From the NCBI RefSeq assembly GCF_900110115.1, contig NZ_FOCM01000004.1, forward strand, positions 248,001-312,000: a DNA stretch of 64,000 nt. The letters run 5' to 3'. A program made the position numbers and the translations under genes. This document shows, in pieces, positions 1-64,000 of this stretch (position 1 is the first letter of the stretch; the number at the start of each line of letters is the position of its first letter). The notes below the pieces were generated by a model, which did no database searches, was not told the origin of the DNA, and saw only the letters and a list, made by a program, of their open reading frames with translations. This stretch comes from Palleronia pelagia (GTDB lineage: Bacteria > Pseudomonadota > Alphaproteobacteria > Rhodobacterales > Rhodobacteraceae).

Positions 1-70
1 GAGCTTTTGCGCCCGGCGCACGGGGCTGCTAGATCGCGTCGAACGCCAACATGCCCGCACCGGAGACCCC

Positions 71-1240
71 ATGCGCCAGACCCTCGCCGCCCTTGCCCTG
101 ATCCCCCTCGCCACCGCGGCCGCCGCGCAGGACTGCGGCGGCAGCTTTGCCGATTTCAAGCAGCGGATGGAGTCCGAGGCCGTGGCGCGCGGCGCCGATC
201 CGGCCACCGCGCGCGCCTTCTTCGACGGGGTGCGGCAGGACCAGGAAACGCTGGCGGCCGACCGGCGGCAGGGCGTGTTCACCCTGCCCTTCACCGATTT
301 CGCCCGTCGCCTGATCAGCGCCGACCGGATCAACCGCGGACAGGCCAACGCCCGCCAATACGCCGACACCTTCGACCGGATCGAGGCCGAGTACGGGGTC
401 AGCCGGGGCGTGCTGCTGGCCTTCTGGGCGTTCGAGACCGATTACGGCGCGTTCCAGGGCGACTTCAACACGGTCAACTCGCTGGTCACGCTGGCCCATG
501 ACTGCCGCCGCCCCGACCTGTTCCGCCCGCAGGTCTTCGCGGCGCTGGAGCTGTTCGCGCAGGGCGGCCTGGACCCCGACACCACCACCGGCGCCTGGGC
601 GGGCGAGATCGGGATGGTGCAGATGCTGCCCGAGGACATCCTGGAGAACGGCGTGGACGCCGACGGGAATGGCACCGTGGACCTCAAAACCTCGCCGCGC
701 GACGCGCTGATGTCGGGGGCGAAGATGCTGCAATCGCTGGGCTGGCGCGCGAACGAGCCGTGGCTGGAAGAGGTCGACGTGCCCGCGTCGATGGACTGGT
801 CGCAGGCGGCGCTCGAGATCAGGAAATCGCCCGCCGAATGGGAGGCGCTTGGCGTCGCCCCGCGCGACGGCGACTGGGATGCCGACCTGCCCGCGTCGCT
901 GCTGCTGCCGCAGGGGCACGAGGGGCCGGCCTTCGTCGCCTACCCGAATTTCGACGTCTATTTCGAGTGGAACCAGTCCTTCACCTACGTCCTCACCGCC
1001 GCCTATTTCGCCACGCGGCTCGAAGGGGCGCCGGTCTTCGACGCGGGCAACCCCGCGCCGGGCCTGTCGGACGCGCAGATGAAGTCGCTGCAGCAGAAGC
1101 TGGCCGCGCGCGGCCATGACGTGGGCGATATCGACGGCATCCTCGGCGCCGGCACGCGCGCGGCCGTGCGGGCCGAGCAGCAACGGCTGGGCCTGCCCGC
1201 CGACGCCTGGCCCACGACCCAGCTTCTGAACGCGCTGTAA
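71..1240 (+). CDS. Lytic murein transglycosylase, MltB type, with peptidoglycan-binding domain
   Basis: Predicted periplasmic enzyme that cleaves the MurNAc-GlcNAc bond of peptidoglycan without water, leaving a 1,6-anhydro end. The 389-residue product starts with a signal peptide (cleavage near AAAAQ, residue 20). The SLT_2/MltB catalytic domain follows; the likely catalytic Glu is E122 in FWAFETDYG. A C-terminal PG_binding_1 domain spans about residues 330-389 (LSDAQMKSLQ through TRAAVR). The frame is open upstream to position 2, but the ATG at 71 is preceded by GGAG and begins the signal peptide, so I chose it. Bases 1-70 hold no gene I can support. The gene converges on the small gene at 1260. 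The family call is firm; the exact paralogue is not known. Confidence 0.92.
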   Translation: MRQTLAALALIPLATAAAAQDCGGSFADFKQRMESEAVARGADPATARAFFDGVRQDQETLAADRRQGVFTLPFTDFARRLISADRINRGQANARQYADTFDRIEAEYGVSRGVLLAFWAFETDYGAFQGDFNTVNSLVTLAHDCRRPDLFRPQVFAALELFAQGGLDPDTTTGAWAGEIGMVQMLPEDILENGVDADGNGTVDLKTSPRDALMSGAKMLQSLGWRANEPWLEEVDVPASMDWSQAALEIRKSPAEWEALGVAPRDGDWDADLPASLLLPQGHEGPAFVAYPNFDVYFEWNQSFTYVLTAAYFATRLEGAPVFDAGNPAPGLSDAQMKSLQQKLAARGHDVGDIDGILGAGTRAAVRAEQQRLGLPADAWPTTQLLNAL

Positions 1241-1259
1241 GAAGCCCGGCGGCGCGGCG

Positions 1260-1757
1260 TCAGTGCCGCGTCGCGCCCTGCGGCACCGGCTCGGCCCGCC
1301 CGGCGCGGGCAAGTGCCAGGAAGGCCGGCGCCAGGTCCTCGGCCTGGAGGACCGCCTCGTGCGCTGCCGGTCCCACGACCAGCGTGGCGGCGAACAAGAG
1401 CGCCTCGTCCCGGTCGCGGCCGGCGGTGGCGGCGATCATCTGGGCGAAGGCCGATTCGTGCCCGCCGTAGCAGGCGCAATCCAGGTGATGGTGCATGATC
1501 GGGCTGCGGGCCTGCGCCAGCACCAGGCGTATGAGCGTCGCGAAACGCTGCTCGGCCAGCAGCGCATCGCGCGGGTTCAGGACGCTGTGCAGGTCGCGGC
1601 GGATCATCTGCCGTTCGCCCGCGTCCCCGCACCACGCCCGCAGGAAGACGATGGCCGCCAGCTCCATCTCGGGCAACTCGTGCATGCGGCCCACGGGCGC
1701 GCCGCCGCGCTGGGGCTGGGGCGCCGGTTGGGCTTCGGCGAAAATCTCACGTCTCAT
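1260..1757 (-). CDS. Conserved hypothetical protein with a His/Cys-rich motif
   Basis: I do not recognise a named family. The 165-residue protein is soluble, with no signal peptide or membrane segment. About residues 24-160 look like a helical domain. Its most striking part is HHHLDCACYGGHE near residue 90, a cluster of His, Cys, Asp and Glu that could bind a metal; that function is inference. The N-terminal 23 residues are rich in Pro, Gln and Gly and look disordered. The ATG at 1757 is preceded by AAGGGAT at good spacing. The gene stands alone between the transglycosylase (convergent) and katG (same strand, upstream, separated by a terminator). Confidence 0.7.
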   Translation of the reverse strand: MRREIFAEAQPAPQPQRGGAPVGRMHELPEMELAAIVFLRAWCGDAGERQMIRRDLHSVLNPRDALLAEQRFATLIRLVLAQARSPIMHHHLDCACYGGHESAFAQMIAATAGRDRDEALLFAATLVVGPAAHEAVLQAEDLAPAFLALARAGRAEPVPQGATRH

Positions 1758-1858
1758 GCTGGCATCCCTTGTGACTGCCAGCCCATTTCCGACTCTTTCA
1801 CTCGGAAAGTCAATCCCGATTGTTTTGGTCGGGTTGAAAATAGTCGCTCCACGAGAAA

Positions 1859-1881
1859 GGCCGCCCGGAAACCGGGCGGCC
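1859..1881 (-). terminator. Rho-independent-like terminator after katG
   Basis: A perfect 10-bp stem GGCCGCCCGG / CCGGGCGGCC with an AAA loop (TTT on the transcript strand) lies 27 bases beyond the katG stop. On the minus strand it is followed by TTTCTC, a short U-rich tail. It separates katG from the small gene at 1260. Confidence 0.7.
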
Positions 1882-1907
1882 CTGTCGGTCGAACCGGTGC
1901 TGTCGGC

Positions 1908-4142
1908 TCAGTGCTTCACGTCGAACCGGTCGAGCATCATGACCTTGTTCCAGGCGGCCACGAAGTCGCGGACGAACTTCTCGTTCGCGTCCGACCCGGC
2001 ATAGAACTCGGTCACCTGGCGCAGTTGCGCGTTGTGGCCGAAGATCAGGTCGGCGCGGGTGCCGGTCCAGACCACGGCCGAGTCGCCACCGCGTTTGCGC
2101 GCCTCGAAGAGCTGTTCGTCCGCGTCCACCGGCAACCACTCGAGGCTGAAATCGGTGAGATTGACGAAGAAGTCGTTGCTCAGCGTGCCGGGCCGGTCGG
2201 TCAGCATACCGTCGCTACCACCGTCCCAGTTGGCGCCCAGCACGCGCAGGCCACCGACCAGGGCGGTCAGCTCGGGCGCGCTGAGCGTCAGAAGCTCGGC
2301 CCGGTCCAGCAGCATCTGCTCGGGCGTGACGCGGCTGAACTTGTTCAGCTGGTAGTTGCGGAAGCCGTCGGCGACCGGACGCAGCCACTCGAAGCTTTCG
2401 GCGTCCGTGTCCTCGTCGCTGGCGTCCATCCGGCCCGGCGTGAACGGCACGGCGATGTCGATGCCGCCTTCCTTGGCCGCCTTTTCCACCGCGGCGCAGC
2501 CTGCCAGCACGATCAGGTCGGCCAGCGACACGCGCTTGCCGCCCGATGCGCCGTCGTTGAATTCGGACTGGATGCCTTCCAGCGCCGACAGCACCCTGGA
2601 CAGGCTCTCGGGGTTGTTGACTTCCCAGTCCTTCTGCGGTGCCAGCCGCACCCGCGCGCCATTGGCCCCGCCGCGGTTGTCGGAGTGCCGGAAGGTCGAG
2701 GCCGAGGCCCAGGCCGCCCCGACCAGCGCGTCGACGCCGAGGCCGGTGGCCAGGATCTTCGACTTCAGCGACGCGATGTCGCCGTCGTCGATCACCGGGT
2801 GGTCGCAATCCGGGATCGGATCCTGGAACATGCGCGGCTCGGACGGGACTTCCTTGCCGATCAGACGGTTGATCGGGCCCATGTCGCGGTGGGTCAGCTT
2901 GTACCACGCCTCGGCGAAGGCCTTGTTGAAGGTCTCGGGCTGGTCGATGAACTTCTCGACGATCTTGCGATAGGCCGGGTCCTGCTTCAGCGCGATGTCC
3001 GAGGTCATCATCATCAGCGGGTGCTCGACACCCTCGCGGTGGGCGTCTGGCGTCTTGATCGCGTCGGGATCCTTCGGCTTCCACTGCTGGGCGCCGGTCG
3101 TGTCGTTCACGATCAGCTCCCAGTCGTATTTCATCAGGCTGTGCAGGTACTCGTGATCCCACTTGATGGGGTTGGACACCCACGACCCCTCGATGCCGTT
3201 GGTCATCGTGTGCTCGGCGAAGCCCTTGCCCGAGCTGTTCATCCAGCCAAGGCTTTGCGCGTGGATCGGCGCGGCCTCGGGCGCGGGGCCGACGCCGTCG
3301 GGGTCCGACCCGCCATGGGATTTACCGAAGGCGTGGCCGCCCGCGATCAGCGCGACGGTTTCCTCGTCGTTCATGGCCATGCGGGCGAAGGTCTCGCGGA
3401 TCTCGCGCGCGGACTCCATCGGGTCGGCGCTGCCGCCGGGGCCCTCGGGGTTCACGTAGATCAGCATCATCTCGGACGCGCCGACCGGGTTTTCCAGGTC
3501 GTAATGCTCGCCCGACGGATCACCTTCCCAGCGGTCGCGGCCCTGGATCTCGGTCTCGGGACCCCAGTACGTCGCGTCGTCGGCCACCCAGGCATCCTCG
3601 CGTCCGCCGCCGAAGCCCACGGTCTCGAAGCCCATGCTTTCCAGCGCGACATTGCCCGTCAGGATCATCAGGTCGGCCCAGCTGAGCGCGGCGCCGTATT
3701 TCTGCTTGATCGGCCACAGCAGGCGGCGCGACTTGTCGGTGTTGCCGTTATCGGCCCACGAGCTGACGGGCGCGAAGCGCTGCATGGCCGTCGCCGCGCC
3801 GCCACGGCCGTCGGCGATACGGTAAGTGCCCGCGGCGTGCCAGGCCATGCGGATCATCTGCGGGCCGTAATGGCCGTAGTCGGCCGGCCAAAAGTTGTCC
3901 TGGCTGTCGGTCATCAGCGCGCGGATGTCGGCCTTGATGGCGTCCAGGTCCAGCTTGGCGAAGGCCTCGGCATAGTTGAAGTCGGGATCCTGCGGGTTCG
4001 CCTCGGCGGAGTGCAGGTGCAGAAGCTCGGTCCGCAGGCGGGCCGGATACCAATCCTGAAGGGTCGGCTTGCTGCCCTGCGCCCCGCCGATACGGGTGCC
4101 GCGGAAGGGGCAGGTGCCCGGCGTCTCGACGCTGTCTTTCAT
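1908..4142 (-). CDS. katG: Catalase-peroxidase KatG
   Basis: Bifunctional haem enzyme that destroys hydrogen peroxide by catalase and broad peroxidase activity. The start is the ATG at 4142, not the longer open frame to 4277: TCCTTTC (AAAGGA on the coding strand) lies just upstream and the product then begins MKDSVETPG, giving 744 residues, normal for KatG. Distal pocket R98, W101 and H102 are in IRMAWHAAG. The proximal haem ligand is H270 in [12 protein letters not shown]. The Trp-Tyr-Met adduct needed for catalase activity can be built from W101, Y229 and M255. The second, haem-free peroxidase-like domain fills the C-terminal half. No oxyR or furA neighbour is visible. A terminator follows the gene. 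Confidence 0.98.
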
Positions 4143-4332
4143 CACGGATGTCCTTTCAATGGGTCTGGCGAGCGGTCCCGCCGGGACAGTCGCGCACAAG
4201 GACCAGCGGCCCGGCACGATCAGTTGGCCGACGAGGTGGCGCGAAGCCGGCGGAAGGCAAGGCGCCTGGTGGCACATCCCCCACCCGGCCTTTCGCGATG
4301 TCGTGAAGGTGCCTGCAAAGGCCCGCGCGGCG

Positions 4333-4833
4333 TCACCTCAGCCGGCGCAGCCCCGCGATCAGCCGCGTCACGATCTCGTCCGGAGCCTGGTCGATATCGG
4401 CCGAGACGTGCGGCTCGTCTTCGGATGGCGGCTCGAGCGTGGCAAGCTGGCTGTCCAGCAGCGTGCCGGGCATGAAATGGCCCTCGCGCTCGTCCATGCG
4501 GGCCATCAGCGTTTCGCGCCGCCCGTGCAGGAACAGAAACACCACGGATCCGCCCGACCGCTCACGGATGCGATCGCGATAGGCGCGCTTCAGCGCCGAG
4601 CAGGCGATCACCGTGCCGGGCCGCAGGGCGTCGCCCACGAGGTCGAGCCACGGCAGCCGGTCCTCGTCCTCCAACGGCGCCCCGCGGGCCATCTTCTCGA
4701 TATTCGCCTGGGGGTGCAGGCTGTCGCCGTCCACGAAACCCAGCCCTTCCGCCTCGGCCAGGGCCCTGCCGATGGTGCTTTTGCCGCAGCCCGACACGCC
4801 CATGACGACCAGCCGCGGCGCCGCTTCGGTCAC
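4333..4833 (-). CDS. gntK: Gluconokinase
   Basis: Phosphorylates D-gluconate to 6-phosphogluconate for the Entner-Doudoroff or pentose phosphate route. The 166-residue product has a P-loop GVSGCGKST at residues 12-20, then VDGDSLHP and [10 protein letters not shown], all typical of GntK/IdnK. I chose the GTG at 4833 because it overlaps the idnO stop by four bases (GTGA), the usual sign of translational coupling, and no ATG precedes the P-loop in a sensible place. Together with idnO and idnD it completes the path from L-idonate to 5-ketogluconate to D-gluconate to 6-phosphogluconate. Confidence 0.93.
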
Positions 4834-5597
4834 AGCGAGGCCGTGATGCCGCCATCGACGAAGACGGTCGTGCCGTTGACGAAGCTGGACGCCTCGGAGG
4901 TCAGGAAGATGCAGGTGCCCACCAGCTCTTCCACTTTTCCCCAGCGTCCGGCCGGCGTGCGCTTGCACAGCCAGGCGGTGAAGTCGGGATCGTCGACCAG
5001 CGCCTGGTTCAACGGCGTCTCGAAATAGCCGGGGGCCAGCGCGTTGCATTGCAGCCCGTGCTTGGCCCAGTCGGTGGCCATGCCCTTGGTCAGGTTCGCG
5101 ACCGCCCCCTTGGTCGCGGTGTAGGGCGCGATGCCGGGCCGGGCCAGCGCCGTCTGCACCGACGCGATGTTGACGATCTTGCCGCGCCCGCGTGCGATCA
5201 TGTGCCGCGCGGCGGCCTGCGCCGCGTTGAAGACGCCGGTGACGTTGATGCGCAGCAGGCGTTCGAAATCCTCGGGCGGGAAATCCTCCAGCGGCGCGCG
5301 ATGCTGCACGCCGGCGTTGTTCACAAGGATGTCGATGGGGCCGGTCGCCTCTTCGAAGCCGTCGATGGCGGCGCGCACGGCCCCCGCATCGGTCACGTCG
5401 AAGGCCAGCGTATGGACGGTGGCGCCCCGGTCGCGCAGATCGGCGGCCGCCTTATCCAGCTTGGCCGCGTCGCGCCCGTTCAGCACGATCTCGGCCCCGG
5501 CATCGGCCAGCCCCCGTGCCAGCGCATGGCCGATCCCCTGGCTCGACCCGGTGATCAGCGCGCGTTTCCCCGTCAGATCGAACAGTGACAGGCTCAT
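4830..5597 (-). CDS. idnO: Gluconate 5-dehydrogenase (SDR family)
   Basis: Short-chain dehydrogenase predicted to interconvert 5-keto-D-gluconate and D-gluconate with NAD(P)H. The 255-residue protein shows the classical SDR features: cofactor motif GSSQGIG at residues 17-23, NNAG at 93-96, and catalytic S146, Y159 and K163 (YTATK). The C-terminal VDGGITASL is also typical. It overlaps gntK by four bases and is transcribed away from idnD, so the three genes form a divergent L-idonate/gluconate module. SDR specificity is hard to read from sequence; the assignment rests on the neighbours plus overall similarity to IdnO/Gno. Confidence 0.9.
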   Translation of the reverse strand: MSLSLFDLTGKRALITGSSQGIGHALARGLADAGAEIVLNGRDAAKLDKAAADLRDRGATVHTLAFDVTDAGAVRAAIDGFEEATGPIDILVNNAGVQHRAPLEDFPPEDFERLLRINVTGVFNAAQAAARHMIARGRGKIVNIASVQTALARPGIAPYTATKGAVANLTKGMATDWAKHGLQCNALAPGYFETPLNQALVDDPDFTAWLCKRTPAGRWGKVEELVGTCIFLTSEASSFVNGTTVFVDGGITASL

Positions 5598-5648
5598 CCA
5601 TGCCCTCCCTTCAAGCGGTCTGCTTTTTCATTTGGCGGTTCCGCGCAA

Positions 5649-5658
5649 TGGTATACCA
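5649..5658. promoter_or_regulatory. Palindromic operator candidate between idnO and idnD
   Basis: TGGTATACCA is a perfect 10-bp palindrome in the 99-base divergent spacer between the idnO and idnD starts. Its TGGT-AT-ACCA form matches the type of site bound by FadR-subfamily GntR regulators of sugar-acid genes (ExuR/UxuR-like). No regulator gene lies in the neighbourhood, so the factor would act from elsewhere. Confidence 0.55.
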
Positions 5659-5696
5659 AAGGGCAGTCATTGCCACCGTCCCGCGCCGAGGTTCCC

Positions 5697-6737
5697 ATGA
5701 AAAGCATCGTCATCCACGCCGCCCGGGACCTGAGGATCGAGGATCAGCCGGTGCCCGCGCCCGGCCCCGGCGAGGTGCTGGTCGACATGGCGGTGGGCGG
5801 CATCTGCGGCTCGGACCTGCATTATTTCAACCACGGCGGCTTCGGCGACGTGCGCCTGCGCGAACCCATGGTGCTGGGCCACGAGGTGTCGGGGCATATC
5901 GCCGCGCTGGGTCCCGGGGTGACGGGCCTCGCGGTGGGACAGCTGGTGGCCGTGTCGCCGTCGCGCCCGTGCGGCGATTGCCGGTTCTGCAACGAGGCCA
6001 TGTTCAACCAGTGTCTGAACATGCGGTTCTACGGCTCGGCCATGCCCTTCCCGCACATACAGGGCGCGTTCCGCCAGCAACTGGTCGCCCTGGCGGCGCA
6101 ATGCGCACCCGCCGACGGGCTGAGCCCCGGCGCCGCCGCCATGGCCGAGCCCCTGGCCGTGGCGCTGCACGCGACGAACCGCCTGGGCCCGCTGCTGGGC
6201 AAGTCGGTCCTGGTGACGGGCTGCGGGCCCATCGGCATCCTTTCGATCCTCGCCGCCCGGCGCGCGGGGGCCGACCTGGTGGTCGCCACGGACCTTGGGC
6301 CCTTCCCGCTGCACATGGCGCGGCGCGCGGGCGCGGACGTGACGCTGGACATGGCGGCCGACCCCGACGGGCTCAGGCCCTACCGCGGCGAGAAGGGGAT
6401 GTTCGATGCGCTCTACGAATGCTCCGGCGCCGCAGTGGCCCTGTCCGCCGCCGTGCCGGCGCTGCGCCCCGGCGCGACCATCGTGCAGCTGGGCCTTGGC
6501 GGCGACATGACGCTGCCGCTCCAGGCCATGACCGCGAAAGAGCTGCGCTGGGCCGGCTCGTTCCGCTTCCACGAGGAGTTTTTCACCGGCGTCAGCCTGA
6601 TGCAGAAGGGCCTGATCGACGTGGAGCCCTTCATCACGCAAAGCTTCGCGCTGGACGACGCGGTCGCGGCCTTCGAGACCGCGGGCGACCGCAGCCAGGC
6701 GATCAAGGCGCAGATCCGGCTGGGCGACGCGGGCTGA
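5697..6737 (+). CDS. idnD: L-idonate 5-dehydrogenase (zinc alcohol dehydrogenase family)
   Basis: Oxidises L-idonate to 5-ketogluconate with NAD(P)+. The 346-residue medium-chain dehydrogenase has catalytic zinc ligands C37 (GGICGSD) and H61-E62 (GHEVSGH). The four structural-zinc cysteines lie in CGDCRFCNEAMFNQC. A Rossmann fold follows (VTGCGPIGILSILAARRAGA). I chose ATG 5697 (MKSIVIHAAR) over an in-frame ATG at 5670 because it is preceded by GAGG and matches where the family begins. It is divergent from idnO-gntK across a 99-base spacer with a palindrome, so co-regulation is likely. A palindromic repeat follows the stop codon. Confidence 0.93.
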   Translation: MKSIVIHAARDLRIEDQPVPAPGPGEVLVDMAVGGICGSDLHYFNHGGFGDVRLREPMVLGHEVSGHIAALGPGVTGLAVGQLVAVSPSRPCGDCRFCNEAMFNQCLNMRFYGSAMPFPHIQGAFRQQLVALAAQCAPADGLSPGAAAMAEPLAVALHATNRLGPLLGKSVLVTGCGPIGILSILAARRAGADLVVATDLGPFPLHMARRAGADVTLDMAADPDGLRPYRGEKGMFDALYECSGAAVALSAAVPALRPGATIVQLGLGGDMTLPLQAMTAKELRWAGSFRFHEEFFTGVSLMQKGLIDVEPFITQSFALDDAVAAFETAGDRSQAIKAQIRLGDAG

Positions 6738-6747
6738 GCGCGCGGCC

Positions 6748-6797
6748 GTGGGGGGCCAGCCCCCCACGCCCCCCGAGGTATTTCGGGAAAGATGAAG
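6748..6797 (+). repeat. GC-rich palindromic repeat, copy 1 (intergenic)
   Basis: A 9-bp hairpin GTGGGGGGC-CA-GCCCCCCAC (6748-6767) is followed by a conserved tail ending GTATTTCGGGAAAGATGAAG (6778-6797). The tail is identical in the copy inside xdhB (62593-62643), and related copies lie at 23231 and 60446. This copy sits between the idnD stop and the YmdB-like gene stop, two convergent genes. Confidence 0.85.
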
Positions 6798-6851
6798 CAC
6801 GTGCACGCGCGGGCTGTTCCAGCCCGGCCGACCACGCGTTGGGCGCAGGGT

Positions 6852-7664
6852 TCAGGGGGTCGATGCCTGCAGGCGGCCGCCGTCGCGGATCATGGCCACC
6901 CGGGTGGCGAGGCCGGTCTTGTCGTCGGTTTCCACGAGCACGCCCGACAGGGTCGCGTCGCCCTTGGCGGGCTCGAACCGGCCCTTGGGCATCCCGGTGA
7001 TGAAACGGTTGAGCGGCTCGGACTTCTCCATGCCGATGACGCTGTCGTAATCGCCGCACATGCCCGCGTCGGTCAGGTAGGCCGTGCCGCGGTTCAGGAT
7101 CTGCGCATCGGCGGTGGGCACGTGGGTGTGGGTGCCCACGACGAGGCTGGCGCGGCCGTCGCAGAAATGGCCCATGGCCATCTTCTCGGACGTCGCCTCG
7201 CAATGCATGTCGACCAGCGCGGCCTGCACCGCGCCGCCGAGCCGCGCGTTCTTCAGCACCGGCTCGATCGCCGAGAACGGGTCGTCGAAGGGGCGCTTCA
7301 TGAAGACCTGGCCCAGCACCTGCGCCACCAGAACCCGGCGGCCGCCCGGCGCCTCGAACACCCGCGCGCCCTTGCCCGGTGCGGCCTTGGAGTAGTTCAG
7401 CGGCCGCACGATCCGCGGCTCGGTCTCGCAGAACTGCATCATGTCGCGCTGGTCGAAAGCGTGATCGCCCAGCGTGATCGCGTCGGCCCCGGCGTCGAGG
7501 ATGAGCTGGGCGTGCGCCGCGCTCAGCCCCGCGCCATTGGTCGCGTTCTCGCCGTTGACCACGGCGAAATCCACGCGCCATTCGCTGCGCAGGCGCGGCA
7601 GGCGCTCGGAAATGGCACTGCGGCCGGCGCGGCCCATGACGTCGCCAAGGAACAGAAGTCTCAT
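6852..7664 (-). CDS. YmdB-type metallophosphoesterase (TIGR00282 family)
   Basis: The 270-residue soluble protein belongs to the calcineurin-like phosphoesterases related to YmdB, which hydrolyse 2',3'-cyclic nucleotides in characterised members. Metal-binding motifs appear in order: FLGDVMGRAG at residues 5-14, NGENA near 43, DHAFDQ near 68, and GTHTHVPTAD near 175, the GHTH-type block. The ATG at 7664 begins MRLLFLGDV; the frame stays open further upstream, but homology starts here. Its neighbours do not suggest a pathway. The substrate in this organism is inferred from the family only. Confidence 0.87.
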   Translation of the reverse strand: MRLLFLGDVMGRAGRSAISERLPRLRSEWRVDFAVVNGENATNGAGLSAAHAQLILDAGADAITLGDHAFDQRDMMQFCETEPRIVRPLNYSKAAPGKGARVFEAPGGRRVLVAQVLGQVFMKRPFDDPFSAIEPVLKNARLGGAVQAALVDMHCEATSEKMAMGHFCDGRASLVVGTHTHVPTADAQILNRGTAYLTDAGMCGDYDSVIGMEKSEPLNRFITGMPKGRFEPAKGDATLSGVLVETDDKTGLATRVAMIRDGGRLQASTP

Positions 7665-7752
7665 GGCGACTGGCTTACTGCGGCGCGCGCCGCGGCGAAA
7701 GGCCAAAGCGGGGTGGCTTGGCGCGGTTCGGTCGGGACTGTATTGCCGAGGG

Positions 7753-8112
7753 ATGTTCCCCGATCGCCCCCTCACCGCGCTTTTGCTGGCCCTGCTTCTG
7801 GCGCTGCCCCTCGCGGGCGGCGGCGTCGCGCGGATGTTCGGGGCCGAGACGGTCACGCTGTGCCTGGCGGGCAAGCTGACGACCGTCAGCATCGACGTCA
7901 GCGGCACGCCGCGGCCGGTCGATGGTGCCCAGCCGGACTGCCCGCTGGTCGGCGTCGACCTGCCCGCGCCACCTGCCGGGCCGGTCCTTGTGCGGAACGT
8001 CGGGTTCACGGCGCAGCAGGATGTGCCGTCACGCCTGATCGTGGTGGCGCCGGCGCGGCGAGATCACCACGTCCGCGCGCCGCCAGACCGTCCAGCGCAG
8101 ACCCGTACGTGA
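7753..8112 (+). CDS. Small exported hypothetical protein, upstream of copper chaperone
   Basis: A 119-residue product with an N-terminal hydrophobic segment (LTALLLALLLALPLAGGG) that could be a signal peptide or anchor. It then has a short domain with LCLAGKLTTVSID and two cysteines (TLCL and DCPL), and a basic, His/Pro-rich tail. The size, signal and position directly before a PCu(A)C gene recall DUF2946-type proteins of copper loci, but I cannot confirm that. ATG 7753 is preceded by GAGGG only two bases away, a poor ribosome site, so the start is uncertain. It is probably co-transcribed with the gene at 8144. Confidence 0.55.
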   Translation: MFPDRPLTALLLALLLALPLAGGGVARMFGAETVTLCLAGKLTTVSIDVSGTPRPVDGAQPDCPLVGVDLPAPPAGPVLVRNVGFTAQQDVPSRLIVVAPARRDHHVRAPPDRPAQTRT

Positions 8113-8143
8113 CCTTTTTCCTGACCAGCCGGACGACATACCC

Positions 8144-8653
8144 ATGTTCAAATTCATGCCTAACGCGGCCCTCATGGGCGCGCTTTTTTGCCTGCCCGCT
8201 TGGGCGCAGGCCCAGGACCTGAGCTTCGACACCCCGTTCATCATCCAGGCCTCGCCCATGTCGGGCACCGCGGGCGGCTTCATCGCGATCACCAACACCG
8301 GCGAAACGTCCGACCGGCTGGTCGCTGTCGCGCGCGACGGGGCGACCGTCGAACTGCACGAGAGCCTGCAGGACGCAGATGGCGTCGCGCGGATGGAGCC
8401 ACGGCCCTACGGCTTCCCCATCGCCCCGGGCGAGACCTTGCGCCTGGCGCGCGGCGGCAAGCACATCATGTTCTTGGATCTCGACGCGCCGTTCCGACCC
8501 GGGGACGAGGTCGACGTGACGCTGGTCTTCGAGACGGCCGGCGAGATTCCCGTCGCCTTCGCGGTGTCGACTCCGTCCGGCATGGGCGGAACCACGGATC
8601 ACGCCAGCATGGGCGGCGACGCCCACGGCGACCACAGAATGTCGGATAAGTGA
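8144..8653 (+). CDS. Periplasmic copper chaperone, PCu(A)C family
   Basis: Predicted to carry Cu(I) in the periplasm to the CuA or CuB centre of cytochrome c oxidase. The 169-residue protein has a signal peptide (MFKFMPN to AWAQAQ, residues 1-24). The family's metal site is visible as H72, M84, H107 and M109, close to the expected H-M-H-x-M spacing. The C-terminal tail is rich in His and Met (HASMGG, HGDHRM) and may add copper-binding capacity. No sco1 or cox gene lies next to it, only the small exported protein at 7753. Confidence 0.9.
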   Translation: MFKFMPNAALMGALFCLPAWAQAQDLSFDTPFIIQASPMSGTAGGFIAITNTGETSDRLVAVARDGATVELHESLQDADGVARMEPRPYGFPIAPGETLRLARGGKHIMFLDLDAPFRPGDEVDVTLVFETAGEIPVAFAVSTPSGMGGTTDHASMGGDAHGDHRMSDK

Positions 8654-8691
8654 TATTCTAGCCCGCTTCGAGGCGCCAGATGGCCCCCTGA

Positions 8692-9246
8692 TTATCGGGA
8701 ATCGTAAAGAACGCGCCGTTCGGTCACGACCAGGTCGAGCGGCGCGTCGGTGGGCTCGAGCGGCAGGTCGTCCGCCTCCTGCGCGCCGAAGGCGAAGCCG
8801 ATGGCGACGGCTTCGCCGCCTTGGCGCAACTGCGCCAGCGTCCGGTCGTAGAACCCGCCGCCGTAGCCCAGCCGCCCCCCCTGCCGGTCGAAGGCGAGCA
8901 GCGGCACGATCAGGACCTCGGGCACCAACCACTGCCCATCGGCGGGCACCGCAGCGCCGAAGGGACCGGTGACCATCGTGCAGCCGGGATGCCAGGCACG
9001 GAAGCGTAGGGGCTGCCCCTCGCCCGTGACCACCGGCAGCGCCACGGGGCCCTGGTGGGCGGCCATGGCGGGGGTCGGGTCGATCTCGGTCCGGATGGGG
9101 GCGTAGCCCGACAGAGTGCGCCCGGCATAGGCCCGCAGGACAGTGCGAAGCGGGCCTGTCTGGTCGCCCGAAGCGTTCGCGAAGGCCGCCTTGCGCCGGT
9201 TCATCGCGGCACGACGTGCCGTCTGCTTGGTGTCGGCCAGGCTCAC
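8692..9246 (-). CDS. 5-formyltetrahydrofolate cyclo-ligase
   Basis: ATP-dependent conversion of 5-formyl-THF to 5,10-methenyl-THF, returning a storage folate to one-carbon metabolism. The 184-residue protein carries the family block GGRLGYGGGFYDRTL near residue 130 and an N-terminal basic helix with RRKAAF. The GTG at 9246 was chosen because it overlaps the mgtE stop by four bases (GTGA) and gives the normal N-terminus (SLADTKQTARRAAMNRRKA); the first in-frame ATG would cut into the conserved helix. It is therefore translationally coupled to mgtE, although the two functions are not obviously related. Confidence 0.9.
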   Translation of the reverse strand: MSLADTKQTARRAAMNRRKAAFANASGDQTGPLRTVLRAYAGRTLSGYAPIRTEIDPTPAMAAHQGPVALPVVTGEGQPLRFRAWHPGCTMVTGPFGAAVPADGQWLVPEVLIVPLLAFDRQGGRLGYGGGFYDRTLAQLRQGGEAVAIGFAFGAQEADDLPLEPTDAPLDLVVTERRVLYDSR

Positions 9247-10637
9247 AGCAGAAGGATTCCGGCCAGGCCCAGGAACGCAAAGAAGCCCACCACGTCCGTG
9301 ACGGTGGTGACGAATGTGCCGGAGGCCAGCGCCGGGTCCACGCCGATCTTTTCCAGCACCAGCGGCACCAATACACCGGCCAGCCCGGCGACGACGAGGT
9401 TGATGACCATGGCGAGGCCCAGCACCACGCCCAGCATCAGCGTGCCGAACCAGACCCAGCCGATGACGCCCATGATGACGGCGAAGAGAAGCCCGTTCAG
9501 CAGGCCCGCCCCGACCTCGCGCCGGATGACGCGGAACGCGTTCGACCCGGTCAGGTCGCGCGTGGCCAGCGCGCGCACGGCCACGGTCATCGACTGCGTG
9601 CCGGCATTGCCGCCCATGGACGCCACGATGGGCATGAGCACGGCCAGGGCCACGATGGCCTGCAGCGTCGATTCGAACTGGGCGATGACCAGCGAGGCCA
9701 GGATCGCGGTGGCGAGGTTGGCCAGCAGCCACGGGAACCGCTGCCGCACGATCTGCAGCGTGCGGTCGGCGATGGATTCGTCGCCCACGCCGGCGAGCAG
9801 CAGAAGGTCTTCCTCGTTCTCTTCCGACAGCACGATCATGGCGTCGTCGATGGTGATGACGCCCACGAGCCGCCCGTCCTCGTCCACCACCGGGGCCGAG
9901 ATCAGGTGATACTGGTTGAAGGCGTAGGCGACGTCTTCCTCGTCCTGCTCGGCGGGGATGGTGCGGAAGCTGGGCTCCTGCAGGTCGATCAGCGGCGTCA
10001 CCCGGTCCGACGACATCACCTTGCCCAGGGTCACGTGGCCCACGGGGCGGTGACGCGGATCGACCAGCACGATGTGGTAGAACTGCTCGGGCAGGTCCAG
10101 CCGCGCGCGCATGAAGTCGATGGCGTCGCCCACCGTCCAGTGCTGCGGCGCGGTCACGACCTCGCGCTGCATGAGACGCCCGGCCGATCCCTCGGGGAAG
10201 CTCAGGGCGCGCTGCACCGCTACCCGTTCGGGCCGGTCCAGCGCCTCGAGGATGGCGTCCTGCTGCTCGGGTTCGAGGTCTTCCAGCAGGTCGACCACGT
10301 CGTCCGACTCGAGCATCCGGACCGCTTCGGACAGGACCTCGGGCGGCAGCGAGGCGATCACGTCCTCGCGGATGGACTCGTCCAGTTCCGACAGGATCTC
10401 GCCGTCGAACTCGGTCCCGTAGAGCGCGATCAGCCGCTGGCGCGGCCCCGGCTCCATCTGTTCCAGAAGGTCGGCGATGTCGGCGGGGTGGAGCGGCTCA
10501 AGCGCCGCGACCAGCGCCTCGCGATCCTCGGACTCGACCGCGTCGCGGATGGTGCGGATCACGTCGTCGCGCAGGGCGTAGGCGTCATCCTCGTCGTCGC
10601 GCTCGGGCAGGACGGGCGTCTGGTCAGGCTCGGCCAT
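9243..10637 (-). CDS. mgtE: Magnesium transporter MgtE
   Basis: Homodimeric Mg2+ channel of the inner membrane, gated by cytosolic magnesium. The 464-residue protein has the standard order: an acidic N domain of superhelical repeats (to about residue 130, with LHPADIADLLEQ), a CBS pair (about 140-265, with SAPVVDEDGRLVGVIT), the plug helix, and five membrane segments (about 290-464). The membrane domain includes MPIVASMGGNAGTQ, the pore-lining signature. The start at 10637 has GAGGGA upstream. It is divergent from guaD, with a 118-base spacer. Confidence 0.96.
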   Translation of the reverse strand: MAEPDQTPVLPERDDEDDAYALRDDVIRTIRDAVESEDREALVAALEPLHPADIADLLEQMEPGPRQRLIALYGTEFDGEILSELDESIREDVIASLPPEVLSEAVRMLESDDVVDLLEDLEPEQQDAILEALDRPERVAVQRALSFPEGSAGRLMQREVVTAPQHWTVGDAIDFMRARLDLPEQFYHIVLVDPRHRPVGHVTLGKVMSSDRVTPLIDLQEPSFRTIPAEQDEEDVAYAFNQYHLISAPVVDEDGRLVGVITIDDAMIVLSEENEEDLLLLAGVGDESIADRTLQIVRQRFPWLLANLATAILASLVIAQFESTLQAIVALAVLMPIVASMGGNAGTQSMTVAVRALATRDLTGSNAFRVIRREVGAGLLNGLLFAVIMGVIGWVWFGTLMLGVVLGLAMVINLVVAGLAGVLVPLVLEKIGVDPALASGTFVTTVTDVVGFFAFLGLAGILLL

Positions 10638-10755
10638 GGGGTGTCCCTCGCGCTTGTGGGTCGATCGGTCGCGCGGAACCTAGGTCAATTCCGTGGGGCC
10701 TGCCAGTGGGCGCCCGGATGTGGTTAGAAGGCGGCACGGACAAAGGAGAGCGCGC

Positions 10756-12042
10756 ATGGCAGAGCTGATTTGCGGACAGGTGCTGGACATCGCGAGCGAC
10801 CCGTTCGCCGGCCCGCCCGAGGAGGCCGCGACGGTGCACGGTGCGATCCTGGTCGAGGACGGCCGCATCGCGGCGCTGGGCACCGCGGCGGACCTGCGCG
10901 CGGCCCACCCGCAGGCGCGCGTCACCGACATGGGGCGCGCGGTGATCCTGCCGGGCTTCGTCGATGCGCACATGCACTATCCGCAGACCGGCATGATCGC
11001 CAGCTGGGGCAAGCGGCTGATCGACTGGCTGAACACCTATACCTTCCCCGAGGAGATGAAATTCGGCGATCCGGCCTATGCCTGCGCGCAGGCCGACCTG
11101 ACGCTGGACCTGGCGCTGGCCAACGGCACGACGACGCTGGCATCCTTCTGCACCATCCATCCCGAAAGCGTCGACGCGGTCTTCGCGGCGGCCGCGGCGC
11201 GGGGCATGGCCATGGTCGCGGGCAAGACCTGCATGGACCGCAACGCGCCCGCGGGCCTGCGCGACACGGCGCAATCCGCCCATGACGACAGCAAACGCCT
11301 GCTGGAGGCGTGGCACGGCCGAGGCCGCGCGCGCTATGCGATCACGCCGCGCTTCTCGCCCACCTCGACGCCCGAACAGCTGGAGGCGCTGGGGGCGCTC
11401 TGGGCCGCGCATCCCGACTGCCCCATGCAGACCCACCTGAGCGAGCAGCGGGACGAGGTGGCCTGGGTGGCCGAGCTTTTCCCAGACGCGCGCGATTACC
11501 TGGACACCTACGAAACCCACGGCCTGCTTGGCGCGGGCGGGCTCTACGGGCACGCCATCCACCTGACCGCGCGCGAGCGGGACCGCCTGCGCGAGGTCGG
11601 CGGCGCGTTGATCCACTGCCCGACCTCGAACACCTTCATAGGGTCGGGCCTGTTCGACATGGGCGCGCGAGTGGCCGAGGGACAGTTGGTCGGCCTGGCC
11701 ACCGATACCGGCGGGGGGTCGTCCTTTTCCATGCTGCGGGTGATGGCCGCGACCTACGAGATCGGGCAGCTGACCGGCACGCCGCTACATCCCGCGCAAC
11801 TGCTGTGGCTGGCCACGACCGGCTCGGCGCGGTCGCTGCGGATGGCGGACGAGATCGGCACGCTGGCCGTGGGGTCGGTCGCGGACCTGGTGGCGCTGGA
11901 CCCGGCCTCGACCACCGCCATCGCGCAGCGGTCGGAGCGCGCGGACGATCTATGGGAGGCGCTGTTCCCCACGATCATGATGGGCGATGAACGGGCCGTC
12001 GCCGGCGTCTGGGTGGCTGGCGACCGGGTGACGGGCAGCTAG
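10756..12042 (+). CDS. guaD: Guanine deaminase
   Basis: Converts guanine to xanthine and ammonia, feeding purine breakdown; xanthine would go on to the XdhABC enzyme encoded at 59960 onward. The 428-residue amidohydrolase shows PGFVDAHMHYPQ (metal HxH), HLSEQRDE, GHAIHLT and ATDTGGGSSFSML in the expected order. AAAGGAG lies seven bases before the ATG at 10756. Its TAG stop overlaps the stop of the convergent 8-oxoguanine deaminase gene through the palindrome CTAG at 12039-12042. Confidence 0.94.
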   Translation: MAELICGQVLDIASDPFAGPPEEAATVHGAILVEDGRIAALGTAADLRAAHPQARVTDMGRAVILPGFVDAHMHYPQTGMIASWGKRLIDWLNTYTFPEEMKFGDPAYACAQADLTLDLALANGTTTLASFCTIHPESVDAVFAAAAARGMAMVAGKTCMDRNAPAGLRDTAQSAHDDSKRLLEAWHGRGRARYAITPRFSPTSTPEQLEALGALWAAHPDCPMQTHLSEQRDEVAWVAELFPDARDYLDTYETHGLLGAGGLYGHAIHLTARERDRLREVGGALIHCPTSNTFIGSGLFDMGARVAEGQLVGLATDTGGGSSFSMLRVMAATYEIGQLTGTPLHPAQLLWLATTGSARSLRMADEIGTLAVGSVADLVALDPASTTAIAQRSERADDLWEALFPTIMMGDERAVAGVWVAGDRVTGS

Positions 12043-13382
12043 GCGTCTTCGGCCAGCCCGATGGCAAGGCGGCGCTGATCCTCCAGCACGCGCGGCAGGT
12101 CGATGGTGGTCAGCTGGCCGTCACGCACGACTTGCCGGCCTTCGACGAACAGGTGGCGCACCTGGCTGGGGCCCGCCAGCAAAAGCGCGGCGTCGTCCCA
12201 GCTGCCGGCCGAGGCGGCACCGCGCAGGTCCCACACCGCGATATCGGCTCGCATTCCAACGGAGATCGCGCCGCAATCATCGCGCCCCAGAACCTCTGCG
12301 CCGCCGCGTGTCGCGATCCGCAGGGCGTCGCGCGCCGACATGGCGTCGCCGCCCTGCGCGACCCGTTGCAGCAGCATCGCCTGCCGCGCCTCGGCCACCA
12401 GGTTGCCGCTGTCGTTGCTGGCCGAGCCGTCGACACCCAGGCCCACCGGCACGCCCGCCGCGAGCATCGCCGCCACCGGCGCGATGCCCGAGCCCAGGCG
12501 GCAGTTCGAGCAGGGACAATGCGCCACCCCCGTCCCGCTGGCCGCGAAAAGCGGCAGATCCCGCGGCTCGAGCTTCACGCAATGGGCGTGCCAGACGTCG
12601 GGGCCGGTCCAGTCCAGGTCCTCGGCGTACTGGGCGGGGCGGCAGCCGAAGCGGTCCAACGAATAACGGACGTCCTCGTCGTTCTCGGCCAGGTGGGTGT
12701 GCAGGCGCACGCCCTTGTCGCGGGCCAGCCGGGCCGCATCCCGCATCAATTCGCGGCTGACCGAGAAGGGTGAACAGGGCGCGACACCGATCCGCAGCAT
12801 CGCGCCCGGTGCCGGGTCGTGGAACGCGTCGATGACCCGGATCGTGTCTTTCAGGATATCGTCGGGATCCTCGACCAGGCTGTCAGGCGGCAGGCCGCCC
12901 GCGCTGCGCCCGATGGACATGGCGCCGCGCGTGGGATGAAACCGCAGCCCCACGGCGCTGGCGGCGTCGATGGTATCGTCCAGCCGCGCGCCGTTCGGAA
13001 ACAGGTACTGGTGATCCGAGGTCATGGTGCAGCCCGACAGCGCCAGCTCGGCCAGGCCAGTCATGGCGGCCACGCGCATGTGATCGGGCCCCATCCGCGC
13101 CCAGATCGGGTAGAGCGTCGTCAACCAGCCGAACAGCGGGGCGTCCTGCGCGCCGGGCACGGCGCGGGTCATGGATTGGTAAAGGTGGTGATGCGTGTTG
13201 ATCAGGCCGGGCGTCACCAAGCAACCGGACAGGTCGTGGATCTCGGCACCCTCGGGCGCCAGCCCCTGCCCCATCTCCGCGATGACCCCGTCCCGCAGGC
13301 GGATGTCGGTGTCGGACCACTCGGTATCGGTGTCGTCCATGGACAGGACCCGCCGGGCGCCGCGCAGCAGGTGGTGGCTCAC
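12039..13382 (-). CDS. 8-oxoguanine deaminase (amidohydrolase family)
   Basis: Predicted to deaminate 8-oxoguanine to uric acid, which removes an oxidised base from the salvage pool. The 447-residue TIM-barrel amidohydrolase contains the metal motif NTHHHLYQS near residue 64, HTHLAEN near 227, HAHCVKL and VDGSASNDSGNL (metal Asp). The run CSNCRLGSGIAPV is close to the SSNxRLGSG block of characterised 8-oxoguanine deaminases. Related enzymes include atrazine chlorohydrolase and isoguanine deaminase, so substrate is likely rather than certain. Its start overlaps the upstream HisN-like gene stop (ATGA), and it meets guaD tail to tail. Confidence 0.85.
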   Translation of the reverse strand: MSHHLLRGARRVLSMDDTDTEWSDTDIRLRDGVIAEMGQGLAPEGAEIHDLSGCLVTPGLINTHHHLYQSMTRAVPGAQDAPLFGWLTTLYPIWARMGPDHMRVAAMTGLAELALSGCTMTSDHQYLFPNGARLDDTIDAASAVGLRFHPTRGAMSIGRSAGGLPPDSLVEDPDDILKDTIRVIDAFHDPAPGAMLRIGVAPCSPFSVSRELMRDAARLARDKGVRLHTHLAENDEDVRYSLDRFGCRPAQYAEDLDWTGPDVWHAHCVKLEPRDLPLFAASGTGVAHCPCSNCRLGSGIAPVAAMLAAGVPVGLGVDGSASNDSGNLVAEARQAMLLQRVAQGGDAMSARDALRIATRGGAEVLGRDDCGAISVGMRADIAVWDLRGAASAGSWDDAALLLAGPSQVRHLFVEGRQVVRDGQLTTIDLPRVLEDQRRLAIGLAEDA

Positions 13383-14185
13383 GCGCCGTCCCCGAGCAGG
13401 TCCAGGGCGGCGGCGTGCAGCTCCGGCGTGGCGGCGGCGATGACCTGCCCGCCCTCGTGAGCCGGGCCGCCGCGCCAGTCGGTGACGATGCCCCCTGCCC
13501 CGCGCACCACGGCCAGTGGTCCCTGGATGTCGTAGGACTGCAACCCGGCCTCGATCACCAGGTCGATCTGGCCCATGGCCAGCAACGCGTAGGCGTAACA
13601 GTCAAGCCCGTAGCGCGTGAGCCGAACGCGGTCGCGTACCCGCTCGAAGGCCGCACGCTCGGACGCGGATCCGATCTCGGGGAAGGTGGTGAACAGGATG
13701 GCGTCCGACAGATCCGTGCGGGTGCCCGCGCGCAGCGGACGATGCCCCGACCGGTCGGTCAGCGTGGTCCCGTCCGGACCGCCCAGGAACCGCTCACCCG
13801 TGAACGGCTGGTCGATCAGGCCTAGGATCGGACCATCGGCATCGGAGACGGCCACGAGAACGCCCCAGCTGGGCGTGCCCGACAAATAGGCGCGCGTCCC
13901 ATCGATGGGATCCAGCACCCAGGTCAGGCCGGTGGTGCCATGGCTCTGGCCGAATTCCTCGCCCAGAATGCCGTCATCGGGCCTTGACCGGGCCAGAACG
14001 TCGCGCATGGCACGCTCGGCCGCCCGGTCGCCTTCGGTGACCGGGTCGAACCCGGTGGCATCCTTGTTCGCCGCACCGAGGCTCGCGCTGCGGAAATGAC
14101 GCAGGGTCTCGGGGCGTGCCGCATCGGCCAATGCGTTCGCCACGGCCAGCAATTCAGCAATAAGATCAGGGGAGCGAGAGGGCAT
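13379..14185 (-). CDS. hisN: Inositol monophosphatase family phosphatase, HisN type
   Basis: Mg2+-dependent phosphatase of 268 residues. The metal-binding signatures are GEEFG near residue 75, WVLDPIDGTRAYLSG near 88-102, and YDIQGPLAVVRGAGG near 217. The sequence agrees best with HisN-type histidinol-phosphatases, which Rhodobacteraceae use for the penultimate histidine step. However, the gene is not with hisG/hisZ (52.6 kb) but coupled by ATGA overlap to an 8-oxoguanine deaminase, so a different phosphate ester is possible. The XRE regulator gene lies 63 bases upstream on the same strand. Confidence 0.82.
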   Translation of the reverse strand: MPSRSPDLIAELLAVANALADAARPETLRHFRSASLGAANKDATGFDPVTEGDRAAERAMRDVLARSRPDDGILGEEFGQSHGTTGLTWVLDPIDGTRAYLSGTPSWGVLVAVSDADGPILGLIDQPFTGERFLGGPDGTTLTDRSGHRPLRAGTRTDLSDAILFTTFPEIGSASERAAFERVRDRVRLTRYGLDCYAYALLAMGQIDLVIEAGLQSYDIQGPLAVVRGAGGIVTDWRGGPAHEGGQVIAAATPELHAAALDLLGDGA

Positions 14186-14248
14186 GGTGGGTCATTCTGA
14201 CCCATCCTCGGCCGGTGTGCCAGTGCCCGTGGCGTCGGCCGGGTGCTT

Positions 14249-14623
14249 TCAAGCCGCTTCGCTGAGGACCCGCGCCAGTTCGAAAAGGCGGCGGCGCTGG
14301 TTTTCCGGGATCGCGTAGTAGGACCGCACCAGTTCCAGTGCTTCCTTGTCGGTGAGCAGGTCCATCATCGGCGCGTCCTGGTTCGCAGGGCGGTCCGCCG
14401 CGCCTTCTTCCATCCCCTCGAAGAAGAAGCCGACCGAGACTTCAAGGGCCTCCGCGATGTCCCATAGACGGGATGCGCTGACCCGGTTCATGCCGGTTTC
14501 GTATTTCTGAATCTGCTGAAACTTGATACCGACCTTCTCGGCCAGCTGCTGCTGCGTCATGCCCAAGGTCCACCGGCGATGACGAACGCGCTTGCCGACA
14601 TGGATGTCAACTGGATGCTTCAT
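14249..14623 (-). CDS. XRE-family transcriptional regulator
   Basis: A 124-residue DNA-binding protein with a Cro/CI-type helix-turn-helix at about residues 12-66 (MTQQQLAEKVGIKFQQIQKYETG). A helical C-terminal tail may mediate dimerisation. The start at 14623 is preceded by GGAAGGG; an in-frame ATG at 14683 lacks a ribosome site. The domain type is common in this family of bacteria as a stand-alone regulator and resembles phage repressors without any phage context here. It may be co-transcribed with hisN and the deaminase gene downstream, and is divergent from the oxidoreductase at 14782 across an AT-rich spacer. Confidence 0.88.
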   Translation of the reverse strand: MKHPVDIHVGKRVRHRRWTLGMTQQQLAEKVGIKFQQIQKYETGMNRVSASRLWDIAEALEVSVGFFFEGMEEGAADRPANQDAPMMDLLTDKEALELVRSYYAIPENQRRRLFELARVLSEAA

Positions 14624-14781
14624 AACAACCCTTCCTTCACACTCTGGTTGAATGCAATGCGCGACAAACAGCCAATCCGACAACCTGTCTTTATAGTCAG
14701 GGTCACTCCGAAGCGGATTTTTCGTAATTAAATACAGTAACTTAAATGCGCGGTTGCGCCATGACAGAAAGGGATCGCCGG
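14624..14781. promoter_or_regulatory. AT-rich divergent promoter region
   Basis: The spacer between the XRE regulator and the oxidoreductase is clearly richer in A and T than its surroundings, notably 14716-14745 (TTTTTCGTAATTAAATACAG and following). It must hold promoters for both genes. I cannot fix the -35 and -10 boxes, nor a palindrome that would be the regulator's own operator. Confidence 0.4.
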
Positions 14782-15744
14782 ATGCGTGCGCTTCAAATCT
14801 CGGACCATACCGATCAACCGAAAGTGGTTGACGTACCGCGTCCGGACCCGGGCGAAAATCAGATCAGGGTGAGAATTCACGCCTGCGGTTTGAACTTTGC
14901 CGACCTGCTTATCGCCAACGGAACCTACCAGGATATCCCGCCCCTGCCCGCCACGCTGGGCATGGAGATCGCGGGCGTGGTGGACGCCGTGGGGCCCGGC
15001 TGCGAATCACTTTCCGAGGGGGACCGCGTGGCCGTCTTTGCCGGTCACGGCGGCCTTGCCGACTACGGCGTGTTCGATGCCGACCGTGCCAAGCGGCTGC
15101 CGGATGCCATGCCCTTCGACCATGCCGCGGCCTTCATGGTGGCCTATGGCACATCGCACCTCGCGCTGGAGCACCGGGCGAGACTGCGGAAGGGCGAACG
15201 GCTGGTCGTTCTCGGCGCGTCCGGCGGCGTGGGGCTGACGGCGGTCGAGCTCGGGCGGCTCATGGGGGCCGAGGTGGTCGCCGTCGCGCGCGGAGCCGAC
15301 AAGCTGGAGGTCGCCCGGCAGGCGGGCGCGCATCACCTGATCGACAGCGAAACTGCGGACCTGCGCGGCGCGCTGAAGGAACTGGGCGGCGCCGACGTGA
15401 TCTACGACCCGGTGGGGGGACAACTGCTGCAGGACGCCATGCGCGCGGTGAACCCCGAGGCGCGCGTGCTGGTCATCGGGTTTGCCAGCGGCGAGGTGCC
15501 GCAGTTCAAGGCCAATCACCTTTTGGTCAAGAATGTCAGCGTGTTGGGATACTATTGGGGCGGCTACATGACGTTCCGGCCCGATCTTCTGACCGGATCC
15601 CTGGAAACCCTTCTGGGATGGTATGGCGAGGGCCGGATCAAGCCCCATATCAGCCATCACCTGCCGCTGGAGCGCGCCACCGAGGGGCTGGCCCTGCTGC
15701 GGGACCGGAAGTCGACCGGCAAGGTCGTGGTAACGATGGATTGA
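14782..15744 (+). CDS. NADPH:quinone oxidoreductase family protein (zinc-free MDR)
   Basis: Medium-chain reductase of 320 residues that would use NADPH to reduce a quinone or an enone. The N-terminal GroES-like domain contains NFADLLIANGTYQ, where metal-dependent relatives have zinc ligands; no zinc site is present. The nucleotide fold begins VLGASGGVGLTAVELGRLMG near residue 137. The ATG at 14782 has AGAAAGGGA eight bases upstream, better than the earlier ATGs at 14746 and 14761. The next gene starts within four bases, so the two are probably one transcript. The physiological substrate cannot be read from the sequence. Confidence 0.88.
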   Translation: MRALQISDHTDQPKVVDVPRPDPGENQIRVRIHACGLNFADLLIANGTYQDIPPLPATLGMEIAGVVDAVGPGCESLSEGDRVAVFAGHGGLADYGVFDADRAKRLPDAMPFDHAAAFMVAYGTSHLALEHRARLRKGERLVVLGASGGVGLTAVELGRLMGAEVVAVARGADKLEVARQAGAHHLIDSETADLRGALKELGGADVIYDPVGGQLLQDAMRAVNPEARVLVIGFASGEVPQFKANHLLVKNVSVLGYYWGGYMTFRPDLLTGSLETLLGWYGEGRIKPHISHHLPLERATEGLALLRDRKSTGKVVVTMD

Positions 15745-15747
15745 GTG

Positions 15748-16626
15748 ATGGATATGATCTTGCTGGATGGCGGCATGGGCCAGGAACTGGTGGCCCGGGC
15801 CGGTCGCGCCACGTCGCTTTGGGCGGTGCAGGCGCTGCTGGACGACCCCGGGCTAGTGCGCGCGGTGCACGACGATTTCTTCGCCGCGGGCGCCGACGTG
15901 GCCACCACCAACACCTATTCGATCCTGCCCGACCGGCTCGAGGCGCACGGGATGGAGGATCAGCTGGGCGCGCTGACCGCGTCGGCCCTCAGCATCGCCG
16001 CCAATGCGCGCGACGCATGGGGCAGCGGTCTCGTCGCCGGCGCGCTGGGGCCCATCGGGTTCTCGTACCAGCCGCGCAACGCGCCGCCGTCGGACGTGGC
16101 GGCCGAGATCTATGCCCCGATCGTGCGCCAACACGCCGAAGTCGTGGATGTGCACCTGCTGGAAACCATGTCCTCGGTCGATCAGGCCCGCGGCGCTGTC
16201 ATGGCGGCCGAGCTGACCGGCAAGCCGATCTGGCTGGCGCTGTCCGTCGATGACGATGACGGCACGATGCTGCGCTCGGGCGAACCGCTGGCCGAGATCC
16301 GGACACTTCTGGCGGCCCATCGCATCGACCGGCTGGTCCTGAACTGCTCGGTCCCCGAGGCGATCGAGCAGGGCCTGGCGGTGCTGCGCGAGTTGGGCCT
16401 GCCCTTCGGCGCCTATGCCAACGGCTTCACCGAGATCTCGCAGGATTTCAACAAGATAGGAGCAACAACTGATCTTCTGAAAGCCCGCCAGGACCTGGGC
16501 CCCGATGCCTATGCCGATCACACCGACCGGTGGCGCGAGATGGGCGCCACGCTGATCGGCGGCTGTTGCGAGATCTCGCCCGCCCACATCGCCGAGATCG
16601 CCCGGCGCTGGGGCCGCCGGCTCTGA
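15748..16626 (+). CDS. Homocysteine S-methyltransferase family protein
   Basis: Zinc-dependent methyltransferase (pfam S-methyl_trans) that moves a methyl group from a donor such as betaine, dimethylsulfoniopropionate or S-methylmethionine to a thiol, normally homocysteine. Zinc ligands are the Cys in LVLNCSVPEA (near residue 200) and the Cys pair in GGCCEISPAHI near the C terminus. The 292-residue length fits the family. The start could be the GTG at 15745 or the ATG at 15748; I use the ATG. It follows the oxidoreductase by three bases. The methyl donor is not known. Confidence 0.87.
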   Translation: MDMILLDGGMGQELVARAGRATSLWAVQALLDDPGLVRAVHDDFFAAGADVATTNTYSILPDRLEAHGMEDQLGALTASALSIAANARDAWGSGLVAGALGPIGFSYQPRNAPPSDVAAEIYAPIVRQHAEVVDVHLLETMSSVDQARGAVMAAELTGKPIWLALSVDDDDGTMLRSGEPLAEIRTLLAAHRIDRLVLNCSVPEAIEQGLAVLRELGLPFGAYANGFTEISQDFNKIGATTDLLKARQDLGPDAYADHTDRWREMGATLIGGCCEISPAHIAEIARRWGRRL

Positions 16627-16627
16627 T

Positions 16628-17509
16628 CTACTCGGCCGCCAACCGCACGGTGTTGGCCAGGCGCGCGTAGTTGTCGCGCAGCAGGCGTGCCAGGTCCTCG
16701 GATACCGAGGCGGGCAGCGTGTTCGAGCGATACAGGTTGATGTTCTGCATGGGCAGGTCCGGCAACCCGGCATTGGCGGGTAGCTTCGACACGCCGACCG
16801 GCAGGGTCTGGTCCAGGATCACGTAGACCGCGAGGTCGGCCATCACGGCGACCTCGGCCGCGCGGTCCGACGGCGAATCCACGACCGAGTGCCATTCGAT
16901 CCCCGCCCGGTCCAGCGCCGCGCGGGCCAAGGGGCTGAAGATGCAGTTGCGGCAGAAGGCGAAGTTCAGCGGCCGGTCGCGATGGGCCGTGCCGCCCGTG
17001 GCGCCCGCCCAGACCAGCGGCAGAGACAGCAGAGTCTCGCCCCCCTCGCCCGTGGTCTCCTCGGTGGTCAGGATCGCGTCGCATTCGCCGCGCGCGTACA
17101 TGTCCTTCAGGGTCCGCGTCGGCAGCGACAGCAGCCGCACCTTCAGCCGCGGGTAGGTATGCGCGAACGCCGCCAGGAAGGTGGGGATCGCCGGATACAG
17201 GATGTCGTGGGGCACACCCAGCACGATCTCGCCTTCGAACCCGTCATCTGTCATCCGCGCGATCGCCTCGTCGTTGAGGGTCAGCATCCGCCTTGCATAG
17301 GACAGCAGCTGTTCACCCGTGGGCGTCAGCGTGACCGTGCGCGCCGACCGGTCGATCAGCGACAGGCCCAGGGAATCCTCAAGCCTTTTCAACTGCATGG
17401 ACACGGCGGACTGGGTCAGGTGCAGGTGGCCCGCGGCGCGGGTCACGCCGCCCACTTCGGCCACGGTCACGAAGGAGCGCAGGGCGGTCAGGTCCAGGTT
17501 CCGGGGCAT
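16628..17509 (-). CDS. LysR-family transcriptional regulator
   Basis: A 293-residue regulator with an N-terminal winged helix-turn-helix (LTALRSFVTVAEVGGVTRAA and HLTQSAVSMQLKRLE, residues 4-50). A LysR substrate-binding domain fills the rest. The ATG at 17509 has AAGGA upstream. It converges on the homocysteine methyltransferase gene with one base between them and is divergent from the DUF1127 gene, an arrangement in which LysR proteins often control the divergent gene. The ligand is unknown. Confidence 0.93.
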   Translation of the reverse strand: MPRNLDLTALRSFVTVAEVGGVTRAAGHLHLTQSAVSMQLKRLEDSLGLSLIDRSARTVTLTPTGEQLLSYARRMLTLNDEAIARMTDDGFEGEIVLGVPHDILYPAIPTFLAAFAHTYPRLKVRLLSLPTRTLKDMYARGECDAILTTEETTGEGGETLLSLPLVWAGATGGTAHRDRPLNFAFCRNCIFSPLARAALDRAGIEWHSVVDSPSDRAAEVAVMADLAVYVILDQTLPVGVSKLPANAGLPDLPMQNINLYRSNTLPASVSEDLARLLRDNYARLANTVRLAAE

Positions 17510-17625
17510 ATCATCATCCTTGATGGAGGCCGTCAAAATCATTCGTTTCCATTATGCGATATGCAGGTCCATATGATCAAGCACGTTGATGGAAAACTCC
17601 CCAATCATCACGAAAGGAACTTCAG

Positions 17626-17862
17626 ATGTCCAGTCTTTCCCATCCCGCAACGGGTCTGAGCCACCGGGCCCCGCACCTCTCGCGCCAACGATCGTCCGGC
17701 CCCTTCTCTCGTCTGGTGGCCTGGGCCGCACTTATGCGGCAGCGCACCGACCTCGCGCAGCTCGACGAGCACCTGCGCGACGATCTCGGCCTCACCCGCC
17801 AGGACGTGGCCGACGAGTTGTCCCGCCCCTCGTGGGATGCGCCGAGCCATTGGCGCGGCTGA
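17626..17862 (+). CDS. DUF1127 small protein
   Basis: A 78-residue basic protein whose C-terminal half carries the DUF1127 helix (DLAQLDEHLRDDLGLTRQDV). Small DUF1127 proteins are arginine-rich; in some alphaproteobacteria they bind RNA and affect phosphate or stress responses. The N-terminal 30 residues are rich in Ser, His and Arg. GAAAGGA precedes the ATG. It is divergent from a LysR gene and is followed by a strong hairpin. Confidence 0.85.
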   Translation: MSSLSHPATGLSHRAPHLSRQRSSGPFSRLVAWAALMRQRTDLAQLDEHLRDDLGLTRQDVADELSRPSWDAPSHWRG

Positions 17863-17867
17863 CAAGT

Positions 17868-17911
17868 CACGATCCACGACAGGCGAAGTGATAACGCTGT
17901 CGTGGGTCGTG
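17868..17911 (+). terminator. Long hairpin after the DUF1127 gene
   Basis: Arms 17868-17882 (CACGATCCACGACAG) and 17897-17911 (CTGTCGTGGGTCGTG) form a 15-bp stem with a single G-U pair and a 14-base loop. The stem starts six bases after the DUF1127 stop. No U-tract follows, so it may protect the mRNA 3' end or stall polymerase rather than act as a textbook terminator. Confidence 0.5.
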
Positions 17912-18013
17912 CCGAATGTCGCATGCCACCGTCTTGAAAACGTGCCATAGTCTGCAAATATACCAAGAGCGATCCGCGCGAGCGGTCTCGATATTCACGT
18001 TTGGAGGCAATAA

Positions 18014-18757
18014 ATGGCTCAACAGCAGACGATCCGTTCCGGCGCCGGCGTTCGGTCAGCCGAAATCGATCAGGGACTTCGCGCCCACATGAACAGCGTC
18101 TACGGCATCATGTCCGTGGGCATGGTGATCACCGGCGCCGCCGCCTGGGCCATCTCGGGCCTGGCGGTCAACGACCAGGGTCAGCTGACGCAGCTTGGCA
18201 CCGCGATCTACGCGTCGCCGCTGAAATGGCTGATCATGTTCGCACCTCTCATCATGGTCTTCGCCTTCGGCGCGCTGATCAACCGCATCTCGGCCGCCGG
18301 CGCGCAGGTGTTCTTCTATACCTTCGCCGCGCTGATGGGTCTGTCGATCAGCTCGATCTTCCTGGTCTTCACTGGCTTCTCGATCGTCCAGACCTTCTTG
18401 GTCACCGCCGTGGCCTTCGCGGGCCTGTCGCTTTGGGGCTACACCACAAAGAAGGACATTTCCGGCTGGGGCAGCTTCCTGATCATGGGCGTGATCGGCC
18501 TGATCGTGGCGTCGATCGTCAACATCTTCCTGGGCTCGCCCGCGATCATGTTCGCGATCTCGATCCTCGGCGTGCTGATCTTCGCGGGCCTGACCGCGTA
18601 TGACACGCAGAAGATCAAGACCGACTACATCCAGCACGCGCAGGCGATGGATCGGGAATGGCTTCAGAAGTCCGCCATCATGGGCGCGCTGAACCTGTAT
18701 CTCGACTTCATCAACATGTTCATGTTCCTGCTGAGCCTGATGGGCAACCGCGAGTAA
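18014..18757 (+). CDS. Bax inhibitor-1 (YccA/YbhL) family membrane protein
   Basis: A 247-residue integral membrane protein with about seven transmembrane segments (for example MVITGAAAWAISGLAV and LKWLIMFAPLIMVFAFGAL). It ends with the family's typical LYLDFINMFMFLLSLMGN. BI-1 family proteins are Ca2+ leak channels or modulators of FtsH in characterised cases; the role here is not known. GGAGG lies before ATG 18014. A strong terminator follows, and the gene looks monocistronic. Confidence 0.93.
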   Translation: MAQQQTIRSGAGVRSAEIDQGLRAHMNSVYGIMSVGMVITGAAAWAISGLAVNDQGQLTQLGTAIYASPLKWLIMFAPLIMVFAFGALINRISAAGAQVFFYTFAALMGLSISSIFLVFTGFSIVQTFLVTAVAFAGLSLWGYTTKKDISGWGSFLIMGVIGLIVASIVNIFLGSPAIMFAISILGVLIFAGLTAYDTQKIKTDYIQHAQAMDREWLQKSAIMGALNLYLDFINMFMFLLSLMGNRE

Positions 18758-18796
18758 CACGCTCGCCCAGCTCACGCTTCGGGACCGCTGAAACGC

Positions 18797-18831
18797 AACC
18801 GCCCGGCCAAATGGCCGGGCGGTTTTCTTTT
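18797..18831 (+). terminator. Rho-independent terminator
   Basis: A perfect 12-bp stem AACCGCCCGGCC / GGCCGGGCGGTT with an AAAT loop is followed by TTCTTTT. It ends the BI-1 gene and lies between it and the convergent nadE gene. Confidence 0.9.
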
Positions 18832-18856
18832 GCCTGATGTCGATGGGCGCGGCAGA

Positions 18857-20515
18857 TCAGCCCGGGTCGCGCCAACGGTTCACGATGGGATAGCGGCGGT
18901 CCAGCCAGAAGGCCCGCGGGGTCAGACGCGCGCCCGGCGCCGACTGGAAACGCTTGTATTCGCTGATGTAGATCAGATGCTCGACCTTCTTCACGATCTC
19001 GGGGTCGTGGCCCCGCCCCACCACCTCGGGTACGCTGGCCTCGAAATCGATGAGTTGCTCGAGGATGTCGTCCAGCACCTCGTAGGGCGGGAGCGAATCC
19101 TCGTCCTTCTGGTCGGCGCGCAGCTCGGCCGTGGGGGGCTTGTCGATCACCCGCGGCGGGATCACCGTGCCCTTCGGCCCCATCATCCAGTCGCGGTGGT
19201 TGTCGTTGCGCCAGCGGCAGGTCTGGAACACCCGCGTCTTATACATGTCCTTGATCGGGTTGTAGCCGCCCGACATGTCGCCGTAGATCGTGGCGTATCC
19301 CACCGCGACCTCGGACTTGTTGCCGGTCGTCAGAAGCATCTCGCCGAACTTGTTCGACAGCGCCATGAGCGACAGGCCCCGCAGGCGCGACTGGATGTTC
19401 TCTTCGGTCAGGTCAGGGTCGCGCCCCTCGAAGAGATGCGCCAGCGCCTCGGTCACCGCCGCGCGCGGCCCCTCGATATCGATCCGGTCCAGCTTGACGC
19501 CCAGCAACCGCGCCACCTCGGCGGCGTCGTCCAGCGAGGCCTGGCTGGTGTATTCCGACGGCAGCATGACGCAGCGCACGTTCTCGGGACCCAGCGCATC
19601 GACGGCAATGGAGGCGACGATGGCGCTGTCGATACCGCCGGACAGCCCCAGCAGCACCTTGCCGAACCCGGTCTTGCGGCAATAGTCGCGCAGCGCCGTG
19701 ACCATGACGCGGTAGTCCTGCTCCCACTCGTCCGGATGCACGGCGCGCGGGCCCTCGACGGCGTGCCAGCCGTCTTCGCCCCGCTCGAAATCCTGGTGAT
19801 GGATGACCTCGTCGAAGGCGGGCAGCGACGCGGCGAGCGTGCCGTGCGGGTTCAGCACGAAGCTGGCGCCGTCGAAGGTCTGGTCGTCCTGCGCGCCCAC
19901 CATGTTCAGGTAGACCAGCGGCAGGCCCGTCTCGACGGTGCGGGCCACCATGTGGGCCACGCGACGGTCGAACTTGCCGCGGTAATAGGGCGAGCCGTTG
20001 GGAACCAGCAGGATCTCGGCGCCCGACTCCTGCAGGGCCTCGGCCACGTCAGGATGCCACGCGTCCTCGCAGATCGGCGTGCCCACCCGCAGCGGTCCCA
20101 CGGTGTAAGGTCCCGAGATCGGGCCTTCGTCGTACAGCCGCTTTTCGTCGAACACCGTCTCGTTCGGCAGCTTGTGCTTGAGGATGCGCGCCTTCACCGC
20201 GCCGCCCTCGAGCACCCAGTAGGCGTTATAGAGCCGGTCGCCATAGGCGTAGGGCCCGCCGATGCCCAGCGCCGGGCCGTCGGCGCAGTCCCGCGCCAGG
20301 GTCTCGATCAGGTCCGTGGCGTGGTTCACGAAAGCGGGCTTCAGTACCAGGTCCTGCACCTGGTAGCCGGTGATGAACATCTCGGGCAGCGCGACCATCT
20401 GCGCGCCCGCCGCGCGGCCCTGCTCCCACGCGTCGCGCGCGAGGGCCGCGTTGCCCGACAAATCCCCCACGGTGGGGTTCAACTGCGCCAGCGTCAGGCG
20501 AAATCTGTCGGCCAT
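18857..20515 (-). CDS. nadE: Glutamine-dependent NAD+ synthetase
   Basis: Last step of NAD synthesis: amidation of deamido-NAD+ with ammonia taken from glutamine. The 552-residue protein has an N-terminal nitrilase-like glutaminase domain with the Glu-Lys-Cys triad in ALPEMFITGYQ, ILKHKLPNE and PICEDAWHP. A C-terminal synthetase domain carries the ATP motif LLGLSGGIDSAIVA near residue 294. GGAGGTGA precedes the ATG at 20515. The gene is alone, with the MORN-protein gene divergent 210 bases away. Confidence 0.96.
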   Translation of the reverse strand: MADRFRLTLAQLNPTVGDLSGNAALARDAWEQGRAAGAQMVALPEMFITGYQVQDLVLKPAFVNHATDLIETLARDCADGPALGIGGPYAYGDRLYNAYWVLEGGAVKARILKHKLPNETVFDEKRLYDEGPISGPYTVGPLRVGTPICEDAWHPDVAEALQESGAEILLVPNGSPYYRGKFDRRVAHMVARTVETGLPLVYLNMVGAQDDQTFDGASFVLNPHGTLAASLPAFDEVIHHQDFERGEDGWHAVEGPRAVHPDEWEQDYRVMVTALRDYCRKTGFGKVLLGLSGGIDSAIVASIAVDALGPENVRCVMLPSEYTSQASLDDAAEVARLLGVKLDRIDIEGPRAAVTEALAHLFEGRDPDLTEENIQSRLRGLSLMALSNKFGEMLLTTGNKSEVAVGYATIYGDMSGGYNPIKDMYKTRVFQTCRWRNDNHRDWMMGPKGTVIPPRVIDKPPTAELRADQKDEDSLPPYEVLDDILEQLIDFEASVPEVVGRGHDPEIVKKVEHLIYISEYKRFQSAPGARLTPRAFWLDRRYPIVNRWRDPG

Positions 20516-20725
20516 GGGTCGTCACCTCCGACCGCCCATCTAGCAGAACGCCGCCGAATGGGAAGCGGCCCGGGGGCGAAAAGCGTTGCGGCAGCAAGGG
20601 CCTGTCGATAGTTTCGGCACAAATCCAAGGGGCTGGGCCGCCGACGCGGCAAACCGCCCCGCAGACCGGCCGGCGCAGGCCGCGGACCGATCCGGCCCGC
20701 CGCGCGACCAAGGGGGAAACCGTCG

Positions 20726-22153
20726 ATGCCCACCAGACCGCTGATCCTGACCAGCCTTGCCGCGATTCTGGCCGCGGGTCCCGCGCTCGCGCAGTCCGAC
20801 GACGGCACGGTGATGACCAAGCAGTACGAGGATGGCGGCGTCTACGAGGGCACGTTCTCGGGCGGCCGCCAGGACGGCACGGGGACCTATCGCCTGCCCA
20901 ACGGCTATGAATACAGCGGCGACTGGGTCGACGGCGAGATCCGCGGCCAGGGCATCGCGCGTTTCCCCAACGGCAGCGTCTACGAGGGCGAGTTCGCCGC
21001 CGGCAAGCCCGAGGGACAGGGCAAGATCTTCTTCGCCGATGGCGGCACCTACGAGGGCGAGTGGCAGGACGGCACCATCAACGGCCAGGGCGTCGCCGTC
21101 TACGCCAACGGCGTGCGCTACGAGGGCGGGTTCCGCAACGCCCGCCACCACGGCATCGGCCGCATGGAAAGCCCCTCGGGCTATGTCTACGAGGGCGACT
21201 GGGTCGACGGCGAGAAATCGGGCGATGGCACCATCACCTATGCCGACGGCGCGGTCTATTCCGGGCAGATGGAGGCTGACCAGCGCCACGGCACCGGCAG
21301 CCTGACCATGCCCTCGGGCCTGACCTACGAAGGCGACTGGCAGGAAGGCCAGATCACCGGCACCGGCACCCTGACCCAGCCGAACGGCGACGTCTACACG
21401 GGCGAGCTGGTGAACGGCGAGCGCCAGGGCGAGGGCCGCGTGGAATACGCCAATGGCGACACCTACGAGGGCGGCTTCGTCGCCGACCGGCGCGAGGGCA
21501 CGGGCACCTTCACCCGTCCCGACGGCTACAGCTACACCGGGGAATGGGTCGCCGGCCGGATCGAGGGAGAGGGCAGCGTCGTCTATCCCGATGGCGCGGT
21601 CTACGAGGGGCAATTCCGCGACGACCTGCCCGACGGCACCGGCAAGATCACCTATCCCGACGGAAACACCTACGAGGGCCAGTGGGCGAACGGCGTGATC
21701 GAGGGCGAGGGCGTGGCGACCTACGTGAACGGCTCAGTCTACGAGGGCGAGTTCCGCGATGCCCGCAACCACGGCCAGGGCACGATGACCTTCCCCGACG
21801 GCTATGTCTACGAAGGGCAATGGGTTGATGGCCAAAGGGCGGGGCAAGGCACCGCCACCTATCCCGACGGCACGGTCTACGTGGGCGGCTTCGTCGACGG
21901 TCTGCGCGAGGGCGAAGGCAAGATCACCTATCCCGATGGCGCCACCTACGAGGGCGACTGGGTCGCGGGCCGCATCGATGGGCAAGGCACGGCCACCTAC
22001 CCCAATGGCGACGTCTATTCCGGCAGCTTCGAGGACGGCGAGCGCCAGGGCCAGGGCACGATCAGCTACGCCAGCGGCGAAGAGGCCAGCGGCGAGTGGC
22101 TGAACGGCGCCCTGACGGTCCCCGCCTCGGAGGACGGCGCGGCGACCGAGTGA
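20726..22153 (+). CDS. Exported MORN-repeat protein
   Basis: A 475-residue protein made almost entirely of 23-residue MORN repeats (YEGxWxxGxxxGxGxxxYPDG). A signal peptide (MPTRPLIL to GPALAQ, residues 1-23) sends it to the periplasm or outside. I count 18 full repeats plus a degenerate nineteenth, from about residue 38 to 460. Repeats 1-9 align with repeats 10-18 in order, pointing to an internal duplication of a nine-repeat block. MORN repeats form an open beta-sheet ribbon and are associated with lipid or protein binding; no enzyme domain is present. GGGGGAAA precedes the ATG. Function unknown. Confidence 0.92.
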
Positions 22154-22211
22154 CCCCTTTTCAGGGCGGCCCCGCGTGCCCACCTGCAAGGGTGACCAAG
22201 GAGCCGATGTC

Positions 22212-23207
22212 ATGAAGTATTCCGTTCTCGACCTGTCGCCCGTCCCCGAGGGCAGCACCGCCTCCGCGGCCATCGCCAACAGCGTGGAGCTGGCGCAGAA
22301 GGCCGAGTCCTGGGGCTATCACCGCTTCTGGATGGCCGAGCATCACAACATGCCCGGCATCGCCAGCGCCGCGACCGCCGTCCTGATCGGGCACGTGGCC
22401 GACGCCACGTCGAGCATCCGCGTGGGTGCGGGCGGCATCATGCTGCCCAACCACGCCCCGCTGACGGTGGCCGAGCAGTTCGGCACGCTCGCCACCATGC
22501 ATCCGGGCCGGATCGACCTCGGCCTCGGGCGCGCGCCCGGCGGCGACATGGCGGTGATGCGCGCGCTGCGGCGCCCGGGCAGCGACGACTTCCCCGCCGA
22601 CGTGGTCGAGCTGCAGCGCCTTCTGGGCGACCCCGACCCCGGGGCCGCGGTCCGCGCCCACCCGGGCGAAGGCACCCACGTGCCGCTCTGGATCCTCGGC
22701 TCCTCGCTTTTCGGCGCGCAGCTGGCGGCGCATCTGGGCCTGCCCTACGCCTTCGCCTCGCATTTCGCGCCCGACGCGCTGGAACAGGCGCGCGACACAT
22801 ACCGTGCGCGATTCCGCCCCTCGGCGCAGCTCGACCAGCCGCACTTCATGCTGGCGGTGAACGTCTTCGCCGCCGATGATGCCGCCGAGGCCCGGCGCCT
22901 GCGCACGTCGATGCAGCAGGCCTTCGCCCGGCTGCGGCAGGGCACGCCGGGCAAGCTGCCGCGCCCGGTGGACGATATCGATGCCGAGATCGGCGAGGGC
23001 ACGCGCCGGGCAGTGGATCAGGCCCTGCGCATCAGCGCCACCGGCGCCCCCGACGCCGTGGCCGGGCAACTCGACGGGCTCATCCGCGAACACCGCCCGG
23101 ACGAACTGATCCTGACCGGCCAGATCCACGATCACGCCGCCCGGCTTCGTTCCTTCGAGATCGCGGCAGATATCCTGGGCAACAGGGACGCGACGCTGGC
23201 CGCCTGA
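22212..23207 (+). CDS. LLM class flavin-dependent oxidoreductase (luciferase-like)
   Basis: A 331-residue flavin monooxygenase-like TIM-barrel protein. The family markers are [19 protein letters not shown] near residues 35-53, [13 protein letters not shown] near 72 and LGLGRAPGG near 105. These belong to the MsnO8-like branch of unknown substrate that is widespread in bacteria. The ATG at 22212 has AAGGAG at ideal spacing. It follows the MORN gene by 58 bases and may share its transcript, though no functional link is visible. A diverged copy of the palindromic repeat lies downstream. Confidence 0.92.
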
Positions 23208-23230
23208 GCGCCGCGCCTCGTCCATCACTG

Positions 23231-23280
23231 GTCCGGAAATACTTCGGGGGCCGCGCCAGCGGCGGGGCAGAGCCCCTCTG
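23231..23280 (-). repeat. GC-rich palindromic repeat, copy 2 (diverged, intergenic)
   Basis: Reverse-oriented copy: the tail GAAATACTTCGGGGG is at the left and the hairpin GGGGC-AGA-GCCCC is at 23264-23276. It lacks the GATGAAG end of the other copies, having CCAGTGATGG there on the element strand. It lies between the convergent LLM and photolyase genes. Confidence 0.65.
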
Positions 23281-23285
23281 ACCTC

Positions 23286-24815
23286 TCAAACCAGCGCGCC
23301 CTGGGCCATCCGGTTCAGGAACGTCTCGGCCTCGGACAGGATCTGTTCGCGCCGCTCGGGCTTCATCCGGTCCCACGTGGCGTACATCTGCGCCATGCGC
23401 GGGTTCGACGCGAACCGCTCGCGGTGGCGATCCATGAAGGCCCAGTAGAGCAGGTTGAAGGGGCACGCCCCCTCGCCCAGCTTGGTCTTCACGCTGTAGT
23501 GGCACCCGTCGCAGTAATCCGACATCTTGGCGATGTAATTGCCGGACGACACGTAGGGCTTCGACCCGACGATGCCGCCATCGGCGAACTGGCTCATACC
23601 GATGACATTGGGCGCCTCGACCCATTCGTAGGCATCGGCATAGACGCTCAGGTACCACTCGTGCACCTCGTGCGGGTTGATGCCCGCGAGCAGGGCGAAG
23701 TTGCCGGTGACCATCAGCCGCTGGATGTGGTGGGCATAGGCCTCGGCCTGCGTCTGCTCCACGGCCTTCGACACGCAGCGCATGTTGGTCGCGTCGCCCC
23801 AGTAGAAGCCGGGCAGGGACCGGCCATGGCCCAGTTCGTTGCGCGACGTGTAATCCGGCCCCTCGCGGAAGTAGATGCCGCGCATGTATTCGCGCCAGCC
23901 GATGATCTGCCGGATGAAGCCCTCGACGGCGTTCAGGGGCGCGTCGCCCGCCTTCCAGGCCGCCTCCGCCGCGTCGCAGATCTCGCGCCAGTGCAGCAGC
24001 CCCGCGTTCAGGTACATGGAGATGACGGCGTGGTAGAGGAACCGGTCGTCGGCAAGCATCGCGTCCTGGTAGTCGCCGAATTTCGGCAGCGCGTGCTTGA
24101 TGAAATGGGTCAGCGCCCGGCGCGCCTGGCCCTGGTCGGTGGCGAACCAGAACGGGTGCAGGTCGCCGAAATTGTTGCCGAAGTGGCGGCCGACCAGCTC
24201 CAGCACCTCGGCCACGGTCTCGTCCGGCGTGAACTGCATCGGTCCGCCGAAATCGACCGCGTCGGGGGCGGGCTTTCGGTTCTCGTGGTCGTAGTTCCAC
24301 TTACCGCCCGCCGGCTCGCCATTCTCCATCAGCAGGCCGGTCTTTCGGCGCATGTCGCGATAGAACCACTCCATCCGCAGTTCCTTGCGACCCTCGGCCC
24401 AGCGGTCAAACTCGGCGTGAGAGGCGAGGAAGCGATCATCCGGCCGGATCTCGACGTCCAGCGGGCAGTCCTGCAGCGCGTGGATCAGCCGCCACTCGCC
24501 CGGTTCGGTCGCCACCACGTGCGAGGTGCCGAATTCGTCCGCGCGGCGCAGCAATTCGCCAGTGATCGAGCCCGAGTTCGCGGGATCGTCCAGCGTGGTG
24601 TAGGCCACCCGCCAGCCATCGTCGCGCAGCCGCGCGGCGAATTTCCGCATGGCGGCGAAGAGGAACGCGATCTTCTTGGGGTGGTGCGGGACGTAGCCGG
24701 CCTCGTCCGCGACCTCGGCCATCACGACCACGTCGTCGTCCCGGTCGGCACCGCGCAGCGCCGACAGGTCCTCGGACACCTGGTCCCCCAGGACGAGGAT
24801 CAGCCGCCCTACCAT
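23286..24815 (-). CDS. phrB: FeS-type cryptochrome/photolyase (FeS-BCP, PhrB-like)
   Basis: DNA repair flavoprotein of the iron-sulphur bacterial cryptochrome/photolyase group; the characterised Agrobacterium member PhrB repairs (6-4) photoproducts and carries a ribolumazine antenna. The 509-residue protein begins with the alpha/beta antenna domain (RLILVLGDQVSEDL). It keeps all four cluster cysteines: C347 (NMRCVSK), C435, C438 (DYCDGCHYS) and C451 (GEGACPFN), the last three with Cx2Cx12C spacing. FAD-domain motifs such as GWREYMRGIY are present. Its start overlaps the stop of the upstream SDR gene by seven bases, so the two are probably one transcript. Confidence 0.95.
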   Translation of the reverse strand: MVGRLILVLGDQVSEDLSALRGADRDDDVVVMAEVADEAGYVPHHPKKIAFLFAAMRKFAARLRDDGWRVAYTTLDDPANSGSITGELLRRADEFGTSHVVATEPGEWRLIHALQDCPLDVEIRPDDRFLASHAEFDRWAEGRKELRMEWFYRDMRRKTGLLMENGEPAGGKWNYDHENRKPAPDAVDFGGPMQFTPDETVAEVLELVGRHFGNNFGDLHPFWFATDQGQARRALTHFIKHALPKFGDYQDAMLADDRFLYHAVISMYLNAGLLHWREICDAAEAAWKAGDAPLNAVEGFIRQIIGWREYMRGIYFREGPDYTSRNELGHGRSLPGFYWGDATNMRCVSKAVEQTQAEAYAHHIQRLMVTGNFALLAGINPHEVHEWYLSVYADAYEWVEAPNVIGMSQFADGGIVGSKPYVSSGNYIAKMSDYCDGCHYSVKTKLGEGACPFNLLYWAFMDRHRERFASNPRMAQMYATWDRMKPERREQILSEAETFLNRMAQGALV

Positions 24816-25471
24816 TGGATGGGCTTCGCGGCGTAGTCGAAGAATTGCCCGGTCTGCGCGGGGTCGAGCCCGTCGATCACGTCGACCAGGTTCTTCGCGG
24901 CCTGCTCGGGCGTCACCTTGTCGTGGTCGGGATAATCCTCGGTAAAGCGCGTGGCGACGGTGCCGGGATGCAGGCAGGTGACGATGGCGTGCTTGTGCGT
25001 GCGCCCAAGCTCCACCGCCGCGCCGTGCATCAGCGCGTTCAGCGCGGCCTTGGACGTGCGGTAGGAATACCAGCCGCCCAGCGCGTTATCGCCGATCGAC
25101 CCCACCCGCGCCGACAGGGCGGCGAAGACGAAACGCTTTTTGCGGGGAATGCGGGATTTCCAGTGCTTCAGCACCAGGGCGGGACCCAGCGCGTTCAGCG
25201 AGACCTGCGCCAGCAGTTCGTCCGCGCCCAGGTCACCCAGCTGCTTTTCGGGCGTATCGCGGGTGCAGGTCAGCGCGCCGGTGGCCACGAAAACCAGGTC
25301 CATGTCATCGTCCACGCCGTCCAGGGCGGAGGTGACGCTGCGCTCATCGGTGATGTCCAGGCCGTCTTCCGAGCGGGACAGGGTCGTCACCTCGACCCCG
25401 CGGCCGCGCAGTTCCGCGACCACCGCCTGTCCCAGGCCGCCCGATGCCCCGATGACCAGCGCCTTCTTCAT
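24809..25471 (-). CDS. Short-chain dehydrogenase, CsgA-like/carbonyl reductase branch
   Basis: A 220-residue SDR with the cofactor motif GASGGLGQAV near residue 8, catalytic YSYRTSKAALNALMHG (YxxxK near 145), and CLHPGTVATRF. It lacks the usual C-terminal GG-D signature, having GLDPAQTGQFFDYAAKPIQW instead, as in the short SDRs found next to FeS photolyases in marine bacteria. The ATG at 25471 starts MKKALVIGASG. It overlaps the photolyase gene by seven bases. Substrate unknown; a role in pterin or lumazine supply to the photolyase is a guess only. Confidence 0.85.
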   Translation of the reverse strand: MKKALVIGASGGLGQAVVAELRGRGVEVTTLSRSEDGLDITDERSVTSALDGVDDDMDLVFVATGALTCTRDTPEKQLGDLGADELLAQVSLNALGPALVLKHWKSRIPRKKRFVFAALSARVGSIGDNALGGWYSYRTSKAALNALMHGAAVELGRTHKHAIVTCLHPGTVATRFTEDYPDHDKVTPEQAAKNLVDVIDGLDPAQTGQFFDYAAKPIQW

Positions 25472-25575
25472 CCCGCGTCCCCCGTGCTGTCGCGATGCGC
25501 AGGCACCTAGACGGGGGGCCATGGCGGTCAAATCCGGGGGTTTTCATTTAACGATTCACGGCTAAAGTGTCGCAC

Positions 25576-25638
25576 ATGAAAACGCGCTTCGACATCACGG
25601 CCCAGCGCGGCCTGCTTCTGCTTCTTACGCGCCTCTGA
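25576..25638 (+). CDS. leuL: leuA leader peptide with five consecutive Leu codons
   Basis: A 20-codon reading frame, MKTRFDITAQRGLLLLLTRL, ending at TGA 25636. Seven of its codons from residue 13 onward are CTG, CTT, CTG, CTT, CTT, ACG, CGC, followed by CTC. It lies 76 bases before leuA and its stop falls inside a hairpin, the layout of a leucine attenuator: ribosomes stalled on Leu codons would change leader folding. No Shine-Dalgarno site precedes its ATG. A weak promoter (TTTTCA at 25541, TAAAGT at 25563) would start transcription at about the ATG itself, so the peptide may be translated from a leaderless mRNA. Confidence 0.8.
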   Translation: MKTRFDITAQRGLLLLLTRL

Positions 25639-25681
25639 GCGTGCCTTCCGGCGCGACCGCTCAGGGGTGGACCAGCGCCGG
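25632..25681 (+). promoter_or_regulatory. Leucine attenuator hairpins
   Basis: Arms 25632-25641 (CCTCTGAGCG) and 25658-25667 (CGCTCAGGGG) form a 10-bp stem with one G-U pair, overlapping the leader stop codon; an inner GCC-TTCC-GGC extends it. A competing stem pairs 25648-25654 (CCGGCGC) with 25675-25681 (GCGCCGG). The two cannot easily form together, as expected for an attenuation switch. No U-tract follows, so control may act on leuA translation or with Rho. Confidence 0.6.
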
Positions 25682-25714
25682 GACGGACAGAAGCAAGCGA
25701 AAGACCCCAGGAAA

Positions 25715-27298
25715 ATGACCCACCAGGATTTGAAGAAGGCCGATGACGGCCGCGTGTTGATCTTCGACACAACCTTGCGCGACGGCGAACAGTCGCCCGG
25801 CGCCACCATGAGCCACCGCGAAAAGCTGGAAATCGCGTCGATGCTGGACGAGATGGGCGTCGACATCATCGAGGCCGGCTTTCCCATCGCATCGGAAGGC
25901 GATTTCGCCGCCGTGTCCGAGATCGCGCGGAACACGAAGAACGCCACGATCTGCGGACTGGCGCGCGCGAACCTCAAGGATATCGACCGCTGCTGGGAGG
26001 CGGTGAAGCACGCCAACAGCCCCCGCATCCACACCTTCATCGGAACCTCGCCGCTGCACCGCGCCATCCCGAACCTGACGCAGGACGAGATGGCCGAGCG
26101 CATCCACGAAACGGTGACCCACGCCCGCAACCTGTGCGAAAACGTGCAATGGTCGCCCATGGACGCCACCCGGACCGAGTGGGATTTCCTCAAGCGCACG
26201 GTCGAGATCGCGATCAGGGCCGGTGCCACCACGATCAACATCCCCGACACGGTGGGCTATACCGCGCCGGCGGAATCGGCCGAGCTGATCCGCCGCCTGA
26301 TCGCCGAGATCGAGGGCGCCGAGGACGTGATCTTCGCCACCCACTGCCACAACGACCTGGGCATGGCGACGGCGAACTCGCTGGCCGCCGTCGATGGCGG
26401 CGCACGCCAGATCGAGTGCACGATCAACGGTCTGGGCGAGCGCGCGGGCAATACCGCGCTGGAAGAAGTCGTGATGGCCCTGCGCGTGCGCAACGACATC
26501 ATGCCCTATTCGACCGGCGTTGACACCACGAAGATCATGGCGATCTCGCGCCGGGTGGCGACGGTGTCGGGCTTCCCGGTCCAGTTCAACAAGGCGATCG
26601 TCGGCAAGAACGCCTTCGCCCATGAATCCGGCATCCACCAGGACGGGATGCTGAAGAACGCCGAGACGTTCGAGATCATGCGCCCCGCCGATGTCGGGTT
26701 GGCCGGCACGTCGCTGCCGCTGGGCAAGCACTCGGGCCGCGCCGCCTTGCGGGACAAGCTGCGCACGCTGGGCTTCGACGTGGCCGACAACCAACTGAAC
26801 GATATCTTCGTGCGGTTCAAGGAACTGGCCGACCGCAAGAAAGAGGTCTTCGACGAGGATATCGAGGCTCTGGTCCAGGCCCAGGGCGCGGGCGAGGAAA
26901 CCATCCAGCTGCAGCACCTGCGCGTGGTCTGCGGCACCGAAGGCCCGCAGACCGCCGACATGACGCTGCTGATCGACGGCAAGCAGGCGCACACGGAAAC
27001 CACCGGCGACGGCCCCGTCGACGCGGCCTTCAATGCGCTGAAGGCGCTGGTCTCGCACGACGCGAAGCTGCAGCTCTACCAGGTCAGCGCTGTGACCGAG
27101 GGCACGGATGCGCAGGCGACCGTCACGGTCAGGCTGGAAGAGGACGGGCGCATCGTCACCGGCCAATCCGCCGATACCGATACGGTCGTAGCGTCGGTCC
27201 GCGCCTATGTCAGCGCGCTGAACCGGTTGCTGGTCAAGCGCGGCCGGACCGGCCCAGGCAACGACACCAAGGTCATCAGCTACCGCGACGTGAGCTGA
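25715..27298 (+). CDS. leuA: 2-isopropylmalate synthase
   Basis: First committed step of leucine synthesis: acetyl-CoA plus 2-oxoisovalerate gives 2-isopropylmalate. The 527-residue protein has the HMGL-like TIM barrel with FDTTLRDGEQSPGA near residue 16 and the metal motif ATHCHNDLGMATANS near 208-222. The C-terminal LeuA_dimer domain (about 380-515) is the leucine feedback site. The ATG at 25715 has AGGA only three bases away; a GTG at 25667 in frame would add 16 residues with no family similarity. Expression is probably set by the leader peptide and hairpins directly upstream, on top of feedback inhibition. Confidence 0.95.
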   Translation: MTHQDLKKADDGRVLIFDTTLRDGEQSPGATMSHREKLEIASMLDEMGVDIIEAGFPIASEGDFAAVSEIARNTKNATICGLARANLKDIDRCWEAVKHANSPRIHTFIGTSPLHRAIPNLTQDEMAERIHETVTHARNLCENVQWSPMDATRTEWDFLKRTVEIAIRAGATTINIPDTVGYTAPAESAELIRRLIAEIEGAEDVIFATHCHNDLGMATANSLAAVDGGARQIECTINGLGERAGNTALEEVVMALRVRNDIMPYSTGVDTTKIMAISRRVATVSGFPVQFNKAIVGKNAFAHESGIHQDGMLKNAETFEIMRPADVGLAGTSLPLGKHSGRAALRDKLRTLGFDVADNQLNDIFVRFKELADRKKEVFDEDIEALVQAQGAGEETIQLQHLRVVCGTEGPQTADMTLLIDGKQAHTETTGDGPVDAAFNALKALVSHDAKLQLYQVSAVTEGTDAQATVTVRLEEDGRIVTGQSADTDTVVASVRAYVSALNRLLVKRGRTGPGNDTKVISYRDVS

Positions 27299-28617
<1,319 letters not shown>

Positions 28618-28650
28618 TCCGCGAAGGACGGCCCCGGCCGCTTGGGTGCC

Positions 28651-29562
28651 ATGGCGACTGACAGAAACAACAGCGAAGACTTCACCCGCCCGGTTCGCCG
28701 CATCGTGACCGGGGTGGTCGTGGTGTTGCTGCTGGCCGTCTTCCTGTTCTGGCGCATCGACAGCCCCCGGGCCGAGCGGTTCCGCGCCCAGATCGTCGAC
28801 CAGGTGGTGCCCAGCTTCGACTGGGCGCTGGTCCCGGTCACCAAGCTTGCGGGCATGGTCGAGAACTTCCAGAGCTACACCCGCATCTACGAGCAGAACC
28901 AGGAGCTGCGGCGCGAGCTGCAGCAGATGAAGGCGTGGAAAGAGGCGGCCCTGCAGCTCGAACAGGAGAACGCCAAGCTGCTGGACCTGAACAAGGTGCG
29001 GCTGGACCCCAAGCTGACCTTCATCACCGGCGTCGTGCTGGCCGACAGCGGGTCGCCCTTCCGGCAGTCAGTGCTGCTGAACCTTGGCGCGCGCGACGGG
29101 ATCCGCGACGGCTGGGCCGCGACCGACGGGCTGGGCCTCGTGGGTCGCGTTTCGGGCGTTGGCGACAGCTCGGCCCGGGTCATCCTCCTGACCGACAGCA
29201 ACAGCCGCGTGCCGGTGGCCGTGCAACCTTCGGGGCAGCGGGCGCTTCTGGCGGGCGACAACTCGTCCCTGCCCCCGCTCGATTTCCTGGAAGAGGCCGA
29301 GTCGGTGCGCCCCGGTGACCGCGTGGTCAGTTCGGGCGATGGCGGCGTGCTGCCCGCCGGGTTGCTGGTGGGCCAGGTCGTCCAGGGGGCCGATCGGCGC
29401 CTGCGCGTCAGACTGGCCGCCGATTACGAACGGCTGGAGTTCCTGCGCGTGCTGCGCGCACAGCCCGGCGCCGCCATCGAAGATCCCGGCGGGCTGGTCG
29501 CGCCCTTGCGCGCGCCCGACACCGTTGCCGCCGCGCCCGCGTCCGAGGCCGCCGATGGTTGA
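28651..29562 (+). CDS. mreC: Rod shape-determining protein MreC
   Basis: Bitopic inner-membrane protein that binds and activates PBP2 in the elongasome. The 303-residue protein has one N-terminal membrane segment (IVTGVVVVLLLAVFLFW), a periplasmic coiled coil (IYEQNQELRRELQQMKAW), and the MreC beta domain with VLADSGSPFRQSVLLN and NSRVPVAV. The ATG at 28651 is chosen over an in-frame TTG at 28642. It overlaps mreD by eight bases. Confidence 0.95.
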   Translation: MATDRNNSEDFTRPVRRIVTGVVVVLLLAVFLFWRIDSPRAERFRAQIVDQVVPSFDWALVPVTKLAGMVENFQSYTRIYEQNQELRRELQQMKAWKEAALQLEQENAKLLDLNKVRLDPKLTFITGVVLADSGSPFRQSVLLNLGARDGIRDGWAATDGLGLVGRVSGVGDSSARVILLTDSNSRVPVAVQPSGQRALLAGDNSSLPPLDFLEEAESVRPGDRVVSSGDGGVLPAGLLVGQVVQGADRRLRVRLAADYERLEFLRVLRAQPGAAIEDPGGLVAPLRAPDTVAAAPASEAADG

Positions 29563-30094
29563 TCCGCTCACCCTCCGCATCTGGGGCTTTCGCCTTTATT
29601 TCACGGCCCTCTCGACGGCGATCCTGTTCGTCCACATCCTGCCCTTCCACATCTCGGCCTCGGCCTTCGTCGGGCCGGACCTGCTGGTGTGCCTGGCCTT
29701 CGCCTGGGTCCTGCGGCGGCCGGATTACGTCCCGGTCCTTCTTGTCGCGGCGGTGATCGCCGTGTCGGATATCCTGTTCCTGCGTCCCCTGGGCCTCTGG
29801 ACCGCGCTGGTCCTGCTGGGCATGGAGTTCCTGCGCCCGCGCGGGCACCTGAGCGCCGAGATGCCGTTCCCGGTGGAATGGGCCATGGTGACCGGCACGA
29901 TCTTCGCGATCTCGCTGCTGAACGCCCTGATCCTGGCCATCGTCATGGTGCCGCAGCCGCCGCTGACCGGCGTGATCGTCCACGCCTTCGTGACGGCCGC
30001 CGTCTATCCGGTGGTGGTCGCCATCAGTGCCTTCGTCATCGGGGTGCGCCCGCCCAGCCCGGCCGAGCGTGACAGCAGGGGGATCCGCGCATGA
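29555..30094 (+). CDS. mreD: Rod shape-determining protein MreD
   Basis: A 179-residue membrane protein with about five to six hydrophobic segments (for example LSTAILFVHILPFHI, YVPVLLVAAVIAVSDILFL and WAMVTGTIFAISLLNALIL), as expected for MreD, which links MreC to the elongasome. It starts at ATG 29555 inside the end of mreC and its stop overlaps the mrdA start (ATGA at 30091). The sequence is poorly conserved, as is usual for MreD; the call rests on topology and place in the operon. Confidence 0.92.
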   Translation: MVDPLTLRIWGFRLYFTALSTAILFVHILPFHISASAFVGPDLLVCLAFAWVLRRPDYVPVLLVAAVIAVSDILFLRPLGLWTALVLLGMEFLRPRGHLSAEMPFPVEWAMVTGTIFAISLLNALILAIVMVPQPPLTGVIVHAFVTAAVYPVVVAISAFVIGVRPPSPAERDSRGIRA

Positions 30095-32013
30095 AACGCA
30101 GCCCGCGCGACACCGAAAGCTCGATGAAGAAGGTCACCCGCCGCGGTGCGGTGCTGGGGGGCCTGCAACTGGGCGTGGCGGGTCTTCTGGGCTGGCGGAT
30201 GCGGCAGATGCAGGTCGAGCAGGCCGATGCCTTCCGCCTGCTGGCCGAGGAAAACCGCATCAACATGCGGCTCATCGCGCCGGCGCGCGGCCTGATCTTC
30301 GATCGCAACGGCATCCCGCTGGCCGAGAACGCCCAGAACTATCGCGTGGTCATCGTGCGCGAGGACGCGGGCGACGTCGACGCGGTGATCGCCAAGCTGC
30401 AACAGCTGATCTATCTCGACCCGGTCGAGATCGAGCGGGCGCGGAAAGAGATCATGCGCCGCTCGCCCTTCGTGCCGGTGACACTGACCGACCAGCGCAG
30501 CTGGCAAGACATCGCCACGGTGGCGGTGAATGCCCCCGCCCTGCCCGGCATCACGCCGGACGTGGGCCTGACCCGCAACTATCCCTTGCAAGAGGACTAT
30601 GCTCACGTGGTGGGGTATGTCGGACCGGTCAGCGACTACGATCTCAGCCGCATCGACGACGACGACCCGCTGTTGCAGATCCCCAAGTTTCAGATCGGCA
30701 AGACCGGGGTCGAACAGAAATACGAGCGTGACCTGCGCGGCAAGGCCGGCGCGCGCCGGATCGAGGTGAACGCCGCCGGCCGCGTCATGCGCGAGCTTGG
30801 CCGCGACGAGGGCATTTCGGGCGCCGATATCCAGCTGACTGTGGAAAGCCGGCTTCAGAATTTCGTCGAGGCGCGGCTGGCGCTGGGCCTGTCGGCCAGC
30901 GCGGTGGTCATGGACACGCGCAACGGCGACCTGCTGGCGGTGGGCAACGCGCCCAGCTTCGACCCCAACAAGTTCGTGCGCGGGATCTCGGTCAGCGACT
31001 ACGGCGATTTGACCAACAACAAGTATCGCCCGCTCAGCAACAAGGCCGTGCAGGGCGCCTACCCGCCCGGCTCGACCTTCAAGATGATGGTGACCATGGC
31101 GGCGCTGGACGCCGGCATGCTGTCGGCGGGCGAGACGTTCTATTGCCGCGGCTACCACGAGCTCGGCAACCGCCGGTTCCATTGCTGGAAGCGGGGCGGC
31201 CACGGCTGGGTGGATCTCGAGAAGTCGCTGCAACAGTCCTGCGACGTCTACTATTACGAGCTGGCCCAGCGCGTGGGCATCGACAAGATCGCCGAGACGG
31301 CGCGCCGCTTCGGCCTGGGCGAACGGTTCGACCTGCCCATGTCGGCGGTCAGCCCCGGCGTCATGCCCGACAAGCAGTGGCTGCGCGAACGCTATGACCA
31401 GAGCTGGCGCGTGGGCGACAGCCTGAACGCCTCGATCGGGCAGGGCTACGTGCTGAGCACGCCGTTGCAACTGGCGGTAATGACCGCCCGGCTGGCTTCG
31501 GGCACCAAGATCGAGCCGCGTCTGGTCAAATCCATCGACGGGGTCGAGCAGGAGGTGCGGGGCGCCGAGCCGCTGGGCTTCGCCACCGAACACCTGCGCC
31601 TGGTCCGCAACGGGATGAACTCCGTCACCAATTCGCGTCGCGGCACCGCCTACGGATCGCGGATCGAGCCCGACAACATGCGCATGGCCGGCAAGACCGG
31701 CACCAGCCAGGTGCGCAGTGTCGTCGTGCGCAACCAGGACGTGCCGTGGGAGGAACGCGACCACGCGCTGTTCGTGGGCTACGCGCCGGTCGACAATCCG
31801 GGCCTTGCGGTGTCGGTGGTGGTCGAGCATGGCGGCGGCGGATCCTCGGCGGCCGCACCGATCGCGCGCGATATCATGCTCTTCGCACTCTACGGCGAGA
31901 TGCCGCCGCTGGAAGGCTATCCCTCGTCTCAGCGCGGGCGGATGGAAACGCTGCTGTCCGAGCTGCCGCTGCGCGACGACTTTCGGCCGTCCGACCGCAG
32001 GGGCCGCGCGTGA
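30091..32013 (+). CDS. mrdA: Penicillin-binding protein 2 (peptidoglycan transpeptidase)
   Basis: Class B PBP that cross-links peptidoglycan during cell elongation with RodA. The 640-residue protein has one N-terminal membrane helix (AVLGGLQLGVAGLLGW), a PBP dimerisation domain, and a transpeptidase domain. The active Ser S328 and Lys K331 are in PPGSTFKMM. SCDVYYYE stands in the SxN position and MAGKTGTSQ supplies the KTG motif. It begins at the ATGA overlap with mreD (30091); an internal ATG at 30124 is also possible. It overlaps rodA by GTGA. Confidence 0.96.
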   Translation: MKRSPRDTESSMKKVTRRGAVLGGLQLGVAGLLGWRMRQMQVEQADAFRLLAEENRINMRLIAPARGLIFDRNGIPLAENAQNYRVVIVREDAGDVDAVIAKLQQLIYLDPVEIERARKEIMRRSPFVPVTLTDQRSWQDIATVAVNAPALPGITPDVGLTRNYPLQEDYAHVVGYVGPVSDYDLSRIDDDDPLLQIPKFQIGKTGVEQKYERDLRGKAGARRIEVNAAGRVMRELGRDEGISGADIQLTVESRLQNFVEARLALGLSASAVVMDTRNGDLLAVGNAPSFDPNKFVRGISVSDYGDLTNNKYRPLSNKAVQGAYPPGSTFKMMVTMAALDAGMLSAGETFYCRGYHELGNRRFHCWKRGGHGWVDLEKSLQQSCDVYYYELAQRVGIDKIAETARRFGLGERFDLPMSAVSPGVMPDKQWLRERYDQSWRVGDSLNASIGQGYVLSTPLQLAVMTARLASGTKIEPRLVKSIDGVEQEVRGAEPLGFATEHLRLVRNGMNSVTNSRRGTAYGSRIEPDNMRMAGKTGTSQVRSVVVRNQDVPWEERDHALFVGYAPVDNPGLAVSVVVEHGGGGSSAAAPIARDIMLFALYGEMPPLEGYPSSQRGRMETLLSELPLRDDFRPSDRRGRA

Positions 32014-33155
32014 GCTACCTGGAATACAATGTAAAGACGGTGCCCACCGGCCCGTCCAAGATCCTCTACCTGAACTGGCCGCTGCTGCTGTTGCTGGTCA
32101 CGGTGGCTTCGGTCGGGTTCCTGATGCTCTACTCGGTGGCGGGCGGGTCGTTGCAGCCCTGGGCCGAGCCGCAGATGAAACGCTTCGCCCTGGGCGTCTT
32201 CGCCATGTTCGTGATCGCCATGGTGCCGATCTGGTTCTGGCGCAACATGGCGGGACTGGCCTACGGCGTTTCGCTGGCGCTGCTGCTGGCGGTGGAGTTC
32301 TTCGGCGAAACCGGCATGGGCGCGCAACGCTGGATCAACCTGGGTTTCATGCGGCTGCAACCGTCCGAGCTGACGAAGATCACGCTGATCATGATCCTGG
32401 CCGCGTATTACGACTGGCTGGACATCCGGAAGACGTCGCGCCCGCTCTGGGTGATCATTCCGCTGATCCTGATCGCGCTGCCCACTTACCTGGTGCTGCG
32501 CCAGCCTGACCTCGGCACCTCGATCCTGTTGGTGACCGGCGGCGGCATCGTGATGTTCCTGGCGGGCGTGTCTTGGTGGTACTTCATCGCCGTCATCGGC
32601 GCGGGCGTCGGCACGGTCGCCGCGGTCTTCTCGTCCCGCGGGACCGACTGGCAGCTTCTGAAGGACTACCAGTATCGCCGGATCGACACGTTCCTCGACC
32701 CCAGCACCGACCCGCTGGGGGCGGGGTACCACATCACCCAGTCGAAGATCGCGCTCGGCTCGGGCGGGTGGACCGGGCGCGGCTTCATGCAAGGTACGCA
32801 GTCGCGGCTGAACTTCCTGCCCGAGAAGCACACGGATTTCATCTTCACCACGCTGGCCGAGGAATTCGGCTTCGTGGGCGCGTTCTCGCTGCTGTCGCTT
32901 TACGTGCTGGTGGTGTTCTTCTGCGTCGTGTCGGCCATCCGCAACCGCGACCGGTTCGGATCGCTCCTGACGCTGGGGATCGGCGCGACCTTCTTCCTGT
33001 TCTTCGCCGTGAACATGGCCATGGTCATGGGCCTGGCCCCGGTGGTCGGCGTGCCCCTGCCGCTGGTCAGCTACGGCGGGTCCGCGATGCTGGTGCTGAT
33101 GGTGGGCTTCGGGCTGGCGCAATCGGCCCATGTCCACCGCCCCCGCGGTCGCTGA
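32010..33155 (+). CDS. rodA: Rod shape-determining glycosyltransferase RodA
   Basis: SEDS-family peptidoglycan polymerase that works with PBP2. The 381-residue multi-pass membrane protein shows SEDS motifs including GAQRWINLGFMRLQPSE, the catalytic-Asp loop region RQPDLGTSILL, and GWTGRGFMQGTQSRLNFLPE. It ends with VPLPLVSYGGSAMLVLM. The GTG start at 32010 overlaps the mrdA TGA by four bases. It is the last gene of the elongasome operon; the next gene starts 61 bases later with its own ribosome site. Confidence 0.96.
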   Translation: MSYLEYNVKTVPTGPSKILYLNWPLLLLLVTVASVGFLMLYSVAGGSLQPWAEPQMKRFALGVFAMFVIAMVPIWFWRNMAGLAYGVSLALLLAVEFFGETGMGAQRWINLGFMRLQPSELTKITLIMILAAYYDWLDIRKTSRPLWVIIPLILIALPTYLVLRQPDLGTSILLVTGGGIVMFLAGVSWWYFIAVIGAGVGTVAAVFSSRGTDWQLLKDYQYRRIDTFLDPSTDPLGAGYHITQSKIALGSGGWTGRGFMQGTQSRLNFLPEKHTDFIFTTLAEEFGFVGAFSLLSLYVLVVFFCVVSAIRNRDRFGSLLTLGIGATFFLFFAVNMAMVMGLAPVVGVPLPLVSYGGSAMLVLMVGFGLAQSAHVHRPRGR

Positions 33156-33215
33156 GGGCTTTGCGGGCGGTCGTCCCGCGTGCGATACTCGACGCGCGGT
33201 CAACGAGGTGACGCC

Positions 33216-33836
33216 ATGTCCTATCTGCGCTTTTTCACCAGCCCCATGTCGCGGGGCCGCATCGTGCGATGGATGCTCGAAGAGGTCGGCTGTGCGTACG
33301 ACACGACGCTGGTGGCCTTCGACGCCCCCCGCCCCGACGTTCTACTGGCCGCGAACCCCATGGGGAAGGTGCCCACGATCATCCACGGCGACCGCGTGGT
33401 GACCGAGGGCGCGGCGATCTGCGCCTACCTGGCCGATGCCTTCCCCGAGGCCGGGCTGGCCCCCGCCCCGCAGGACCGGGCCGATTATTACCGCTGGCTG
33501 TTCTTCGCCGCCTCGCCGCTGGAATACGCGGTGACCCACAAGGCGATGGGGCTGGAAATGCCCTCGGACCGAGAGATTCAGGTGGGCTATGGCAACTACG
33601 CCCGGGCGATGGATACGCTCGAGATGGCCGTCAGCGGGCGCACCTTCGTCGCAGGCGACAGCTTCAGCGCGGCCGATGTCTATCTCGGCTCGCAGGTGGG
33701 CTGGGGGCTGGCCTTCGGCACGATCGAGCCGCGCCCGGCCATCACGGCCTACTGGGCGGGCCTGAAGGACCGGCCGGCCAAGCTGCGGGCCGACCGCATC
33801 GATGACGCGCTGATGCCGCAAGACAACCCGGCATGA
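33216..33836 (+). CDS. Glutathione S-transferase family protein
   Basis: A 206-residue protein with a thioredoxin-like N-terminal domain (FFTSPMSRGRIVRWMLEEVG and NPMGKVPTIIHGD, with EGAAICAYLAD as the glutathione-binding ESxxI-type element). An all-helical C-terminal domain includes FSAADVYLGSQVGW. There is a Ser, not a Cys, at the N-terminal active position (TSPMS). GAGGTG precedes the ATG. Its stop overlaps the start of the reductase gene at 33833 (ATGA), so the two are coupled. The substrate is unknown. Confidence 0.92.
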   Translation: MSYLRFFTSPMSRGRIVRWMLEEVGCAYDTTLVAFDAPRPDVLLAANPMGKVPTIIHGDRVVTEGAAICAYLADAFPEAGLAPAPQDRADYYRWLFFAASPLEYAVTHKAMGLEMPSDREIQVGYGNYARAMDTLEMAVSGRTFVAGDSFSAADVYLGSQVGWGLAFGTIEPRPAITAYWAGLKDRPAKLRADRIDDALMPQDNPA

Positions 33837-34768
33837 ACGGACCGAATGTCCTGTTCGCCGCCCGGCCCGACCGCTGGGACGAGACGCGCGGCCCGCTCGA
33901 AGCCGCGTTGGCCGAGGCGGGCGTGGCGGCCGACCTCGCCACCGACCACGCGCCCGACACGGTGGATTACATCGTCTATGCGCCCAACGGCCCGTTGCAG
34001 GATTTCTCGCCCTTCACCCGCTGCAAGGCGGTGCTGAACCTCTGGGCCGGGGTCGAGGACGTGGTGGACAACCCGACCCTGACCATGCCGCTGGCGCGCA
34101 TGGTCGACCCGGGCCTGACCGAGGGGATGGTCGAATACGTCACCGCCCACGTCCTGCGACACCATCTGAACATCGACGCCGATATCACGCGGAAGCCCGG
34201 CGACTGGACCCCCGTGACACCCCCGCTGGCCCGCGACCGCAAGGTGACGGTGCTGGGGCTGGGCGCGCTGGGATCGGCCTGCGCCCGCGCGCTGGCCGGG
34301 CTGAACTTCGACGTGGCGGGCTGGAGCCGGTCGCCCAAGACCCTGCCAGGGATCACCTGTTTCCACGGGGACGAGGGATTGGCCGACGCGCTGGCCCGCG
34401 CCGAGATCTGCGTCGCGCTGCTGCCCCTGACCCCGGCGACCGAGGACCTGCTGGACGCCGACCGGCTGGCCCGGCTGCCCGAGGGCGCCGTCGTCATCAA
34501 CCCGGGCCGCGGCGCGCTGATCGTCGAGGACGCCTTGCTGGCCGCGCTGGACGAGGGCCGCGTGTCCCACGCGACGATGGACGTGTTCCGGACCGAGCCG
34601 CTTCCGCAGAAGCACCCGTTCTGGCACCACCCGAGCGTGACGGTGACGCCGCACATCGCCTCGGTCTCGCGTCCCGAAAGCTGTGCCAAGGTCATCGCCG
34701 AGAACATCCGCCGCGGCGAGGCGGGCGAGCCGTTCCTGCACCTTGTCGATCGGCAGGCGGGATACTGA
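33833..34768 (+). CDS. ghrA: Glyoxylate/hydroxypyruvate reductase A (D-2-hydroxyacid dehydrogenase)
   Basis: NADPH-dependent reduction of glyoxylate to glycolate or hydroxypyruvate to D-glycerate. The 311-residue protein has LNLWAGVEDV near residue 74, the nucleotide motif VLGLGALGSACARALAGL near 140, NPGRGALIVEDALLAALDEG (catalytic Arg nearby), MDVFRTEPLP (Glu) and TPHIASVSRP (catalytic His). This pattern fits the GhrA branch. It is coupled to the upstream GST gene by a four-base overlap, and a convergent gene ends 34 bases away. Confidence 0.9.
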   Translation: MNGPNVLFAARPDRWDETRGPLEAALAEAGVAADLATDHAPDTVDYIVYAPNGPLQDFSPFTRCKAVLNLWAGVEDVVDNPTLTMPLARMVDPGLTEGMVEYVTAHVLRHHLNIDADITRKPGDWTPVTPPLARDRKVTVLGLGALGSACARALAGLNFDVAGWSRSPKTLPGITCFHGDEGLADALARAEICVALLPLTPATEDLLDADRLARLPEGAVVINPGRGALIVEDALLAALDEGRVSHATMDVFRTEPLPQKHPFWHHPSVTVTPHIASVSRPESCAKVIAENIRRGEAGEPFLHLVDRQAGY

Positions 34769-34802
34769 GCCCGACCCCGGCCTTTGCGAGAAACTTCCGA
34801 AA

Positions 34803-35579
34803 CTAGCGCAGCTTGGGCGGCCGATCCGGGTCGGTTCCGGGGGCCGACGGCGCGGCGCGCGGTTCGAACTTCGGCAGGTCGAACCGCAACCCGTGGCGCG
34901 ACAGTCGTGCCGCCATGGGGTCGGAGGCGTCGAAGAAGGCCACGTCCAGCGTCCCGGCTTCGAGCCCCGAGAAGACCAGCGCCTCGCGCACCGCGCGGGC
35001 CAGCGCGCCGTTCGCTCCGCGGGCCGGGTCGATGAAGGCCAGCATGTGCCCCCGTCCGCCGCCTTCGTAGGTGGTCGCCACCAGGTAGGCCATCCGCGCC
35101 AGGCCCGTGGCGGTCGCCAGCTTGGCGTCGAGAGCGCCCAGCAGTTTCTCGGGCAACCCCGTGGGCGCGGCGATCTCGGTGGGGCGGGCGTCGATCTCGT
35201 CGGGGCCGTCGCGCAGGGTGCCGGCCAGCCAGTCGACCGCGTCGGGCGGCATCAGGAAGGACGACGGCGCGACGCCGGGGTTCAGGGCCAGCCCGACCCC
35301 CTGCCCTGTCAGCATCGCCGTCAGTGTCCGACCCGACAACGCCGCGTAGGGCGCGCCGTCATGGGCGAAATCGCCCAGCCGCTCGACCCGGTCGAAGACA
35401 AGCACGAAGGTCCCCTGCGACGTCTCGAACAGGCGGGGATCCAGCGCGTCGCCCTCGGGCTCGGCCGTCAGAAGCAGGTAGAGCTCGGCCGCCGCCACCC
35501 GGTCGTAGAAGGTCAGCCGCGCATCGTCATCGTCGGGCGCGGCCTCCATCGCGGCATGGGCGGTGTCGAGCGGGGTCAT
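34803..35579 (-). CDS. SseB-like family protein
   Basis: A 258-residue soluble protein with an N-terminal SseB-type domain (LTFYDRVAAAELYLLL, FETSQGTFVLVFDRVERLGDF and GQGVGLALNPGV). A second, less conserved half follows with EKLLGALDAKLATATGL and AYLVATTYEGGGRGHMLAF, similar to SseB_C. Proteins of this kind are of unknown function; the name comes from a serine sensitivity enhancement phenotype in E. coli. The start at 35579 overlaps the upstream UDG-like gene stop (ATGA), which suggests one transcript. Confidence 0.82.
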   Translation of the reverse strand: MTPLDTAHAAMEAAPDDDDARLTFYDRVAAAELYLLLTAEPEGDALDPRLFETSQGTFVLVFDRVERLGDFAHDGAPYAALSGRTLTAMLTGQGVGLALNPGVAPSSFLMPPDAVDWLAGTLRDGPDEIDARPTEIAAPTGLPEKLLGALDAKLATATGLARMAYLVATTYEGGGRGHMLAFIDPARGANGALARAVREALVFSGLEAGTLDVAFFDASDPMAARLSRHGLRFDLPKFEPRAAPSAPGTDPDRPPKLR

Positions 35580-36160
35580 CCAAGGGCCTCCTTCACGCGG
35601 GCGCGCAACGCCGGCAGCAGATCGGTCTCGAACCACGGGTTGCGCTTCAGCCACGCGGTATTGCGCCACGAGGGGTGCGGCAAGGGAAAGATCCGGGGCG
35701 CGTGGTCGCGCCAGGCCTTCACCGTGTCGGTGACCCCGGCGCGTGTCCCCAGGTGCCAGCGCTGCGCGTAGCCGCCGATCAGCACCGTCAGGTCCACCTG
35801 CCCCACGTGGTCCAGCGCCGCGTCGCGCCAGGTCCGCGCGCAGATGGCCGGCGGCGGCAGGTCCGAGCCCTTGGCGTCATAACCCGGAAAACAGAAGGCC
35901 ATGGGCACGATCGCCACCCGTTCGCGGTCGTAGAACGTGTCCTCGTCCATACCCAGCCAGTCGCGCAGCCGCTTGCCCGACTGGTCCCAGAACGGCGTAT
36001 TGGCCTGGTGGACGCGCATGCCCGGCGCCTGGCTGGCGATCAGTACGCGCGCGCCCCGCCGGAACCACACGACCGGGTTCGGTTCGTGCCCGGTCGCGGT
36101 GGAGGCGAAACGGTCGGCGCATATCGTGCAGGCGGCAAGGCGGTCGGGCAGCGGCGTCAT
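35576..36160 (-). CDS. Uracil-DNA glycosylase family protein
   Basis: A 194-residue protein of the UDG superfamily, with motif 1 VLIASQAPGMRVHQANTPF followed by DQSGKRLRDWLG, and motif 2 LPHPSWRNTAWLKRNPWFE near the C terminus. This branch resembles family 4/5-like enzymes. It has Cys-x2-Cys near the N terminus (ACTIC), but I do not see the full set of four FeS cysteines, so it may be a cluster-free relative. It would excise uracil or another damaged base; activity is inferred from the fold only. It is coupled to the SseB-like gene. Confidence 0.85.
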   Translation of the reverse strand: MTPLPDRLAACTICADRFASTATGHEPNPVVWFRRGARVLIASQAPGMRVHQANTPFWDQSGKRLRDWLGMDEDTFYDRERVAIVPMAFCFPGYDAKGSDLPPPAICARTWRDAALDHVGQVDLTVLIGGYAQRWHLGTRAGVTDTVKAWRDHAPRIFPLPHPSWRNTAWLKRNPWFETDLLPALRARVKEALG

Positions 36161-36197
36161 GCTGCCCGACCTAAGCCCTCCGCCCGTCTTGCCAAGA

Positions 36198-36725
36198 TCA
36201 GGCGGATTGCAGCGACAGCGCGGTGCCGTTGATGCAGTGCAGCGGCGTGGCGCCGTCGAAGACGATCACATGGCCGAAATGGCTGCCGCAGCGGCGGCAA
36301 TGGATCTCGATCAGCTCAAGCGGCTCGGGCAGCGCGCCGTTGTAATCGGTGGTGTCGATGCCCGTCAGCACCGCGTTCGGGATCGCGTGGGTGAAGAAGA
36401 CGAAGCCGATGGGCAGTTCCTGCCAGTGCTCGGAGCGGTAGACCGGCAGATCGCAGCCCACGCAGTGATATGTGCCGGGATTGTTTTCCTTGGCGTAGGA
36501 CGAGGTCCAGTTCGGCTCGGTCCGGCCATCGCGCAGGATGCTGTACTCGTCTTCGCTGAGTTGCGCGCGCCATTCCTCGGGGCTGCGCCGGATTTCGTAG
36601 GTGAAGCCGCCGTCGGCATTGGCGGCGGGCGTGTCCTGGGCGCGTGCGGTTCCCGCGACCAGGGCAGCTCCGCTGGCGCCGCCGGCCAGGAACGCGCGGC
36701 GTTTGAGAGCACTGAAGGGGGTCAT
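36198..36725 (-). CDS. msrB: Atypical MsrB-like methionine-R-sulfoxide reductase, Tat-exported
   Basis: A 175-residue protein with a twin-arginine signal (KRRAFLAGGASGAALVAG, then ARAQD). It is exported folded, with an SelR/MsrB domain of about 120 residues. Two zinc-type CxxC pairs are present (HCVGCDLPV and HCRRCGSHFGHV) and the catalytic Cys block is LHCINGTALS, matching RYCINSASL. The usual GWPSF motif is absent; the corresponding stretch reads LPIGFVFFTHAIPN. So this is either a distinct exported branch of MsrB or an enzyme with changed specificity. It stands alone upstream of divergent nhaA. Confidence 0.82.
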   Translation of the reverse strand: MTPFSALKRRAFLAGGASGAALVAGTARAQDTPAANADGGFTYEIRRSPEEWRAQLSEDEYSILRDGRTEPNWTSSYAKENNPGTYHCVGCDLPVYRSEHWQELPIGFVFFTHAIPNAVLTGIDTTDYNGALPEPLELIEIHCRRCGSHFGHVIVFDGATPLHCINGTALSLQSA

Positions 36726-36889
36726 CTGAAATCTCCATAATATCGAAATGAATGCTCGGCATACTACCGCAGATTGATGTTACTGTCATTTGACAGGCAC
36801 GGCATCGCGCGTGACTTCGGCCGCGCCTTGCCAGCGAACATCGCGGCGACTAGCACCGGGCCACTTCCTGAAGCCGAGGGGCCGTTGCC

Positions 36890-38188
36890 ATGTATCGCGT
36901 CTGGAACCACGTCCCGACCTATCTGGGCCTGTTGCTGCTGGGCACGGCCGTCGCGCTGGTCTGGGCGCAGGTGGGCACGGCCAGCTATGACCGGGTGATC
37001 GCCTATCCGCTGCTCTTCAACGGGCTTGTCGGACAGGACGCGACCGTGTGGCTTCAGACCAGCGGCGCGGCGTTCGGCGTGATCGAGCTGGGCGACGTGA
37101 CCCGCGTCCTGACGCCGCGCAGCCTGGTGAACGACGCGCTGATGGCGCTGTTCTTCTTCATCGCCGGCAAGGAGGTCTGGGAGGCCTCGGTGCTGGACCA
37201 TGGCGCCTTGCGCGGCGGCGGGGCGCACTTGCCATTGGTGATGACACTCGGCGGCATGGCCGTGCCGGCGCTGGTCTTCCTCGGGCTGTCTTGGCTCCTG
37301 CTGGGCCCGATCGGCGCGGCGGCCGTGGCGCCGGGCTGGGTCGTGCCGATCTCGACCGACCTGGCGCTGAGCTTCGTGGTGGCGCGGGCGATTTTCGGGG
37401 CGGGACACCCGGCGCTGCGGCTGCTGCTGCTCATCGCGCTGCTGGACGACGCCGTGGCCATGGCGGTACTGGCAGCGGTCAGCGACGCCCCCGAGGCAAG
37501 ACCGGAGTGGCTATTGGTTTCTGTCGCCGCGGCGGGGATCGTCTGGCTGACCTGCAACCGGCTGCCGCGGTGGCTGGACCGCGGCAACGACCTGCAACCG
37601 GCGGCCAGCGCCCTGCGCCGGAGGCTGGGGCTGTGGCCCTATGCGCTCGCGGGCGCCGTGAGCTGGTTCGCCTTCGCGCGGGCGGGCGTGGCCCCGGCCC
37701 TTGGCCTGCTGCCGATCATCCCGGCGCTGCCCCATGCCGACCGGGCCTTCGGGATCTATGCCTCGGCCGAGAAATACCTGCACGACCCGCTTAACGAGGC
37801 CGCGCACCGCCTGATGCGCCCGGCGCAGGCGGCGTTGCTGGCCTTCGGCCTGGTGAACATGGGCGTGGTCCTGTCGGACGCCACGGCGCTGAGCGGGCTG
37901 GTCCTGGCCGGGTTCGTCCTGGGCAAGCCGCTGGGCCTGGGGCTGGCCTGCCTTCTGGCGCTCGGGGTCCTGAGGATGCGGCTGCCCGGGGGGATCGACC
38001 GCCGCACGCTGGCGGTGCTGTGCGTCGTGGCCGGTTGCGGCATCACCCTGCCCGTCGCGCTGTCGGACGCAGTCTTCGCGGCGCCGACGCTGCGCGACGC
38101 GGCGGTGCTGGGTGCGCTGGGCTCGCTGGTGACCGCGCCCCTGGCCTGGGTCCTGGCCCGGGCGCTGGGACTGGCTCCCCAGCGGTAA
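36890..38188 (+). CDS. nhaA: Na+/H+ antiporter NhaA
   Basis: Inner-membrane antiporter exporting Na+ in exchange for protons. The 432-residue protein has about 12 hydrophobic segments. Key functional regions are present: NDALMALFFFIAGKEVWEAS, then VPISTDLALSFVVARAIFG, which holds the T/D of the NhaA unwound helix, and LLIALLDDAVAMAVLA with the ion-binding Asp pair. It is somewhat diverged from E. coli NhaA. GAGGGG lies about eight bases before the ATG. Marine habitat would make sodium export sensible, but that is inference. Confidence 0.93.
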   Translation: MYRVWNHVPTYLGLLLLGTAVALVWAQVGTASYDRVIAYPLLFNGLVGQDATVWLQTSGAAFGVIELGDVTRVLTPRSLVNDALMALFFFIAGKEVWEASVLDHGALRGGGAHLPLVMTLGGMAVPALVFLGLSWLLLGPIGAAAVAPGWVVPISTDLALSFVVARAIFGAGHPALRLLLLIALLDDAVAMAVLAAVSDAPEARPEWLLVSVAAAGIVWLTCNRLPRWLDRGNDLQPAASALRRRLGLWPYALAGAVSWFAFARAGVAPALGLLPIIPALPHADRAFGIYASAEKYLHDPLNEAAHRLMRPAQAALLAFGLVNMGVVLSDATALSGLVLAGFVLGKPLGLGLACLLALGVLRMRLPGGIDRRTLAVLCVVAGCGITLPVALSDAVFAAPTLRDAAVLGALGSLVTAPLAWVLARALGLAPQR

Positions 38189-38325
38189 CGCCGTGATGTC
38201 ACAGAGACCGGCGCTTGCCGGGGTGCCCGAACCCTCCCATAATATGGCCGCATTCGGCGCCTAGAGTGGTGCGAACCACGCCGCAATAAGGCTGGACCGG
38301 ATGCATTGAGGCCAACGACGCGACG

Positions 38326-38985
38326 ATGATCGAATTTAACGACGTCTCGAAGTCCTTCTGGACGGGCAGTCACCGCAAGGTGATCCTCGACCACGCGTCG
38401 TTCCGGGTGGAGCTTGGCCATTCGCTGGGGATCCTGGCCCCCAACGGGACCGGCAAGACCACGCTAATCAACATGATGGCCGGGCTGGAGAAACCGGACG
38501 ATGGGTCGATCCGGCGCACCAGCCGCATCTCGTTCCCACTGGGCTTCATGGGTGGGGTCGTGAACCGGCTGTCGGGCCGCGAGAATGCACGCTTCATCGC
38601 CAAGCTCTACGGGCTCGACCCCGACTACCTCGAGGCGTTCTGCCGCTGGCTGTGCGGGTTGGGCGAATATTTCGACATGCCGGTGGGCACCTACTCGGCG
38701 GGCATGCGGTCGCGGCTGAGCTTCGCCTTGCTGCTGGCACTGGATTTCGACATCTACCTGATCGACGAGGGGATGCCATCGACCATGGATGCCGAGTTCA
38801 ACCGCAAGGCAGGCGACATCCTGCGCGAACGGCTGGACGCCGCGACCATCGTCGTGGTCAGCCACCAGCCCGAGATTCTCGAGAAATTCTGCCGTTCGGC
38901 GGCGGTGCTGATGAACGGGACACTGCACCAGTTCGACACCCTGGAAGAGGCGAAGCGTCTTTATGACTACGAAACCCAAAGCTAA
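38326..38985 (+). CDS. kpsT: Capsule polysaccharide export ABC transporter ATPase (KpsT-like)
   Basis: A 219-residue ATPase of the ABC-2 polysaccharide exporter type, driving export of a capsular or related glycan. It has Walker A APNGTGKTTL near residue 36, the signature YSAGMRSRLSFALLL near 124, and Walker B DIYLIDEGMPS near 143; the family marker GFMGGVVNRLSGREN also fits KpsT. The next gene overlaps its end by 23 bases. The expected membrane partner KpsM is not in the window, so it must lie elsewhere. Confidence 0.9.
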   Translation: MIEFNDVSKSFWTGSHRKVILDHASFRVELGHSLGILAPNGTGKTTLINMMAGLEKPDDGSIRRTSRISFPLGFMGGVVNRLSGRENARFIAKLYGLDPDYLEAFCRWLCGLGEYFDMPVGTYSAGMRSRLSFALLLALDFDIYLIDEGMPSTMDAEFNRKAGDILRERLDAATIVVVSHQPEILEKFCRSAAVLMNGTLHQFDTLEEAKRLYDYETQS

Positions 38986-40744
38986 GAAGTTTCGCATCCG
39001 CAAGTCGAGCCCGTTGGCCAGCGCCGCGTCCGCGACGGAGGGACAGCCCGCAGCAAACGCCCAAGGCACCCCGAAGCCGGCCGCATCGGACGGCGCACCG
39101 GCGGCACCGAACCCACGCCAGCGGCCCGCCGCCAGCGTGCGCCCCGCCGGAACCGCGTCCGGCAAGACCGGCACCTTCGTGGACGGCAACGATGCAGCCC
39201 CACGCCCCATGCGCGAGGCCTTCCCCGCCGCGACCGGCCGCAAGCAGGCCCGCGCCGACAGCCCGCCCGCCGAGATGGACCCGCCCTCGCAGGTCGCCGC
39301 CGAAACCGACCTGGCCGCCATCCGCAAGGAAGGGCTGACCGGGCGACAGCTGCGCATGGCGCGGCGGCTGGCGCAGAAGCACGACATCGCGGCCACGTCG
39401 GATTTCGACGCGGTGCGCCAGCTGCGCAAGCGCGGCATCGACCCGTTCGAACGCGCCACGATGCTGGAACTGGTGGTGCCCGACGCCCGCCCCACCCCCG
39501 ACGCTGCGCCGGACAAGGTCCAGCTGCCCCAGACCGTGGCACGCGACAAGCTTCCCGCGACCGAGACCGACCGGTTCCGCCAAGAGCGCGGCAATCGCCG
39601 CACCGCCGAGATCCAGGAGATCCAGCGCGACATCGCCAAGCGCCGCCGCCGCAAGCTGGCGCTGTTGACCGCGCGACTGGCCTTCTTCGTGGCGCTGCCC
39701 ACGCTGATCGCCGGCTACTACTACTTCAAGGTGGCGACGCCCATGTACGCCACCCAGACCGAGTTCGTGATCCAGCAGGCCGAGGCTTCGGGCGGCGGCG
39801 GGCTGGGCGGCCTTTTCTCGGGGACCGGGTTCGCCACCTCGCAGGACAGCATCGCGGTGCAAAGCTACCTGATGTCCCGCGACGCCATGATGCGACTGAA
39901 CGAGGACGCCGATTTCCGCGCGCATTTCAGCCAGGACTTCATCGATCCGATCCAGCGGCTTCCCGACGACGCCAGCATGGAACAGACCTACGCCATGTAC
40001 GAGGACGTGGTCGAAATCGGCTATGACCCCACCGAAGGCATCGTGAAGATGGAGGTCATCGCCGCCGATCCGCAGACCAGCGCGGAATACTCCCGCCGGC
40101 TGATCGACTACGCCGAGGAACGCGTCGACAACCTGACCCAACGGCTGCGCGGCGACCAGATGGCCGACGCCCGCGCCAGCTTCGACGAGGCCGAGGCCAA
40201 GATGCTGGCCGCCCAGAACCGCGTGCTGGAGCTGCAGGAACGGCTGGGCGTACTGGATCCGGCAGCCGAGTCCGGCTCGGTCATGGGCCAGATCACCACC
40301 TTCGAGACGCAGCTGCGCGAGAAGCAGATCGAGCGGCAGTCGATCCTGGCCAACCGGCGCCCCAACCAGGCACGGCTGTCTGGCGTCGAAGGCGAGATCG
40401 AACGCCTGCAGGCCGTGGTCGACGACCTGCGGTCGCAGATGACCGACGGTTCGGGCAGCGCCGAGTCGCTGGCGCGCGTATCGGCCGAGCTGCGCATCGC
40501 CGAAACCGATTTGGCCACGCGCACCACCCTGATGCAGCAGGCCCTGCAACAGCTGGAAACCGCCCGGCTCGAGGCGAACCGCCAGACCCGCTACCTGTCA
40601 CTGGGCGTGACGCCCGTCGCACCGGACGAGCCCAGCTACCCGCGCGCCTTCGAGAACACGTTGTTGGCCTTCCTGGTCTTTGCCGGGCTCTACCTGCTGC
40701 TGGCGCTCACGGCGTCGATCCTGCGCGAACAGGTCTCGGCCTAG
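38963..40744 (+). CDS. kpsE: Capsule polysaccharide export inner-membrane protein (KpsE-like)
   Basis: A 593-residue polysaccharide co-polymerase of the KpsE/Wzz-related family. About 220 N-terminal residues are basic and rich in Ala/Pro and predicted disordered. A first membrane segment follows (LAFFVALPTLIAGYYYF, about 232-248), then a long periplasmic coiled coil with AQNRVLELQERLGVLDPAAE and ARVSAELRIAETDLATRT. A second membrane segment lies near the end (NTLLAFLVFAGLYLLLAL). KpsE of E. coli is near 380 residues, so the N-terminal extension is large. It overlaps kpsT by 23 bases and acts with it across the periplasm. Confidence 0.88.
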   Translation: MTTKPKAKKFRIRKSSPLASAASATEGQPAANAQGTPKPAASDGAPAAPNPRQRPAASVRPAGTASGKTGTFVDGNDAAPRPMREAFPAATGRKQARADSPPAEMDPPSQVAAETDLAAIRKEGLTGRQLRMARRLAQKHDIAATSDFDAVRQLRKRGIDPFERATMLELVVPDARPTPDAAPDKVQLPQTVARDKLPATETDRFRQERGNRRTAEIQEIQRDIAKRRRRKLALLTARLAFFVALPTLIAGYYYFKVATPMYATQTEFVIQQAEASGGGGLGGLFSGTGFATSQDSIAVQSYLMSRDAMMRLNEDADFRAHFSQDFIDPIQRLPDDASMEQTYAMYEDVVEIGYDPTEGIVKMEVIAADPQTSAEYSRRLIDYAEERVDNLTQRLRGDQMADARASFDEAEAKMLAAQNRVLELQERLGVLDPAAESGSVMGQITTFETQLREKQIERQSILANRRPNQARLSGVEGEIERLQAVVDDLRSQMTDGSGSAESLARVSAELRIAETDLATRTTLMQQALQQLETARLEANRQTRYLSLGVTPVAPDEPSYPRAFENTLLAFLVFAGLYLLLALTASILREQVSA

Positions 40745-40920
40745 CCGCCGAACCGCCCGGACCTGGGCGGCGTGACACCGTGCACGCCGCCGCCCCACGG
40801 CCGCCGCGCCCGACGCTGTTCCGCGTGGCGCCGCACGGTCGGCCCGGGGTCCACTCGGGGCGTCCCTCTCGGCGCCACGAAACCGGCCTGCGATTTCGCC
40901 AGTTTCGCCGACAGACCCCC

Positions 40921-40949
40921 TTGCGTCCCCCGCGCGCCCTGCCTAAAAG
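40921..40949 (+). promoter_or_regulatory. Candidate promoter for tRNA-Gln
   Basis: TTGCGT (40921-40926) and TAAAAG (40944-40949) are 17 bases apart and would start transcription about five to seven bases before the tRNA. The rest of 40745-40920 holds nothing I can identify. Confidence 0.4.
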
Positions 40950-40960
40950 CACTCTCGCGT

Positions 40961-41035
40961 TGGGGTGTAGCCAAGCGGTAAGGCAGCGGTTTTTGGTACC
41001 GTGTACCGTAGGTTCGAATCCTACCACCCCAGCCA
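40961..41035 (+). tRNA. tRNA-Gln (anticodon TTG)
   Basis: A 75-base cloverleaf with CCA encoded at 41033-41035. The acceptor arm TGGGGTG pairs with the 3' CACCCCA. The anticodon stem is GCGGT/ACCGT (40986-40990 and 40998-41002), the loop is TTTTGGT and the anticodon TTG lies at 40993-40995, reading CAA. The T arm contains GGTTCGAATCC. It is a single-copy gene in the window and lies between the capsule genes and an AraC regulator. Confidence 0.96.
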
Positions 41036-41039
41036 TTTT

Positions 41040-41109
41040 CCCTTTTCAGGTGACGACTTCGAGACGGCGGTTTGACTTCCAGATTTGTCGTGTCACGATC
41101 CGAAAAGGG
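41040..41109 (+). repeat. Imperfect long inverted repeat just after tRNA-Gln
   Basis: CCCTTTTC (41040-41047) pairs perfectly with GAAAAGGG (41102-41109). Inside it, TGACGAC (41051-41057) pairs with GTCG-TG-TCA (41087-41095) with a two-base bulge. The whole could fold into a 70-base stem-loop starting five bases after the tRNA CCA. No U-tract follows; it may be a processing or termination signal. Confidence 0.4.
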
Positions 41110-41205
41110 CGCGGCGCGGTGCCGAGGGTGACCCCTGCCCGGCGCGCATGCCGGATCGTTCGCCCGAACTTGGCCGACAGAAGCGCGCGACGTAGACTCG
41201 CGGTC

Positions 41206-42210
41206 ATGGGATACGTGACGTCGCTTTTCGCTCGCAAGATGGTGGCCGCGGCCGGCGACCGGATCGATGCAGACGCGTTGCTTCTGTTGATCGGGATCGA
41301 CCCCGCAGGCCCCTGGGACCCGAAGGCGATGATCACCGCCGAGAGCTATTACGCCATGCTCGAACGGATGGCGGAGCAGATCGACGTGACGGATCTTCCA
41401 GTGCGCACCGGAGCCTCCATGCGGCTAGACGAATACGGAGCGCTGGGGCTGGCGTTCAAGGCGGCGACAACCCTTGGCGCATCCTACGCACGGGTCGAAC
41501 GATACGCCCGGCTCTGGACCAGCGTGGTCGAGTACGAGCTGCGCCCAAGCGCGGGCGGGACCCTCTTCATCCTGCACCGGGCCGGCGCGCGGCGCCTGGG
41601 CTTGCGGCTTTCCAACGAGGCGACCCTCGCCAGCGCCGTGTCGATCGCCCGGCAGGTCAGCCCGGTGCCCGTCGCACCCATGACCGTCCTGGTCCGTCAT
41701 GCCGCGCCGCGCCGCGTGACCGCGCACGAGGCGTGGTTCGGGTGCCCGGTCCATTTTAACGCGGAACTCGACGCGATCCTCTTTTCCAACGAAACGCTCG
41801 CCCGGCCTAACATCCTGGGGGACGAGGGCATCTCCCGCTACCTCGTCTCGCATCTCGACGCCGAGCTGTCGCGGATTCCGGATGCGCCCGAAGTCGTGCG
41901 CCGGGCCAAGGATGCGATCGCGCAAGCGCTCAGCGAGGGCACTCCGAAGATGGCCGAGATCGCGCGCAGCCTGGGATTCAGCGCGCGATCGTTTCACCGG
42001 CGCCTGTCGGAACACGGGATGAGCTACCACGCCCTGGCAGAGGAGACGCGTCGCGATCTGGCCGAGGGGCTGTTGCGCGACGACAGGCATACCCTGGCCG
42101 AAATCGCTTTCCTCACCGGCTTCTCGGAGCAGAGCGCGTTCACCCGTGCCTTCAAGCGCTGGATGGGGACGACGCCGGCAAGCTACCGCAAGCAACGCGC
42201 GGGTTCCTGA
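41206..42210 (+). CDS. AraC-family transcriptional regulator
   Basis: A 334-residue regulator with an N-terminal AraC_N ligand domain (PF12625-like, about residues 15-210). A C-terminal double helix-turn-helix follows, with MAEIARSLGFSARSFHRRLSE and LAEIAFLTGFSEQSAFTRAF, ending SYRKQRA. The ATG at 41206 begins MGYVTSLFARK. The three genes downstream on the same strand (NAD-binding, DUF4345 and DUF1772 proteins) are a set often found beside an AraC gene, so it probably controls them. The ligand is unknown. Confidence 0.92.
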   Translation: MGYVTSLFARKMVAAAGDRIDADALLLLIGIDPAGPWDPKAMITAESYYAMLERMAEQIDVTDLPVRTGASMRLDEYGALGLAFKAATTLGASYARVERYARLWTSVVEYELRPSAGGTLFILHRAGARRLGLRLSNEATLASAVSIARQVSPVPVAPMTVLVRHAAPRRVTAHEAWFGCPVHFNAELDAILFSNETLARPNILGDEGISRYLVSHLDAELSRIPDAPEVVRRAKDAIAQALSEGTPKMAEIARSLGFSARSFHRRLSEHGMSYHALAEETRRDLAEGLLRDDRHTLAEIAFLTGFSEQSAFTRAFKRWMGTTPASYRKQRAGS

Positions 42211-42319
42211 CAGCCCGTTGGCGGCGCGGGTCAAAACCATGGCACGCGCGGTCAAGATCGCACCGGCCTTGTCCGTCTATCCCCTTGGCTACCGAAACCG
42301 ACAGCCAGGGAGATGACCC

Positions 42320-43147
42320 ATGCAAGACCGACCGATCCTCGTCATTGGCGCCACCGGCAAGACCGGTCGCCGCGTCGCAAGCCGCCTCGAGACGCGCGGC
42401 GTCGCCGTGCGCCGCGGTGCGCGCAACGCGGCAACCCCGTTCGACTGGGAGGCCCCCGAGACCTGGGCGCCCGCCCTGACCGGCGCGCGCGCCGCCTACG
42501 TCACCTACTTTCCCGATCTCGCCTTTCCCGGCGCGGTCGAGAAGCTCGAGTCGCTTTGCGAGACGGCCCGCGACGTCGGGGTCGAGCATCTCGTGCTTCT
42601 GTCGGGCCGGGGCGAGCACCACGCGCGGCTCGGCGAGAACGTGATCCGCGCCTCGGGCGTCGATTTCACCATCGTTCGCGCGGCCTGGTTCGCGCAGAAC
42701 TTCTCCGAAGGCTACCTGCGCGACCCGATCCTGGCGGGCGTCCTGCCGATGCCGGGCGGTGACATTGCCGAGCCGATCATCGACATCGACGATATCGCCG
42801 ATGTCGCGGTCGCCGCGCTGACCGAGGATGGCCACAGGGGCCAACTCTACGAGGTCACCGGCCCGCGCCTGATGACCTTCGCCGAGATGGCCGCGGCGCT
42901 TTCGCAGGCGACGGGCCGCGAGATCTGGCATTTGCCGATCACCTTCGAGGAATTCCACGCCAACGTCGCGCAGGCCGGGGGCGATTTCGTGGCCGACGTC
43001 TTCACCGGCATCGCGCGGGAAACCCTCGACGGGCGGAACGCCCATACGACGGACGGCGTGATGCAGGCGCTGGGACGCCCGCCCCGCGACTTCACCGACT
43101 TCGCGCACGCCGCGGCCCGTGTCGGCGCTTGGACGAGTGCAGCCTGA
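42320..43147 (+). CDS. NAD(P)-binding NmrA-like protein
   Basis: A 275-residue atypical SDR of the NmrA/HSCARG branch. It begins PILVIGATGKTGRRVASRLETR, a Rossmann GxxGxxG motif at residues 9-15. It lacks the YxxxK catalytic pair, so it may sense the redox state or act as a weak reductase. Typical middle blocks are VEHLVLLSGRGEHHARLGEN and YEVTGPRLMTFAEMAAAL. It is the first structural gene of a small cluster under the AraC gene, with DUF4345 following by 23 bases. Confidence 0.87.
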   Translation: MQDRPILVIGATGKTGRRVASRLETRGVAVRRGARNAATPFDWEAPETWAPALTGARAAYVTYFPDLAFPGAVEKLESLCETARDVGVEHLVLLSGRGEHHARLGENVIRASGVDFTIVRAAWFAQNFSEGYLRDPILAGVLPMPGGDIAEPIIDIDDIADVAVAALTEDGHRGQLYEVTGPRLMTFAEMAAALSQATGREIWHLPITFEEFHANVAQAGGDFVADVFTGIARETLDGRNAHTTDGVMQALGRPPRDFTDFAHAAARVGAWTSAA

Positions 43148-43170
43148 CGCCACCTTGGAGAGAAATTGCC

Positions 43171-43584
43171 ATGGAACTCACCCGTTTCGAGAAGATCGCG
43201 CTTGGCCTGTCCGGTCTCACCGCTCTCGCCATCGGCGCCTCCATCCTGTTTGCGCCGCACGGCTTCTACGCAAGCTACGGCATCGCGCTTGGCGATAACC
43301 CCAACCTGCTGAGCGAGTTGCGCGCACCCGGCGCGGGGCTGGCAACCTTCGGCATTCTCATGCTGCTGGGGATCAGGCGCGGCAGGCTCCTGTCCGTCTC
43401 GCTGGCCGTCGCACTGACGGTGTTCGTCGCCTTCCCGGCGGGGCGACTGGTCGGCCTGGTTTTCGACGGCCTGCCCTCGGGCAGCGTGATCGCGGCCCTC
43501 GCAGTCGAGATCGCCATCGCCGCGCTTCTGATCGCCGCGTTTCGCCGGCGGCTGTGGGCGCCCGCGCCCGGCGCCGCGCAATGA
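43171..43584 (+). CDS. DUF4345-type membrane protein
   Basis: A 137-residue protein with four hydrophobic helices (IALGLSGLTALAIGASILF, GLATFGILMLLGIRR, LLSVSLAVALTVFVAFPAG and VIAALAVEIAIAALLIAAF). It has the typical short motif LRAPGAGLATFG. The start at 43171 has GGAGAG upstream; a longer frame begins at 43129 inside the previous gene. It probably belongs to the same transcript as its neighbours. Function unknown. Confidence 0.82.
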   Translation: MELTRFEKIALGLSGLTALAIGASILFAPHGFYASYGIALGDNPNLLSELRAPGAGLATFGILMLLGIRRGRLLSVSLAVALTVFVAFPAGRLVGLVFDGLPSGSVIAALAVEIAIAALLIAAFRRRLWAPAPGAAQ

Positions 43585-43644
43585 CCATGCACCCGGCGCG
43601 GCCAACTCGGTCGCGCCGCCCCTCACATCACAAGAGACCACCCC

Positions 43645-44148
43645 ATGTCGCCTCTCATCCTTGCTCTCGCCCATGTCGCCGTCCTCGCCTACGCGCTGGT
43701 CGCCGGTGTCTTCCTCGCGTTCTCGGACTTCATCATGCGGGCCCTATCGCGCACCAGCGGACAGGGCGGCGCAGAGGCCATGCAGGCGATCAACCGCGAG
43801 GTTTTCCGCTGGGTTTTCATGGCCCTGTTCCTTGGGCTGGCTGCGGTGTCGCTTTTGCTGGTTGTCCATGCCGCCCTTTGGCTCGACGGAGCACCGGCCG
43901 CGCTGGTCGCGGCGGCGGGCATCGTCTACCTGCTGGGCTGCTTTGCGGTCACGGTGGTCTTCAACGTGCCGATGAACGAGACACTGGCGGGCATGGACCT
44001 GTCGCAGGCATCGACCCGGCACTACTGGACCGGCACCTACCTGCCGCGCTGGACGTTCTGGAACACGGCCCGGACCATCGCATGCGGGCTGGCGGCCGCG
44101 TTGCTGCTCGCCGGCCTGGCGGCGCTGTCCCCGCCGCCGGCCGTGTGA
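43645..44148 (+). CDS. DUF1772 / anthrone oxygenase-like membrane protein
   Basis: A 167-residue four-helix membrane protein. The DUF1772 signature VVFNVPMNETLAG is followed by HYWTGTYLPRWTFWNTARTI, the conserved N-P-N ... W-x2-Y ... W-N-x2-R pattern. Some fungal members are anthrone oxygenases; bacterial ones are uncharacterised. It closes the AraC-associated cluster and converges on pcaB. A 6-bp GC hairpin (44168-44183) lies between the two stop codons. Confidence 0.85.
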   Translation: MSPLILALAHVAVLAYALVAGVFLAFSDFIMRALSRTSGQGGAEAMQAINREVFRWVFMALFLGLAAVSLLLVVHAALWLDGAPAALVAAAGIVYLLGCFAVTVVFNVPMNETLAGMDLSQASTRHYWTGTYLPRWTFWNTARTIACGLAAALLLAGLAALSPPPAV

Positions 44149-44185
44149 CCCGAACCGCGAAGGACGTGGCCCCTTGCGGGGCCGC

Positions 44186-45241
44186 TCAGCTGCCGCCCAT
44201 GTCCTCAATCGTGTCGCAAAGCGCTTGCGCGGCACTGACGGACCGCCCGGTCACCAGCGCCATCTGGGGCAGCAGCGCCCATTCCAGCATCCACGCGGCA
44301 CCCGAGCGCTCCTGCTCGTGGATCAGCGCGTTCTGCATGCCCGAAACGTATCCCGCGTTGAGCCGCGCGAGCGTCACCAGCAGCTCGGCCAGCACCGGGT
44401 TCGACTTGTGCGGCATCGCCGAGGACCCGCCGCCGCCGGCGATGCGGATTTCGTCCAGACCCTGCTGGGCCATCAGGGCGATGTCCTGGCCCATCTTGCC
44501 CAGCGTGCCCGAGATGCCCGACAGGCAGGCCGCGTAATGGGCGACGCCGCCCCGGTCGCTGTGCCAGGCGTGGTCGGGGCTGGCGAGACCCAGTTGCTCC
44601 GCCATCGCATCGGCAATGACCTGCCCGTCGGCGCCGAACCCGTGGCGCGTGCCCACGGCGCCGCCCAGTTGCAAACGCTCCACATCGGCGCGCGCGGCCT
44701 CGAGACGCCTTGCCTGCGCGGCAAGCGGCGCGCGCCAGTCGCGCAGCCGGTCGGACACCGTGATCGGCAGTGCCGCCTGCATCCGCGTCCGCCCCATGAG
44801 CGGGCGATCCCCGAACCGGTCGCTCAGATCACCCAGCGCCGTGTCCAGCGCGCCGAGCCGCCGCAGGAGCAGGTCCGACACCGCCCGCAGCGTCAGTGCC
44901 AGCGCGGTGTCCATCACGTCCTGCGACGTGGCCCCGGTGTGGATCGCGTCGGCGTGTTCGGGATCGGCCGCGCGCCAGCGGCGCACCAGCGCCGGGATCG
45001 GCAGGCCGTCGCGCGCCACGTCCCCAGCCAATGAAACGGGGTCGATCGCGTGGTCGGCCAGCGACGCGGCCGCACCGGCGCCATGGCCCGGCGGAACCCG
45101 GCCCGCCGCCTCGAGCGCATGGGCCAGCGCCACCTCGAACACGGTGTAATGCGCGAGCTGCGCCTCGGCGGACCAGAGTTCCGCCATCTCGGGATCGCCG
45201 AAAAGCCCGCCGAGCCAGGGGTGAGAGAACACGTCGCTCAA
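44186..45241 (-). CDS. pcaB: 3-carboxy-cis,cis-muconate cycloisomerase
   Basis: Second step of the protocatechuate branch of the beta-ketoadipate pathway: ring-opened carboxymuconate to gamma-carboxymuconolactone. The 351-residue protein is a fumarase/aspartase superfamily member with the signature GGGGSSAMPHKSNPVLAE near residue 260, TGATSQDVMDTALAL near 100 and MGRTRMQAALPITV near 150. It is shorter than the usual 400-450 residues, lacking part of the C-terminal region, as in other Rhodobacteraceae PcaB. It is the last gene of the pca operon and overlaps pcaD by four bases. Confidence 0.94.
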   Translation of the reverse strand: MSDVFSHPWLGGLFGDPEMAELWSAEAQLAHYTVFEVALAHALEAAGRVPPGHGAGAAASLADHAIDPVSLAGDVARDGLPIPALVRRWRAADPEHADAIHTGATSQDVMDTALALTLRAVSDLLLRRLGALDTALGDLSDRFGDRPLMGRTRMQAALPITVSDRLRDWRAPLAAQARRLEAARADVERLQLGGAVGTRHGFGADGQVIADAMAEQLGLASPDHAWHSDRGGVAHYAACLSGISGTLGKMGQDIALMAQQGLDEIRIAGGGGSSAMPHKSNPVLAELLVTLARLNAGYVSGMQNALIHEQERSGAAWMLEWALLPQMALVTGRSVSAAQALCDTIEDMGGS

Positions 45242-46023
45242 GACAGCCGCCCGTGCATCCCGGCCACCAGTTCGGCCACGCGGGCGGGCAATTCGAGACA
45301 GGGCAGATGCCCGACCCCCTCAAGCTCGACCATCGCCGCGCCCGGGATCCGTTCGGCCAGGTCGGCGACGACACCGGGCGGGGTGGTGACATCTTCGGAC
45401 CCGGCGATGCACAGCACGGGGCACGACAGGCGCGGCAGAACGGCCGACAGGTCCGCGTCGCGGATCGCCGCGCAGGCGGCGCGATAGCCGGGCTGCGGTG
45501 TCCGCGCCAGCATCATGCGCCAGCCCTCGGTCGCCACCGGGTGGGCGGCCCGGAACCCGGGCGACAGCGACCGTTCGATCACGCCGGCGGACATGGCGGG
45601 CAGACCAAGGGCGTCGAGGTCATCCATGCGGGCCTGCCACATCTCGTCGGTGCCGATCCTGTAGGACGTGTTGCTCAGGACGAGGCCGCCGACCAGGTCG
45701 GGCCGGTCCTGCGCCAGTTGCAGCGCGATCAGCCCGCCGATGGACAGGGCGACGACCAGCGCGCCCGCCATGGCGACCTGGTCCATGGCGTCGGCCAGGT
45801 CCTGCGCGAAACCGGCGATGCTGTCGGTTCCGCCAGACGACAGGCCGTGCCCGCACTTGTCGTGGCGCAGCACCGGCGCGTCGGCGGGCAGGCCCGGCAG
45901 CACCGCATCCCAGATCCGCAGGTCGCTGCCCAGCGAGTTGATGAAGACGATGGGCCGCCCGCCGTCGCCCGGGCGCAGCTCCGCGTGCAGGGTCTTGCCG
46001 CCCACGTTCAGGAACCGGCGCAT
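45238..46023 (-). CDS. pcaD: 3-oxoadipate enol-lactonase
   Basis: Hydrolyses beta-ketoadipate enol-lactone to beta-ketoadipate. The 261-residue alpha/beta hydrolase has the nucleophile elbow VALSIGGLIALQ near residue 93 (Ser), an acid in VLCIAGSEDVTTPP, and the base in LEGVGHLPCLELP near 240. LRHDKCGHGLSSGG is typical of PcaD. It lies between the BKACE gene and pcaB, with ATGA-type overlap to pcaB, in the order of the pathway. Confidence 0.94.
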   Translation of the reverse strand: MRRFLNVGGKTLHAELRPGDGGRPIVFINSLGSDLRIWDAVLPGLPADAPVLRHDKCGHGLSSGGTDSIAGFAQDLADAMDQVAMAGALVVALSIGGLIALQLAQDRPDLVGGLVLSNTSYRIGTDEMWQARMDDLDALGLPAMSAGVIERSLSPGFRAAHPVATEGWRMMLARTPQPGYRAACAAIRDADLSAVLPRLSCPVLCIAGSEDVTTPPGVVADLAERIPGAAMVELEGVGHLPCLELPARVAELVAGMHGRLS

Positions 46024-46054
46024 GGAACCCCCGATGGCTCGGTGTGGCGGTCCA

Positions 46055-46894
46055 TCACGCCGGGACGGCCCGAAGGCCCAGCAAACCGCGCGCCTCGGCG
46101 GGCGTGGCCACGGGCCGGTCGTTCGCGGCGCAGATCTCGGCCGTGCGCCGGACCAGTGCTGCGTTCGACGGCGCCAGCCGGTCCTTGTCGATCCGCACGT
46201 TGTCCTCGAGCCCGGTGCGCGCGTGACCGCCCGCCGCGATGGCCCATTCGTTCAACGTCACCTGGTGCCGCCCGATCCCGGCCGCGCACCACGGCGCATC
46301 GTCGCCGAACAGCCGCTTGACCGTCTGGACGTAGAAATCGAACACCGCGCCGTCGACGGGCATGGCATTCTGCACGCCCATGACGAACTGCACGTAGGGT
46401 GTCGCGGCGATCTTGCCCTCGGCACGCAGCTTGGCCGCCTGGAAGATATGCGACAGGTCGAAGGCCTCGATCTCGGGCTTGATGTCGTATTCCACCATTT
46501 CCGAGGCCAGCCAGTCCACCAGGTCGGGCGGGTTCTCGTAGACGCGCGTGGGGAAGTTGTTCGACCCCACCGACAGCGACGCCATGTCGGGCCGCAGCGG
46601 CAGCATCCCGCCCCGCGCCTGCCCCGCGCCGGAGCGCCCGCCGGTCGAGAACTGAATGATCATGCCGGGACAGTGCTTTTCCACGCCTTCCTTCAGCCGC
46701 GCAAACTTCTCGGGGTCCGAGGACGGCGTCTCGTCGTCGTTGCGCACATGGGCGTGCATGATGCTGGCCCCGGCCTCGAACGCCTCGTGGGTGCTTTCCA
46801 CCTGTTCGCTGACGGTGATGGGCACCGCGGGGTTGTTGGCCTTCCTGGGCAGCGATCCGGTGATGGCGACGCAGATGATGCAGGGTTGGGTCAT
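46055..46894 (-). CDS. Beta-keto acid cleavage enzyme (BKACE, DUF849 family)
   Basis: Zinc-dependent TIM-barrel enzyme of the family of 3-keto-5-aminohexanoate cleavage protein, which exchanges an acetyl unit between a beta-keto acid and acetyl-CoA to give acetoacetate and a new CoA ester. The 279-residue protein has the metal motif MHAHVRNDDETPS near residues 45-57, FSTGGRSG near 83, and GIGRHQVTLNEWA near 215. Being inside the pca operon, between pcaG and pcaD, it is likely to act on beta-ketoadipate, giving succinyl-CoA and acetoacetate. That substrate is inference from context. The start at 46894 follows the family; an ATG at 46930 would overlap pcaG. Confidence 0.9.
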   Translation of the reverse strand: MTQPCIICVAITGSLPRKANNPAVPITVSEQVESTHEAFEAGASIMHAHVRNDDETPSSDPEKFARLKEGVEKHCPGMIIQFSTGGRSGAGQARGGMLPLRPDMASLSVGSNNFPTRVYENPPDLVDWLASEMVEYDIKPEIEAFDLSHIFQAAKLRAEGKIAATPYVQFVMGVQNAMPVDGAVFDFYVQTVKRLFGDDAPWCAAGIGRHQVTLNEWAIAAGGHARTGLEDNVRIDKDRLAPSNAALVRRTAEICAANDRPVATPAEARGLLGLRAVPA

Positions 46895-46901
46895 GGCAGT
46901 C

Positions 46902-47522
46902 TCAGATGTCGAAGAACACGGTTTCGCCATCGCCCTGGAGGCGGATGTCGAAGCGATAGACGGGCATCGCGCCGCTGTCGTCGCGGGTGGCGATCAGGGC
47001 GGCGCGGCGATGGGGCGGGTCGACGCGGCCGAGGACCGGGTCGGCCGCGTTGGCCGTCCCCTCGTCGTCGAAGTAAAGCCGCGTGTTCAGGCCGATATTG
47101 ATGCCACGCGCCACGATCCAGAGATTGATATGTGGCGCCTGCCGGCTGCCGGACCGGCCCGGCACACCGCCGGGCTTCACCGTCTCGAAAGACCATTCAC
47201 CGCTGTCGAAATCGGCGATCACGCGGCCCCAGCCGCGAAAGCCGTCCTCGACCGTGCCCGAGTTTTCGGGGTGGGCATAGACGCCCTCGGCATTGGCCTG
47301 CCAGACCTCGATCAGCACATCCTTCAGCGCGGCGCCGTTGCCGTCCAGCACGCGCCCCTCGACGCGGATCCGCTCGCCCGTGGCATTGGGGCCCGTGATG
47401 TCGCGGCCCAGCTCGTGGTCGTAGATCTCGATGCCCGTGTCGCTGGGTACGAGGCCGATATGAACGTATGGCCCGGCGGTCTGCGACGCGGTTTCCTTGA
47501 GGTAGTCCAGTGGGTTCGCCAT
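46902..47522 (-). CDS. pcaG: Protocatechuate 3,4-dioxygenase alpha subunit
   Basis: Partner of PcaH in the intradiol ring-cleaving dioxygenase. The 206-residue protein has the Ig-like intradiol fold (ERIRVEGRVLDGNGAALKDV and EVWQANAEGVYAHPE). APHINLWIVARGIN stands in place of the PAHVHF iron site of the beta subunit, as expected for the non-catalytic chain. The start at 47522 lies three bases after the pcaH stop, so the subunits are made together. Confidence 0.95.
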   Translation of the reverse strand: MANPLDYLKETASQTAGPYVHIGLVPSDTGIEIYDHELGRDITGPNATGERIRVEGRVLDGNGAALKDVLIEVWQANAEGVYAHPENSGTVEDGFRGWGRVIADFDSGEWSFETVKPGGVPGRSGSRQAPHINLWIVARGINIGLNTRLYFDDEGTANAADPVLGRVDPPHRRAALIATRDDSGAMPVYRFDIRLQGDGETVFFDI

Positions 47523-47525
47523 GGT

Positions 47526-48254
47526 TCAGTTCCCCTCCAGCCGGTTTTCGAACAGGGTCGAGCGACGGCCGCGCAGCACGATGTCGAAGCGGTAGGCGAT
47601 GGCGTCGAAGGGGATCGTCGCGTTCATGTCCAGCCGTGCGGTCAGCCGGTCGATCGCGGCCGGGTCGGGTATCGTCTGCACGATGGGGCAGATCGGGATC
47701 AGCGGGTCGCCCTCGAAATAGCACTGGGTGATAAGGCGCTGCGCGAAGGCCGTCCCAAACACCGAGAAATGCACATGCGCGGGGCGCCAGTTGTTCACCT
47801 GGTTCGGCCAGGGATAGGCGCCGGGCTTCACCGTGCGGAAGAAATAGTACCCTTCGTCGTCGGTCAGGGTGCGCCCACAGCCGCCGAAATTGGGATCCAT
47901 CGGCGCGAGATACGTGTCCTTCTTGTGGCGATACCGCCCGCCCGCGTTGGCCTGCCAGACCTCGACCAGCGTGTTGCGCACGGGCTTGGCGTTCTCGTCC
48001 AGAACGCGGCCGTGCAGGATGATGCGCTCGCCGATGGCGCTCTTGCCGGCCGCGGCATAATTCGTCAGCAGGTCGTTGTCGCCCTCGGCGATGTCCCCGT
48101 GGCCAAAGCGCGGGCCGGTGATTTCCGACACCGTGTTCTCCAGCGAGATCAGAGCCTGGTTCGGGCTGCGCGCGACGGATGTCTTGTAGGCGGGCGCGTA
48201 TGCCGGAGGGTGGATGGACCGGTCGCGCATGTAGAATTCGGCGGGGGTCTTCAT
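47526..48254 (-). CDS. pcaH: Protocatechuate 3,4-dioxygenase beta subunit
   Basis: Catalytic, Fe(III)-bearing subunit that cleaves protocatechuate between the two hydroxyls to 3-carboxy-cis,cis-muconate. The 242-residue protein shows the four iron ligands: Tyr in [10 protein letters not shown], Tyr in [10 protein letters not shown], and two His in [26 protein letters not shown] is typical of the family. Its ATG overlaps the pcaC stop by four bases (48251-48254). Confidence 0.97.
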
Positions 48255-48634
48255 GGGGTTTCGCCCTCCATCTCGGCAAAGGTTGCCTTGGCCAGCTTGA
48301 TCGCATGGTTGGCCTTGGGCACACCCGCATAGACCGCCACGTGCAGGAACGCCTGCATCACGTCATCCTTGCTGGCGCCGGTGTTGACCGTGGCGCGGAT
48401 GTGCATCGGGATCTCGTCGAAATTTCCGCAAGCCGCCAGCAGCGCCAACGTCAGCATCGACCGCTCGCGGTGGGGGATGGTCGGGTCGGACCACACGGTG
48501 CCCCACGCGCCCTCGGTGATCATGGTCTGGAACGGCTGGTCGAAGGGTGTCTTGCCCGCCTCGGCCCGGTCCACGTGGGCATCGCCCAGCACGGCGCGCC
48601 GGGTCGCCATCCCGTCTTCGTATCGTGTGGTCAC
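48251..48634 (-). CDS. pcaC: 4-carboxymuconolactone decarboxylase
   Basis: Decarboxylates gamma-carboxymuconolactone to the enol-lactone used by PcaD. The 127-residue product contains [32 protein letters not shown] and [20 protein letters not shown], the AhpD-like CMD fold. I chose the GTG at 48634 because GGAGGAGGGG lies just upstream and [17 protein letters not shown] matches the family start; the longer frame to 48712 runs into the promoter region. First gene of the pca operon. Confidence 0.94.
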
Positions 48635-48728
48635 GTCAGCCCCCTCCTCCGGTTTGACGAGCCGACGATAATATAAATTACTGGGGATAAATATTGAAAA
48701 ATTGGGCGACACCTATAACCATTTGAGA
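48635..48728. promoter_or_regulatory. Divergent pcaC/pcaQ control region
   Basis: The 94-base spacer is AT-rich in its middle (48669-48700). ATAACC at 48715-48720 matches one half of the known PcaQ site (ATAACC-N4-GGTTAA), but the second half here reads GAGAAT, so only a half-site is visible. PcaQ binding in this spacer is expected from the arrangement; the exact site is uncertain. Confidence 0.45.
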
Positions 48729-49658
48729 ATGAATTGGCACAGTCGCCTGCATCTTCGCCACATCAGGTCCTTCCTTGAGATCGCGCGCGCCGAAAGCATC
48801 TCGAAAGCCGCAGACACGCTCGGCATCACGCAGCCCGCCGTGTCGAAAAGCCTCAAGGAGCTCGAGGACATCCTGGGCACCCGTCTGTTCGACAGGGTGG
48901 GCCGCGGCCTGCGGCTGAACGATGATGGCCGCATCTTCCAGTCCCATGCCGCCGCGTCGATGTCCGAACTCATGCGCGGCAAGGACCGTCTGGCGCGGGA
49001 CGGCGGGACCGCCACGCGGCTGTCGGTGGGCACGCTCCCGACCGCGGCGGCAGATCTCGTGCCCCGGGCGGCGCTGGCCTTCCGCGATGCCATGCCAAGG
49101 GCCACGCTGCACGTGCTGACCGGGCCCAATTGGCTTCTGTTCAACCACCTGCGCGACGGCACGGTCGATCTGGTCGTCGGGCGGATGCCTGAACAACCTG
49201 TGGCGGCCGGTGTCACGTTCGAGCAATTCTACCTGGAAGACGTCGTTCTGGTCTGTCGTGCCGGCCACCCGATCCTTGACGCCCCCTCTCCCGAAGCGTG
49301 CCTTTCGGATTTCCCGCTCATCCTGCCGCCACGCGGCGCCGTGATCGCGGCCACGGTCGAGCGGTACCTGGCCAGTATCGGCCTGCCAGCCCTACGCGCC
49401 GATATCGAAACGGTGGCCCTGCCGGTGGGCGGGAAAGTGGTGCGCCTGTCGGATGCGGTCTGGTTCATCTCGCGCGCGGTGGTGGCCGACGACCTTGCCG
49501 CCGGCGCACTGGTCACGGTGGCCCTGCAATCGCCGCTGCTATCGGGGCCTGTCGGGATCAGCGTGTCACAGACAGCTCCGATCAATGTTGCCCGGGACGT
49601 GTTCGCGGAATGCCTGCGCAAGGTCAGCCGCGAGGCCAGCCCCTCCGCCCGCGCCTGA
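48729..49658 (+). CDS. pcaQ: LysR-family activator of the pca operon
   Basis: A 309-residue LysR regulator with its helix-turn-helix near residues 5-60 (HIRSFLEIARAESISKAADT and GITQPAVSKSLKELEDILG). A co-inducer domain follows, with NWLLFNHLRDGTVDLVVGRMPE typical of the PcaQ/GalR-type branch. It is divergent from pcaC with a 94-base spacer, the standard arrangement for PcaQ, which in rhizobia responds to beta-carboxy-cis,cis-muconate. The ATG at 48729 (MNWHSRLHL) is preferred to one at 48702. Confidence 0.92.
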   Translation: MNWHSRLHLRHIRSFLEIARAESISKAADTLGITQPAVSKSLKELEDILGTRLFDRVGRGLRLNDDGRIFQSHAAASMSELMRGKDRLARDGGTATRLSVGTLPTAAADLVPRAALAFRDAMPRATLHVLTGPNWLLFNHLRDGTVDLVVGRMPEQPVAAGVTFEQFYLEDVVLVCRAGHPILDAPSPEACLSDFPLILPPRGAVIAATVERYLASIGLPALRADIETVALPVGGKVVRLSDAVWFISRAVVADDLAAGALVTVALQSPLLSGPVGISVSQTAPINVARDVFAECLRKVSREASPSARA

Positions 49659-49702
49659 ATTCCGCCCGCTCCTACTCTGAAGGCTCTGGATTTCGGCCAG
49701 GG

Positions 49703-49737
49703 TTGGAGCGGCTCACGAGAAGAGAGCCGCTCCAACA
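49703..49737. terminator. Hairpin between convergent pcaQ and nrdJ
   Basis: A perfect 13-bp stem GTTGGAGCGGCTC / GAGCCGCTCCAAC with a 9-base loop, 44 bases after the pcaQ stop. No U-tract on either strand. Its position between two converging genes suggests a bidirectional stop signal. Confidence 0.6.
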
Positions 49738-49751
49738 ATCTGTGCTGCCCA

Positions 49752-49772
49752 GCGTAGCGCTGATCGCTACGC
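49752..49772. terminator. Second hairpin between pcaQ and nrdJ
   Basis: GCGTAGCG / CGCTACGC with loop CTGAT, an 8-bp perfect stem 11 bases before the nrdJ stop. It may act with the stronger hairpin at 49703. No U-tract. Confidence 0.4.
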
Positions 49773-49783
49773 CGCTTGTCTGC

Positions 49784-52054
49784 TCACCCGCATTTCGAGT
49801 GGCCGCAGGCGGCGCAGGTCATGCAGCCTTCGACCATGCGCATCTCGAAGCTGCCGCAGCTGGGGCAGGCCTTGGCGGGCGTGCTGCCCAGCGCGACCAC
49901 CTGGGCCTGCGGATCGGATTTCAGGCCCAGACCTTCACCGGCGAGAAAGCCGGTGGCGATCATGTGCCGCTCGATCACGCCGCCGATGCCCGCGATGATC
50001 GAGGGAATGTACTTGCCCTCCATCCACGCGCCGCCGCGGGGGTCGAAGACGGCCTTGAGTTCTTCCACCACGAAGCTCACGTCGCCGCCGCGGCGGAACA
50101 CGGCCGAGATCATGCGGGTCAGCGCCACGGTCCAGGCGAAATGCTCCATGTTCTTCGAATTCACGAAGATCTCGAAGGGGCGCCGGTGGCCGTTCTGGAT
50201 CAGGTCGTTCACCGTGATGTAGAGCGCGTGCTCCGAACCGGGCCATTTCAGCTTGTAGGTCGACCCTTCCAGCGCCTGCGGACGGCTCAGCGGCTCGGAC
50301 ATGTAGATGACCTCGCCCTCCTCGCTTTTCTGCGCCGCTGCGGGGCTGGCGTCGGCGGTCTCGCTCACGCTCAGCACGCTGCCGGTCACCGCGTTGGGGC
50401 GGTAGGTCGTGCAGCCTTTGCAGCCCGTCTCGTAGGCCTCCATGTAGACGTCCTTGAAGGCTTCGAAGCTGATGTCCTCGGGGCAGTTGATGGTCTTCGA
50501 GATCGACGAATCCACCCATTTCTGCGCCGCCGCCTGCATCCGCACGTGCTCCATGGGATCGAGTGTCTGCGCGCTCACGAAATGGTCGGGCAGGTCGGCA
50601 TCTCCGTTCCGGTCGCGCCACATCTGCACGGCGTAGTCCACGACCTCTTCCTCGGTCCGCGACCCGTCCTTCTGCAGGACCTTGCGGGTATATGCATGGG
50701 CGAAGACCGGCTCGATCCCCGAGCTCACGTTGCCGGCGAACAGGCTGATGGTGCCGGTGGGCGCGACGCTGGTCAGCAGGGCGTTGCGGATGCCGTGCTT
50801 GCGGATCGCGTCCTTCACGTCGTCGTCCATGTGCTCCAGCGCGCCAGAGGCCAGGTACTTGTCTGCATCGAACAGCGGGAATGCGCCCTTCTCGGCCGCC
50901 AGTTGCGCCGAGGTCAGATACGCGGCGCGGGCGATCCGGTGCATCCAGTCCTCGGTCAGACGCGCCGCCTCCTCCGAGCCGTAGCGCACGCCGACCATGG
51001 CCAGCGCGTCGGCCAGCCCGGTGACGCCCAGGCCGATCCGGCGCTTGGCCGCGGCCTCCTGCGCCTGCTCTTCCAGCGGGAAGCGCGAGGCATCGACCAC
51101 GTTGTCCATCATGCGCACAGCGCTGGCCACCAGCCGCTCCAGCGCGGCGTCGTCCAGCGCGGCGTCGGGGCCGAACGGGTCGCCGACCAGCCGCGCGAGG
51201 TTGACAGACCCCAGAAGGCACGCGCCGTAGGGCGGCAGCGGCTGTTCGCCGCAGGGGTTCGTCGCCGCGATGGTCTCGCAATAGGCGAGGTTGTTGGCCT
51301 TGTTGATGCGGTCGATGAAGATCACGCCCGGCTCGGCGTAGTCGTAGGTCGCGCGCATGATCTTGTTCCACAGGTCGCGCGCCTGAAGCGTCTTCATCAC
51401 CTTGCCGTCGAAGACCAGCTCCCACGCCTCATCGGCCTTCACGGCTTCCATGAAGGCGTCGGTGACCAGCACGCTGACGTTGAAGTTGCGCAGGCGGGCC
51501 GGGTCGGACTTGGCCTCGATGAAGGCCTCGATATCGGGGTGGTCGCAGCGCAAGGTCGCCATCATCGCGCCGCGCCGCGCGCCCGCCGACATGATGGTGC
51601 GGCACATGGCGTCCCACACGTCCATGAAGGACAGCGGCCCGGACGCATCGGCGGCCACGCCATGCACGTTCGCGCCCTTGGGCCGGATGGTCGAGAAGTC
51701 GTAGCCGATTCCTCCGCCCTGCTGCATGGTCAGCGCGGCCTCGCGCAGATGCTCGAAGATGCCCGACATCGAATCGGGGATCGTGCCCATGACGAAGCAG
51801 TTGAACAGGGTCACGCTGCGGTCGGTGCCCGCGCCCGCCACGATGCGTCCGGCGGGGAGGAACTTGAAGTCCTCCAGCGCGGAGTAGAACTCGGCCTCGA
51901 AGGCTTCCGCGTCATCCTCGACCGTCGCCAGGGACCGGGCGATACGGCGCCAGGTATCCTCGACGCTGCGGTCCACGGGCGTGCCGTCCGCCTGTTTCAG
52001 CCGGTATTTCATGTCCCAGATCTGTTCCGAGATGGGGGCGGCAAAGCGGGTCAT
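49784..52054 (-). CDS. nrdJ: Vitamin B12-dependent (class II) ribonucleotide reductase
   Basis: Reduces ribonucleotides to deoxyribonucleotides with adenosylcobalamin as radical source, so it needs no oxygen. The 756-residue protein has SVTLFNCFVMGTIPDSMSG (active-site Cys), GGGIGYDFSTIRPKG, ANNLAYCETIAATNPCGEQPL (Cys and Glu of the radical site), PTGTISLFAGNVSSGIEP, and a C-terminal zinc-ribbon-like tail (CPSCGSFEMRMVEGC, then CAACGHSKCG). It starts at ATG 52054 with GAAGG upstream. I see no cobalamin riboswitch in the 126 bases before it. A CCACA-GGAT-TGTGG palindrome at 52144-52157 and CTATATAG at 52116-52123 are possible control sites. Confidence 0.96.
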   Translation of the reverse strand: MTRFAAPISEQIWDMKYRLKQADGTPVDRSVEDTWRRIARSLATVEDDAEAFEAEFYSALEDFKFLPAGRIVAGAGTDRSVTLFNCFVMGTIPDSMSGIFEHLREAALTMQQGGGIGYDFSTIRPKGANVHGVAADASGPLSFMDVWDAMCRTIMSAGARRGAMMATLRCDHPDIEAFIEAKSDPARLRNFNVSVLVTDAFMEAVKADEAWELVFDGKVMKTLQARDLWNKIMRATYDYAEPGVIFIDRINKANNLAYCETIAATNPCGEQPLPPYGACLLGSVNLARLVGDPFGPDAALDDAALERLVASAVRMMDNVVDASRFPLEEQAQEAAAKRRIGLGVTGLADALAMVGVRYGSEEAARLTEDWMHRIARAAYLTSAQLAAEKGAFPLFDADKYLASGALEHMDDDVKDAIRKHGIRNALLTSVAPTGTISLFAGNVSSGIEPVFAHAYTRKVLQKDGSRTEEEVVDYAVQMWRDRNGDADLPDHFVSAQTLDPMEHVRMQAAAQKWVDSSISKTINCPEDISFEAFKDVYMEAYETGCKGCTTYRPNAVTGSVLSVSETADASPAAAQKSEEGEVIYMSEPLSRPQALEGSTYKLKWPGSEHALYITVNDLIQNGHRRPFEIFVNSKNMEHFAWTVALTRMISAVFRRGGDVSFVVEELKAVFDPRGGAWMEGKYIPSIIAGIGGVIERHMIATGFLAGEGLGLKSDPQAQVVALGSTPAKACPSCGSFEMRMVEGCMTCAACGHSKCG

Positions 52055-52115
52055 GGCGGGCCTTCTTTCGCAGCATGGGATGGCTTCGCCGCATGGTCCT
52101 GCGGCGACGGAGTCT

Positions 52116-52157
52116 CTATATAGGGTATTGGACGGGGTGTCCGCCACAGGATTGTGG
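52116..52157 (-). promoter_or_regulatory. Possible promoter/operator region of nrdJ
   Basis: CTATATAG (52116-52123) is a palindromic AT-rich element that could be a -10 box for nrdJ. CCACAGGATTGTGG (52144-52157) has perfect 5-base inverted arms around four bases and loosely resembles an NrdR box, but is shorter than the usual 16 bases and lacks the central AT run. Confidence 0.3.
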
Positions 52158-52180
52158 ATAAGTCAGGGGGTAAATGCGCG

Positions 52181-52612
52181 ATGTCGGCAAAACTGCACAT
52201 GCTGAAGCTGAGCGTGGGGTCCGAATCCTTCGACCAGCTGATCGACTGGCAGCAGCACCGCTCGAAACAGCGGCGCGACGGGCAGTATTACCACGTCACG
52301 CGCATGTTTCCGAAGCGGGTCGACGAATTGCTGGATGGCGGGTCGATGTACTGGGTGATCCAGGGCGTGATCCTGGCGCGCCAGCGGATCCTGGGCTTCG
52401 ACGAGCTCAGGGGAGATGACGGCATCCGCCGTTGCGCGATCCTGCTGTCGGACGAGGTGATCCGCACCGAGGCGACCCCCAAGCGCCCCTTCCAGGGCTG
52501 GCGTTACCTGCAACCGCAGGACGCCCCCGCCGACCTGGGCCGGGCGACGCAGGGCGATTCGGACCTGCCGCCCAAGCTGATGGCCGCGCTGGCCGAGATA
52601 GGCGTGCGCTAG
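52181..52612 (+). CDS. DUF1489 family protein
   Basis: A 143-residue soluble protein typical of alphaproteobacteria. The family blocks HVTRMFPKRVDELLDGGSMYWVI and ARQRILGFDEL, then DGIRRCAILLSDEVI and KRPFQGWRYLQPQDAPADL, cover nearly the full length. Function is unknown. The start at 52181 (MSAKLHMLKLSVG) fits the family; ATG 52154 is also in frame. It is divergent from nrdJ and converges on hisG. Confidence 0.87.
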   Translation: MSAKLHMLKLSVGSESFDQLIDWQQHRSKQRRDGQYYHVTRMFPKRVDELLDGGSMYWVIQGVILARQRILGFDELRGDDGIRRCAILLSDEVIRTEATPKRPFQGWRYLQPQDAPADLGRATQGDSDLPPKLMAALAEIGVR

Positions 52613-52619
52613 GCCAGGA

Positions 52620-53306
52620 TCAGACCCCGAGCCGGCCGCGCAGATCGGCGAGCGTGGCTTGCGCCGCGTCGTCCCACGGCGCGTCGACCGCGCGGAACAG
52701 CGTCGCCTGGCTGGCGTGCACGGGTCCGTCGGACAGGGTTTTCAGGTGATTGGCGCGCAGGGTCTCACCGGTCGAGGTGATGTCGGCGATCGCCTCGGCC
52801 GTCTCGTTGCGCACCGTGCCCTCGGTCGCGCCCTGGCTGTCCACAAGCTGGTAGTCGGCAACCCCGTGCCCGCGCAGGTACTCGCGCATGAGCCGGTGGT
52901 ATTTCGTGGCGATGCGCAGCCGGTGGCCATGGCGGCGGCGAAACGCGGCGGCGGCGGCATCCAGGTCGTCCAGCGTGTCAACGTCGACCCAGAAATTCGG
53001 CACCGCGATCACCAGGTCGGCGTGTCCGAACCCCATGCGCGCCAGCTCTTCCACGCGGCTGTCCCAACCGGCGAGCTTCTCGCGCACCAGGTCGGATCCC
53101 GTGACGCCCAGGTGGATGCGGCCGGCAGCCAGTTCCCGGGGAATCTCGCCCGCCGACAGCAGGACCATCTCGACCCCGTCGATCCCGCTGACGCGACCGG
53201 CGTATTCGCGGTCCTCGACCTTTTCCATGGTGATGCCGCGCTCGGCGAACCACTGGAATGTCTTCTCCATCAGCCGCCCCTTGGACGGCACGCCGAGCTT
53301 GATCAT
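52620..53306 (-). CDS. hisG: ATP phosphoribosyltransferase catalytic subunit, short form
   Basis: First step of histidine synthesis, condensing ATP with PRPP. At 228 residues it is the short HisG that lacks the C-terminal regulatory domain and needs HisZ, encoded directly upstream. It has GVPSKGRLMEKT, IHLGVTGSDLVRE and the PRPP-binding region DITSTGETLRANHLK. Its start overlaps the hisZ stop by four bases, matching a hetero-octamer made from one mRNA. Confidence 0.95.
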   Translation of the reverse strand: MIKLGVPSKGRLMEKTFQWFAERGITMEKVEDREYAGRVSGIDGVEMVLLSAGEIPRELAAGRIHLGVTGSDLVREKLAGWDSRVEELARMGFGHADLVIAVPNFWVDVDTLDDLDAAAAAFRRRHGHRLRIATKYHRLMREYLRGHGVADYQLVDSQGATEGTVRNETAEAIADITSTGETLRANHLKTLSDGPVHASQATLFRAVDAPWDDAAQATLADLRGRLGV

Positions 53307-54382
53307 GCCGTGCCCTCCAGGATCACTCCGGGGCGGATCACGCCGCCCACGGCGCGCATGCCGTCGCCGCCGCCCAGCGCGCGGGTCAGCGCATCGTAGC
53401 GGCCGCCGGTGGCCACGGGCGGCAGGTCGGGACGGTCCGGCAGGCTGAGCGTGAAGACGAACCCGTCGTAATATTCCATGGTGCTGCGGCCATGGCTGCC
53501 CTCGAACCGGAGCCGCGCGGGCGCGATCCCGCGCGCGTCCAGCGCGTCCAGCCGGCGGGCCAGCCCGTCGGTCGCGGGCGTGATCGCGGGCAGGTCCACG
53601 GCGATGTCGCGCAGCCGTTCCAGCGCCGCGTCACTGGGCGCGCTGAGGCTGAGGATATCGTCGATCAGCCCCACGTCGCGGGCGGCCAGCGGCGGTGCGG
53701 CGGCATCTGCGCGCAGGGCGGCCAGGCGGGTTTCGACCTCGGCCCGGCTCCGCAGCCCGATCTCGGGGCCGGACTCCGCGAATGGTTCCGCCGCTGCCAG
53801 CAGGTCCGCGCGCGCCGCGGCAACGGGTGTCTTTCCCGAGAACCGGTCCAGCAGCGCGCGGAACCGCAGCGGCCGCCAGATATGGCGCAGCAAAGCGTTG
53901 CGCCGGTCGGCGGTGGTCTCGAGCCCCATGACCGCGGCGGTCAGGATCCCGGTGTCCCCGGTCACGATGCGCGGACGCAGATGGGCCACCTGCGCGTGGA
54001 TCAGGTCGAAGACCTCGGCATCGGCCTCGGCCGCGTCGTGGCCGAACAGCTCGAACCCCGCCTGCAGGTATTCGTGCGGACGCGACGGGTCGGGCTGGCG
54101 GCGGAAGATCGACCCGGCATAGGCATAGCGCGCGGGGTCCCCCCGGCGGGCCATGTGCCATTGCACCACCGGCACAGTGAAGTCCGGGCGCAGCATCGCC
54201 TCGCCCCCGTCGGGGCCGGGGGTGACGAAGGCGCGCGCGCGGATATCCTCGCCGTAGAGATCCAGCAGCGTGTCGGCGGGCAGAAGGAGGTCCGGCTCGA
54301 CCCGCTCGGCGCCGTGGTCGAGGAACAGCGCCAGCAGCCGCTCGGCCTCGGCCCGCTCGGTGGCCTTGGGGGGCAATGTCAT
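53303..54382 (-). CDS. hisZ: ATP phosphoribosyltransferase regulatory subunit
   Basis: Histidyl-tRNA synthetase-like protein without tRNA charging activity; it binds histidine and is required for activity of short HisG. The 359-residue product begins [20 protein letters not shown] and keeps class II-like blocks such as [14 protein letters not shown] and [22 protein letters not shown]. The C-terminal anticodon-binding domain of HisS is missing. It starts inside the hisS stop (ATGA at 54379-54382), so hisS, hisZ and hisG form a coupled set. Confidence 0.94.
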
Positions 54383-55845
54383 CCCAGCCGCGCCTTGATC
54401 TCGGACACCATGTCCTCGAGCCGGCATTCGAACTGCGCGGGCTGGTCGCGCCATTCCTCGTGGCTGAGCTCGGAGGCCAGGCGCGCGCCCAGCTTCAGGT
54501 CCTTGATCTGCACCACGCCGCGCGCCGCCTCGTCCTCGCCCTGGATGATGGCGAAGGGGGCGCCGCGCTTGTCGCAATACTTCAGCTGGTTGCCGAAATT
54601 CTTGGGGTTCCCGAGGTAGAGCTCGGCCCGGATGTCGGCCTTCCGCAGATCCGACACCATCGCCTGGTAGGCCGCGAGGCGCGACTTATCCATCACGGTC
54701 ACAACGACGGGGCCATCCTCGGCGTCGTCGAAGCGGCCCTTCATGGTCAGCGCGGCCAGCAGGCGATCGACGCCGATGCTGACGCCGGTGGCCGGCACCT
54801 CCTGCCCCGTGAAGCGCTTGACCAGGTCGTCGTAGCGCCCGCCGCCCGCCACGCTGCCGAACTGGCGCGGGCGGCCCTTCTCATCCGTCACTTCGAAGGT
54901 CAGCTCGGCCTCGTAGACCGGGCCGGTATAGTAGCCGAGGCCGCGCACCACCGACGGGTCGATGACAATGCGGTCGGGGCCGTAGCCCTGGGCCGCCAGC
55001 AGATCGGCGATCTGGCGGAGTTCATCCACGCCCTCGCGGCCGACCTCGGAGTCCGCGACCAGGCGGTCGAGGTTCGCAAGCGTCGCGGCCCCGTCAGCGC
55101 CGAGCGCGCCCATGAACCCCATCACCACGCCGGCCTGTTCATCGTCCAGCCCCGCGCCCTTGGTGAAGTCGCCGCTGTCGTCCTTTCGGCCCTCGCCCAG
55201 AAGCGCGCGCACGCCGTCCTCGCCCAGCCGGTCGAGCTTGTCGATGGCGCGCAGTACAATGCCGCGCTCGGCCTCGTGCTCGGGGCCGCCTATGCCCGCG
55301 ACCTCCATCACGCCGTTCAAGACCTTCCGGTTGTTCACCCGGATGATGTAGTCCCCGCCAAGGCCCAGCTCCTCGAACACGTCCGACAACATGGCGCAGA
55401 TCTCGGCGTCGGCGGCCATGGAGGCGCTGCCCACCGTGTCTGCATCGCATTGATAGAACTGGCGGAATCGCCCCGGCCCGGGCTTTTCGTTGCGCCAGAC
55501 CGGCCCCATGGCATAGCGGCGATAGGGCGACGGCAGGTCGTTGCGATACTGCGCGGCGACGCGGGCCAGCGGGGCTGTCATGTCATAGCGCAGGGCCAGC
55601 CAGTCGCCGTCTTCCTCCCAGGCAAAGACGCCCTCGTTCGGGCGGTCCACGTCGGGCAGGAACTTGCCCAGCGCCTCGACCGTCTCGACGCCCGACGTCT
55701 CGAGCGCGTCGAAGCCATAGCGATGATAGATCCGCGCGATCCGGGCCAGCATATCGGCCCGGCGCGTCACCTCCGCGCCGAAATAATCGCGAAAGCCCTT
55801 CGGCGTCACGGCCTTGGGGCGCGGCTGTTTTTTATGCTTCGCCAT
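54379..55845 (-). CDS. hisS: Histidyl-tRNA synthetase
   Basis: Charges tRNA-His. The 488-residue class II synthetase has [12 protein letters not shown] (motif 1 region), [36 protein letters not shown] (motif 2), the histidine A loop [26 protein letters not shown] and [13 protein letters not shown] (motif 3). A C-terminal anticodon domain follows. Start at 55845 with GGAAGGGA. It heads the hisS-hisZ-hisG transcript. Confidence 0.97.
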
Positions 55846-55948
55846 GGGTCCCTTCCGGGCGGTCAATCGGACGCGGCTCGTCTAGCCCAGCGCCACCGGG
55901 CGTGCAAGGAAGCTGGCCCGTGGCAAGCCCGCATGGTAAGGGCCGCGC

Positions 55949-56149
55949 ATGGACATGACGGCGATCGAAGAACGGCTGGCGCACCTGGAGCGGGTGAACG
56001 ACGACCTGTCGGATACCGTGGCGCGGCAGGACGACCGCATCGCGCTGCTGGAGCGGCGCGTGGCGATGCTGATGGAGCGCGAGGCCGGGCGCGAATACGA
56101 CCAGGGCGGCAGCATCCCCCTGGGGGACCAGCGCCCGCCGCACTGGTAG
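55949..56149 (+). CDS. slyX: SlyX family protein
   Basis: A 66-residue coiled-coil protein (IEERLAHLERVNDDLSDTVA, then RIALLERRVAMLME) ending in the SlyX-type GDQRPPHW. Function unknown. It is divergent from hisS and its stop lies 16 bases from the convergent dnaE stop. Confidence 0.85.
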   Translation: MDMTAIEERLAHLERVNDDLSDTVARQDDRIALLERRVAMLMEREAGREYDQGGSIPLGDQRPPHW

Positions 56150-56165
56150 GCCGCGCGCCCGCCCG

Positions 56166-59762
<3,597 letters not shown>

Positions 59763-59959
59763 GGGCCGCACGATAAATGGGCGCCGCCACCGGGGGAAGG
59801 CCCCGCGGCACACTTCCCTCGCGGAACCGTCCCGGGCCGGTCTTGCCAAGGCCCGCCCGATCCGCCTAGCCTCGGTCGCGACAGGGCCGCCCGCTTTCTA
59901 CGCCGCATCGAAAGGGGGCTTTCGCGCCAGGTAGGACGGTAACGCGGCGGACACATCAC

Positions 59960-61435
59960 ATGAATATCTCCTTCCGCCTGAACGGAGACGCGGTCACGGT
60001 CGACACGGCCCCGACCACCACCCTGCTGGACTGGCTGCGCGAGACGCGCGGGCTGACCGGCACGAAAGAGGGCTGCAACGAAGGCGACTGCGGGGCGTGC
60101 ACGGTCATCGTCACGGACACCGACGGGCCGCGCACGTTGAATGCCTGCATCCTCTTCATGGGTCAGCTGGATGGCGCGGCGGTCCGCACGGTCGAGGGTC
60201 TGAGCGCGCCGGACGGCACGCTGCACCCGGTGCAGCAGGCGATGATCGACCATCACGGATCGCAATGCGGCTTCTGCACGCCCGGCTTCGTGACCGCCAT
60301 GGCCTGCGCCCACCTGACCGGCGCCACCGACCACGACGACCAGCTGGCGGGCAATCTCTGCCGCTGCACCGGCTACGCCCCGATACTCCGCGCCGCCCGC
60401 GCGGCCGAGACCGCGCCGATCCCCGACCACATGCGCGACACCCCCCTTCATCTTTCCCCAAATACCTCGGGGGACTCCGCCCCCGGCGGCGGGGGGCAGA
60501 GCCCCCGCTCCCACGCCGCCGTCGGCGCGGCCTGGGGCCATACCGCGGCCCTGGCCGCCACCGGCGCCTCGGGCGCGGGCGACGCGGGATGGGCGCAGGA
60601 GGGCGTACGCCCCTCGACACTGGACGAGCTCGCCGAATGGTACGCCGAAAACCCCGAAGCGACGCTCGTCGCCGGGGCGACCGACGTGGGGCTGTGGGTG
60701 ACCAAGGGCCTGCGCGATCTCGGTCCGGTGGCGCTTCTGAACGGCATCGACGAGATGCAGCGGATCGAGATCACCGACGACTCCGTGCGGCTGGGCGCCG
60801 GCGTGACGATCGCCGCGATGCGCGAGGCGCTGGCGCCGATCTGGCCCGGCCTGGGCGAGCTTCTGCGCCGCTACGGCTCGCAGCAGGTGCGCAATGCCGC
60901 GACCATCGGCGGCAATATCGCCAACGGATCGCCCATCGGCGACGGCTCGCCCGCGCTGATCGCGCTGGGCGCGCGGCTTCATCTGCGCAAGGGGGACGTG
61001 CGCCGCGACATCGCGCTTCAGGATTTCTTCATCGACTACGGCAAGCAGGACCGCGCGCCCGGCGAATTCGTCGAGGCCGTCACCGTCCCGCGTGGGCCCG
61101 GCGCGGCGCAGTTCCACAAGATCTCCAAGCGGTTCGACCAGGACATCTCGGCGGTCTGCGGATGCTTCTACATCGAACGCGACGGCGAGCGGATGACGAC
61201 CGCGCGGCTGGCCTTCGGCGGGATGGCCGGCACGCCCAAGCGGGCGGCGCGGGCCGAGGCGGCGCTGATATCCGACGGGATCGCCGCCGCGCAGGACGCG
61301 CTGGGACAGGATTTCACGCCCATGTCTGACATGCGCGCCTCCGCGGCCTACAGGCTAGAGGCCGCGCGCGGCCTTCTCGCGAGACTTGACGAGTCCGACG
61401 CGCGGCAAGGCTCGGTGCTGGAGGTGCGGGCATGA
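59960..61435 (+). CDS. xdhA: Xanthine dehydrogenase small subunit (FeS and FAD)
   Basis: Electron-transfer subunit of xanthine dehydrogenase. The 491-residue protein has two [2Fe-2S] sites ([13 protein letters not shown] with an upstream Cys pattern; CGFCTPGF with CRCTGYAP). An FAD domain ([14 protein letters not shown] and [20 protein letters not shown]) and a CO-dehydrogenase flavoprotein C-terminal domain follow. The linker between the FeS and FAD parts, about residues 155-215, is unusual: residues 163-185 are encoded by a palindromic repeat element also found between genes, which kept the frame open. The surrounding Ala/Gly-rich stretch is also unlike other XdhA. Its stop overlaps xdhB (ATGA). 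Confidence 0.95.
60446..60513 (-). repeat. GC-rich palindromic repeat, copy 3 (inside xdhA)
   Basis: Reverse-oriented copy within xdhA: CTTCATCTTTCCCCAAATAC starts at 60446 and the hairpin GGGGGC-AGA-GCCCCC lies at 60492-60506. On the element strand the tail matches copies 1 and 4 with one mismatch in the GTATTT-GGGAAAGATGAAG part. It is translated in frame as part of the interdomain linker ([20 protein letters not shown]). Confidence 0.85.
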
Positions 61436-63888
61436 GCGTCGCGAAGCCCCTGCCCCACGACAGCGCGCGGCAGCACGTCACCGGCGCCGCGCGATACATC
61501 GACGACATGCCGACGCCCGCGAACTGCCTGCACCTGGCGTTCGGGCTGTCGGACACCGCACATGGCGAGATCACCGCCATGGACCTCGACGCCGTGCGCG
61601 CGGCCCCCGGCGTGGTGGCGGTGCTGACCGCCGCCGACTTGCCCTTCGCCAACGACGTGGCGCCCGCCGCCCATGACGAGCCACTGCTGGCCGACGGCAC
61701 CGTGCATTACGTGGGTCAGCCGATCTTCGCCGTTGCCGCCACCAGCCACCTGGCCGCCCGCAAGGCCGCGCGGCTAGGCCGGGTCGAGATCGCGGCGCGG
61801 CCCGCGCTGCTTTCGGTCGAGGACGCGCTGGCCGCCGACAGCCGGTTCGAGGACGGGCCCCGCATCTACGCCAAGGGCGACAGTGGGGCGGCCCTGTCCC
61901 GGGCGGCCCACCGCCTGACGGGCCGGATCGAAATGGGCGGGCAGGAGCATTTCTACCTCGAAGGCCAGGCGGCTCTCGCGATCCCCGGCGAGGGCGGCGA
62001 CATGGTGGTTCAGTCGTCGTCGCAGCACCCGACCGAGATCCAGCACAAGGTGGCCGAGGCGCTGGGTCTGCCCATGGCCGCCGTGCGCTGCGAGGTGCGG
62101 CGCATGGGCGGCGGTTTCGGTGGCAAGGAAAGCCAGGGCAACGCGCTCGCCGTGGCCGCGGCCGTGGTCGCCGCCGTCACCGGGCGGCCCTGCAAGATGC
62201 GTTACGACCGCGACGACGATATGATCATCACCGGCAAGCGCCACGACTTCCGCATCGATTACGACGTGGGCTTCGACGATGATGGCGCGATCGACGGGCT
62301 GGACTTCACGCAATACGCGCGCTGCGGCTGGGCACAGGACCTGTCGCTGCCGGTGGCCGACCGGGCCATGCTGCACGCCGACAACGCCTATCACCTGCGC
62401 GACGTGACCATCACGTCGCACCGGCTGAAGACCAACACCCAGAGCGCAACTGCCTTCCGGGGCTTCGGCGGGCCGCAGGGCATGCTCGGGATCGAGCGGG
62501 TGATGGATCACATCGCCCATCACCTGGGGATCGACGCGCTGCGGGTCCGTCGGGCGAACTACTACGCCGACGTGCCGGTCGAGGGCGCAGGACCGGGGGG
62601 CCAGCCCCCCGGACCCCCCGGAGGTATTTCGGGAAAGATGAAGCCGGGGGACAGCGCGTTGGCGGGCGAGATGCCGATCCGCGGCGATGGCGATGCGGCC
62701 AGCCGGGGTGCGGACGTGGAAATGACGGCGCCGGTGGCGGGCCGCGCGGCGCCGGGCGACCAGACGACGCCCTATCACATGCCGGTCACCGACTTCATCC
62801 TGGGCCGCATGACCGAGCGGCTGGTGGACGAGGCCGATTACCACGCGCGCCGCGCGGCGGTGGCCGAATGGAACGCGGCCAACGACGTCCGGAAGAAGGG
62901 GATCGCGTTCACCCCCGTGAAATTCGGGATCTCGTTCACGTTGACGCACCTGAACCAGGCCGGCGCGCTCGTGCATGTCTACCAGGACGGCTCGGTCCAC
63001 CTGAACCATGGCGGCACCGAGATGGGACAGGGGCTTTACCAGAAAGTGGCTCAGGTCGCGGCCGACCGGTTCGGGATCGCGCTATACCAGGTGAAGATCA
63101 CCGCGACGGATACCGGGAAGGTGCCCAATACATCGGCCACCGCCGCCTCGTCGGGCGCCGACCTGAACGGGATGGCGGTGAAGGTGGCCTGCGACACGAT
63201 CCGCGACCGGATTGCGGGATTTCTGGCGGAATTGCACCAGTGTTCGGCCGCGTCCGTCGTCTTCGAGGATGGATTTGTGCAAGTCGGCGCCGAACGGCTG
63301 CCCTTTGCCAAGGCGGTCCAGCTGGCCTACCAGGGCCGCGTCAGCCTGTCGGCCACGGGGTTCTACAAGACGCCCGATATCGAATGGGACCGCATCCGCG
63401 GGCGCGGGCGGCCCTTCTACTATTTCGCCCATGGCGCGGCGGTGGCCGAGGTGGTCATCGACACCCGCACGGGCGAGAACCGCATCCTGCGCGTCGACAT
63501 CCTGCATGACGCGGGGCGGTCCCTGAACCCGGCCATCGACTTGGGCCAGATCGAGGGCGGCTTCGTGCAGGGGGCCGGGTGGCTGACCACCGAGGAACTG
63601 GTCTGGGACGATCACGGCCGGCTGCGCACCCACGCGCCCGCCACCTACAAGATCCCCGCCGCCTCGGACCGGCCCGAGATCTTCAACGTCGCACTGTGGG
63701 ACGGCGCCAATGCCGCGCCGACGATCTATCGCTCGAAAGCCGTGGGCGAGCCGCCCTTCATGCTGGGCATCGCGCCGTTCCTCGCGCTGTCGGACGCCGT
63801 GGCGGCGTGCGGGCCGCACTACCCCGCGCTGGACGCGCCGGCGACGGCCGAGCGCGTGCTGGCCGCCGTTCGGAGGGCCCGCGGATGA
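61432..63888 (+). CDS. xdhB: Xanthine dehydrogenase large subunit (molybdopterin)
   Basis: Catalytic subunit that oxidises hypoxanthine and xanthine to uric acid at a molybdenum cofactor. The 818-residue protein shows [67 protein letters not shown] and [10 protein letters not shown], whose Glu is the catalytic base. Between [10 protein letters not shown] (near residue 384) and [11 protein letters not shown] (near 445) there is an extra stretch of about 55 residues; its first part (388-404) is encoded by palindromic repeat copy 4. Other XdhB proteins pass directly across this point. All catalytic motifs are intact. It overlaps xdhA and xdhC by four bases each. Confidence 0.96.
62593..62643 (+). 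repeat. GC-rich palindromic repeat, copy 4 (inside xdhB)
   Basis: A 9-bp hairpin CCGGGGGGC-CA-GCCCCCCGG (62593-62612) is followed by a tail ending GTATTTCGGGAAAGATGAAG (62624-62643), identical to copy 1 over the last 22 bases. It is translated in frame as [18 protein letters not shown] within xdhB, in the opposite orientation to the copy in xdhA. Confidence 0.9.
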
Positions 63889-64000
63889 GCGCCGTCTGGG
63901 TCGAGGTCCTGCGCGCCCGGGGCTCGGCGCCGCGCGACGCGGGCACCGCCATGCGCGTGACCGAGACCGGGGCCGACGGCACGATCGGCGGCGGCACGCT
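63885..64000 (+). CDS. xdhC: Xanthine dehydrogenase accessory protein XdhC (5' part)
   Basis: First 38 codons of a gene cut by the window end. The product begins [20 protein letters not shown] and continues to DGTIGGGT, matching the N-terminal XdhC/CoxI domain with its RGSAPRxxGT motif and IGGG turn. XdhC binds molybdenum cofactor and inserts it into XdhB. The start overlaps the xdhB stop (ATGA), completing the xdhABC order. Confidence 0.92.
   Translation, partial: MSAVWVEVLRARGSAPRDAGTAMRVTETGADGTIGGGT

Follow-up and report, generated by a model that had tools for sequence, protein, structure and literature searches.

A short palindromic repeat of Palleronia pelagia is translated in frame in both subunits of xanthine dehydrogenase, antisense in xdhA and sense in xdhB. 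The element is a GC-rich hairpin followed by the tail GTATTT-NNNN-AAAGATGAAG, about 50–70 nt in total. Its coding copies lie in protein linkers and have a tail in common with the intergenic copies, and the core of this tail changed slowly between two species. The element is considered, with a probability of roughly 60%, to be a REP-like repeat of the whole family Rhodobacteraceae, which is situated chiefly between genes, is read as nucleic acid and is tolerated and translated in disordered linkers of XdhA and XdhB in many lineages and of BchB in some.

Element copies in the window and in the genome

The window is the whole stretch of 64,000 nucleotides that was analysed. A scan of the window located the tail motif at 6778 (+), 60446 (−, one mismatch) and 62624 (+), with an expectation of 0 from 100 shuffled windows. 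The open frame of xdhA, the xanthine dehydrogenase small subunit (TIGR02963), occupied 59960..61435 (+), and that of xdhB, the molybdopterin-binding subunit (TIGR02965), occupied 61432..63888 (+). The copy in xdhA (60443..60508, −; tail at 60446–60465) was antisense and in frame, and encoded XdhA residues 162–183 (22 aa). The copy in xdhB (62593..62643, +; tail at 62624–62643) was sense and in frame, and encoded XdhB residues 388–404 (17 aa). Its hairpin arms, GGGGGGCCAGCCCCCC, were at 62595..62610 (+), with a third C-rich arm 3′ of them at 62614–62619 (+). An intergenic copy (locus L005; 6750..6797, +) was located between convergent genes. The motif sites and both open frames confirmed the preliminary description of this DNA, which had proposed a single repeat family placed in frame in xdhA and xdhB in opposite orientations, with about one tail difference in xdhA.

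The folding of the copies was compared with that of shuffled sequences. The copy at 6750 had a z of −3.02 and the xdhB copy a z of −2.14; the xdhA copy folded only slightly better than shuffles (z −1.10, 26/200 shuffles as good). A fourth copy had been claimed at 23231. The sequence at 23231..23275 (−) resembled the element in its hairpin and in having GAAGTATTT on that strand, but the AAAGATGAAG tail was absent from it in the window motif scan even at up to 3 mismatches, and its fold was no better than shuffles (z −0.24). It was regarded as a degenerate relative of uncertain membership. The Rfam 15 covariance models gave 0 matches to E 1 in 59900–64000.

The P. pelagia genome (3.85 Mb, 25 contigs) was scanned with GTATTTSGGGAAAGATGAAG at up to 2 mismatches, which gave 63 matches and 0 with the reversed pattern. 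A second core pattern gave 61 matches, and both patterns combined gave 65 distinct copies. With genes assigned by a codon-usage model, for which the window served as training sequence, the count that the preliminary description had proposed came to 63 intergenic copies against 2 in genes, namely xdhA (antisense) and xdhB (sense). The contexts of the intergenic copies were tandem (26 and 16), convergent (17) and divergent (4). An oriented terminator was rejected, because the two tandem contexts showed no strong bias.

A G4..C4 hairpin was found upstream of the tail in 42/65 copies and was missing in 23/65. The spacer was mostly CGGG or GGGG in the hairpin copies and mostly TTGG or ATGG in the tail-only copies (e.g. 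L040, L041 and L048), which may be a separate class. The ATG of the tail (AAAGATGAAG) may be the start of the next gene in L048, near 3000 (G000:C10:19216), and on the minus strand in L026, L043 and L058. The L048 frame opens with MKLGAALSFGVALAVAAGC, which resembles a lipoprotein signal peptide. At L047, a plus-strand copy (G000:C9:94281) and a minus-strand copy (94446) are about 165 bases apart with tails facing.

Sites in XdhA, XdhB and BchB

The XdhB of P. pelagia shared 97% identity with its P. salina counterpart, and an end-to-end XdhB match including the loop was found in 12 of 14 genomes of the genus. Another type of XdhB, lacking the loop, occurred in G003 and G013, and beside the looped type in G005 (L078–L082, L094). 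A first set of 92 loci was assembled from the 12 genus loci and the best 80 of 363 XdhB relatives, these 80 being all from Rhodobacteraceae or alphaproteobacterial MAGs. P. salina was probably counted twice in this set (L067, L096), and two loci were without a usable XdhA linker. A regular expression was used as the detector. In the XdhB loop a recognisable element was found in sense at 36/92 loci and in antisense at 0; in the XdhA linker it was found in antisense at 25/92 and in sense at 0. The remaining 349 kb of xdhAB sequence contained 10 matches, and shuffles gave 0.1–0.35 per set.

Since the detector had been written after the first-set sequences were seen, it was applied unchanged to 70 further loci. 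This second set was a family draw with nearly one genome per genus, comprising the 30 loci nearest to a Rhodobacter capsulatus fragment and 40 picked down the list. The XdhB loop could be extracted in 53/70 loci, and the element was sense in 26/53 and antisense in 0. The XdhA linker was scored in 33 of the 40 loci covering it, and the element was antisense in 10/33, one of which also matched in sense. Only 2 matches were found in 166 kb outside the sites. When two loci common to the first set were removed, the values were 25/51 for XdhB and 9/32 for XdhA. The element was thus family-wide in Rhodobacteraceae xdhAB loci, and the suggestion that the extra segments might be present only in this genome was not upheld.

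The frame of the XdhB copies was uniform (30/31 in the first set and 25/25 in the second; 55/56). The XdhA copies used three frames in the first set (12/7/6) and two in the second (7/1). The XdhA element DNA kept in three frames therefore encodes three different peptides. On an XdhB tree made with the loop removed, the fewest changes were 18 for XdhB presence, 13 for XdhA presence and 6 for XdhA frame; part of these counts will reflect copies that have decayed beyond recognition by the detector. The loop was absent from the XdhB of Sphingobium, Sinorhizobium and Paroceanicella, a member of Rhodobacterales. A loop without a recognisable element was found in Ruegeria THAF33, Rhodobacter CZR27 and 56/92 first-set loci, which indicated that the site does not need the element. 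A hairpin-plus-tail pattern was also scanned across 240 genomes of the class. Of the three family members included, it matched the P. pelagia genome and one other, and the 237 alphaproteobacterial genomes outside the family gave a single chance-like AT-rich match; as five consecutive G and five consecutive C are required, other variants would be missed.

The preliminary description had assigned the copies to a linker and a loop, and the protein evidence agreed with this. The alignment of XdhA to 1jro_A/2w3r_A spanned residues 1–167 and 204–489, and the element was located in the linker between the FeS and FAD domains. The XdhB loop (62569..62763, +; residues 380–444) was predicted to be disordered, with a pLDDT under 50 at 385–441 in a model of moderate quality (mean pLDDT 72, with other stretches under 50 outside the loop). 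The loop position corresponds to the chain split of nicotinate dehydrogenase, where 3hrd_A aligned to residue 377 and 3hrd_B from 488. The element is only part of this loop, and the earlier figure of about 55 residues for its contribution to XdhB was reduced to 17. The non-element part includes D(I/V/L)ASRGA, which is present also in relatives without a recognisable element. D(L/I/V)ASRGA and GTGKRFGGAHSPKP recurred in the XdhB loops of L097–L175, with or without the element. An element-like peptide, GGLSAPPSPPEPIATKK, occupies this loop in the crystallised R. capsulatus enzyme. This case is known from the peptide alone; the R. capsulatus xdhB DNA was not recovered, and the best match to its fragment was 74%.

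The hairpin loops of the XdhB coding copies were mostly of 4 or 7 nt (CCAG, CTGTCTG), and those of an intergenic sample were mostly of 5 nt. Stems of at least 5 pairs between the C-rich arms were found in 10/33, 6/18, 7/14 and 5/9 coding copies, compared with 1.6–2.7% of shuffles. The stem is kept in coding copies while its sequence differs, so that the peptide differs.

A third host gene was bchB (TIGR01278), which encodes a chlorophyll-synthesis enzyme and in some relatives has the element in sense at a linker. In 11 other genomes, 3/52 distinct copies were coding, two in xdhB and one in bchB. Among nine plasmid bchB genes, a clear element was present in Thalassococcus sp. S3 and Tateyamaria omphalii, a degraded one in Sulfitobacter sp. 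S190 and a hairpin-like remnant in Roseinatronobacter sp. S2; no element was visible in the remaining five. In G024, bchB contained a copy and had a further one immediately upstream of it (L278, L283; C1:154386 and 155775). In plasmid records, whose annotation is incomplete, the best place was without an annotated gene in 48/48, 3/4 and 18/19 cases. The exceptions were bchB (of the 4) and a Sagittula gene (of the 19). The latter was rejected as a host, because the match merely abuts its stop codon.

Tail dialects and conservation between species

The number of pattern matches per genome elsewhere was 4–98, and 6–98 in eleven relatives reached through the loci, where overlapping starts were counted repeatedly and the reversed control gave 0. 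After TATTTNNN, the tail was genome-specific, for example GACCAAAGAAG, (A/G)CCAGAAGAAG, GCCAAAAGAAG or CCAAGAAGAAG, and several genomes had two or more tails. The tail of P. pelagia was (G/A)AGGTATTTNNNGAAAGATGAAG; tails elsewhere were TATTT-based. Within the genus, the tails of G007, of G009 with G012, and of G001 differed from that of P. pelagia, whose exact core was found in only 5/14 genus genomes.

The agreement of coding tails with these dialects was investigated using 18 coding TATTT tails from 15 genomes and 16 reference sets, each of 3–9 tails per genome except for P. pelagia. The XdhB tails of L098, L104 and L106, which have no TATTT, were left out. The tail's own genome was best or tied in 17/18 cases and strictly best in 13/18. 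The mean similarity was 0.929, compared with 0.693 after permutation, and 0/20,000 permutations were as good. The coding tail of L125 departed from the dialect of its genome. At each of L066, L073 and L076, the dialect of the xdhA copy was also that of the xdhB copy. The preliminary description would have been contradicted by relatives carrying the protein segments with no DNA likeness to the intergenic repeat; the scorable coding tails instead matched the intergenic repeat of their own genome.

The copies of P. pelagia (G000) were compared with those of a second species, G008. Through the element, 57/65 aligned; 2 more aligned to its end and 3 were recovered by synteny. Thus 62/65 sites were common to both species at about 97% identity; one was replaced and two were not located. 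None of the 65 sites was seen in an empty state with a clean junction. Over the 57 pairs, changes were found at 3/342 positions of GTATTT and 3/570 of AAAGATGAAG, core figures that are partly ascertained, since the initial detection of most G008 copies relied on the exact core pattern; the three synteny-recovered copies add two core changes. Changes in the spacer were 12/228 and just downstream 78/1140. The hairpin was no slower than the flanks (100/2679, compared with about 3%). The tail core was slow even where the surroundings had diverged (intergenic L023, L042 and L057).

Interpretation and related repeats

The fixed orientation, the fixed XdhB frame and the common sites point to old residents, and constraint on nucleic acid is indicated by the dialect match together with the slow change of the tail core. 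According to the favoured reading, some factor would read the tail in its DNA or RNA form, and such selection would hold the coding copies in the dialect of their genome, whether or not conversion from other copies contributes. A disordered Pro/Gly/Lys-rich insert would merely be tolerated by the protein. Among binding, conversion and fresh insertion, most weight is given to binding, with or without conversion. A more specific form is put forward tentatively: the tail might be recognised by a DNA- or RNA-binding factor that is specific to the family and evolves fast, and changes of dialect might sweep all copies of a genome, including those in xdhA, xdhB and bchB, which would serve there as sites at the nucleic-acid level.

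Rickettsia provides the best-known palindromic repeats that lie in frame. The preliminary description had likened the present repeat to those elements, and the comparison was supported, since this palindromic repeat is also translated in frame in xdhA and xdhB, and in bchB of relatives. PMC10969869 and PMC6649704 describe the Rickettsia elements as having palindromic parts, as in frame within proteins and as having a conserved peptide; nearly half of the copies are coding according to a review, and repeat identity is lost with time (PMC6649704). The present element differs in length (about 50–70 nt against about 150 bp) and in its small coding share (2/65 here and 3/52 elsewhere), and it occupies few recurrent genes family-wide, with genome-specific tails and a tail core that is kept. 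The likeness is one of description, and the present element is not assigned to the Rickettsia elements.

The element resembles REP elements as a short, species-specific intergenic hairpin with tens of copies and an unpaired end tag, but the tag is neither GTAG nor CGTC. RAYT (PF01797) gave 0 matches in the P. pelagia genome, with 5/14 controls positive, and matched in 12/100 family genomes; a RAYT-driven REP was rejected because this genome has none. The main text of the survey PMC3733652 makes no mention of Rhodobacter, Roseobacter, Paracoccus or Ruegeria. CIR is likewise an alphaproteobacterial intergenic repeat; according to PMC10969869, it is found exclusively between genes and is linked with methylation sites. 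The present repeat has coding copies, and a CcrM-associated repeat was rejected because GANTC occurred in only 13/65 copies. DNA uptake sequences have genome-specific dialects, are often at gene ends and number hundreds or thousands of copies. The dialects are alike, but only tens of copies are found here. ERIC and RU of enterobacteria are intergenic repeats with occasional in-gene copies (PMC2759123 and PMC10969869, available parts); they are longer (RU-1, 127 bp), and the available parts do not describe dialect-following at fixed protein sites. A search of the open-licence PMC literature by topic and literal motif strings found no paper on such a Rhodobacteraceae repeat.

A selfish mobile element, RPE- or MITE-like, was considered unlikely. 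The current variant of each lineage would insert anew, and the linkers of xdhA, xdhB and bchB would simply be the places where in-frame insertions survive. This would explain the dialect match of the coding copies, the three XdhA frames, the equal frame of BchB and XdhB copies, and the repeated changes on the XdhB tree (at least 18, 13 and 6). However, orientation was fixed at each xdh site and the XdhB frame nearly so. The sites common to two species indicate little recent movement, and neither a RAYT in this genome nor a clean-junction empty site was seen.

A single functionless ancestral insertion per gene, matched to its genome by gene conversion alone, was judged improbable. It accounts for the fixed orientation, the fixed XdhB frame and the dialect match, but conversion of whole elements would bring the common 5-nt loops into XdhB. 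Its 4- or 7-nt loops indicate that at most the tail was converted, and the slow core amid diverged surroundings speaks for selection.

A long-range duplex between the copies in xdhA and xdhB, formed within one mRNA, appeared very improbable. The opposite orientation at both sites throughout, and the dialect shared by both copies in three loci, are in its favour; both copies, however, occurred together in 13/92 loci, near the 9.8 expected under independence (36, 25), and independent pairs on the tree showed no association. Selection on the protein for a disordered linker rich in Pro, Gly and Lys, the DNA likeness being convergent, fits a length-variable loop predicted to be disordered, but was already disfavoured as scarcely credible, because DNA rather than peptide follows the genome's repeat in the dialect test and the XdhA DNA is kept across three frames.

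If the recognition-site reading is true, the factor, and not the protein, would dictate part of the sequence of each enzyme. The natural dialects provide a means to seek whatever reads the tail. The family in which the repeat recurs, at identical linkers of particular enzymes, is large, free-living and culturable. As its coding tails are in step with the intergenic copies, the family offers a tractable system for the study of non-coding repeats becoming protein.
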